A DNA stretch of 35,231 bases from Xanthobacter autotrophicus (GTDB taxonomy: Bacteria; Pseudomonadota; Alphaproteobacteria; Rhizobiales; Xanthobacteraceae): assembly GCF_030015065.1 (NCBI RefSeq), contig NZ_JAIVFN010000039.1, positions 1 through 35,231 of the forward strand. The letters run 5' to 3'. Below are positions 1 to 35,231 of the stretch, in pieces. The notes under the pieces were generated by a model, which made no database searches, was not told the origin of the DNA, and saw only the letters and a list, made by a program, of their open reading frames with translations. The position numbers and the translations under genes were made by a program. Positions within the stretch are counted from its first letter, which is position 1; every line of letters begins with the position of its first letter.

Positions 1-66
1 GCCCTCGGCGGCAGAACGCCGGAGGAGGTCCATACGGCCTGCGACAGCATCGACATGGCGGCGTAA
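1..66 (+). CDS. IS3-like transposase, C-terminal end (partial)
   Basis: The first 22 codons, open at the window edge, read ALGGRTPEEVHTACD followed by a short tail and TAA. The pattern S/A-L-G-G-x-T-P-E-E is the usual C-terminal end of the rve integrase domain in IS3-family OrfB transposases. Only the tail is visible, so the group within the family cannot be fixed. It belongs to the element whose terminal repeat ends at about base 127. Moderately sure of family, since the motif is short. Confidence 0.6.
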   Translation, partial: ALGGRTPEEVHTACDSIDMAA

Positions 67-127
67 CGCACACCAGAACCAAGCTTAGCAAAGCCGCCAA
101 TCTGTCCGCCAAACCGGGACCACCTCA
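1..127 (+). mobile_element. Right end of an IS3-like insertion sequence
   Basis: After the transposase stop at 66 there is a 60-base non-coding tail ending in a likely terminal repeat, TGTCCGCCAAACCGGGACC and then ACCTCA, whose last bases are CA as in IS3-type ends. Immediately after it, from base 129, the reading frame codes for MuA-like sequence. The element is therefore inserted inside the phage transposase gene. The other IS end and any target duplication lie outside the window. Confidence 0.6.
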
Positions 128-1790
128 CTGGAAATGGTTCGAATGCCTGACCGAGACCAAGAAGGCGCAGGCCCGTGCCAAGCTGGAAGCCCTGCAGGCG
201 GTGGATGCGCTCGTCGTCGCCGGCACCGAGCGCGACCTCGCCATGATGATGGTGGCCGGCCAGCTCAAGCTCACCCGACGCACCCTCTACAACTGGGCGG
301 CGGAGGTGCACGGCATCGAGCGGGCCGACTGGCTCCCCTTCCTCGCCCCGCAGCATGCCGGGCGGCAGGCCGAGGCCGAGTGCTCGCCGGAGGCGTGGGA
401 GTGTTTCAAGGGGCTGTACCTGCGGCAGGAGCAGCCCACCGCCACCAAGTGCTATCGCGACCTTGAGAAGATCGCGAAGGAGCGGGGCTGGACCATCCCG
501 TCGCGCAAGACACTGGAGCGCCGCTTGGCCAAGCTCGACCGGGCGACCACCGTCTATTTCCGGCAGGGGCCCGAGGCGCTCAAGCGCCTCTATCCCGCCC
601 AGCAGCGCGACCGCACCGCGCTCCATGCGCTGGAGGCGGTCAACGCGGACGGCCACAAATGGGACGTCTGGGTCAAGTGGCTGGACGGCACCATCGCACG
701 GCCGGTCATAGCCGCCTGGCAGGACCTCTATTCGGGCCTCACCCTGGCGTGGCGGGTCGACCGCAGCGAGACGAAAGAGGTGGTTCGGCTCGCCTTCGGC
801 GACGTGGTCGAAACCTACGGCATCCCCGACCACATCGTCCTCGACAACGGGCGGGCGTTCGCCAGCAAGTGGCTCACCGGCGGCACCGAGACCCGGTACC
901 GGTTCAAGGTGAAGGATGAGGACCCCACCGGCCTCTTCCCCGCGCTCGGCTGCGAGGTGCATTGGGCGACACCCTACCACGGCCAGTCCAAGCCCATCGA
1001 GCGCATGTTCCGGGACTTCTGCCAGGACATCGCCAAGGATGTTCGCCTCGCCGGCGCGTGGACCGGCAACACGGTGGCCAACAAGCCGGAGAATTACGGC
1101 TCGAAGGCCATCCCCCTCGAAGTCTTCCTGCAGGTGATCTCCGAGGGCATTACCGAGCACAACAGCCGGCTCGGCCGGCGCACCGGCACCTGTGCCGGCA
1201 AGCTCTCATTCCAGCAGGCTTTTGCTGCCTCCTACGAGGTGTCGCCTATCCGTCAGGCGACGGCCGAGCAGGCCCGCCTGTTCCTCCTCGCGTCCGAGCT
1301 GGTCACCGCGCGGCGGCCGGACGGCGCCGTGCACCTCTACGGCAACCGCTACTGGTGCGAGGCGCTGGTGGACGCCATGGGCCGCAAGGTGGTGGCCCGC
1401 TTCGATCCAGACGCGCTGCATGCCGGCGTCCACCTCTACCGGCCGGACGGCGCCTATCTCGCCTTCGCCCCCTGCGTGGAGGCGGTGGGCTTCTTCGACA
1501 CCGAGGCGGGCCGTGCCCATGCCCGCGCGCGCTCCGATTGGCTCCGGGCGGCCAAGACCATGGCCCACGCCGAGCGGCGCCTCGCGCCCGAGGACGTGGC
1601 CGCCATGCTGCCGCAGGTCACGCCGCCCGAGCCGCCCGAATCCAAGGTGGTGCGGCCGGTGTTCGGCACCGTCGGCAATGCGGCCCTCAAGGTGGATCAC
1701 GCGCACGACCAGGAGGCCGTGCTCACGGATTTCGGGAAAGCCGTCGCGATGCTCGTCGCCTCCCGAAAAGGAGACGGCGCGGAGGAGTGA
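128..1790 (+). pseudogene. A: Mu-type DDE transposase A, N-terminally truncated by an IS
   Basis: This is the phage transposase that binds the prophage ends and carries out strand transfer. The phage-derived frame starts with WKWFECL at base 129 and stays open to 1790 (553 residues against 663 in MuA). Catalytic residues are intact: Asp in VNADGHKWD (codon 648-650), Asp in VLDNGRAFA (843-845) and Glu in GQSKPIERMF (999-1001). TRYRFKVKDEDPTGLF and GKLSF match MuA closely. Aligning the first Asp with MuA D269 places the break near MuA residue 96, so the enhancer-binding Iα domain and the start of the end-binding Iβ domain are missing. No ATG lies in frame near the break; the first plausible start is GTG 201. 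The frame also stays open back through the IS. Activity is doubtful. Confidence 0.85.
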
Positions 1791-1843
1791 GCCCCGCGCC
1801 GTCGATCACAACAGGTCAATGTCAGCAACCAGGAATCCATAGC

Positions 1844-2818
1844 ATGAATATCGCGGTCGGAGAAACGCTGACCCTCGAAGAGATCGAGGCGATCCGCGCG
1901 GAAGTGCGCATCATCATGGCGGAAGAAGGCCTGACACAGGCCGACATCTCCAAGGAAACCGGCATCGCCTACGGCACCTTCACCGCGTGGAACGCCGGAA
2001 CCTACAAGGGTGACAATTCCGGCTTCGCCATCAAGGTGCGCCGGTGGCTGGAAACCCGGCGCGAGCGCAAGCGCACCCATTCGGTACTGCCCAAGGCGCC
2101 GAGCTTCGTCGCCACGCCCACGGCGCAGACCGTCATGGAGATCATGGCCTTCGCCCAGGCGGCGCCGGATCTTGGCGTGGTGGTGGGGGGCGCCGGCATC
2201 GGCAAGACCACGGCCATCGAAGAATACCAGCGCCAGCACTCCAACGTTTACGTGGTGACCGCCGAGCCCTGCCTCTCCAGCCCCAACAATATGTTGTCGG
2301 CCATCGCCGACGAGCTGGGCGTCATCGAGCGGCGCAACACCTATGTGTCGCGTGCCATCGTCGCCCGGCTCAAGGGCGCCTCGGCACTGCTGGTGGTCGA
2401 TGAGGCGCAGCACCTGTCCAGCCAGGCGCTCGACCAGCTGCGCACCATCCACGACAAGGCCCGCTGCGGCGTCATCGTCTCGGGCAACGAGAGCGTGTTC
2501 GCCCGCCTGCAGGGCGGCGAGACCAAGGGCGCGCAGTTCGCGCAGCTGCATTCGCGGGTGGGCATGCGGATCGTGCAGGCGACGCCCCGCGCCCGCGACA
2601 TCTGCGCCCTGGTGGCGGCCTGGGGGATCGATGCGGCCTCGCCCGAGGCCAACCTCCTCAAGCTGATCGCCCGCAAGCCCGGCGCCCTGCGCGGCCTCAC
2701 CAAGGCACTGCGCATCGCCAACATGCTCGCGGCCGGCTCCGGCGAGGCCTTGAGCGCGCGGCACATCCGGCAGGCCTGGTCGCAGCTGTCGTCGTCCAGC
2801 CTCGACACCGCAGCGTGA
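1844..2818 (+). CDS. B: MuB-type target DNA activator ATPase (AAA+)
   Basis: This 324-residue protein is the partner of transposase A. In Mu, B polymerises on target DNA in an ATP-dependent way, delivers it to the A-bound ends, and stimulates strand transfer. It has a helix-turn-helix at about residues 29-50 (LTQADISKETGIAYGTF), Walker A GGAGIGKTT at 115-123, Walker B LLVVDEA at 182-188, and a C-terminal DNA-binding region (KPGALRGLTKALR at 278-290). The frame is open far upstream inside A, but ATG 1844 is preceded by AGGA and sits 53 bases after the A stop. Length matches MuB (312). It looks intact although A is broken. Confidence 0.9.
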   Translation: MNIAVGETLTLEEIEAIRAEVRIIMAEEGLTQADISKETGIAYGTFTAWNAGTYKGDNSGFAIKVRRWLETRRERKRTHSVLPKAPSFVATPTAQTVMEIMAFAQAAPDLGVVVGGAGIGKTTAIEEYQRQHSNVYVVTAEPCLSSPNNMLSAIADELGVIERRNTYVSRAIVARLKGASALLVVDEAQHLSSQALDQLRTIHDKARCGVIVSGNESVFARLQGGETKGAQFAQLHSRVGMRIVQATPRARDICALVAAWGIDAASPEANLLKLIARKPGALRGLTKALRIANMLAAGSGEALSARHIRQAWSQLSSSSLDTAA

Positions 2819-2828
2819 GGAGGCGGCT

Positions 2829-3137
2829 ATGCACCTGTCCCAGGAACTCACCCTCATCGCCCAGTGGTACGAGCGCCACCTCTCCGGCGACATCGTCATC
2901 ACCGCCCCGGCCGCCTATGTTCTGGCCGGCCAGTTCCGCGACTACGCCGCCCGTGCCGCCGAGCTGGAGGAGCTGGCGCGCACCCTCACCCAGATGGAGG
3001 CCGTCGCCCAGGACTTCGACGCCCTGGCGCAGCTGGGCGGAACCGCGCCACGCCGGGCTGTCGTGCCCTCGGCGGCGATGGGCGCGGACAATGTCGTCGC
3101 CTTCCCGGCGGCACCGCGCAGCGGGGGCGCCGCATGA
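2829..3137 (+). CDS. Small early-region protein of unknown function
   Basis: This 102-residue protein is not recognised. It is acidic and mostly helical, with LEELARTLTQMEAVAQDFDAL suggesting a coiled coil, and a low-complexity Ala/Gly tail. GAGGAGG lies just upstream of the ATG. It starts 10 bases after B and its stop overlaps the next ATG (ATGA), so it is part of the A-B early operon. Mu carries short accessory genes (kil, gam, arm and others) in this interval, but nothing here identifies it with any of them. Confidence 0.75.
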   Translation: MHLSQELTLIAQWYERHLSGDIVITAPAAYVLAGQFRDYAARAAELEELARTLTQMEAVAQDFDALAQLGGTAPRRAVVPSAAMGADNVVAFPAAPRSGGAA

Positions 3138-3493
3138 GCCGGCTCTGCCTCGACAAGGTGCCGGCCGGCACCGCCGATCGCATCGTGAGATGGATCGCCC
3201 AGGGGTGGTCCATGCCCATGATCGCCAGCGAGCTGGGGTGGCAGATCACCTCGGCCTACACCTACTGCACCCGCCTGGGGATCGCGCTGCCCGGCATGGG
3301 CGCCCACGCCACCGCGCGGCGCGCCACGGGAGGCGCGAGCGGCCTGATGAAGGCCGCCATCCCCGTGCCCAAATGGGTGCCGGACAGCCTGAGGGGCGAG
3401 TACCGGGACTTCGCCGCCGACTTTGGCGAGGAGGAGGCGGCCCGCCGCATCCGCCGCCTCAAGCGCGAGATGCAGGAAGGGTGCGCGGCATGA
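3134..3493 (+). CDS. Helix-turn-helix early protein, function unknown
   Basis: The protein has 119 residues. Residues 9-45 (ADRIVRWIAQGWSMPMIASE and ITSAYTYCTRLGIALPG) look like a homeodomain-type helix-turn-helix of the GcrA/resolvase kind. The second half has VPKWVPDSLRGEYRDFA, followed by an acidic helix EEEAARRIRRLKREM. Proteins with this tail are, from memory, common in Mu-like prophages of Rhizobiales. Its ATGA overlaps on both sides make it a coupled member of the early operon. A DNA-binding role is inference from the HTH-like segment only. Confidence 0.75.
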   Translation: MSRLCLDKVPAGTADRIVRWIAQGWSMPMIASELGWQITSAYTYCTRLGIALPGMGAHATARRATGGASGLMKAAIPVPKWVPDSLRGEYRDFAADFGEEEAARRIRRLKREMQEGCAA

Positions 3494-3846
3494 GCGCTCC
3501 CGTCTCCATCTCCGCTTTCCACCGGGCACTGGACATCGCCGACTTCCTGTCCACATCCGGCAACCGGCGACAAATTCACAGGGTGTCCGTGGACGACACC
3601 CGCGATCTCGTCCGGACCGTGGTCGCCCTCGCGCGCGTCGCCCAGGCGGCGGCGGACTATCTCGTCGCCCAGGAGGTGGCGCTCGACGCCACGGAGCACC
3701 CGCTCGACACCACGGAGAAGTTCGCCGCGTCGGAGGCCGCCGATGCGGCTGTCGGCGCGACCCATGACGCTCTCACCGAGGCGCTTGTCGCGCTCGGCTA
3801 CCTCATCCTTGAAACCCCGGAGACCACCAATGGAAACGCAGGCTGA
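3490..3846 (+). CDS. Small early-region protein of unknown function
   Basis: This 118-residue protein is not recognised. It is alanine-rich and predicted to be largely helical (TRDLVRTVVALARVAQAAAD, EAADAAVGATHDALTEALVA), without a signal peptide or membrane segment. The start ATG overlaps the previous stop by four bases. The end overlaps the next gene by 17 bases. Only the position in the early operon can be used to suggest a role. Confidence 0.7.
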   Translation: MSAPVSISAFHRALDIADFLSTSGNRRQIHRVSVDDTRDLVRTVVALARVAQAAADYLVAQEVALDATEHPLDTTEKFAASEAADAAVGATHDALTEALVALGYLILETPETTNGNAG

Positions 3847-4489
3847 ATACGTGGCGGCGCCGTACAGCGACGGCGTGATTGAAGTCAGCGGCAAGAAGTA
3901 CATGGCAGACGCCAAGGGCGCCCTGGTGCCCTTGGCCCTCGTCAAGCCGGTGGACAAACTCACCGACGAAGCCGTGCGCAAGATGATCCACTACGCGCGT
4001 GACCTGTCGGCTCAAATTGGCCGGTTCCGCGGCCATTGCTTCGATGATGTCGGCTCCCTTCAGGCTCTTATCGCCCAGGAGTACGGCGCCACGGTCGGTG
4101 GCCAGAAGGGCAATATTTCGCTGACCACTGTCGACGGCACGCTCAAGGTGCAGGTGCAGGTGGCCGACCTGATCGAGTTCGGCGCCGAGCTGCAGGCGGC
4201 GAAAAAGCTTCTGGATGCCTGCCTCTCCGAGTGGGCGGAGGGTTCGCGCGACGAGATCCGCGCGCTCGTCACCCGCGCGTTCCAGGTCGACAAGGAAGGT
4301 GTCGTGAACCGCGCCGAGCTGTTCATGCTGCTGCGCTTCGACAGCCCAGACGAGCGCTGGCGCAGCGCAATGGCTGCGATCCGCGACAGCATCCGCGTGA
4401 TCGGGTCGAAGACCTACATCCGCTTCTACGAGCGCGCCGCCCCTGATGCTCAGTGGCAGTCGATCAGCATCGATCTGGCTCGGGCCTGA
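3830..4489 (+). CDS. DUF3164 family protein
   Basis: This 219-residue protein matches the DUF3164 family often found in the early region of Mu-like phages. Typical features are the N-terminal DAKGALVPLALVKP, DEAVRKMIHYARDLSAQI, FRGHCFDDVGSLQALIAQEY, and the TTVDGTLKVQVQVAD segment. The C-terminal half contains EIRALVTRAFQVDKEGVVN and ERWRSAMAAIRDSIRVIGSKTY. The biochemical function of the family is unknown. ATG 3830 is chosen over the upstream in-frame start because family similarity begins here and a longer form would run across the end of the previous gene. Confidence 0.85.
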   Translation: METQAEYVAAPYSDGVIEVSGKKYMADAKGALVPLALVKPVDKLTDEAVRKMIHYARDLSAQIGRFRGHCFDDVGSLQALIAQEYGATVGGQKGNISLTTVDGTLKVQVQVADLIEFGAELQAAKKLLDACLSEWAEGSRDEIRALVTRAFQVDKEGVVNRAELFMLLRFDSPDERWRSAMAAIRDSIRVIGSKTYIRFYERAAPDAQWQSISIDLARA

Positions 4490-4499
4490 GGAGGGGATG

Positions 4500-4709
4500 A
4501 TGGCTGAGACCAAGGGGCCGACGCCCATCTCAACCGAGCTGGACCTCTATCTTGAGAGCTTCCAGGTCGTGCTCACCTTCACCTTCGGCAGCGAAGAAGA
4601 GGCCGATTCTGTCTTCGACAAGATGGGCGCCTCCATCAAGGCCAAATTGCTGGAGATCAAAGCCGTCCAGCCGCGCGCGCCCATCGAGAGCGACGGGGGT
4701 GCAAAATGA
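4500..4709 (+). CDS. Small early-region protein of unknown function
   Basis: This 69-residue acidic protein begins MAETKGPTPISTELDLYLES. Two consecutive ATGs occur at 4497 and 4500. AGGAGG at 4489-4494 is only two bases from the first and five from the second, so 4500 is preferred. It ends with an ATGA overlap onto the next gene. The FGSEEEADSVFDKM segment is helical and has no membrane span. Family and function are not recognised. Confidence 0.65.
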   Translation: MAETKGPTPISTELDLYLESFQVVLTFTFGSEEEADSVFDKMGASIKAKLLEIKAVQPRAPIESDGGAK

Positions 4710-4969
4710 CCTTCTTCGCCTTCACCAACCGCGCTGGCGTCATCGGCTTCGGCCACCGCATACCGGCAGACGCCCTCCACATCGCGGACGATCCAGACCA
4801 GGGGCGGCTGCACGACGTGGTCGAGGGCCTGGCCCGCCACGACCATGACGGGGAAACCCTGCTGGTGCCCGGCATCCCCGAAGCCACCTTCGAGTTCGAT
4901 GCGGTGGATGCGCTCCTGGAGTTCCGACGCCGGGTCGCCCGTCGCCTTGCGCAGGAGGCGCGGCCATGA
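4706..4969 (+). CDS. Small early-region protein of unknown function
   Basis: This 87-residue protein has a histidine- and aspartate-rich centre ([28 protein letters not shown]), followed by [20 protein letters not shown] and a basic C-terminus. It overlaps its neighbours by ATGA at both ends and directly precedes the DnaA-like gene, so the two are probably translated together. No metal-binding family could be assigned. The His/Asp content alone is not proof of metal binding. Confidence 0.7.
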
Positions 4970-6030
4970 CGGCGCTCGATCTCCACTGCGACGACGCCAC
5001 GCCCTTCGCCGACGAGGCCGGGGCCAACCAGCATTATCGCGAGGTGGGCCTCCGCCTTGGCCGCGGCGTCCGCACGCCCATCGTCGGCCGGCGGCCGACC
5101 AGGGTTGTCCAGGCGGAGCCGCCGGCGCCTCTCGTTGCCGCCGCCCCTCCGCCGCCGCCCCGCGTGGCGGATGCCATGCCCGGCCTGGTGATCGGGCCGG
5201 CCAACGCGCTCGCCGTCCAGGCGCTGGAGCACTTCGCCGCCGGCGCCATCGAAGGCCCGCTCTACATCCAGGGCGCGCCGGGCCTCGGCAAGTCGCTGCT
5301 CGCGACGGCAGCGCGCATCCTGTGCCCCACCGCCGTGGTGCTCGATGACGCCGACGACAAGATGGCGACGCCAGCCATGCAGATGAAGCCGGCGCGCCTG
5401 GTGCTCACGTCCGCGGCGCTTCCCGTGGAGCAGGCCAATCCGACCCTGCGCCGCATCTGCCGGGAGGCCGCGCTGGTCACCCTCGGCGCGTTCGACCGGA
5501 ACCACACTCAGGCCGTGGCGCTGGCGATGGTGCAGACGCATCGGCTCCATTTCCCGGAGTTTGGCCTGCCTGAGATCGTGCTCGACCACCTCGTCGAGCA
5601 CTGCAGGGAGGGTCATGTCCTGGGCGCCGCCATCAAGGGCCTGCTGATGCGCCACTGGTCGGGCGCCGACATCACCGCCGGTGCGGCGGCGGAGATCCTG
5701 GCGGCCTACGAGGGGGAAAGGGCGCTCCAGCGCATCACGATTGCCCAGGTCCGGAAGGTGGTGGCGGCGCATTACGGCGTGTCCGTCGTGGACCTCTGCT
5801 CGCAGCGGCGCACGGCCGCCGTGGTGCGCCCCCGCCAGATCGCCATGTACCTGGCCAAGATGCTCACCCTGCGCTCCCTGCCGGAGATCGGCCGGGCCTT
5901 CGGCGGGCGCGACCACACCACCGTGCTCCACGCCACCCGCAAGTTCGCGACCCTCGCGTGCACCAATGCCGCGGTCGCCCGCGAGATGGCGATGCTGGAA
6001 CAGAAGATCCGCGGGGGAGGTGAGGCATGA
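4966..6030 (+). CDS. DnaA-like replication initiator protein
   Basis: This 354-residue protein has the architecture of DnaA domains III and IV. A Pro-rich linker (51-65) leads to an AAA+ region with Walker A GAPGLGKS at 103-110 and Walker B VVLDDAD at 124-130. A complete DnaA domain IV follows (about 257-345), with [11 protein letters not shown] at 288-298, [11 protein letters not shown] at 304-314 and the DnaA signature [12 protein letters not shown] at 315-326. The N-terminus does not look like DnaA domain I. The region expected to hold the sensor-2 arginine (VREL in host DnaA) reads HVLG at 217-220, so regulation by hydrolysis may differ. It could bind DnaA boxes, recruit DnaB, or interfere with oriC. 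It is ATGA-coupled to both neighbours. Confidence 0.85.
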
Positions 6031-6773
6031 CACTCGCGCATGGTGTTGCGAGGGGAGCCGATGGTCAGCCCCTCGCGATCGGAGATCGCGAAATGATCGC
6101 CGCCGCCCCCGCCTCCTCCAAGCAGATCGGCGCCATCCATGCGCTCAAGGCCCGCATGGGGCTCGACGACGACAGCTATCGCAATGTGCTCCAGGCCGAG
6201 ACCGGCCAGCGCAGCGCCAAGGGCCTGTCCGCCACCCAGGCCGGCCGTGTGCTGGACCGGCTGAAGGCCTGGACCAATCCCGTCGCGCCTGCGGCTGCTG
6301 CGCCCGTAAAGCCCGCGGCCGAGGGCGCCCTGCGGCTGGAAGGCGCCTATGTCGGTGTGTGCCGCGCGCTCTGGCTCGCCTGCTACAATCTCGGCCTCGT
6401 CAGGGACCGCACCGACCGCGCTCTTGTCGCCTTCGTGGAGCGCCAGACCGGCATCGCCTCGCTCAACTGGGTCCGTGACGGCAAGGACGCCCGCAAGGTG
6501 ATCGAGGCGCTGAAAGGGTGGCTCGGCCGGTCCGACATCACGTGGGACGTGCCCGCCGACACCCTCGCCAAGTGGGGCTATACGCTGCCGCGCTGGCGCA
6601 AGCTGGCGGTGATCCGCGCCCAGGTGAAACGCCTCCACGAGATGGGCGAGTACGCCGCCACCCCGACCCGCGCCGCCCTGGACGCGGCCGACGAGCGCGG
6701 CCTCGACGAGATCTCCTCGGACCTCGGGCGCCGCCTGCGCAAGGCCCTCGGCCGCAAGACGGGAGGCAAATGA
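6027..6773 (+). CDS. gemA: GemA-type regulatory protein (DUF1018)
   Basis: This 248-residue protein matches the Mu GemA/DUF1018 family. The usual N-terminal pattern appears as [26 protein letters not shown] and [17 protein letters not shown]. The C-terminal half ([20 protein letters not shown] and following) is longer than in Mu. In Mu, GemA modulates host gene expression and DNA supercoiling early in infection. ATG 6027 is preceded by GGAGGTGAGG and overlaps the DnaA-like stop by four bases. A second in-frame ATG at 6093 coincides with the usual family start, so a shorter product is possible. Confidence 0.85.
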
Positions 6774-7042
6774 TGGCCCGCCGTCGCTCGCCCTCCTGCC
6801 GGCGGCCGCGCCGCCGCGCTGTCACCATCCCTTTCGAGACGCTGCTCGCCGGCGACCCGGAGCTGCAGCGCTATCATGCGCGCTGCACGGGCAACGGCAT
6901 GTCGCTGCGCACGCCGCGTCTCTGGAGCCGCCGGGACGGCAGCTTCACCGCGCGTTTCGAGTGGTGCCGCCACGACGGGGCGAACACCACCTCCATCGTC
7001 TACACCTGCACCTATGTGCGGGAGGCGGCGGCGCAGCCATGA
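6770..7042 (+). CDS. Small arginine-rich early protein of unknown function
   Basis: This 90-residue protein begins with a strongly basic stretch (ARRRSPSCRRPRRRA), followed by a more ordinary domain (IPFETLLAGDPELQRYHARC) and a tail with W, C and T residues (FTARFEWCRHDGANTTSIVY). The basic arm could contact nucleic acid, which is inference. Starts at 6770 (overlapping the gemA stop) and 6773 (better spaced from GGAGG) are both possible. It lies just before the Mor-like activator gene and overlaps it by four bases. Confidence 0.65.
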   Translation: MMARRRSPSCRRPRRRAVTIPFETLLAGDPELQRYHARCTGNGMSLRTPRLWSRRDGSFTARFEWCRHDGANTTSIVYTCTYVREAAAQP

Positions 7043-7410
7043 GCGATCTGCCGCCCCCCACCCGCGAGGTATCGCGCCTCGCCCGCCTGATCGGGCCGGA
7101 GCCGACGCTTGCGCTGGTGGAGCGGTGGGGCGGCACGCGGCTCTATGTGCCTAGCCCGATCCCGGAAGGGCACGAGATCTGGCATGTGGTCGGGGTGGAC
7201 GCGGCGCGCTATCTCGCCGAGCGCTACGGGCACGGCCAGATGATGGTGCCGGTGGCCCGGCGCTGGCGGGTGCTTGTCTATCGCGCCCGAGGCATGTCTT
7301 ATGCGCAAATCGCGCGGGCGGTGGGCGGCAGCGAGCGCTCCGTGTACCGCATCCTCTCCGAGACCGAGGGCGCGATCGGTCAGATGGATTTCTTCGACCG
7401 CCTGATCTGA
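7039..7410 (+). CDS. mor: Mor/C-family transcription activator of late genes
   Basis: This 123-residue protein resembles Mu Mor and C. It has an N-terminal dimerisation part (LARLIGPEPTLALVERWGGT, then a short strand LYVPSP) and a C-terminal helix-turn-helix (RARGMSYAQIARAVGGSERS at about 86-105, followed by VYRILSE). Length is close to Mor (129). It is the last gene of the early operon and ends one base before late promoter 1. Mu has two activators in series (Mor then C). Only one is seen here, so it probably acts on all three boxed promoters directly. Confidence 0.85.
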   Translation: MSDLPPPTREVSRLARLIGPEPTLALVERWGGTRLYVPSPIPEGHEIWHVVGVDAARYLAERYGHGQMMVPVARRWRVLVYRARGMSYAQIARAVGGSERSVYRILSETEGAIGQMDFFDRLI

Positions 7411-7411
7411 T

Positions 7412-7459
7412 CAGCCTGCACCTGTCAGCATGTCCGCTGCGGGTGCGCACGGCCATCCT
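7412..7459 (+). promoter_or_regulatory. Late promoter 1 (candidate Mor-type activator box plus -10)
   Basis: A 23-bp box at 7412-7434, starting CAGCCTGCACC and ending GTCAGCATGTC, is repeated exactly at 16394 and with two changes at 28867. It contains dyads TGC-N8-GCA and ACNTG-N4-CANGT. A weak -10, CATCCT at 7454-7459, lies 42 bases from the box start, as at the other two sites. No -35 is evident, as expected for an activator-dependent promoter. The predicted start near 7466 leaves a short leader with GATGAGG before ATG 7486. Confidence 0.7.
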
Positions 7460-7485
7460 GCCTCATCTCCACCGATGAGGCGCCC

Positions 7486-8682
7486 ATGCTCTCCCAAGAC
7501 ATCATCGACGCCGTCGTCGCCGCGGCCAAGGACGCGCAGATCCCGCCCGCGGCGCTCCTCGCCGTCGTGGAGGTGGAGAGCGGCGGCACCGCGCTGGAGA
7601 TCGACGGGCGCACCCCGCGGCTGCTGTTCGAGCGCCACGTCTTCCATCGCGAGCTGAAGCAGGGCTGGCCCGGCAAGCTTGCTGCCGCCGTCAAGGCCGG
7701 CCTCGCCATCCCGAAGTGGTCGCGCGACACCCAGTACAAGGATCAGGGCAACTCCCGCGCCCGCCTCGCGCTCCTCGCCCGCGCCCGCGCCATCGAGGAG
7801 GAGCCGGCGAACCGCGCCTGCAGCTGGGGCCTCGGGCAGACCATGGGCTTCCTGGCCGAGGAGCTGGGCTACGGCACGGCCACCGCCATGGTGGCGCATA
7901 TGACGGCCGGCGGCATTGCCGCCCAGGTCGACATGATGGTCGCGGAGATCCGCAAGAAGGGCCTCGTCGACGAACTGCAGCGGCAGGACTGGGTCGGCTT
8001 CGCCATCCGCTACAACGGCCCCGGCTATGCCAAAAACCAGTACGACACCAAGCTCGCCGGAGCCTTCCGCCGCTGGGAGCGCTGGCTTGCCGCCGCGGCT
8101 GCAGGCGCGGCCGATCCGCCGCCGCAACACACCCGGCTGACGAAGCGCGAGATCGAGGCCGTCCAGCAGCAGCTCATCGACCTCGGCTATCCCAAGGTCG
8201 GCATCGTGGACGGCAAATGGGGTCCGGACACCACGGGCGCGGTCAGAGCGTTCCAGGTCTACGAGGGCCTGTCCGGCACCGGCGACTATGACGACGCCAC
8301 CCGGCAGGCCCTCGCCGAGGCGACGCCCCGCGCCGTTTCCGATGCGCGTGCCGCCACCACGGCGGATGACCTGCGCGCCGCCGGCTCACAGACGGTTGCC
8401 ATCGCCGACAAGGGGCGCGGCATCGTCAGGACCATCGTGGGCCTCGGGCTCGCCGGCGGCGCCAAGGAGGCGGGCGATGCGGGGTTGCTCGACCAGGCGC
8501 AGTCCGCCGTGGACCAGGTGCAGGCCGTGCGCCCGCTGGTGGAAGGCGCGCGCGAGCTGATCGGCTGGGCGACGTCGCACTGGTGGATCGGCGCCCTCAT
8601 CGTCGGCTTTGTCCTCTGGCGCCAGTTCGGCAGCGTTATCGAGCGCCGCGTCGCCGACCAGGTGAGTGGCCGTCATGCGTGA
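7486..8682 (+). CDS. Endolysin: N-acetylmuramidase with peptidoglycan-binding domain and C-terminal membrane segment
   Basis: The protein has 398 residues. The N-terminal domain (about 1-200) is of the N-acetylmuramidase type (PF11860/DUF3380), with VVEVESGG at 27-34 supplying the likely catalytic Glu, and LLFERHVFHREL. Residues 219-278 form a peptidoglycan-binding domain (VQQQLIDLGYPKVG, KWGPDTTGAVRAFQ). A hydrophobic segment WWIGALIVGFVLW near 366-378 follows a helical linker and is followed by a basic tail. It would cut the murein glycan chain at the end of infection. There is no N-terminal signal peptide. No separate holin gene is seen, so the C-terminal segment may replace or cooperate with one. 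It is the first gene after late promoter 1. Confidence 0.85.
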   Translation: MLSQDIIDAVVAAAKDAQIPPAALLAVVEVESGGTALEIDGRTPRLLFERHVFHRELKQGWPGKLAAAVKAGLAIPKWSRDTQYKDQGNSRARLALLARARAIEEEPANRACSWGLGQTMGFLAEELGYGTATAMVAHMTAGGIAAQVDMMVAEIRKKGLVDELQRQDWVGFAIRYNGPGYAKNQYDTKLAGAFRRWERWLAAAAAGAADPPPQHTRLTKREIEAVQQQLIDLGYPKVGIVDGKWGPDTTGAVRAFQVYEGLSGTGDYDDATRQALAEATPRAVSDARAATTADDLRAAGSQTVAIADKGRGIVRTIVGLGLAGGAKEAGDAGLLDQAQSAVDQVQAVRPLVEGARELIGWATSHWWIGALIVGFVLWRQFGSVIERRVADQVSGRHA

Positions 8683-8956
8683 GCGCTCTCCCGATCGCGA
8701 TTTCGAGGTCGCCCTGGTCATCCTGCGCGAGGGCCACGCGGTGGCCCGCCGCCGGTGGGCCGACGCCTGCGGCCCGGTGGAGCTGCTGCCGCCGGCCTAC
8801 ATCCATATCGGCCCCGAGCGCCGGCTCATGGGCGTGTGGCGGGGGCCGCCGGTCCGCATCCGCGAATATCGCCTCACCGGCGAGGACCTGCTCGCCACCG
8901 ACTGGCGGTGCATCCCCGCGTCGGAGTTGCTGGCCAGCGAGCGGGGGCGGTTCTGA
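8675..8956 (+). CDS. DUF2829/Tad2-like protein (possible anti-defence protein)
   Basis: This 93-residue protein has the layout of the DUF2829 family, which includes the Thoeris anti-defence protein Tad2. An N-terminal helix plus strand, DFEVALVILREGHAVARRRW (9-28), corresponds to the family pattern F-x-x-A-L-x-x-L-x-x-G-x-x-V-x-R-x-x-W. The C-terminal LLATDW (72-77) corresponds to the conserved A-x-D-W. Tad2 proteins bind cyclic ADP-ribose-type signals. Whether this member does is unknown. It overlaps the endolysin end by eight bases and the Rz-like start by one base. This start is preferred because the family pattern begins at residue 9. Confidence 0.6.
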   Translation: MRERSPDRDFEVALVILREGHAVARRRWADACGPVELLPPAYIHIGPERRLMGVWRGPPVRIREYRLTGEDLLATDWRCIPASELLASERGRF

Positions 8957-9303
8957 TGCTGAAAGCCCTCGGCACCCTCCTGCTCGATCCCGCCGCGCTC
9001 CTGCTGATGCTGGTGGCCGGCGCCGGCGGCGCCCTGTGGGGCTGGCACGGCGGCGAGGCCGCAGCCACCGGCCGGTGCGAGGCCGGCGCCCTGCGCGCCC
9101 AGCTCGCCACCGTCACGGCGGCGCGCAACGCCCTGCAGGCCCGTCTCGACACGCTCGCCACCCTTGCCGCTTCCGACGCCGCCCGTGCCGCCGAGGCGGC
9201 GCAGGCGGACAGGTCCAACGCACAGGCCGTCCATGCCACCCCTCCAAATCCCCGCGCTTGCCTTGATGCTGATGCTGCTCGCCGGCTGCGCGGCATCCGT
9301 TGA
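8956..9303 (+). CDS. Rz: Rz-like inner-membrane spanin
   Basis: This 115-residue protein has an N-terminal membrane anchor (LLLDPAALLLMLVAGAGGAL, about 8-27) followed by an Ala-rich coiled coil (RAQLATVTAARNALQARLDT), and ends with the Rz-like RACLDADAARRLRGIR. The i-spanin links inner and outer membranes together with Rz1 and fuses them at lysis. The Rz1-like gene starts inside it in another frame, the classical nested arrangement. The ATG overlaps the stop of the Tad2-like gene by one base. Confidence 0.8.
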   Translation: MLKALGTLLLDPAALLLMLVAGAGGALWGWHGGEAAATGRCEAGALRAQLATVTAARNALQARLDTLATLAASDAARAAEAAQADRSNAQAVHATPPNPRACLDADAARRLRGIR

Positions 9304-9520
9304 GCCGCCGCCGCCCCCGCCACCCAGCGTGCTGCCGGAGATCCCCGAGGACATCCGCGCCTGCCTGCACATGGAGGGCGTCGAGATCCCCGAGCGCGGT
9401 CTCGATGCCGGTGAGGTGGAGAAATTCTGGAAGGGCGACCGCCGCATCCTCGCCGCGCTGGGGCGCTGCGGACAGCGGTTCGTCCTTTGGTACGACCAGC
9501 TGAGGACGAACTGGCGATGA
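9233..9520 (+). CDS. Rz1: Rz1-like outer-membrane lipoprotein spanin
   Basis: This 95-residue protein has a lipoprotein signal, LALMLMLLAGC, with Cys19 as the lipidation site, followed by a proline run (PPPPPPPSV) typical of Rz1. The region after it (DIRACLHMEGVEIPERGLD to the end) is longer than in lambda Rz1. ATG 9233 is chosen because the signal peptide starts directly after it. A longer upstream frame would place a basic Pro-rich stretch before the signal. It begins 71 bases before the Rz stop in a different frame. Confidence 0.8.
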   Translation: MPPLQIPALALMLMLLAGCAASVEPPPPPPPSVLPEIPEDIRACLHMEGVEIPERGLDAGEVEKFWKGDRRILAALGRCGQRFVLWYDQLRTNWR

Positions 9521-9942
9521 TGGCGCTCATCAAGGACTGGGTGTGGCTGGTGACGGCCATCGGGCCGTTTCTGCTGGGCATCGGCCTGCTCTACTTGCGC
9601 AGCCAGTTTCCGACCAAGGTGGAGCATGCAGCAGCGGCGGAGACCTTGCGCGCCGAGCATGCCAAGGCCACCGGAGACCTCAAGAAGTCCATCACCGAGC
9701 TGACCGCCCAGGTGGAGGAGCGGCGGAGCGATACCGATCGCCGGCTCATCCACCTGGAGGCCGTCACCGAGCACCTGCCCACGCGCTCCGATATCGCCGC
9801 GCTCGACCGCCGGATGTCGGACGTGGAGCGCCAGAGCGCCGTGACCGCCGAGACCGTCCGCGGCGTCGAGCGCATCGTCGCCAAGGTGGATCGCACCGTG
9901 GAGATGGTGCTCGCCAACCAGATCCAGGACGCAAGATCCTGA
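9517..9942 (+). CDS. DUF2730 family phage protein (Mu gp25-like)
   Basis: This 141-residue protein has an N-terminal membrane segment (WVWLVTAIGPFLLGIGLLYL) followed by a long coiled coil (AAAAETLRAEHAKATGDLKK, RRLIHLEAV, RRMSDVERQSAVTAETVRG). This is the layout of DUF2730 proteins that lie between lysis and terminase genes in Mu-like phages. The function is unknown. Two ATGs (9517, 9520) are possible; 9517 gives the ATGA overlap seen throughout this phage. It might take part in lysis because of its place, but that is inference. Confidence 0.75.
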   Translation: MMALIKDWVWLVTAIGPFLLGIGLLYLRSQFPTKVEHAAAAETLRAEHAKATGDLKKSITELTAQVEERRSDTDRRLIHLEAVTEHLPTRSDIAALDRRMSDVERQSAVTAETVRGVERIVAKVDRTVEMVLANQIQDARS

Positions 9943-9952
9943 GGAGACAATC

Positions 9953-10258
9953 GTGAGCCTTGCCGAAGATCTTGCCCGCGACCGCCGTCGCCTCATCCTG
10001 GAGCATCTCGCCGCGGCCGAGGGGCACGGCCTCGGCGCCGGCGTGCTGGAGACGGTGGTCGCCCAGGCGCGCCACCGCGCCTGGCGCGACGTGGTGCAGG
10101 CCGACATCGCGCTGCTCGCCCAGCACAACCTGGTGCGCACCGAGGACCTGCCCTCGGCCATCGGCCTGCAGACGTGGGTAGAGCTGACGGGTCTCGGCCT
10201 CGACGTCGCCAACGGCCGCGAGCACCCGGCCGTCGCCCCCAAGCTGCCGAGCTACTGA
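9953..10258 (+). CDS. Mu gp26-like protein (VpaChn25_0724 family)
   Basis: This 101-residue protein starts at GTG 9953, six bases after GAGGAG. It contains RRRLILEHLAAAEGHGLGAG, VLETVVAQARHRAWRDVVQA and DIALLAQHNLVRTEDLP, a winged-helix-like pattern found in the gp26-type proteins that precede gp27 in Mu-like phages. The ending (TGLGLDVANGREHPAVAPKLP) is also characteristic of the family. The function is unknown. Its fixed place next to the terminase genes suggests a part in packaging or head gene control. Confidence 0.75.
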   Translation: MSLAEDLARDRRRLILEHLAAAEGHGLGAGVLETVVAQARHRAWRDVVQADIALLAQHNLVRTEDLPSAIGLQTWVELTGLGLDVANGREHPAVAPKLPSY

Positions 10259-10259
10259 G

Positions 10260-10871
10260 ATGGGCAAACGCTCCTCGGTCGACGCGCTCCCCCAGGAGGT
10301 CAAGGACTGGCTCATGCGCCTGCGTGAGCAGGGCGCGACCTATGACCAGATCGTCGCCAAGCTGCGCGAGCTGGACAACCTCGCCGTGGTGCCGTCGCGC
10401 TCGGCGCTGCACCGGCATATCCAGGAGGCCGAGCGCACCAAGGAGATGGTGGATCGGCAGCGCATCGTGGCCGAGGCCATGGTCAAGGATCTGGGCGAGG
10501 TCGACGATAGCCGCGTCACCCGTGGCAACATCGCCATGTTGCATGCCATCCTCACCCGCGTGCAGCAGACGGCGATCGACGCCATGATGACCGGCGACGG
10601 CAGCATCGACATGTCGCCCGGCGAGATCATGCAGCTTGCGAAGGCCCTCGATCACCTCGGCAAAACCGCCAAGGACGACGTGGCGCGCACCATGGCGATC
10701 GAGAAGCGTGCGTTTGAAAAGGCTCGGGCCGCCGCCGCCGCGGTGGCGGTAGGCGTGGCGCAGGAGGCTGGCCTCAGCGCCGAACGTATCGCCGAGATCC
10801 GCCGCGGCGTGCTGGGGTTGCGCCATACGTCCACGCCCACCTCGCAGCCCGAGGACATCGGCGATGCGTAG
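10260..10871 (+). CDS. DUF3486 protein (Mu gp27-like, candidate small terminase subunit)
   Basis: This 203-residue protein has an N-terminal helix-turn-helix (LPQEVKDWLMRLREQGATYD, QIVAKL, VPSRSALHRHIQ), which is the hallmark of DUF3486. A helical middle and C-terminal part follow (GEIMQLAKALDHLGKTAKDD). In Mu-like phages this gene precedes the large terminase and probably recognises DNA for packaging. It starts one base after the gp26-like stop and overlaps the large terminase gene by eight bases. Confidence 0.85.
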   Translation: MGKRSSVDALPQEVKDWLMRLREQGATYDQIVAKLRELDNLAVVPSRSALHRHIQEAERTKEMVDRQRIVAEAMVKDLGEVDDSRVTRGNIAMLHAILTRVQQTAIDAMMTGDGSIDMSPGEIMQLAKALDHLGKTAKDDVARTMAIEKRAFEKARAAAAAVAVGVAQEAGLSAERIAEIRRGVLGLRHTSTPTSQPEDIGDA

Positions 10872-12507
10872 CCCGACGCCGCAGGTGCTGCCCGCGCTCT
10901 CCAGCCTGGACGATCTCTTCCCGGTGCGATTGCTGCCGGCGGACCACGACCCGTTGGCGGATGGCATCCTCATGGCGCACCAGGTCGCCTGGATTGAGGA
11001 CCGGTCCATCCTCAAGCTCGGCGCGAAAGGGCGTCGTACCGGCATCACCTATGGCGAGGCGCTCGACAACACGCTGATCGCCGCCGCCTCCCTCAGCGCC
11101 GGCGGCGACAATGTGTTCTACATCCCCGACGTGAAGGACAAGGGGATCGAATACATCCGCTACGTGGGCCATTTCGCGCGGGTGGTGTCGAAGGAGCTGG
11201 GCACGATACAGGAGTTCCTGTTCGAGGACCGGCTCCCCAACGGCGACAGCCGCAAGATCACCGCCTGGCGCGTGCAGTTCCTGTCCGGCTTCCGCGTCGT
11301 TGCCCTGGCCTCCCGGCCGGCCAATATCCGAGGCCTGCAGGGCGTGGTGGTGATCGACGAGGCGGCGTTCCATGCGGACGTGGCCGCCGTGATCGATGCC
11401 GTCAACGCGCTCCTCATCTGGGGCGGGCGCATCCGCATCATCTCCTCGCACAACGGCGAGGAGAACGCGTTCAACACGCTGATCAAGGACACGCGGGCCG
11501 GCCTCTACGACTACTCCATCCATCACATTCCGTTCTCGCTCGCGGTGAAGAACGGGCTGTACGAGCGCGTCTGCCTCATGCGGGGATGGACGCCGACGCA
11601 GGCCGGCCGGCAGGCATGGCTCAACACCGTCCTGCGCTCCTACGGTCCCCGCCATGAGGCGAGGGACGAAGAGCTTGAGGCCATCCCGCGCAAATCGTCC
11701 GGCGTCTACCTGCCGCGCGCCCTCGTGCAGAAGGCGCAGCGCCAAGGCATCCCCATCGTGCCGTGGTCGGTTTCGGAGACCTTCTACCTCGACGACGAAC
11801 GCATGGCGGTGGGAAAGCGTTGGTTCGCCGAGCACGTTCGCCCGCTGCTCGCCGCTCTCGATTCCTCCAAGCGTCATGTGCTCGGCCAGGACTTCGCCCG
11901 AGACGGCGACCTCTCGGTGATCGTGGTCGCGGAAGAAGGGCTCGGGGACGTCTGGTCGGTCGCCTTCCAGATCGAGCTGCGGCGCGTGCCGTTCGATGTC
12001 CAGCGCTACATCCTGTTCGAGATCCTGGACCTGCTGACCCGGTGGCTCGCCAAGCTCGATGCCCGCGGCAACGGCCAGTCACATGCAGAAGCTGCCCAGC
12101 AGAAGTTCGGTGTCGACCGCGTCGAGTGCGTGATGGCAACGGCGCAGTGGTACGCACTCCACTTTCCGGAATACCGCGCGGCCCTCGAAGACGGCACGTG
12201 GCTCTTGCCCATGGGTGAGGATGTCATCGCCGATCACCGGCTCGTGGTCCTGCGCAACGGCTTTCCGGCCATGTCCGACCAGCATGTGAAGGGCCAGGAC
12301 GGTGAGTTCCGGCACGGCGACAGCGCGATCGCCGGCCTGCTTGCCCATGCTGCCACCGACTCGGAGCCGATGGAGTACGGCTACCGCCCGGCGGCCCGTC
12401 CCGCGGCCTCCACCGAGGGCGGCCTGGACCGCGACGGCTTCTGGCGGCCGGCTCGGGATGACCGACCGCGCCATTCCCTTCTGCCCCGATTCCGTGGAGG
12501 CCTGTGA
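10864..12507 (+). CDS. Terminase large subunit (Mu gp28-like)
   Basis: This 547-residue protein is the packaging motor: an ATPase that pumps phage DNA into proheads and a nuclease that cuts it. The ATPase domain has a modified Walker A, GAKGRRTGIT (53-62), Walker B VVVIDEAAF (161-169) and a coupling motif RIISSHNG (191-198). The nuclease half includes LGQDFARDGDLSVIVV, where the Asp residues fit an RNase H-like fold. Length matches Mu gp28 (551). Mu-type headful packaging takes host DNA flanking the prophage ends along. Confidence 0.9.
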   Translation: MRSPTPQVLPALSSLDDLFPVRLLPADHDPLADGILMAHQVAWIEDRSILKLGAKGRRTGITYGEALDNTLIAAASLSAGGDNVFYIPDVKDKGIEYIRYVGHFARVVSKELGTIQEFLFEDRLPNGDSRKITAWRVQFLSGFRVVALASRPANIRGLQGVVVIDEAAFHADVAAVIDAVNALLIWGGRIRIISSHNGEENAFNTLIKDTRAGLYDYSIHHIPFSLAVKNGLYERVCLMRGWTPTQAGRQAWLNTVLRSYGPRHEARDEELEAIPRKSSGVYLPRALVQKAQRQGIPIVPWSVSETFYLDDERMAVGKRWFAEHVRPLLAALDSSKRHVLGQDFARDGDLSVIVVAEEGLGDVWSVAFQIELRRVPFDVQRYILFEILDLLTRWLAKLDARGNGQSHAEAAQQKFGVDRVECVMATAQWYALHFPEYRAALEDGTWLLPMGEDVIADHRLVVLRNGFPAMSDQHVKGQDGEFRHGDSAIAGLLAHAATDSEPMEYGYRPAARPAASTEGGLDRDGFWRPARDDRPRHSLLPRFRGGL

Positions 12508-14147
12508 TGGCCCGCCTGTCCAAGATCCTCGGCCCCGATGGCCGCCCGGTGGACCTCGACGCCCTGTTCGACAAGGCCAAGGCGGGGCCGACGCTCACCG
12601 GCGTGCGCTCGCCCATCTCCGGCCACCCGGCGGACGGGCTCACGCCGGCGCGCTTGGCGCGCATCCACCGGGCCGCCGCCCAGGGCGATATCCTCGCCTA
12701 CCTGGAGCTGGCCGAGGACATCGAGGAGCGCGACCTGCATTATGCCGCCGTGCTCGGCACGCGGAAGCGGCAGGTCTCGCAGATCCCGGTGACGGTGGAG
12801 GCGGCGAGCGACGATCCGGAGCACATCAAGCATGCCGATTTCGTCCGCGACTGGCTCTCCGAAGGGGTACTCGACGCGGCTCTTTTCGACCTCTGCGATG
12901 CCATCGGCAAGGGCTTCTCGGTCCTCGAAATCGAGTGGGAGGCCACGCCCGAACGCCCCGCCACCCCGACCGCGCTCACGTGGCGCGATCCCCGATGGTT
13001 CACGGTCGACGAGCTGAGCCTCGACGAGATCATGCTGTACGAGGGCATCGGCAAGGAGCCGCTGGCCCCGCACAAGTTCATCGTGCATCGGCACAAGTCC
13101 AAGAGCGGCCTCACCATCCGCTCCGGCCTCGCCCGCGTTGCCAGCTGGGCGTGGATGTACAAGGCGTTCACGCTGCGCGACTGGGCGCTGTTCTGCCAGA
13201 ATTACGGCATGCCGATCCGCGTCGGCCGCTACGGCGCCGGCGCCACCGACGAGGACAAGGAGATCCTGTGGTCGGCGGTGGCGAACGTCGCCGGGGATTG
13301 CGCCGCCATCGTGCCGGACTCGATGAAGATCGAGTTCATCGAGCTGAAGAACGCGGCGGACGGCTCGAAGCTCTACGAGGCCCGCGCGAGCTGGATGGAT
13401 GCGCAGATCTCCAAGCTCGTGCTGGGGCAGACGGCCACCACCGATGCCAGTCCCGGCAGCCACGCCGCTGGCAGGACGCACCGCCTGGTGCAGGAGGACA
13501 TGGAGCGGGCCGACGCCCGTCTGATCGCGGCGACGCTCAACCGCCAGCTCGTCCACCAGATGGTGGCCTTCAACTTCGGGCCGCAGGCGAAATATCCGCG
13601 GCTCATGATCGGCCGGCCCGACGAGCTGCCCATCTCCGTCATCGTCGAGGCCATCGACAAGCTCGGGAGGCAGGGGCTGGAAGTCGAGGAGAGCCAGATC
13701 CTGGACCGGCTCGGCCTCACCGAGGCCGCCAAGGGCGAGAATGTGCGCAAGATCGGCGGGCGGCCACCGCCGGCGGAACCCAAGGCGCCCTCGGCGCCAC
13801 CCATCCTGCCGGGCCTGCCGGGCGGCCCTCCGCTCGCTGGTGCCCGGCCGCCGGCGGCCGGCCTCACCCGTCATCTCGTGTCGCTCCATGCCTCGGCGCC
13901 CGACCCGGAATATGTCGATGCGCTCACTGTGCGCCTGGCTGCGGAGATGAGCGGCGTCATGGCCGGCCTCACCGGCGAGATCCGCCGCGCCTTCGACGAG
14001 GCGACCGACATGCAGGACCTCGCCGACCGCCTGGAGCGCATGCAGCTCGATCCCAAGGCGTTCGCTGAGGCGATGACGCGCGGCATGGCGCTCGCCCACC
14101 TGGTGGGACAGGCCGCCCTGGTGGATGAGCTGCGTCACGAGATCTGA
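12507..14147 (+). CDS. H: Portal protein (Mu gp29-like, DUF935)
   Basis: This 546-residue DUF935 protein forms the dodecameric portal ring for DNA entry and exit at one head vertex. Characteristic parts are LYLELAEDIEERD-like sequence at 71-83, HYAAVLGTRKRQVSQIPVTV, WRDPRWFTVDE, and the long segment AFTLRDWALFCQNYGMPIRV. A C-terminal Pro-rich linker (PPPAEPKAPSAPPILPGLPG) leads into a helical tail that may contact the F-like protein. ATG 12507 is preferred over GTG 12504 because it is better spaced from GGAGG. It overlaps the terminase stop by one base. Confidence 0.9.
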   Translation: MARLSKILGPDGRPVDLDALFDKAKAGPTLTGVRSPISGHPADGLTPARLARIHRAAAQGDILAYLELAEDIEERDLHYAAVLGTRKRQVSQIPVTVEAASDDPEHIKHADFVRDWLSEGVLDAALFDLCDAIGKGFSVLEIEWEATPERPATPTALTWRDPRWFTVDELSLDEIMLYEGIGKEPLAPHKFIVHRHKSKSGLTIRSGLARVASWAWMYKAFTLRDWALFCQNYGMPIRVGRYGAGATDEDKEILWSAVANVAGDCAAIVPDSMKIEFIELKNAADGSKLYEARASWMDAQISKLVLGQTATTDASPGSHAAGRTHRLVQEDMERADARLIAATLNRQLVHQMVAFNFGPQAKYPRLMIGRPDELPISVIVEAIDKLGRQGLEVEESQILDRLGLTEAAKGENVRKIGGRPPPAEPKAPSAPPILPGLPGGPPLAGARPPAAGLTRHLVSLHASAPDPEYVDALTVRLAAEMSGVMAGLTGEIRRAFDEATDMQDLADRLERMQLDPKAFAEAMTRGMALAHLVGQAALVDELRHEI

Positions 14148-14155
14148 CCGGCGCC

Positions 14156-15535
14156 ATGGCCACCACCCTCAGCGCGCTGGACCTGCCTTTCGAGGAGGCC
14201 ATCGCCTTCCTGCGGCAGAAGGCGAACATCACCTCGCAGGACTACACGGACGTCTGGGGCAGGGCCAACGTCAAGTCCTTCACGGTGGCCGGCGCCGGCA
14301 CGCAGGCGCTGGTGGACGATTTCCGGTCCGAGGTGGCAAAGGCGCTGGAGAAGGGCACCTCGCTCCAGGAGTTCCGCAAGTCCTTCGACGCCATCGTCAC
14401 GAAGCACGGCTGGGACCACACCGGCACGCCGGGATGGCGCTCGCGGATCATCTTCGAGACCAATCTCGGCATGGCCTATAGCGCCGGCCGCTACGCCCAG
14501 CAGACCGAGCCCGAGACCCTCGCCGCCTTCCCTTTCTGGCAGTATGTGCACTCCGGCGCCCTGCATCCGCGCATCGAGCACAAGGGCTGGGACGGAACCG
14601 TCCTGCGCGCTGACGATCCGTGGTGGTCGACGCACTATCCGCCCAACGGCTGGCACTGCGGCTGCAGGACCCGTCCCGTCTCCGCCCGCGGCCTCGCCCG
14701 CATGGGCCGCAGTGGGCCGGACAAGGCACCGCGGGTGGAGATGGTGGAGCACGTCATCCGCAAGACCGGCGAGGTCGTCCGGGTGCCGAAGGGGATCGAC
14801 CCCGGCTTCGACTACAATGTCGGCCAGGAGTGGACCGGGCGGGCGCCGCAGATCCCGGCCAATGCCACGTTGAAGCCCCGCGCGGCGGTGCCGGCCCTGC
14901 CGGAGATGCCGAAGACGCCGGCCGGGCCTGCGCGCCCGCGGGTGCCGGACGACGAGCTGGCAACCGTCCTTCCGGCCGGCCGGCCGCATGCGGGCACGCC
15001 GATCCCGCCCCGGCAGTTCGCATCCCTCGCGGAGGCCGATGACACCCTCGCGGCCGAGGCCGCGGAGTGGGCGGCATCCCTCTCGCGGGAGGAGCGATAT
15101 GCGGTCGCCCAGTATCGCGGCTCCGCCGGGTTCCTCATGAACGAATTGCTGCGCACGGGCGCGAGCCACAGTGTGCTCGGTCCTCAGATCGAGCAGCTGA
15201 CGACCGCGCTGGAGCGATCCCGGCTGAAGATGCCGGTGCGGGTCTGGCGCGGCGTGTCCGGCGGCCCGGCCCTGCGGCTGCAGGTGGGGGATGTGGTCCC
15301 GGAAGCCGGCTTCTTCTCGGCGACGGTGGATGCCCGCATGGCCGCGGAAATGGCTGGAGCCGAAGGTGTCGTCATCGAAATCGACCTGCCGGCGGGCGCG
15401 CGGGCGGCCTATATCAACCATGTGCCGCGCGTGTCCGCCGAGCCCGAATATGAGATGCTGATGCCCCCGCGCCGGCGCCTCCGCGCGATCTCCCGGGTCG
15501 GCAACCGCATCAAGGTCGAGGTGCTCGATGACTGA
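14156..15535 (+). CDS. F: MuF-type head morphogenesis protein fused to an ADP-ribosyltransferase domain
   Basis: The protein has 459 residues. Residues 1-235 match Mu F/gp30 (SPP1 gp7 family), with PFEEAIAFLRQKANIT, FETNLGMAYSAGRY and the conserved PPNGWHCGCRTRP (162-174). A Pro-rich linker (about 240-285) leads to a second domain (286-459) with the marks of an arginine-type mono-ADP-ribosyltransferase: Arg in VRVWRG (R365), S-A-T in GFFSATVDA (388-390), and Glu-x-Glu in EPEYEMLMPP (E431, E433). Mu F itself lacks such a domain. MuF proteins are minor head proteins, and in some phages their C-terminal toxin-like domains enter the host with DNA. Delivery here is inference. Confidence 0.85.
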   Translation: MATTLSALDLPFEEAIAFLRQKANITSQDYTDVWGRANVKSFTVAGAGTQALVDDFRSEVAKALEKGTSLQEFRKSFDAIVTKHGWDHTGTPGWRSRIIFETNLGMAYSAGRYAQQTEPETLAAFPFWQYVHSGALHPRIEHKGWDGTVLRADDPWWSTHYPPNGWHCGCRTRPVSARGLARMGRSGPDKAPRVEMVEHVIRKTGEVVRVPKGIDPGFDYNVGQEWTGRAPQIPANATLKPRAAVPALPEMPKTPAGPARPRVPDDELATVLPAGRPHAGTPIPPRQFASLAEADDTLAAEAAEWAASLSREERYAVAQYRGSAGFLMNELLRTGASHSVLGPQIEQLTTALERSRLKMPVRVWRGVSGGPALRLQVGDVVPEAGFFSATVDARMAAEMAGAEGVVIEIDLPAGARAAYINHVPRVSAEPEYEMLMPPRRRLRAISRVGNRIKVEVLDD

Positions 15536-15743
15536 ACGCGAGGAACTGCTCCAGCGCATCGCGGCGGCCGGCGTCGATGCGGCGTCCTATGCGGATGCGC
15601 CCATCGAAGAGCTGAGATGGACGGCGCAGCAGTATGAGCGTGCGACGCGCCTCATCGCGGAGAAGGGCCGGCTCGGCGCGTTGTGGAGCCAGGGCTTCGG
15701 TCCCGATGGCGGCTTCGGCCCCGGTGGCAAGCGCGGGAAATGA
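15528..15743 (+). CDS. Small head-region protein of unknown function
   Basis: This 71-residue protein begins MTEREELLQRIAAAGVDAAS, continues with a helix (LRWTAQQYERATRLIAEKGR) and ends in a Gly-rich tail (GFGPDGGFGPGGKRGK). It overlaps the F-ART stop by eight bases and the gpG start by four. Its place directly after a gene with a toxin-like domain would suit an antitoxin or chaperone, but nothing in the sequence shows this. No family recognised. Confidence 0.6.
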   Translation: MTEREELLQRIAAAGVDAASYADAPIEELRWTAQQYERATRLIAEKGRLGALWSQGFGPDGGFGPGGKRGK

Positions 15744-16261
15744 GCGGCGTCACCCTTCAGACGACCATCGCGGACAGCGCCGCCCGGGCCTACTTCACCG
15801 CGCTCGCCACCGTCATGGACGACACCACGCCCGTGATGCGGGCGATCGGCGTGGGGCTGGTGGAGGGCACCCACACGCGCTTCGAGCACGCGGTGTCGCC
15901 GGACGGCCAGCCCTGGGCGCCGCTGCTGCCGGCTTACGCGGCCATCAAGAAGGGGCCCGGCATCCTGCGCGAGAGCGCCATGCGCGGCGGCCTCATGGGC
16001 TCCATCACCTTCCGCGCCGGCCGCGCCGAGGTGGAGGTGGGCACCAACAAGATCTACGCCGCCGTCCACCAGTTCGGCGCCACGATCGAGCCGAAGAACT
16101 GGCCGTGGCTGGTGTTCCGGCTCGCGTCCGGCATGGTCTTCGTCGGCAGCGTGACCATTCCGGCGCGGCCCTATATCGGCATCTCGCGCGACGACGAGCA
16201 GATGATCCTGGAGACCATCATCGACGCGCTCGACCGGCGCACCGGGAGCCGGCCGCTCTAA
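15740..16261 (+). CDS. G: Phage virion morphogenesis protein (Mu gpG-like)
   Basis: This 173-residue protein belongs to the Mu gpG/phage virion morphogenesis family. Characteristic segments are FEHAVSPDGQPWAPLLPAYA, ILRESAMRGGLMGSITFRAG, EVEVGTNKIYAAVHQFGATI and IPARPYIGISRDDEQMI. G acts in head-tail joining or head completion. It is the last gene of the first late operon, followed by a 187-base gap. The frame is open upstream, but ATG 15740 overlaps the previous stop by four bases and starts where family similarity begins. Confidence 0.88.
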   Translation: MSGVTLQTTIADSAARAYFTALATVMDDTTPVMRAIGVGLVEGTHTRFEHAVSPDGQPWAPLLPAYAAIKKGPGILRESAMRGGLMGSITFRAGRAEVEVGTNKIYAAVHQFGATIEPKNWPWLVFRLASGMVFVGSVTIPARPYIGISRDDEQMILETIIDALDRRTGSRPL

Positions 16262-16287
16262 GAGGCGCGTAAGAGGCGTAAGAGGCG
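16259..16287 (+). repeat. Three direct copies of TAAGAGGCG
   Basis: TAAGAGGCG occurs at 16259-16267, 16270-16278 and 16279-16287. The first copy includes the stop codon of gpG. The third runs into the palindrome GAGGCGCCTC (16282-16291). The reverse complement of its core, GCCTCTTA, recurs near the right prophage end at 35113-35120. Its function is unknown. Confidence 0.85.
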
Positions 16288-16393
16288 CCTCCGGCGGGCC
16301 TCGACAGGGGGCGGGCTGTCGAAGTACCCATGGCAGGGCCGCGCGGCTCCTGAGCCATCCCTGCGCGTCGCCGCGCCCCGCGCCCCGGATCTG
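16262..16393. other. Central intergenic region with inverted repeats (possible gyrase-site analogue)
   Basis: There is no gene here. Besides the TAAGAGGCG repeats it holds a perfect 7-bp stem, TCGACAG/CTGTCGA (16301-16307 with 16316-16322, loop of 8), and an inverted pair GCAGGG/CCCTGC (16333-16338 with 16359-16364). Neither stem has a T-tract, so they are not typical Rho-independent terminators. The gap lies between the G and I homologues near the prophage centre, the place where Mu has its strong gyrase-binding site. Function by position is inference. Confidence 0.45.
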
Positions 16394-16441
16394 CAGCCTG
16401 CACCTGTCAGCATGTCGCGATCATCGCGCGGCGGGCACTGT
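16394..16441 (+). promoter_or_regulatory. Late promoter 2 (candidate Mor-type activator box plus -10)
   Basis: The 23-bp box at 16394-16416 is identical to the one at 7412. CACTGT at 16436-16441 is the candidate -10, with its A and final T at the same offsets as in promoters 1 and 3. Seven bases beyond that T is 16448, and the protease ATG starts at 16449. With no ribosome-binding sequence in between, transcription probably begins at or one base before the start codon. Confidence 0.7.
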
Positions 16442-16448
16442 CGCCGGC

Positions 16449-17558
16449 ATGCTCGTTGATCTGATCCTCTTCTCCGCGTTCGCCGGCGACGACGTGCCCG
16501 AATGGGTGCACCTCGTGCCCGCCGGGACGTTCAAGGGCCGCGACGGCCGCGGACCCTACACGCTCGACGCCCAGGCCGTCCTGTCGGGCCTCAAGGCCGG
16601 CGGCAAGCTCGCCATCGACGAGAACCATGCCATCGACGTGGCGGCCCCGCGGGGCGAGCCCTCGCCGGCGCGCGGCTGGATCGTGGAACTGCAGAGCCGG
16701 GCCGATGGCATCTGGGGACGGGTCGAGTGGACCGGCAGCGGTCGCCAGCTCATGGCTGACAAGTCCTATCGCGGCATCTCCCCGAACCTGCTGGTAGAGC
16801 GCGCCACCGGGCGTGTCGTGGGCGTGGTCCGCGCCTCTCTCGTCAACGATCCGAACCTCTTTCTCGCCTCCCTCCACAACCGGAGTTCCGATCACATGGA
16901 TCTCGTCAAGCTGCGGGAGGCCCTGGGCCTTGCCGCCGACGCATCCGAGGCGGCGATCCTCGCCGCCATCGGCGCGCAGAAGACGGCCGTCTCCACCCAC
17001 CAGGCGCAGACGGCCGCCATCGCCAAGGCCCTCGGCCTCGCGGACGGCGCCACCGGCGACCAGGTGGTGACCGAGCTGCAGGCGCGCCAGTCCGACGCCG
17101 GCAAGCTCGCCGCCGTGAAGTCTGGCCTCGCCGCCGCCGGGCTCGATTTCGACAAGGTGACCGCCGTGCAGATCGAAACGCACCTGCGCGCCGGCGGCGG
17201 GGGCGAGGAGGTCGCGACCCTGCGCACCACCGTGACCGAGCTGCAGACGCAGCTGGTCAACCTCCAGAACGACACCGCCAGGGAAAAGGCGGTCGCGTTC
17301 GTCGACGGCCAGATCGTGGCCGGCAAGATGATCCGCACCCTGCGCGACCATTACATCGCCCGGCACATGAAGGAGCCGGAGGCGGTGGAGAAGGAGCTGG
17401 GCGCCCTGCCGTCGCTCCACGTGGGCGGGCGCCGCGCGCCGCCCGCCGCGGCGCAGGACGGCGCGGCTCTCAGCGATGCCGATCGCGAGGTCTGCGAGCT
17501 GATGGGGCTCGATCCCAAGAAGTTCGCCGAGACCAAGAAGTCCATGGAGGTGCTGTGA
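16449..17558 (+). CDS. I: Head maturation protease with in-line scaffold (Mu I-like)
   Basis: This 369-residue protein resembles the Mu I protease. The N-terminal part (1-140) carries the candidate catalytic His in IDENHAIDV (H60) and Ser in EPSPARGWI (S72), followed by DGIWGRVEWTGSGRQLM and SYRGISPNLL. The remainder (150-369) is a helical scaffold with an Ala-rich repeat area and coiled coil. The protease cuts scaffold and head proteins during maturation. It is the first gene after late promoter 2, and no ribosome-binding sequence precedes the ATG, which points to a leaderless mRNA. Confidence 0.85.
   Translation: MLVDLILFSAFAGDDVPEWVHLVPAGTFKGRDGRGPYTLDAQAVLSGLKAGGKLAIDENHAIDVAAPRGEPSPARGWIVELQSRADGIWGRVEWTGSGRQLMADKSYRGISPNLLVERATGRVVGVVRASLVNDPNLFLASLHNRSSDHMDLVKLREALGLAADASEAAILAAIGAQKTAVSTHQAQTAAIAKALGLADGATGDQVVTELQARQSDAGKLAAVKSGLAAAGLDFDKVTAVQIETHLRAGGGGEEVATLRTTVTELQTQLVNLQNDTAREKAVAFVDGQIVAGKMIRTLRDHYIARHMKEPEAVEKELGALPSLHVGGRRAPPAAAQDGAALSDADREVCELMGLDPKKFAETKKSMEVL
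16896..17558 (+). CDS. Z: Head scaffold protein, nested in the protease gene (Mu Z-like)
   Basis: An in-frame ATG at 16896 (Met150 of the protease protein) follows CGGAG by nine bases and starts a 220-residue scaffold: MDLVKLREALGLAADASEAA, a long Ala/Gln-rich helix, VATLRTTVTELQTQLVNLQ (coiled coil), and a C-terminal capsid-binding-like end (DREVCELMGLDPKKFAETKK). In Mu the scaffold is likewise made from an internal start in the protease gene. It is expected in large excess over the protease and to be removed during head maturation. The internal start is inference supported by the family arrangement. Confidence 0.65.
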   Translation: MDLVKLREALGLAADASEAAILAAIGAQKTAVSTHQAQTAAIAKALGLADGATGDQVVTELQARQSDAGKLAAVKSGLAAAGLDFDKVTAVQIETHLRAGGGGEEVATLRTTVTELQTQLVNLQNDTAREKAVAFVDGQIVAGKMIRTLRDHYIARHMKEPEAVEKELGALPSLHVGGRRAPPAAAQDGAALSDADREVCELMGLDPKKFAETKKSMEVL

Positions 17559-17559
17559 C

Positions 17560-17964
17560 ATGGCCGCGCTCACCAAGGATCGGGACACCGCCGAGCGGCG
17601 CAACCGCGACTTCTCCATCCCCGCGGCCGCGTCGAAGACCTTCTACGCCGGCGCCCTCATGTGCGTGTCGGCTACCGGCTACGGCACGCCCGGCGCCACC
17701 GCGACCACGCTCAAGGCCCTCGGTCGCGTGAAGCGGCAGGTGGTGAGCCCCGCCGTCGATGGTCAGGTCACTGTCGAGTACGAGCGCGGCCTGTTCCGCT
17801 TCGCGAACTCGACGTCGACGGACCTCATCACCCGCGCCGACATCGGCTCGCCGGCCTACATCGTCGATGACCAGACGGTGGCAAAAACCAACGGAAGCAA
17901 CACCCGCTCGGCCGCCGGCATCATCCGCGACGTGGATGACCTGGGCGTCTGGGTCGAGTTCTGA
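17560..17964 (+). CDS. Head decoration/cement protein (DUF2190-like)
   Basis: This 134-residue protein lies between scaffold and major head genes, where Mu-like phages have a small decoration or capsid-cement protein. It contains AAASKTFYAGALMCVSATGY, VTVEYERGLFRFANST and IGSPAYIVDDQTVAKT, the beta-rich pattern of cement proteins (address of ligand, then D-x-x-T-V). It would bind the outside of the expanded capsid and stabilise it. It starts one base after the protease stop. Assignment rests on place and pattern. Confidence 0.7.
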   Translation: MAALTKDRDTAERRNRDFSIPAAASKTFYAGALMCVSATGYGTPGATATTLKALGRVKRQVVSPAVDGQVTVEYERGLFRFANSTSTDLITRADIGSPAYIVDDQTVAKTNGSNTRSAAGIIRDVDDLGVWVEF

Positions 17965-17977
17965 GGACGCAGCTCCC

Positions 17978-18871
17978 ATGATCGTCAACCGTCCCAATCT
18001 GCTCACCCTCGGCGTGGGCTTCAACACGGCTTTCACCCAGGGTCTCGGCCAGGGCGAAAGCCAGTATCAGCGCATCGCCACGCCCGTGCCGTCCACCACG
18101 GGCGAGCAGGAATATGGCTGGCTCGGCAAGGTGCCGAACGTGCGCGAGTGGATCGGCGATCGCCAGGTCCAGAACATCTCGGCGGGCTCCTATCGCATCA
18201 AGAACAAGGATTTCGAGCTGACCCTCGCCGTCGATCGCAACGACATCGAGGACGACAACATCGGCATCTATGCGCCGCTGTTCCAGGAGATGGGCGCCGC
18301 CACCGCCAGCGCCTATGACCGCTCCGTCTGGGGGCTGCTGAAGGCCGGCTTCACCACGCCCTGCTATGACGGCCAGTATTTCTTCGACACCGACCATCCC
18401 GTGCTCAACGAGAACAAGGTCGAGGTCTCCGTCGCCAACACGGACGGCGGCGCCGGCGCGCCGTGGTTCCTGATCGACGACAGGCGCACCCTGAAGCCGA
18501 TCATCCTCCAGGTCCGCAAGGCCTGGCAGTTCGTGCCGAAGGACAAGCTCGACGACGACAACGTCTACCACTCCAAGAAATTCCTCTATGGCGTGGATGG
18601 CCGCTACAATGTCGGCTACGGCTTCTGGCAGTATTGCTGGGGCTCCAAGCAGCCGCTCGACGCGGACAGCTATGGCGCCGCCCGCGCGGCGCTCTCGGGC
18701 ATGACCGGCGACTACGGACGCCCGCTGGGCATCATGCCCCGGCTCCTCATCGTGCCGCCTTCGCTGGAAAAGGCGGCTCGCGAAATCCTGCAGAACGACC
18801 GCAACGAGGTCGGCGCCACCAATCCCTGGAAGGGGACCGCCGAGCTGCTCGTCGTTCCGTGGCTGGCGTGA
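17978..18871 (+). CDS. T: Major head protein (Mu T/gp34-like)
   Basis: This 297-residue protein belongs to the Mu-like major head subunit family (Mu T, 296 residues). Matching parts are GVGFNTAFTQGLGQ, YGWLGKVPNVREWIGDRQVQ, FELTLAVDRNDIEDDNIGIY, FFDTDHPV and RPLGIMPRLLIVPPSLEKAA. It forms the icosahedral shell. The frame is open upstream, but similarity and length fix ATG 17978, 14 bases after the decoration protein. Nothing odd is visible. Confidence 0.92.
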   Translation: MIVNRPNLLTLGVGFNTAFTQGLGQGESQYQRIATPVPSTTGEQEYGWLGKVPNVREWIGDRQVQNISAGSYRIKNKDFELTLAVDRNDIEDDNIGIYAPLFQEMGAATASAYDRSVWGLLKAGFTTPCYDGQYFFDTDHPVLNENKVEVSVANTDGGAGAPWFLIDDRRTLKPIILQVRKAWQFVPKDKLDDDNVYHSKKFLYGVDGRYNVGYGFWQYCWGSKQPLDADSYGAARAALSGMTGDYGRPLGIMPRLLIVPPSLEKAAREILQNDRNEVGATNPWKGTAELLVVPWLA

Positions 18872-18888
18872 GCGGGAGGGCAGGCACC

Positions 18889-19518
18889 ATGAAAATCAAG
18901 ATCATCTGCGCGGCGCCGGGGATGCGCCGCGCCGGCGTCACGCACGCCGAAAAGGTCAAGGTCTGGCCGGCGGACACGTTCTCGGCCGACCAGATCGCCC
19001 AGCTGCGCGCCGATCCGGCGTTTTCGGTGGAGCTGGTCGACGATGACCAGGCGATCCCCGTGGCCGGCCCCGACCGTCCGACCGTCGAAGGCGTCCTGCG
19101 CCTGCTGCTGCAGGGCGCGCCCACGGACGATCTCGTCGCCGATCTGACCGATGCCGTCGTCACGGCACTCGGCCTGGGCACCGGCAACGAGGCGTTCCGC
19201 CCCGTCGCAAACCAGATCTTTGCGCAGCATGCCTATGCGGGCGACACCAATACCGAGGGGGCGCCGACGCCACCGCCGGCTGATGCGGGGCCGTCTTCGG
19301 ACGGTCCCATGCAGGCCGGCACCGGCGATGCCCCGGACAACGCCGCACCCACCACCTCCGGACAGACCGAAGTGGATGGTGTCACCCATGGTGCCGAGGG
19401 CACCGGGAAAAGCGGCGAGGCGTCGGAGGAGGTGGCGGCCACCTCCTCCGAGCCGACCACTTCGGAACCGGTCTCTGCGCCGGCCAAGAAGGCCCGCGCC
19501 ACCAAGTCCACCAGCTGA
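18889..19518 (+). CDS. HI1506-related protein (Mu gp35-like)
   Basis: The protein has 209 residues. The N-terminal domain matches the HI1506-type proteins of Mu-like phages: GMRRAGVTHAEKVKVWPADT, FSADQIAQLRADPAFSVELV. A long low-complexity tail follows, rich in Thr, Ala, Pro and acid residues and ending in AKKARATKSTS. Its function is unknown, possibly head decoration or completion. GGGAGGG lies upstream of ATG 18889. The long tail is probably unstructured. Confidence 0.75.
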   Translation: MKIKIICAAPGMRRAGVTHAEKVKVWPADTFSADQIAQLRADPAFSVELVDDDQAIPVAGPDRPTVEGVLRLLLQGAPTDDLVADLTDAVVTALGLGTGNEAFRPVANQIFAQHAYAGDTNTEGAPTPPPADAGPSSDGPMQAGTGDAPDNAAPTTSGQTEVDGVTHGAEGTGKSGEASEEVAATSSEPTTSEPVSAPAKKARATKSTS

Positions 19519-19530
19519 GCGGAGAAACGC

Positions 19531-19845
19531 ATGTCTCCGCTCATTGCGGGCCCTATCTTCCGGCCCGAGACCAATCCGCTTCTGCCGGGCCGCATCGTGC
19601 ATTACGTGCTGCCCGAGACCAGCCCGCGCGCCGGCGAGATCCGGCCCGCCATCATCGTGCGCGTCCATGCCGGGCTGGACCATCCGCTCTCGCCCGGCAT
19701 GTGCAACCTCAAGGTCGTGACCGACGGCCCCAACGACGACTATCTCGCCGATCAGTGGGTCGGCTCGGTGCTCTTCTCCGAGCAGCTGGAACCCGGCTGC
19801 TGGAGCTGGCCCCGCCCGCTCGGTATCGAGAGTGTGCAGTCGTGA
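19531..19845 (+). CDS. Conserved head-tail region protein of unknown function
   Basis: This 104-residue protein contains PGRIVHYVLPETSPRAGEIR, PAIIVRVHAG and the conserved-looking YLADQWVGSVLFSEQLEPGC. It is beta-rich, with no signal peptide or membrane segment. It sits between gp35-like and gp36-like genes and overlaps the latter by GTGA. Similar proteins occur, from memory, at this point in alphaproteobacterial Mu-like prophages. It is probably a neck or head accessory protein, but this is by position only. Confidence 0.65.
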   Translation: MSPLIAGPIFRPETNPLLPGRIVHYVLPETSPRAGEIRPAIIVRVHAGLDHPLSPGMCNLKVVTDGPNDDYLADQWVGSVLFSEQLEPGCWSWPRPLGIESVQS

Positions 19846-20276
19846 GCTACGCGACCGTCACCGACATGACCTCGCGCTTCGGGGACGTGGAGATGCTCCG
19901 CGTCTGCGTCGCCGATGGTCTCCTGCCGGCCGAGGGCGAGCCCATGCCCACGGCCCGCATCGAGCAGGCGCTCTGGGACGCGTCGGTGCTGGTCGACAGC
20001 TATCTGCGGGCGCGGTACGCCGTGCCGGTTTCGCCCGCCCCCGCCGAGCTGGTGCGCGCCACCTGCGTGCTCGCCCGCTACGACCTCGCCCATGGCGGCG
20101 ACCGCGAGCCCTCCGAGCAGATGCGCCTGGCGCGCAAGGAGGTGCTGACCTGGCTCGCCGACCTCGGCTTCGGCCGGGTGTCGCTGGAAGGGCTGGTGCC
20201 CGTCTCCGCCGCCGCCGGCGCGCGCTTCGCCGACCGGCCGCGCGCCTTCACCTCCCGCACCGATGGAGGCCTCTAG
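19842..20276 (+). CDS. DUF1320 protein (Mu gp36-like, head completion)
   Basis: This 144-residue DUF1320 protein has the family start MSYATVTDMTSRFG and the core ALWDASVLVDSYLRARYAVP, PAELVRATCVLARYDL and VLTWLADLGFG. Family members are head-tail adaptor (neck) proteins. The GTG at 19842 overlaps the previous stop by four bases (GTGA), and the family similarity begins right at it. An upstream in-frame extension has no support. Confidence 0.88.
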   Translation: MSYATVTDMTSRFGDVEMLRVCVADGLLPAEGEPMPTARIEQALWDASVLVDSYLRARYAVPVSPAPAELVRATCVLARYDLAHGGDREPSEQMRLARKEVLTWLADLGFGRVSLEGLVPVSAAAGARFADRPRAFTSRTDGGL

Positions 20277-20855
20277 ATGGCCGGCGTCGATCCCATCACC
20301 GAGATCCACCAGGCGATCGAGCCGCTGCTGCGGCCCTATTTCGCGGAGCGGCGCTGGCACATCGAGCCGGTGCCGTGGCCCATGACCCAGACCGAGTTCC
20401 AGCGCCTGCTGGGCGTCACGCCCTGGATCGGCCTGCACTGGGAGAAATTCACGCCCGACGCCAATTGCGGCCGGCGCCTCAAGGGCGCGCACCAAATGCG
20501 GCTCACCCTGTGCGTCAAGAATGCCGGCGGCCGCGCGACGCGGCTCCTGGGCGACCGCCTGGGGCCGGGCCTGTTCCCGTCGCTCACCACCGCCGCGGCG
20601 GTGCTGCATGGTCGCGCCCTGCCCGGCATCGGCACGCTGGCCGTGGGCAGCGTGGAGCAGAGCTACAATGACGGCTATGGCGGGCTCGACATCGCCATCG
20701 GCACCCTCACCTTCAGCTGCCACACGCTGTTCGGCGACACCCTCGGCGCCGTCGCCGAGGCGCCCGAGTTCGCCCAGCTCGTCTCCACCTTCGAGGTCGA
20801 TCCGCCGCGCGAGGACGGCCTCCCCGTGACCACCACCACCGATCTGGGGACCTGA
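20277..20855 (+). CDS. DUF1834 protein (Mu gp37-like)
   Basis: This 192-residue protein is of the gp37/DUF1834 type and lies between gp36 and gp38 in the conserved Mu order. Matching parts are IEPLLRPYFAERRWHIEPVP, HQMRLTLCVKNAGG and LDIAIGTLTFSCHTLFGD. It is thought to act as a tail terminator or head-tail connector. Its ATG follows the stop of gp36 directly. It is slightly longer in the middle than Mu gp37. Confidence 0.8.
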   Translation: MAGVDPITEIHQAIEPLLRPYFAERRWHIEPVPWPMTQTEFQRLLGVTPWIGLHWEKFTPDANCGRRLKGAHQMRLTLCVKNAGGRATRLLGDRLGPGLFPSLTTAAAVLHGRALPGIGTLAVGSVEQSYNDGYGGLDIAIGTLTFSCHTLFGDTLGAVAEAPEFAQLVSTFEVDPPREDGLPVTTTTDLGT

Positions 20856-20856
20856 C

Positions 20857-21096
20857 ATGGCCGACGCCGACAAGATCTTCGCCCGGCCGGCGCCGGGCCT
20901 CACCCTGCCGCTGCCGGACGGCCGCCCTTGGCCGGCCGAGGGCGACTGGGTGGAAAAGGACCGCTATGTGCGCCGCCGCCTCGCCGCGCGCGAGATCGAG
21001 ATCGTCGATCCGCCGCCGGCGTCCGCCGTGCCCGCCGAGACGGCGCCCGCGCCGGCTGAGCCTGCGGCCGCGAAGACCACCAAGTCCCGGAGCTGA
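20857..21096 (+). CDS. DUF2635 protein (Mu gp38-like)
   Basis: This 79-residue protein matches DUF2635: LPLPDGRPWPAEGDWVEKDR, YVRRRLAAREIEIVDPP. Such proteins lie just before the sheath in Mu-like phages, and their role is unknown. The second half is low in complexity (Pro/Ala/Glu) and ends with KTTKSRS. It starts one base after the gp37-like stop and ends five bases before the sheath ATG. Confidence 0.85.
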   Translation: MADADKIFARPAPGLTLPLPDGRPWPAEGDWVEKDRYVRRRLAAREIEIVDPPPASAVPAETAPAPAEPAAAKTTKSRS

Positions 21097-21101
21097 GCAC
21101 C

Positions 21102-22568
21102 ATGATCAACTTCGACGAGGTCCCGTACGAGTATTACAAGCCCGGCACCTATATCGAGGCGGCCGCCAACTATGACCGCGCCGGCCTCGTGGCCTATCCG
21201 GCACGCGCCCTCCTCATGGTGCAGAAGCTCGCCTCCGGTACTGCCCAGGCGCTCCAGCTCTACCGCATCACCCGGCCCGAGCAGGGCGCCGCGCTGTTCG
21301 GCGTCGGCTCGGTGGGCGACGACATGGTCCGCGCCTGGAAGAAGGCCAACAAGACCACCGATGTTTACGCCATCGCCCAGGGCGACGACGCGGCCGGCGT
21401 GGCGGCGACCGGCACCTTCACCTTCACCGGCGCCGGCGCCGGCGTGGTGCCGCTCTATATCGGAAATGTGCGCATTCCGGTGAAGATCACCACCGGCATG
21501 ACCGTGACGCAGATGGCTACGGCGGCGGTGAGCGCCATCGCCCTGCGCGCCGGCCTGCCCGTTACCGCCAGCTCCGCCGCGGGCGTGGTGACGCTCACGG
21601 CGCGCCACAAGGGCGAAGTGGGCAACCATATCTCCCATGCCGTCGCCCGGCGCATCGACGACAGCATGCCCACCGGCATCGCCGTCGCGGTCGGCGCGAT
21701 GGCGAATGGTGCCACCAATCCCGACGTCCAGGACATCCTGGACGCGATCGCCGCGGAGCGCTTCACCGACGTCGTCGTGCCCTGGGATGATTCCGGCACT
21801 CTCGACGCGCTCGCCGACGATTTCGCCGCGCGCTTCACCGCCATGGGCAGGAAGGATGGCGGCGTGTTCGTCGGCCATCGCGGCACCTTCGGTGCGCTCA
21901 CCACCAAGTGCGCCATTACCAACTCGCCGCACATCACCCCCATCGGGGCGGACGGCATGATCGAGCCGCCCTGGGTGTGGGCATCCGCCCTCGGCGGCGT
22001 CGCGGCCTTCCAGCTCACCAACGATCCGGCCCGCCAGCTGCGCAGCCTGGTGCTGCCGGGCATCACCGCGCCGCCGTCCGCCGCCCTGTTCACGGAAGAC
22101 GAGCAGAACCTCCTGCTGCAGGGCGGCTGCTCCACCTTCAACGCGCTGGATGACGGCGCCGTCACCCTCGACCGCGTGGTCACCACCTACAAGATGTCGC
22201 CGCTCGGCATCACCGACCACGCCTGGATGGACATCATGGTTCCGCGCGTGCTCACGCGTATCCGCTACGACTGGTCGGCCTGGACGTCGCTGACCTATCC
22301 CCGCTCCAAGCTGGCCGACGACGACAGCATCGCTGCCAGCCAGGACACGGATGGCGTCATCGTCACGCCGAAGCGCATGCTCGGGTCCTGGGGCGCCCGG
22401 TGCCGGCTCTATGCGGCGCGGGGCTGGATCGAGAACATTTCCGACACCCTCGCGCGCTCCCGCTTCGAGCGCGACGACACCGACCGCAACCGGCTCAACG
22501 GAAAGCAGCCGATCACGATCATGGGCAACCTCATGATCCTCGCCGGCCGCCTCGAGTTCGACGCCTGA
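21102..22568 (+). CDS. L: Tail sheath protein (Mu L-like)
   Basis: This 488-residue contractile tail sheath belongs to the Mu gpL family (495 in Mu). Matches include the N-terminal FDEVPYEYYKPGTYIEAAAN, an inserted domain near GVAATGTFTFTGAGAGVVPL, and DVVVPWDDSGTLDALADDF, TYKMSPLGITDHAWMDIMVP and LTRIRYDWSAWTSLTYPRSK. It contracts to drive the tube through the host envelope. A contractile tail makes this a myovirus-type particle like Mu. Confidence 0.92.
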   Translation: MINFDEVPYEYYKPGTYIEAAANYDRAGLVAYPARALLMVQKLASGTAQALQLYRITRPEQGAALFGVGSVGDDMVRAWKKANKTTDVYAIAQGDDAAGVAATGTFTFTGAGAGVVPLYIGNVRIPVKITTGMTVTQMATAAVSAIALRAGLPVTASSAAGVVTLTARHKGEVGNHISHAVARRIDDSMPTGIAVAVGAMANGATNPDVQDILDAIAAERFTDVVVPWDDSGTLDALADDFAARFTAMGRKDGGVFVGHRGTFGALTTKCAITNSPHITPIGADGMIEPPWVWASALGGVAAFQLTNDPARQLRSLVLPGITAPPSAALFTEDEQNLLLQGGCSTFNALDDGAVTLDRVVTTYKMSPLGITDHAWMDIMVPRVLTRIRYDWSAWTSLTYPRSKLADDDSIAASQDTDGVIVTPKRMLGSWGARCRLYAARGWIENISDTLARSRFERDDTDRNRLNGKQPITIMGNLMILAGRLEFDA

Positions 22569-22580
22569 TAGGAGGGCTCA

Positions 22581-22946
22581 ATGCCTCAGGTCCTCGGTAT
22601 CATCAACATCACCTGGCGCGGCCGGCGCATCGACGTCGAGAAGGGCGCGAAGCTGAAGCTCGGTGGCCTCAAGAACAATGTGGTGGTCTACGGCCGCAAG
22701 GCCGGGCGGGCGCAGGAGTTCGTCAACTCCGAGATCACCGCCACCACGCACCTGGAGCGGGGCAAATCCTACCGCTCGCTCTACGACACGGAGGAGGGCG
22801 AGCTGGTGGTCGAGTGCGACACCGGCCAGATCTACACCTTCCCCGATGCGTTCCTCATGGACGGCCCCCCCGAGATGACCGGCGGCGAGGGCGGCAAGAT
22901 CGAGCTGAAGTGGGGCGCCGGCGAATATGAGGAGATCGTGTCGTGA
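22581..22946 (+). CDS. M: Tail tube protein (Mu M-like)
   Basis: This 121-residue protein lies directly after the sheath, with GGAGG before the ATG. It contains GIINITWRGRRIDVEKGAKL, FVNSEITATTHLERGKSYRS and EGELVVECDTGQIYTFPDAF, which match Mu-type tail tube proteins. It forms the inner tube through which DNA passes. Its stop overlaps the next gene by GTGA. Confidence 0.9.
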   Translation: MPQVLGIINITWRGRRIDVEKGAKLKLGGLKNNVVVYGRKAGRAQEFVNSEITATTHLERGKSYRSLYDTEEGELVVECDTGQIYTFPDAFLMDGPPEMTGGEGGKIELKWGAGEYEEIVS

Positions 22947-23437
22947 CCAGCACCCGCCCCGCACTCGTGATTGAAGATCCCACCCCCACGCCGGCTGCCG
23001 CCACCACGTCGGCGAGCGACATCTTCGAGGCGCCGGCCGCGCCGGCGGCGGTGGTCGAGCCGATCACCTCGTCCGCCGTCATCGACGAGGACGGCTCGGC
23101 CGCGGCCGAGCTGCCGGCCCGCGCCATCCGCAACGAGGACGGCTCCGTCACCCTGCCTCTCGTCTATCCCGTGGCGCTGCAGGTGCGCTCCTCGTCCGGC
23201 ACGGTGCGCACCGAGACGTTCGAGGCGCTGACCCTCCACCGGCTGACCGGCAAGGACATCCGCCTCATCTCCGCCGCGCCGGCCGAGGGCCAGCCGGCGG
23301 TGCTGCTGGCGTGCAGCACCCGCCTACGCCCCGCCATCGCCCATGCCCTGTTCGACCAGATGGATGCCTCCGACGTGCGGGACATGACGGCGGTCGCCAC
23401 CCATTTTTTCGACGGTGGCCGCAAAACGCCGAAGTGA
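22943..23437 (+). CDS. Tail assembly chaperone (Mu gp41-like), upstream frame
   Basis: This 164-residue protein starts at GTG 22943, overlapping the tube stop by four bases. The first 50 residues are low in complexity. The domain after them (VYPVALQVRSSSGTVRTETF, EALTLHRLTGKDIRLI, ALFDQMDASDVRDMTAVATH) fits Mu gp41, a tail assembly chaperone like lambda G. Near its end is a slippery sequence, T TTT TTC (23404-23410), in the right phase for a -1 ribosomal frameshift into the next frame. Both a short and a fused product are expected. Confidence 0.82.
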   Translation: MTSTRPALVIEDPTPTPAAATTSASDIFEAPAAPAAVVEPITSSAVIDEDGSAAAELPARAIRNEDGSVTLPLVYPVALQVRSSSGTVRTETFEALTLHRLTGKDIRLISAAPAEGQPAVLLACSTRLRPAIAHALFDQMDASDVRDMTAVATHFFDGGRKTPK

Positions 23438-23562
23438 TCCTCGGCGGGCTGGCGGCGAACACCGGGTTCGCCGCCGCCGAAATCGACGCGATGGATGATG
23501 GCGAGGCGCTTGGCTGGTGGCGGGCGCTCGCCGCCTACAACGAGGCCGCACAGGAGAGCTAG
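23410..23562 (+). CDS. Frameshift extension of the tail assembly chaperone (Mu gp41'-like)
   Basis: After a -1 slip at T TTT TTC, reading resumes at 23410 and gives RRWPQNAEVILGGLAAN, then AEIDAMDDGEALGWWRALAA and a stop at 23562. The WW pair in this tail is typical of the second part of frameshifted tail chaperones (P2 E', lambda T equivalents). The fusion would be 206 residues. Alternatively GTG 23434, which overlaps the upstream stop as GTGA, could start a separate 42-residue protein. Conservation of frameshifting in this gene pair favours the first. Confidence 0.7.
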   Translation, partial: RRWPQNAEVILGGLAANTGFAAAEIDAMDDGEALGWWRALAAYNEAAQES

Positions 23563-23565
23563 GCG

Positions 23566-25782
23566 ATGGCCGGGAAGACGATGGAAGTCTCGGTCCTCGT
23601 CAAGCTCATCGACCGCATGACGGCGCCGCTGCGGGGGCTGCAGCGGGCCTTCGAGCGGTTCGGGGCGATTGCGCGGCGCATCGGCACCATCGGCGCGGCC
23701 ATCGCCGGCATCTCCTTCGCCGTGCCGCTCCAGCAGGCCGCCGCCTTCGACCAGAAGCTGCGGGACATGGTGGTCACGGCCGGCGCGTTCGGCCAGGGCG
23801 CCGAGCGGCGCATCCGCGAGATCGGCGCCGAGATGGAGCAGCTGGCGCTGAAGGTGGGCATCCTTTCCGATCAGCTCACCGACGCCCGTGCACTGCTGAC
23901 CTCTGCCGGCCTCGACGACGCGCTCATCACCCGGCTCATGCCCACCATCGGCCGGGTCGCCAAGGCCGCCAGCGCCGATGCGCTCGACACCGCCAAGACC
24001 GCCAGCGCCCTCGCGAGCAACCTGAAGATCGGCGCCGACCAGATGGAGCTGGCGCTCGCCAAGCTCATCACCGCCGGCAAGCTCGGCCGCTTCGAGTTCA
24101 AGGACATGGCGCGCGAACTGCCGGAGCTGACCGCGCAATTCGCGAAGTTCGGCGTGACGGGGATGGAGGCCGTCGCCTCCATCGGCGCGGCGCTCCAGGT
24201 CGCCATGTTCGGCACCAGCTCCACGAGCACCGCGGCGAACAACTTCAAGAACTTCCTCGCCAAGATCCTCTCGCCCGACGCCATCAAGAATTTCAAGGAT
24301 GCGGGCGTCGATATCGTCCGGGTGATGGCCGACGCCACCGCGAAGGGCATCAACCCCATCGAGGCGGCCATCCAGAAGATCCTGAAGCTCACGAAGGTCC
24401 CGCAGCAGGAGGTCGATGCGATCTTCAAGAAGGCGAAGGCGGAGGGCAAAACGGACGCCCAGGCCGTGGAGGAGGTGAAGGAGCGCATCAAGAAGGTGAT
24501 CGCCGGCTCGAAGCTGGGCGAGCTGTTCGGCGACATGCAGGTGCTCGACTTCCTGGTGCCGATGATGCTCAACATCGAAAAGTACAAGGAGTTCAAAGAG
24601 GCCATCAAGAAGGCCGGTCTCGATGACCTCGCCCGCGACTTCGACACCCAGTTCGCCGGCCTGTCGACCCAGATGCTGCTGTTTGGCGAAATCGGCACCC
24701 AGGCGATGCGCCGTGTCGGCCTCGCCTTCGCCAAGAACCTGCCGTGGATGAACGAGGGTCTGCAGGCGATGCTGCGTTGGGTCGCCCGGGTCGACAAGGC
24801 CTATCCCGGCCTCATCGACAACGTGCTGACGGTGGCCGGCGGCTTTCTCGCGGTGGTGACGGCGCTGGCCATCCTCGGTCCCGTCGTCAGCGCCGTGGGC
24901 GCCGGCATCGGCGTGCTCATCACCGTCTTTGCCGCGATCTTCTCCCCGATCGGGGCCGCTATTGCCGTGCTGCTGGCCCTCGCCGGCGTCGGCATCCTCA
25001 TCTGGCGCAACTGGAGCCGCTTCGCCGGTCACTTCGGCTCCATGTGGCAGGGCCTGCGTGCGGTGGTCACGGGCGCGGTGCAGGGCATCGCCTCGCTGCT
25101 GCGGGGCGACTGGGCTGGCGCGGCGGAAGGCGGCCGGCTCATCCTTGCCGGCCTCAAGGCCATCGGCTCCGGCGCGCTCGGGGTGCTGCGCGAGCTGGGC
25201 ACCATGCTCAACGAGTGGATCAAGCAGACCTTCGGCGTGGACGTGGTCGCCGAGGCGCAGAAGCTCGTGGCCGCCGTGACGGGGCTCGCGGACCAGCTGC
25301 GCCCGGCGGTGCAGGCCGGCTTCGATCGCGCCGTCGCCATCATCCGGACTCGTCTCGACGAGATCGGCGGCGCCATCGAACAGAAGATCAACTCCATCGT
25401 GGAGGCCACCCGCACCGCGTGGAACGGCCTCTACGATTCCGCCAATGCCGCATTTGAGAAGATCAAGAGCGCCTGGTCCTCGGCCGTCGCCTACATCTCC
25501 GGCCTCATGCCGAAATTCTCCGTGCCCTCGTGGCTCGGCGGCGGGGGTGCGTCCGGCGCCGAAGGCTCCAGCCCGGCGCCCGACGCGCCGGCGGCTCCCG
25601 CTGCGCCGTCGCCGCAGAAGCAATCCGCCATCCCCTCCGCTCGCGCCGTGGCCTCCCGCAGCGAGGTGGGCGGCCGCATCGTGGTCTCGGCGGTGGGCGG
25701 CGCCCAGGTGGAGCGGGTGCAGTCCTCCAACCCCACCGTCCCGCTGGTCAGCGACCGCGGCGCGGTGGTCGGCCGGGCGTGA
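23566..25782 (+). CDS. Tail tape measure protein (Mu gp42-like)
   Basis: This 738-residue protein follows the frameshifted chaperone as in all Mu- and P2-like phages. The N-terminal part reads VSVLVKLIDRMTAPLRGLQR with a helical start. Long helical stretches follow, then hydrophobic membrane-like segments around 420-470 (VLTVAGGFLAVVTALAILGP, ITVFAAIFSPIGAAIAVLLA). The C-terminus is Ala/Pro/Ser-rich. It fixes tail length and may help DNA cross the inner membrane. Confidence 0.9.
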   Translation: MAGKTMEVSVLVKLIDRMTAPLRGLQRAFERFGAIARRIGTIGAAIAGISFAVPLQQAAAFDQKLRDMVVTAGAFGQGAERRIREIGAEMEQLALKVGILSDQLTDARALLTSAGLDDALITRLMPTIGRVAKAASADALDTAKTASALASNLKIGADQMELALAKLITAGKLGRFEFKDMARELPELTAQFAKFGVTGMEAVASIGAALQVAMFGTSSTSTAANNFKNFLAKILSPDAIKNFKDAGVDIVRVMADATAKGINPIEAAIQKILKLTKVPQQEVDAIFKKAKAEGKTDAQAVEEVKERIKKVIAGSKLGELFGDMQVLDFLVPMMLNIEKYKEFKEAIKKAGLDDLARDFDTQFAGLSTQMLLFGEIGTQAMRRVGLAFAKNLPWMNEGLQAMLRWVARVDKAYPGLIDNVLTVAGGFLAVVTALAILGPVVSAVGAGIGVLITVFAAIFSPIGAAIAVLLALAGVGILIWRNWSRFAGHFGSMWQGLRAVVTGAVQGIASLLRGDWAGAAEGGRLILAGLKAIGSGALGVLRELGTMLNEWIKQTFGVDVVAEAQKLVAAVTGLADQLRPAVQAGFDRAVAIIRTRLDEIGGAIEQKINSIVEATRTAWNGLYDSANAAFEKIKSAWSSAVAYISGLMPKFSVPSWLGGGGASGAEGSSPAPDAPAAPAAPSPQKQSAIPSARAVASRSEVGGRIVVSAVGGAQVERVQSSNPTVPLVSDRGAVVGRA

Positions 25783-25789
25783 GGCGCGC

Positions 25790-27067
25790 ATGAGCATCTG
25801 GGACAGCGCCTCCTCTTTGCTGCCGGGCCTCAAGCCCGGCCGCTTCCGCGGCATCGACTTCCACGTGCCGGACGCGTCCCACGAGGTCGGCCGGCGCATC
25901 GTCGTCACCATCTTCCCCGGCATCGACGAGGTGGCGTTCGACGATCTGGGCAAGCATGACGGCCCCATCACCGTGCGCGGCCTCATCGTCGGCGACGATT
26001 ACGTCACCCGGGCGCTGGCCCTGCAGGCGGCCCTGCAGACGCCGGGCACCGGCACGCTGCTGCACCCCTGGCTCGGCGAGAAGACCGTCGTGGTCGACCA
26101 GCCGGCCAGCATCCACTTTTCCGCCACCGAGCTGCGCGTCGTACGCTTCGACGCCACCTTCCGGCCGGCCTCCTCGCGCGTGCCCAGCTTCGGCTCGACG
26201 CTCGGCACGCTGCTCTCATCGGTCTCTGCCGTTCTCTCGGCGGTGCGCAGCTTCGTCGCCGCCGGCCGCCGCGCCATCGCCGGCGTCGGCACCATCGCCG
26301 CGGCGCGGGGCACCATCACCGCCGCCGCCGACCTCATCGAGGGCCGGGCCGCCGCCTCGCGCGGCGCGCCGGACCTCGCCGCCCCCCTGGCGGCAGGGCG
26401 CGCCGCGCTCGAAGCCGTGGTGGATGCCTCCGGCGAAAGCGACGACGTGGTCGCCTTCGCCGCCGCCCTCGTCGCCCTGCCGGCCCCCATCGCCGCCCTC
26501 GCCATCGGCCGCGACGTGCCGGCGATCGGCAGCTACAGCGGCGAGACCGAGACCCCCTCGCTCACCGCCCGGCCTGGGGCGACGCTGCTCCTCGCCATCG
26601 CCGCGGCCGCGCGCGAGATCGAGGCCATCGGCCTGTCGGCCGAGGCCGCCCGCTTCGCGGTCGAGGTGGCGGCGCTCGCCCGCGCCGTGGAGACGGCGGC
26701 GGAGATCGACTATGAGAGCCGCCAGGACGCCGTGGCCTGGCGCGACGCGCTCGACGACGCGCTCACCCAGGCCGAGGCGGATGCCATCGCCCTCGCGCCC
26801 GATGCGCCGGGGCAGGTGGCTCCCGTGCTCGGCGCCATCACCCAGCTGAGGGCCGACCTCGCCTCCGACCTCCATGAGGTGATCGGCCGCCTGCCCGAGG
26901 TGCGCGTCTTCCAGCCGGTCGGCGTGGTGAGCGCGTGGCTGCTGGCCCAGCACTTTTCGGGCGACGATCCCGCCGCCGTGGTGCCCATGCTGCACGACAT
27001 CGTCCGCCGCAACCGGCTGCGCCACCCCGGCGCGGTGCCGCCCGATGGCGTCGAGGTGCTCATATGA
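25790..27067 (+). CDS. N: Tail/DNA circularisation protein (Mu N-like)
   Basis: The protein has 425 residues. The N-terminal domain matches the DNA circularisation family of Mu gpN: LLPGLKPGRFRGIDFHVPDA, GRRIVVTIFPGIDEVAFDDL, ALQAALQTPGTGTLLHPWLG and the like. A long Ala-rich helical part follows, and a C-terminal end (LARVLLAQHFSGDD-like at about 381-395, then VPMLHDIVRRNRLRHPGAVP). It is a baseplate or tail protein near the tube end. ATG 25790 is eight bases after the tape measure stop, and the match begins at once. Confidence 0.88.
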   Translation: MSIWDSASSLLPGLKPGRFRGIDFHVPDASHEVGRRIVVTIFPGIDEVAFDDLGKHDGPITVRGLIVGDDYVTRALALQAALQTPGTGTLLHPWLGEKTVVVDQPASIHFSATELRVVRFDATFRPASSRVPSFGSTLGTLLSSVSAVLSAVRSFVAAGRRAIAGVGTIAAARGTITAAADLIEGRAAASRGAPDLAAPLAAGRAALEAVVDASGESDDVVAFAAALVALPAPIAALAIGRDVPAIGSYSGETETPSLTARPGATLLLAIAAAAREIEAIGLSAEAARFAVEVAALARAVETAAEIDYESRQDAVAWRDALDDALTQAEADAIALAPDAPGQVAPVLGAITQLRADLASDLHEVIGRLPEVRVFQPVGVVSAWLLAQHFSGDDPAAVVPMLHDIVRRNRLRHPGAVPPDGVEVLI

Positions 27068-28299
27068 CGGTCGCGACGACGCGGCGTATCGCCCTCAAGC
27101 TCGCAGGCCAGACCTTCGACGAGTGGTCGCGCGTGGAGATCACCCGCGACCTGTCCGAGATCTCCGGGTCCTTCGCCCTGGAGATGCGCGACAGCGTGCG
27201 GTCGGTGGCGAGCTGGCCCTTCGCGACGCTGGCGGCGCTGGCGCACAAGGTGGCGGTGCTCGACGAGGTCACCATCACCATCGACGGCGAAAAGGTGCTT
27301 GTCGGCTATGTGGAGGAGATCACGCCGCACGCCGACGTGCAGCAGGTGTCGGTGTCCATCTCCGGGCGGGACAAGACGGGCGACCTGGTGGATGGCGCGG
27401 CCTGCGTGGACGGCCCGTTCGAGCACAGGAACATCAAGCTCGACGCCTTCTGTCGCAAGATCTGCGAGCCGTACGGGCTCAAGGTGCGCGCCGAGGTGGA
27501 TGTGGGCGAGCCCATCGACCGGGCCACCATCGACGTGGCCGAGACCGGCCTCTCGGCCGTCGAGAAATACACCCGCCAGCGCGGGGTGCTGGCGACCAGC
27601 GACGGCGTCGGCAGCGTCGTCCTCACCCGCTCGGGCAAGGCGCGCGCGGCGGCCGACATCGTGTTCCCCTCCTACGGGGTGATCTCCGCCAGCGGCTGCT
27701 TCAGCACGAAGGGTCGGCACGACAAGTACCACGTGAAGGGGCAGGCGGAGGGCGCCGCCGGCAAGCGCAAGGGCAAGACGCCCCATCTCGATGCCACGGC
27801 CGCGCCGCTCGTCGGCGGCGTGCCCGGCGACTATCTCGACGCCCTGGCCGGCCACGAGGGCGCCGGCACCGAGATCTACGGATCGGCCGAGGACGGGGAG
27901 ATCAGGCGGCATCGCCCCCATGTCGCGCTCGGCCGCACCAAGCTCACCCAGGAGGGGGCGAAGCAACAGGCCGAGTGGCTGGCCCGCACGGCGAAGGCCC
28001 GCGAGGAGAAGCTGGAATACGAGCTGAAGGGCTACCGCGCCAACGGCCAGCTCTGGAAGCCCAACACCCTGGTGGGGGTCGAGGACAGCTTCAACGACGT
28101 GTTCAAGGACATGCTCGTCGCCGGCGTCGCCTATCTTTTCGACGAGCGGGGTGAGCGCACGCACCTGCGCCTCACCGGGCCGGATGCGTACGACCCGGAA
28201 CAGACGCGCAAGAGCAACCACAAGGGGACCAAGAAGGGCGGCGCCGGCGGCGGCAGCGGTGGCAGCGGTGGCCTCGACGGCACGGCGGAGGCCCTGTGA
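27064..28299 (+). CDS. P: Baseplate hub protein (Mu P-like)
   Basis: This 411-residue protein resembles Mu gpP, which is structurally like T4 gp27. Matches include GQTFDEWSRVEITRDLSEIS, GSFALEMRDS, GYVEEITPHADVQQVSVSIS, SGRDKTGDLVDGA and QRGVLATSDGVGSVVLTRSG. The last 25 residues are Gly/Ser-rich (KKGGAGGGSGGSGGLDG), a flexible tail. It forms the central hub between tube and spike. It overlaps the N-like stop by four bases. Confidence 0.9.
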   Translation: MTVATTRRIALKLAGQTFDEWSRVEITRDLSEISGSFALEMRDSVRSVASWPFATLAALAHKVAVLDEVTITIDGEKVLVGYVEEITPHADVQQVSVSISGRDKTGDLVDGAACVDGPFEHRNIKLDAFCRKICEPYGLKVRAEVDVGEPIDRATIDVAETGLSAVEKYTRQRGVLATSDGVGSVVLTRSGKARAAADIVFPSYGVISASGCFSTKGRHDKYHVKGQAEGAAGKRKGKTPHLDATAAPLVGGVPGDYLDALAGHEGAGTEIYGSAEDGEIRRHRPHVALGRTKLTQEGAKQQAEWLARTAKAREEKLEYELKGYRANGQLWKPNTLVGVEDSFNDVFKDMLVAGVAYLFDERGERTHLRLTGPDAYDPEQTRKSNHKGTKKGGAGGGSGGSGGLDGTAEAL

Positions 28300-28856
28300 T
28301 GCCCGATCGCGAGACGGCCCACCTCATCCGCGGCCTCGTGACCCGCGGTCGCGTCACCGCCTCCAACGACAATAGCGAGGCGCAGACCGTCAACGTCACC
28401 CAGTGGAAGGACGTGGAACACGCGGATGTGGAGGTGCTGCAGACGTTCGGCCTCGCCTCACGGGCGCCGCGCAACGGGCTGGTGGTGCTGTTCGCCGTGG
28501 GCGGCGACCAGGGCGACCTGGTGGCGCTCCCGGTGGGCCAGCCGGGCGTCCGGCTCGGCAACCTGGATGAGGGCGAGGCGGCCCTCTACTGCATCGACGG
28601 CAGCCGGGTGCACATCAAGGCGGACGGCACGGTCGAGATCGTCACCAGCAACAAGGTGGTGTGCAAGAAGGACGGCCATACGCTGGAGCTGACGGACGGC
28701 TATGTGCGTGGCCGCATGGACGACGGATCGCGCTTCACCGCCTGGGCGGGCGGCGCCAAGCTCTCCTCCGGCGGGCACTTCCTCGCGGTCACGTCTGCGG
28801 GTATCACTGTGTCTGTCCCGCCCGTGGTTGGCGCGGAACCCTCCCCCGACATCTAG
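28299..28856 (+). CDS. Baseplate spike protein (Mu gp45-like)
   Basis: This 185-residue protein matches Mu gp45 (P2 V analogue): LVTRGRVTASNDNSEAQTVN, VTQWKDVEHADVEVLQTFGL, APRNGLVVLFAVGGDQGDL and a beta-helical C-terminus (HIKADGTVEIVTSNKVVCKK). It forms the membrane-piercing spike. ATG 28299 is used; a GTG three bases upstream is possible. The stop codon lies inside the first copy of a tandem 10-bp duplication, and late promoter 3 follows. Confidence 0.88.
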   Translation: MPDRETAHLIRGLVTRGRVTASNDNSEAQTVNVTQWKDVEHADVEVLQTFGLASRAPRNGLVVLFAVGGDQGDLVALPVGQPGVRLGNLDEGEAALYCIDGSRVHIKADGTVEIVTSNKVVCKKDGHTLELTDGYVRGRMDDGSRFTAWAGGAKLSSGGHFLAVTSAGITVSVPPVVGAEPSPDI

Positions 28857-28870
28857 CAGCATCTAGCAGC
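28851..28870 (+). repeat. Tandem 10-bp duplication ATCTAGCAGC
   Basis: ATCTAGCAGC occurs twice back to back (28851-28860, 28861-28870). The first copy contains the TAG stop of the spike gene and the second leads into the late promoter 3 box. It is probably a small slippage duplication. Confidence 0.9.
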
Positions 28871-28914
28871 CTGCGCCCGTCAGCATGTCCGCCGGTGCCG
28901 ATGCCGGGCACGCT
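28867..28914 (+). promoter_or_regulatory. Late promoter 3 (candidate Mor-type activator box plus -10)
   Basis: The box at 28867-28889 differs from those at 7412 and 16394 at two positions (A to G and T to C, giving CTGCGCCCG). CACGCT at 28909-28914 is the candidate -10, with the same offset of 42 from the box. The predicted start is 28921, one base before ATG 28922, again without a ribosome-binding sequence. Confidence 0.65.
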
Positions 28915-28921
28915 CGCGGCC

Positions 28922-29386
28922 ATGGCAACCGATTGGCTCGACGTCGCGCTCGTCTATGACCCGGTCACCCGCCGCGCGGATGCGCAGCTGGGAGACGACG
29001 GCGACCTGCTGCTCGACGAGACGCCCATCACCCCCATGCTCATCACCATCGGCAGCGACCGCCGGGCCCGGCCCGACGACGAGCTGCCGAGCGGGCGCTC
29101 CGAGCTGAATGTGCCCGCTTCCTTCGTCGAGCGCCGCGGCTGGGCGGGGGATGCGCTGGACGTGCGCGGCGATCTCATCGGCTGTCGGCTGTGGCTGCTG
29201 GAGCGGGCGAAGCACACCGAGCTGACCCGGCTCATGACCGCGGAATGGCTCGGCGAGGGCTTTGCCTGGGTTGAGCAGGAGAGTGGCCGTGCGGCGACGA
29301 TCGAGGTCGAGTGGAAGACCTCCCAGATCCTCGCCTATCGCGTGGTGGTGGACAGCCAGGCCATCGCCCTGACGCGGCGGATCTGA
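28922..29386 (+). CDS. Baseplate wedge protein (Mu gp46-like)
   Basis: This 154-residue protein matches the GP46 family: DVALVYDPVTRRADAQLGDD, GDLLLDETPITPMLITIGSD, RRGWAGDALDVRGDLIGCRL, WLLERAKHTELTRLMTAEWL. It is the homologue of P2 W/T4 gp25-type wedge proteins. ATG 28922 is chosen because the family start (MATDWLDVAL) is there and because it lies at the same distance from the promoter box as the protease ATG does from its own. An in-frame ATG at 28901 is possible. Confidence 0.88.
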   Translation: MATDWLDVALVYDPVTRRADAQLGDDGDLLLDETPITPMLITIGSDRRARPDDELPSGRSELNVPASFVERRGWAGDALDVRGDLIGCRLWLLERAKHTELTRLMTAEWLGEGFAWVEQESGRAATIEVEWKTSQILAYRVVVDSQAIALTRRI

Positions 29387-29387
29387 C

Positions 29388-30491
29388 ATGCCGTTCCCCC
29401 TGCCCACGCCCGACGACATCGCGCGCCAGATGGAGGCGTCCGCCGAAGCCTCGCTGCGCAAGGCCCGGCCAGATGCGGACCCGCGCGCCATCGCCCGCGC
29501 CGTGCGCTCGTCGCGGGGCTATGTCGCGGCGATCATCCGGGCCACCGTCCTCACCGTCTACACTTGCCACCTGCACCTGCGCTGGTGGGGCGACCAGTAT
29601 TTTCCGGACACCGCCGAGCTGGAGCAGCTGCTGCGGCACGCCGACATCTGGGGCGTGACGCAGCGGCCAGCGACGAAGGCGATCGGCCGGGCCGAGGTCA
29701 CGGGCGCGCCGGACGTCACCATTCCGGCCCTCACCCGGCTGCAGGGCGCCGGCACCGTCATCTACGAGGTGGTCTCGGCCGCCACCGTCGATGCGGGTGG
29801 CACCGCGGTGCTCGACATCCGTGCCGTGGACGCCGGCGTGTCGGGCAACGCCCCGGCGGGCCTGGTGCTCACCATCCTCGACACCGTCGCCGGCCTGACC
29901 GCCCAGGTCGCCACGGTGGATGCCGACGGCATCGTCGGCGGCGCGCCGATCGAGACCGCGGCCTCCCTTTTGGCGCGCCTCCTCGCCGAGATCCGCGAGC
30001 CTGCCCATGGCGGCGCCCGCTTCGACTATCCGCGCTGGATCCAGAACGACTTCGCCGCGAGCCAGGTGGTGTGCCTGCCCAACTGGGTCGGGCTCGGCAC
30101 GGTGGGCGTGGTGGTGGCCATGGGCACGGCCGCGGTGCCGCGGCCGCCCATCGCGGCGGAGCTGGACGCCATGCTGGCGCATATCCAGGGCCTGCGCCCC
30201 GTGACCGCCGACGCCTATCTCCTGGCCTGCGAGCTGCTGCCCCAGCCCATGACGCTGGCGGTGGACCCCTATGAGGCCCGGGTGCGGCAGGCGGTGGATG
30301 CGGCGGCCGCCGCCTTCTTCGCACGGGAAGCGACCATCGGCGGCCGGCTCTACCGCTCGCGCCTCGGCGAGGCCATCTCGGCGGCCGCCGGCGAGTATCG
30401 CCACGAGATGACCGTGCCCGCCGCCGACATCGTGCCGGGCCCGCTGCAGCTGCCCATCCCCGGCGCCATCACCTGGAACGTGCCGACATGA
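29388..30491 (+). CDS. Baseplate J-type protein (Mu gp47-like)
   Basis: This 367-residue protein of the baseplate J family (T4 gp6-like) begins with PLPTPDDIARQMEASAEASL. It then has the DQYFPDTAELEQLLRHADIW motif near 66-85, GAGTVIYEVVSAATVDAGGT, and a C-terminal wedge part ending GPLQLPIPGAITWNVPT. It joins the wedges around the hub. It starts one base after the gp46 stop and overlaps gp48 by four bases. Confidence 0.92.
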   Translation: MPFPLPTPDDIARQMEASAEASLRKARPDADPRAIARAVRSSRGYVAAIIRATVLTVYTCHLHLRWWGDQYFPDTAELEQLLRHADIWGVTQRPATKAIGRAEVTGAPDVTIPALTRLQGAGTVIYEVVSAATVDAGGTAVLDIRAVDAGVSGNAPAGLVLTILDTVAGLTAQVATVDADGIVGGAPIETAASLLARLLAEIREPAHGGARFDYPRWIQNDFAASQVVCLPNWVGLGTVGVVVAMGTAAVPRPPIAAELDAMLAHIQGLRPVTADAYLLACELLPQPMTLAVDPYEARVRQAVDAAAAAFFAREATIGGRLYRSRLGEAISAAAGEYRHEMTVPAADIVPGPLQLPIPGAITWNVPT

Positions 30492-31087
30492 GCCGGTCTG
30501 CCGACGCCATCCACCGCGAGGCGCTGGGCCACCTGCCGCCCGGCTGGATCTGGGAGCGCAACCCCGACAGCGTCACCGGCGCCCTGCTGCGCCCGCTCGC
30601 CGAGGCGCTCGCCGTGGTCGAGGCCAATGCCGAGGCCATGATGGAGGAGATCGACCCGCGCACCGCGGTGCTCTGCCTCGACGACTTCGAGCGCGTGCTC
30701 GGCCCCGACCCCTGCGGCCGCGACACCACCGCCATGAGCATCGCCCAGCGCCAGCAGCTCGCGCACCAGCGCTGGACGGCGCGGGGCGGCCAGTCGATCC
30801 CCTATTTCGTCGGCCTCGCCGCCAAAAGGGGCGTGACCATCGAGATCGAGGAGTGCCGGCCCAGCCAGGCTGGCGTGTTCCAGGCCGGCGAGGAGCTGGT
30901 CAACACCCCGGAGCAGTTCGTGTGGGTGGTGAAGCTGGCGTTGGGCGCATGGACCATCTTCCGGGCCGGCGAGAACGTGGCCGGCGACCTCCTCTACGAC
31001 TTCCAGCTTTCCGACATCGAATGCGACATCCGTCGCGCCAAGCCGGCGCACACGGAGGTCGTGTTCGTCTATCTCGAGGACGTGTGA
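30488..31087 (+). CDS. DUF2313 tail protein (Mu gp48-like)
   Basis: This 199-residue DUF2313/YmfQ-type protein follows baseplate J as in Mu and P2-like phages. It contains HLPPGWIWERNPDSVTGALL, MMEEIDPRTAVLCLDDFERV and the typical QRQQLAHQRWTARGGQSIPY. It is a baseplate protein that probably forms the wedge tip to which fibres attach. It overlaps the previous stop by ATGA, and the fibre gene by one base. Confidence 0.88.
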   Translation: MSRSADAIHREALGHLPPGWIWERNPDSVTGALLRPLAEALAVVEANAEAMMEEIDPRTAVLCLDDFERVLGPDPCGRDTTAMSIAQRQQLAHQRWTARGGQSIPYFVGLAAKRGVTIEIEECRPSQAGVFQAGEELVNTPEQFVWVVKLALGAWTIFRAGENVAGDLLYDFQLSDIECDIRRAKPAHTEVVFVYLEDV

Positions 31088-32226
31088 TGGATCGCATCCA
31101 GGGCCTGAACCACATCGACCTCGGCGGCGGCAAGAACGGCTTCCGCGACCGCAACATGACTGCCGGCCTGCCCGGCACGGAGGTCACGGCCAACTGGCTC
31201 AACGACATCCAGGAAGAGCTGATCGGCCTGATCGAGATCTGCGGCCTCGCGCCGGCGCTGGGCAGCCGCGTGCAGATCATCGAGTCCCTGCGGCGCATCG
31301 TGCAGCAGCAGGCCTGGACCTATGCGGTGAACACCGGCACGGCGAATGCCGTGGTCGCCACGCTCGCGGTGGCGCCGCCGGCGCTGGTGGACGGCCTCGC
31401 CTGCGAGGTCAAGATGCCCGCGGCCAACACCGGGCCGGCGACGCTGGCCGTCAACCTGCTCACCGCGAAGCCCATCGAACTCGCCGGCGCCGCGCTGGCG
31501 GCGGACGCATGGGGCGCCGGCGATATCGTCGCCTTCCGCTACTCGGCCAGCGACGAGGTCTGGCAGGTCAGCAACATCCGGGCCGCGGATGGTTCGAGCA
31601 GCGGGAGCGGCGGCGGGTCGATCCTCCTGCCGAAGTTCGCCCTCTACACGACCACCCAGCTCTGGACCCGGACGGAGGGTGCGAGGCGGGCCCTCGCGCT
31701 CGCTCACGGGCCCGGCGGGGCCGGGGGCGGCGACGGTGGTGGGCGCCGCGCCGGTTCCGGCGGCGGCGCGGGCGGTTGGGCCATGTCCTGGCTGGACATC
31801 ACCGGCATCGCCTCAACCACCATCACCGTCGCGGCCGGTGGCGTCGGCGTCGTGTCGGGCAACGGCGGCGCCGGCGCCGGCAATACCTCCTTCGGGGCCT
31901 ATGTGGTCGCCGGGCCGGGCGGCGGAGGGATCTGGGGCACCGGATCCTCCTGCGTACCGGGCGGCACCGCTGGCGTCGGCATCACCGGCCAGTGGCTCGG
32001 CGCTGGCAACCCGGGCGGCCCGAGCACCGTCTCTCCCGTCGATCAGGCGGGCAACGGTGGCGGTGGCCTGCTCGGCGGCGGCGGGCGGGGAAGCACCGAT
32101 GACTTCATGTCTTCTGCCGCGACGGCCGGCACCTGGGGTGGAGGAGGTGGCGGCAGCGACCTGAACGGAGATTCCGTGGCCGGCGCCAATGGCGGTGACG
32201 GCTGGGCCCTGGTGGTGGAGGTCTGA
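31087..32226 (+). CDS. Glycine-rich tail fibre protein (Mu gp49-like)
   Basis: The protein has 379 residues. The N-terminal part (GLNHIDLGGGKNGFRDRNMT, EVTANWLNDIQEELIGLIEI) is a baseplate-attachment region common in phage tail fibres. From about 200 on it is very rich in Gly, with runs such as GPGGAGGGDGGG, GGGAGGWAMSWLDI and GGGGGGSDLNGDS. This recalls polyglycine tip adhesins such as phage S16 gp38, which fold as sandwiches of polyglycine helices. It would bind the host receptor. No invertase gene or inverted segment is seen. Confidence 0.8.
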   Translation: MDRIQGLNHIDLGGGKNGFRDRNMTAGLPGTEVTANWLNDIQEELIGLIEICGLAPALGSRVQIIESLRRIVQQQAWTYAVNTGTANAVVATLAVAPPALVDGLACEVKMPAANTGPATLAVNLLTAKPIELAGAALAADAWGAGDIVAFRYSASDEVWQVSNIRAADGSSSGSGGGSILLPKFALYTTTQLWTRTEGARRALALAHGPGGAGGGDGGGRRAGSGGGAGGWAMSWLDITGIASTTITVAAGGVGVVSGNGGAGAGNTSFGAYVVAGPGGGGIWGTGSSCVPGGTAGVGITGQWLGAGNPGGPSTVSPVDQAGNGGGGLLGGGGRGSTDDFMSSAATAGTWGGGGGGSDLNGDSVAGANGGDGWALVVEV

Positions 32227-32228
32227 TC

Positions 32229-32759
32229 ATGCGCGTCGCCTTTCATGCGGACGGCATCTGCACCCGCATCCTGCACTGCGCGCCTGGCTGGGAAGACCTC
32301 TTCCCCGGCGAGGTCGGTGTCGAGAGCGACACCGCCAATATCGGCGACCTCTGGGATGGCGCGGCATTCACATCGCCTCCGGCGCCCCCGGCTCCCGAAG
32401 ATCTGCCCCGCACGGCGGAAGAACTGCTGGCCCGCGCCGCCGCGTGCCGCACCCTCGCCGAAGGCGCCGGGGTGGAGATGGGCGGGTCGCTGTTCGCCTC
32501 CGACCTGGAGTGCCAGACCCGCGTCGCCGCGACGCTCGATTACCTCGCGCGGGCCGGCAAGGCCGGCGCGCGATGGAAGAGCTGGGGCGGATATGTGGAC
32601 CTGACGGTCGCCCAGATCGAGGCGCTCGGCCTGCTCGTCGGCGCCCATGTGGAGGCCTGCTTCGCCGCCGAGGAGGCGGTGGGCGCGGCCATTGTCGCCG
32701 GCAGCGTCACGACCTTTGCGCAGGTGGATGCGGCCTTCGCCGCTGAAATGGGGGAATAA
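32229..32759 (+). CDS. DUF4376-type tail fibre accessory protein
   Basis: This 176-residue protein has a DUF4376-like C-terminal half: ARWKSWGGYVDLTVAQIEAL, VGAHVEACFAAEEAVGAAI. Its N-terminal part (FHADGICTRILHCAPGWEDL) resembles short tail-fibre domains. DUF4376 proteins lie next to tail fibre genes and are considered fibre assembly or fibre-tip proteins. It starts two bases after the fibre stop. Confidence 0.75.
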   Translation: MRVAFHADGICTRILHCAPGWEDLFPGEVGVESDTANIGDLWDGAAFTSPPAPPAPEDLPRTAEELLARAAACRTLAEGAGVEMGGSLFASDLECQTRVAATLDYLARAGKAGARWKSWGGYVDLTVAQIEALGLLVGAHVEACFAAEEAVGAAIVAGSVTTFAQVDAAFAAEMGE

Positions 32760-32762
32760 TTC

Positions 32763-34022
32763 GTGGGGATTCTGACTGATCTCATCCAGCACCTGAAGGG
32801 CTACAACCGCAACAGCATGGTGTTGATGGGGGATAGCCGGCTGGCCGGCTTCTTCACCGACCCCTCCACCAAGCTCCGGCGCTCCGGCGCCAACTTCCTC
32901 GCCATGGCCCTGCGCCTGTCCGGCCAGCGCATGCGGGTGGAGCGGTCCTTTGCCGTGTCCGGCCAGCGCTCCGATCAGTATCTGACGCCGGAGAATGTCG
33001 TGCAGGCGCTCGCCTGCAACAGCTACTGGCTCGTCATCTATGGCGTCGCCAACGACATCGGCACCTATGGCGACGCGGTCGACCACTTCACGGCCAACAT
33101 CAAGCCGGTGGCCGACGCCTGGACCGCCACCGGCCGCGGCGTGATCCTCATCACCGAAACGGGCGCCAACACCTATGCCAGCTCCGCGGCCAACATGGGC
33201 GCGGTGTTCCGCTACAATCGGCAGGTGCGCGACTATTGCCGGGCAAACCGGGGCGCCATCCTGTTCGACGCGGCGGCCGTGGTGATGGACCCGTCCCAGC
33301 CCATGGCGCTCAACCCCGCCCATTCCGGCGACGGCCTGCATATCGGCCTCATGGCCGGGGCCCACGCGCTCGGCAGCAAGTTCGCGGACCTGATCAAGCA
33401 GATCGCCCCGCCCTGCGATGGTCTCGTCTATTCGGCGGGCCAGGTGTTCGCCAACGGGGGCGCGCAGCTTCACCCCAACCCGCTCTGGCTCACCACCACG
33501 GGCGGCTCCGGCTATTCCGGCGGCGGCACCAGCGGCACCCAATATATGACGGGCACGGTGCCGCTCGGCATCTCCAAGGTCACTGCGCCGGCGGGCTCCT
33601 CCATCGTCGGCTCAGTGGTGGCGGGACCCTACGGCAACGATCTCCAGCTCGCCATCACGGCGGGGGCAGCAGGCGAGGTTCGGATCGTTTACGATTTCCC
33701 CGCCGAGCAGGAGATCGTGGGCGAGACCTACTACGCCAATTGCGAGTACGACGTGGCGGCCGGGGCGACCAGCTTCCAGATCGCTGGGGCCTATCTCGAA
33801 GCCAATCGCGCCGGGGTCACCACGGTTACGCAGGACGGCATTACCGACCCGTCCTCTGTGGCTCTGCCGTCCGGCAACTACACTTTCGTGTCGGAGACGG
33901 AGGGGCTCACCATCGCCTCCGGCGCACGCGGATGGTTCAGCTTCCGCTTTGTGACGTATTTCTCGGCCGCCGGCAGCGCCACCTTGAATCTCCGGCGGTT
34001 CGGCGTCTGGCATCGGCAGTAG
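32763..34022 (+). CDS. SGNH-hydrolase tail protein (candidate surface-glycan deacetylase)
   Basis: The protein has 419 residues. Residues 17-210 show SGNH-hydrolase blocks: SMVLMGDSRLAG with Ser25 (block I), VSGQRSDQY with Gly67 (block II), YGVANDIG with Asn97 (block III), and GDGLHIG with Asp190 and His193 (block V). The C-terminal half (about 220-419) is beta-rich, with GVWHRQ at the end, and could be a carbohydrate-binding or fibre domain. Such enzymes often remove acetyl groups from capsule or O-antigen. The substrate is not known. It starts at GTG 32763 after a GGGGGA sequence and is the last gene of the late operon. Confidence 0.8.
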   Translation: MGILTDLIQHLKGYNRNSMVLMGDSRLAGFFTDPSTKLRRSGANFLAMALRLSGQRMRVERSFAVSGQRSDQYLTPENVVQALACNSYWLVIYGVANDIGTYGDAVDHFTANIKPVADAWTATGRGVILITETGANTYASSAANMGAVFRYNRQVRDYCRANRGAILFDAAAVVMDPSQPMALNPAHSGDGLHIGLMAGAHALGSKFADLIKQIAPPCDGLVYSAGQVFANGGAQLHPNPLWLTTTGGSGYSGGGTSGTQYMTGTVPLGISKVTAPAGSSIVGSVVAGPYGNDLQLAITAGAAGEVRIVYDFPAEQEIVGETYYANCEYDVAAGATSFQIAGAYLEANRAGVTTVTQDGITDPSSVALPSGNYTFVSETEGLTIASGARGWFSFRFVTYFSAAGSATLNLRRFGVWHRQ

Positions 34023-34025
34023 CCA

Positions 34026-34196
34026 AGCCGCGCGGCTGAGATGGAGCCGCAGATCGTCTCTACCTCCGAGATCGAGCGGCCATCCGCTCCATCCACCCAT
34101 GGAAGGCCGGGAGGCGGTGATCGGAGCAGCTAAGGCTCCGAACGCGGGACCCCGGCCAAGGAAACCCCGCGAAGCGCTGACGAACATCGACGCTTC
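34026..34196 (+). other. Structured leader or RNA upstream of the methylase gene, with three GATC sites
   Basis: The 231-base gap between 34023 and 34253 has no convincing gene. It has five perfect 6-bp stems in a row: GCGGCT/AGCCGC (34032-34050, loop 7), GAGCGG/CCGCTC (34074-34089, loop 4), CGGAGC/GCTCCG (34122-34140, loop 7), CGCGGG/CCCGCG (34143-34171) and GAAGCG/CGCTTC (34171-34196). GATC sites lie at 34052, 34070 and 34119. There are no T-tracts. A structured 5' leader, small RNA or methylation-sensitive control region are all possible. Confidence 0.5.
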
Positions 34197-34253
34197 CCCG
34201 CCCCACCGCACAAGGCGGCGCCGGAAGCTGACTGAGTCGTGGGGGTTCCACCA

Positions 34254-35063
34254 GTGGCAGAATCAGTTTTCCGACCCATTCGGCCGATATCGCCGGTGGC
34301 AGGCTATGTTGGGGGTAAGCGCCGGCTGGCCGGCCGGATCATCGAGCGCATCGATCAAGTCCCTCACCATCTCTATGCCGAGCCCTTCGTGGGTATGGGC
34401 GGCGTCTTCCTCCGCCGGCATCAGGCGCCGCCTGTCGAGGTGATCAACGACATCAGCGGCGACGTCGCCACCTTCTTCCGGGTGCTGCAGCGGCACTACG
34501 TGGCGTTCCTTGAGATGCTGCGCTTCCAGATCACATCGCGGCGTGAGTTTGAGCGCCTGGTTGCGACGGACCCGTCCACCCTGACCGACCTGGAGCGGGC
34601 GGCCCGCTTCGCCTACCTGCAGCGCACGGCTTTCGGGGGCAAGGTGGTCGGACGGACATTCGGGGTCGATGCCCGGTCGTCGGGCCGGTTCAACGTCACC
34701 CGCCTCGGTCCACTCCTGGAGGAACTGCACGAGCGTCTCGCCGGCGTGATCATCGAGCGCCTGCCCTATGCGGACTTCCTCACCCGCTACGACCGCAAAG
34801 GGGCACTCTTCTATCTCGACCCGCCCTATTGGGGCAGCGAGGGCTACTATGGCCCCGCTTTCGACCGGTCAGACTTCGCGCGCCTCGCCGAGGTGCTGGG
34901 CGGGCTGCAAGGGCGGTTCCTGCTCTCTATCAATGACGTACCCAGCGTCAGGGAGATTTTCGCCGCCTTCGAGATGGAAGAGGTAGAGACGAGCTACTCG
35001 CTTAATGGGGCTGGCCGCTTACCCAAAAGGGCCGGAGAGTTGATCATAGCCGGCGGAGGATGA
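34254..35063 (+). CDS. dam: DNA adenine methylase (D12 class)
   Basis: This 269-residue D12-class N6-adenine methyltransferase carries the AdoMet-binding motifs AGYVGGKRRLAG (about 16-27) and EPFVGMGGVFL, the catalytic motif DPPYWG, and family segments EVINDISGDVATFFRVLQRH and RAARFAYLQRTAFGGKVVG. It would methylate phage and host DNA, perhaps protecting it from restriction. Mu has its modification gene mom in the same place at the right end. Specificity (GATC or other) cannot be read from sequence. GTG 34254 follows a GGGGG sequence; GTG 34239 is an alternative. Confidence 0.9.
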   Translation: MAESVFRPIRPISPVAGYVGGKRRLAGRIIERIDQVPHHLYAEPFVGMGGVFLRRHQAPPVEVINDISGDVATFFRVLQRHYVAFLEMLRFQITSRREFERLVATDPSTLTDLERAARFAYLQRTAFGGKVVGRTFGVDARSSGRFNVTRLGPLLEELHERLAGVIIERLPYADFLTRYDRKGALFYLDPPYWGSEGYYGPAFDRSDFARLAEVLGGLQGRFLLSINDVPSVREIFAAFEMEEVETSYSLNGAGRLPKRAGELIIAGGG

Positions 35064-35094
35064 CGCCTCAGGGCCGCCGCGCTACAAGACACCC

Positions 35095-35123
35095 CTTAGA
35101 GCCGCTTCAGAGGCCTCTTAGAG
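35095..35123 (+). repeat. Direct repeat CTTAGAG, two copies 22 bp apart
   Basis: CTTAGAG occurs at 35095-35101 and 35117-35123, with the same 22-bp period as the outer end sites. The second copy overlaps AGAGGCCTCT, a palindrome at 35109-35118. It may be a further protein-binding array within the right end. Confidence 0.7.
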
Positions 35124-35139
35124 GTGCATTTGTCCGGTG

Positions 35140-35183
35140 AAATTCCATGTGTCCCGCCGTGCAAATCCATGTGGCGCGCTTCA
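35140..35183 (-). repeat. Prophage right end (attR) with transposase sites R1 and R2
   Basis: The phage end is the CA at 35182-35183. Read inward it starts TGAAGCGCGCC, close to Mu's right end (TGAAGCGGCGC). CACATGG occurs at positions 11-17 and 33-39 from the end, that is CCATGTG at 35167-35173 and 35145-35151. In Mu's right end the corresponding CACGA of R1 and R2 also begins at positions 11 and 33. This fixes the phage boundary to the base. Confidence 0.85.
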
Positions 35184-35231
35184 TCGATCCACCCATGCCC
35201 CCTCCCCAGCCCTCCCCCGCAGGCGGGAGAG
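35184..35231. other. Probable host DNA flanking the prophage
   Basis: Beyond 35183 the sequence changes to a C-rich stretch with a near-palindrome, CCTCCCCCGCAGGCGGGAG, of the kind repeated between genes in GC-rich alphaproteobacterial chromosomes. The first five bases, TCGAT, would be one copy of the 5-bp target duplication made by Mu-type insertion. The other copy lies outside the window. Confidence 0.6.

Follow-up and report, generated by a model that had tools for sequence, protein, structure and literature searches.

A Mu-like phage operon in Xanthobacter autotrophicus carries a gene for a DnaA-type protein that combines an intact DNA-reading domain IV with a cut-down AAA+ domain. The gene lies in the window, by which we mean the whole 35,231-nt stretch of DNA that was analysed. 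Four observations stand behind our reading of this gene, namely its position in the operon, its DnaA ancestry, the intact reading residues and the missing initiator parts. Judging from the sequence, we tentatively favour a DnaA paralogue that the phage may keep as a DnaA-box binder, competitor or regulator at host DnaA sites, and not as an initiator. The features of the gene and its operon are as follows.

201..1790, + strand: MuA transposase, truncated at its 5' end by the contig edge (DDE_2, 2.4e-58)
1844..2818, + strand: MuB-like AAA+ transposition protein (Phage-MuB_C, 1.5e-22; start picked by eye)
3830..4489, + strand: DUF3164 protein, marker of these Mu-like operons (6.4e-80; start picked by eye)
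4706..4969, + strand: gene immediately upstream of the DnaA-like gene (PHROG 'host nuclease inhibitor')
4966..6030, + strand: DnaA-like gene, 354 aa, with a phage-type N-terminal region, a trimmed AAA+ domain III and domain IV
5005..5109, + strand: N-terminal region, residues 14-48, which replaces DnaA domain I and resembles the N-terminus of the L048 protein (low model confidence)
5272..5295, + strand: Walker A, GAPGLGKS, residues 103-110
5332..5349, + strand: Walker B, AVVLDD, residues 123-128, 12 residues past Walker A
5614..5616, + strand: His217 at the sensor-2 arginine position (GHVLG), from the alignment
5734..6027, + strand: domain IV (DnaA-box reader) and C-terminus, agreeing with E. 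coli at 12 of 12 checked contact positions
6027..6773, + strand: GemA (7.4e-32)
6961..7410, + strand: Mor/C-like late activator

The initial annotation had placed a DnaA-like protein within the replication operon of a Mu-like phage, and this placement is confirmed by family models that matched MuA, MuB, DUF3164 and GemA. The genes run in the order MuA, MuB, small genes, DUF3164, 'host nuclease inhibitor', DnaA-like gene, GemA and Mor/C-like activator, with the Bac_DnaA_C gene inside the MuA/MuB-DUF3164-GemA operon. The start of the DnaA-like gene sits in the stop of the upstream gene, which ends at 4969, and its own end sits in the gemA start at 6027, giving 4-base overlaps on both sides. This tight coupling speaks for the reading that we favour, and the frame itself is open with coding composition (GC3 0.91). 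With no stop in the MuA frame as far back as base 3, the contig begins inside MuA, and the left end of the phage is absent from it. At the right end of the window, the gene at 34239-35063 resembles an adenine-specific DNA methylase, as judged by reading the sequence.

On sequence grounds, the DnaA ancestry of the protein is certain for domain IV, and the AAA+ part is DnaA-related though cut down. Pfam matched Bac_DnaA_C (PF08299) to residues 260-326 with an E-value of 5.7e-28, and the best solved relative of the protein is domain IV of E. coli DnaA (8.4e-23). We checked 12 domain IV positions (398, 399, 407, 408, 415, 423, 432-436 and 438 in E. coli numbering) that we take to lie at or next to the DNA, and all 12 are identical in the window protein, a plasmid relative (L043), the host DnaA, E. 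coli DnaA and the six viral-contig DnaA proteins compared. The complete domain IV seen earlier is thus borne out, as are the Walker A and B motifs, both of which were located. For the names and roles of motifs we follow what we take to be the usage of the DnaA literature.

The AAA+ part is more distant from the known models. The Pfam Bac_DnaA model was not significant on it (E = 0.089), and the protein missed the cut-off of the DnaA equivalog TIGR00362 (136.5 vs 343.9 bits). With NCBIfam, the whole protein scored far better as DnaA (1.3e-39) than as Hda (0.0041), the DnaA score being due largely to domain IV and the last part of domain III, while the AAA+ fragment alone gave 0.0025 for Hda and 0.0061 for DnaA. 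A profile built from the N-terminal and AAA+ parts of two members, the window protein and L043, had matches at E <= 1e-4 in 154 of the 397 genomes of the order; nearly all of the matches listed were in open frames of ~470-725 aa, mostly over the sensor-1-to-lid region. The profile also matched the host's own dnaA (5.2e-6), and 17 of the 29 retrieved loci that were examined contained the domain IV motif within the stretch available.

The AlphaFold2 model had a pLDDT of 42.6 without an alignment and of 82.3 (pTM 0.63) with a 30-row alignment containing 29 DnaA-type relatives, residues 1-42 being below 50. The best PDB matches to the model by E-value were DnaA structures (8btg, 2.3e-13; 1l8q, 3.8e-10), and general AAA+ proteins such as FtsH, RuvB and Hda ranked after them (Hda 3bos at rank 28). 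By target length, the TM-score was 0.61 against domain III (2z4r) and 0.92 against domain IV (1j1v); superposition of the whole chain on the PDB matches was loose (TM 0.36-0.45 by query length, rmsd 7-14). The check on an AAA+ fold that had been proposed earlier thus led to DnaA structures, although a model built on an alignment of DnaA proteins does not prove the fold independently.

The phylogeny of domain IV against chromosomal DnaA, also proposed earlier, was run on 134 rows and 96 columns and does not resolve the origin of the gene: the window sits on a long unresolved branch and no starred set contains it, its nearest neighbours by path being DnaA of Xanthobacteraceae and other Hyphomicrobiales. 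With the window placed in this way, a recent capture from the host is unsupported.

Chromosomal DnaA (TIGR00362; Bac_DnaA and Bac_DnaA_C) shares with the window protein the 12 contacts, the Walker A and B core and an alignable C-terminal part of domain III. In contrast to it, the window protein has only 354 aa and several initiator parts are missing or altered. In an alignment of 30 rows (the window protein and 29 others), the distance from the Walker A serine to the first Walker B aspartate is 16 residues in the window and 45-55 (median 53) in the 29 others. This stretch, 37 residues short of the median, is the largest change and had gone unnoticed in the initial annotation; past Walker B, 9 further residues are absent (16 vs a median of 25). 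The initiator-specific motif (ISM) of DnaA lies between Walker A and B, and it is this stretch that is trimmed in both the window protein and L043. The loss of the sensor-2 arginine, suspected from the start, is supported by the alignment, where His217 occupies this position and L043 has a His too. The box-VII arginine finger is doubtful: Ile161 occupies its column in the window protein, but arginines lie 1-2 residues away, and L043 has no arginine there. Domain I also appears to be absent as had been claimed, in that no DnaA N-terminal Pfam match was listed for the protein up to E 0.1.

Hda is likewise DnaA-related and lacks the full ISM, but unlike the window protein it has no domain IV. We considered an Hda-like regulator, whose trimmed AAA+ domain would bind host DnaA-ATP at the DNA and change its nucleotide state. 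The slightly better score of the AAA+ fragment on the Hda model and the presence of 3bos among the fold matches point toward it, as does the missing ISM stretch. We nevertheless regard it as quite improbable: the protein has a domain IV and as a whole is far closer to DnaA, and the arginine finger that Hda needs appears not to be conserved. Hda binds the sliding clamp through its N-terminus, and inspection of the window protein by eye gave no convincing motif for clamp binding, the N-terminal ALDLH having been considered and dropped.

The missing parts bear most directly on the initial annotation's naming of the protein as an initiator that could load the helicase at transposition forks. A protein with no domain I, no ISM stretch, no arginine at sensor 2 and a doubtful arginine finger is unlikely to be an initiator that loads the helicase, and this option was rejected as the leading reading. 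Mu itself uses a PriA-type restart and is not known to need DnaA, and no origin with DnaA boxes was seen in the window. A helicase-recruiting initiator for phage forks, binding the transposition intermediate and loading DnaB, is thus the least supported option and in our judgement highly improbable, even though the gene sits in the MuA-MuB operon and phage-labelled contigs carry longer DnaA III-IV proteins that have the ISM stretch, some of them beside helicase- or methylase-like genes (by eye). Also in favour of this option, DnaA-like (ORF77) and DnaB-like proteins have been reported for Brucella phage BiPBO1 (PMC4729917).

As the initial annotation had suggested, both phage and host were scanned for DnaA boxes. 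In the 35-kb window, TTATCCACA at <=1 mismatch occurred 0 times with 1.0 expected, and TKATCCACA at <=1 mismatch occurred 6 times with 6.0 expected, indicating no excess. The targets of the protein are therefore probably outside this part of the phage, although the zero count for TTATCCACA, merely one below expectation, is weak evidence for a target outside the window. Target sites could also lie in the left end of the phage, which the contig lacks, and this counts against the reading that we favour. No cluster of DnaA boxes was seen in 11 other loci, comprising the host dnaA contig and otherwise phage or plasmid stretches, and a phage origin with DnaA boxes was accordingly set aside. Perfect boxes are scarce in the host too, with 4 in the 5.04-Mb draft genome and 23 sites for a reversed control pattern; the 4 are isolated, one of them by plasmid-like replication genes, and none is convincing as oriC. 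The scan thus yielded no near-consensus box in the window and did not place the host oriC. Elsewhere in the host genome (L285, G000:C2:131000-133800), ParA and a replication-initiator-like gene (by eye) lie beside two DnaA-box-like sites in an AT-richer stretch that resembles the origin of a plasmid or integrated element.

Apart from the window, only L043 yielded the trimmed AAA+ form, which corresponds to 2 of 14 genomes of the genus and 2 of 296 of the family. In the family search, 5 of the 296 genomes matched at E <= 0.001. Of the three others, one matched through the N-terminus of the L048 protein, one (L045) weakly and again at the N-terminus, with stops, and one (L046) is a longer DnaA of phage type. 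Across the order (397 genomes) and the class (385), the window's own genome counted in each, the trimmed form was the only match at 1e-10; at most six candidates per genome were scored among the matches listed, so that a copy could be missed. Conserved peptides of the two-row alignment found no close AAA+ relative in viral or GTDB contigs, and none occurred in the phage collection; one was found on a plasmid. A whole-protein scan of GTDB gave at least 80 loci with ORFs of 461-906 aa between stops, and several that we read are ordinary dnaA genes.

The plasmid relative (WP_203196942.1; L043, also L290:15001-16062) is a 353-aa protein encoded on the 145-kb plasmid NZ_CP063364.1 of X. dioxanivorans YN2. 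Like the window protein, it has the trimmed AAA+ domain followed by domain IV, Walker A and B, His at sensor 2 and all 12 contacts, but its surroundings differ in that the gene lies with Dot/Icm-type secretion genes, ParA and TopA on a plasmid and not in a Mu-like phage. It is annotated merely as a 'helix-turn-helix domain-containing protein' and could be a plasmid replication or copy-control factor.

The rarity of the trimmed form in the family, and a graded series that runs from a fuller AAA+ domain (L001, L004, L005) through the trimmed one (window, L043) to domain IV alone (L048, L266), can be read as signs of a decaying passenger, an acquired dnaA fragment on its way to being lost, in which domain IV is conserved only through recency. 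We consider this improbable, as the plasmid relative, only 35% identical over the region, shows the same trimming, Walker motifs and sensor-2 His, and as the window gene has retained an open frame of coding composition coupled on both sides.

Another genome of the genus (G160) contains a sister prophage whose DNA is 81-86% identical to the window over three long blocks, with ~70% identity over part of MuA. In place of the window gene it has a short form.

L266:10239-10649, - strand: domain IV only, 136 aa, G160 sister prophage

The short form occupies the same slot: it directly follows the nuclease-inhibitor gene, which its start overlaps as in the window. Its DNA aligns with the window gene through domain IV to the stop codon, while its reading-head residues are altered (SKRLRERHRTTL vs RRRQKPRDHTTL in the window). 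The two genes thus seem to be a long and a short state of a single gene. Because the sister prophage keeps only domain IV in this position, the slot would seem to need no AAA+ motor. The short form is followed by ~1 kb of other small ORFs before GemA, which the window does not have.

In another genus of the family, a Mu-like prophage (L048) encodes a 198-aa domain-IV protein past DUF3164 (PF08299, 7.6e-9). The likeness of its N-terminal region to that of the window protein was reached by 0 of 2000 shuffles, as was that of L005, while 19 of 2000 shuffles reached the score of L043 and 80 of 2000 that of L004, a close sister of L005 that resembles the window much less. By the same test, L007, L050 and L266 had no N-terminal likeness to the window.

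Domain-IV genes of this kind are widespread in the operons marked by DUF3164. Among the viral DUF3164 loci, taken as the best 80 of 308, a domain-IV ORF was present in 37 at a loose cut of 0.05 and in 34 at a domain E <= 1e-4. DUF3164 also occurs in 19 of 296 same-family genomes, the window's own included, at 22 places; of these we read 20 loci, made up of 19 regions and L048 (the two other places being the window's own and a partial one), and 12 had domain IV. The 46 rows obtained in this way (34 viral and 12 family) represent 42 distinct sequences, the identical pairs being L056/L057, L076/L274, L078/L273 and L096/L278. Mu itself is not known to encode a DnaA, in line with the initial annotation; but Mu-like phages with DUF3164 commonly carry genes for a DnaA domain IV, which makes the window gene less new in this respect, as had been foreseen for a common member of such phages.

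These domain-IV-only proteins (for example, L048, L056, L063 and L266) share the operon with the window gene and are often beside DUF3164. Unlike it, all 46 rows lack a Walker A ahead of domain IV in the ORF, and each departs from at least one of the 12 contacts; R399, D433, H434 and T435 are all kept in 19 of the 34 viral rows and 3 of the 12 family rows. Many carry a C-terminal extension instead. In L054, L056, L063, L124 and similar loci, domain IV is N-terminal, the extension is C-terminal, and the gene lies directly upstream of DUF3164. The genome of the window itself encodes a second small DnaA domain-IV protein (L041, G000:C80:6505-6765) in a 155-aa frame, with RDRST replacing RDHTT.

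Given this drift of the reading residues among the relatives with domain IV alone, DnaA-box reading is not a fixed property of the slot, which counts against the reading that we favour. The main rival is a transcription regulator without any role in replication, whose domain IV would control either phage early genes, through sites in the absent left end, or promoters of the host that DnaA regulates. Such drift among common operon relatives is expected of a helix-turn-helix module that acquires new specificities, the short form in the sister prophage has replaced its reading-head residues, and the absence of the left end from the contig leaves room for such targets. The window protein, however, keeps the full DnaA-box reading head together with an AAA+ remnant, neither of which a dedicated phage promoter factor would need, so that we hold this role to be possible but unlikely. 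A broader and rather doubtful idea is that a slot near DUF3164 and GemA serves Mu-like phages as an exchangeable 'host-origin decoy'. In the window it would be filled by a DnaA-box reader gated by ATP, which during transposition would displace host DnaA from oriC or poison it there, and in the sisters by domain IV alone with new specificities.

DnaA-like proteins in phages are known, and what is new here is a DnaA with a trimmed AAA+ domain in a Mu-like phage. DnaA III-IV proteins with no domain I seen are encoded on phage-labelled contigs (L001, L004, L005, L007, L008) and in a prophage-like locus of the family (L046). The five on phage-labelled contigs have intact domain IV contacts as in the window, but they retain the region from Walker A to Walker B (among those aligned, it spans 45-53 residues, with L007 at the low end), and the window's MuA had no match in the compared stretches around these genes. 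The sixth of the viral-contig DnaA proteins compared (L003:7026-8477) has an apparent domain I; its contig may be host DNA or a phage that captured a whole dnaA. The AmM-1 record contains a 'DnaA C-terminal domain containing protein', and the viral structure library has many 'DnaA C-terminal' entries; among 38 phage records with a domain-IV match, we found none of the 60 MuA-bearing phage records that were compared, out of 171. Searches of an open-licence literature library turned up no description of a DnaA-like protein in a Mu-like phage.

Taken with the DnaA-site reading that we favour, these data fit a mechanism in which the DnaA-like protein would be made early together with the transposition genes, and its intact domain IV would bind host DnaA boxes at oriC and at DnaA-regulated sites. 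The short AAA+ domain may bind ATP, yet it would be unable to build or fire an initiator filament; because of this, occupation of the host boxes could lower or reprogram host initiation during transpositional replication of the phage. Of the possibilities raised in the initial annotation, binding oriC and blocking host initiation would fit best, because the DNA-reading residues are intact. A pure decoy would have no need of Walker A and B, and their retention speaks against a simple decoy.

The domain-IV count in the viral loci points to a role for this gene set in DUF3164 Mu-like operons, where the annotations seen for relatives are hypothetical or helix-turn-helix proteins, and the two Xanthobacter prophages, one with the long form and one with the short, offer a clean comparison. 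If our reading is true, the window gene would be a natural competitor of DnaA made by a phage, and could serve to examine if host initiation is silenced during phage transposition and what minimum of DnaA suffices for this.
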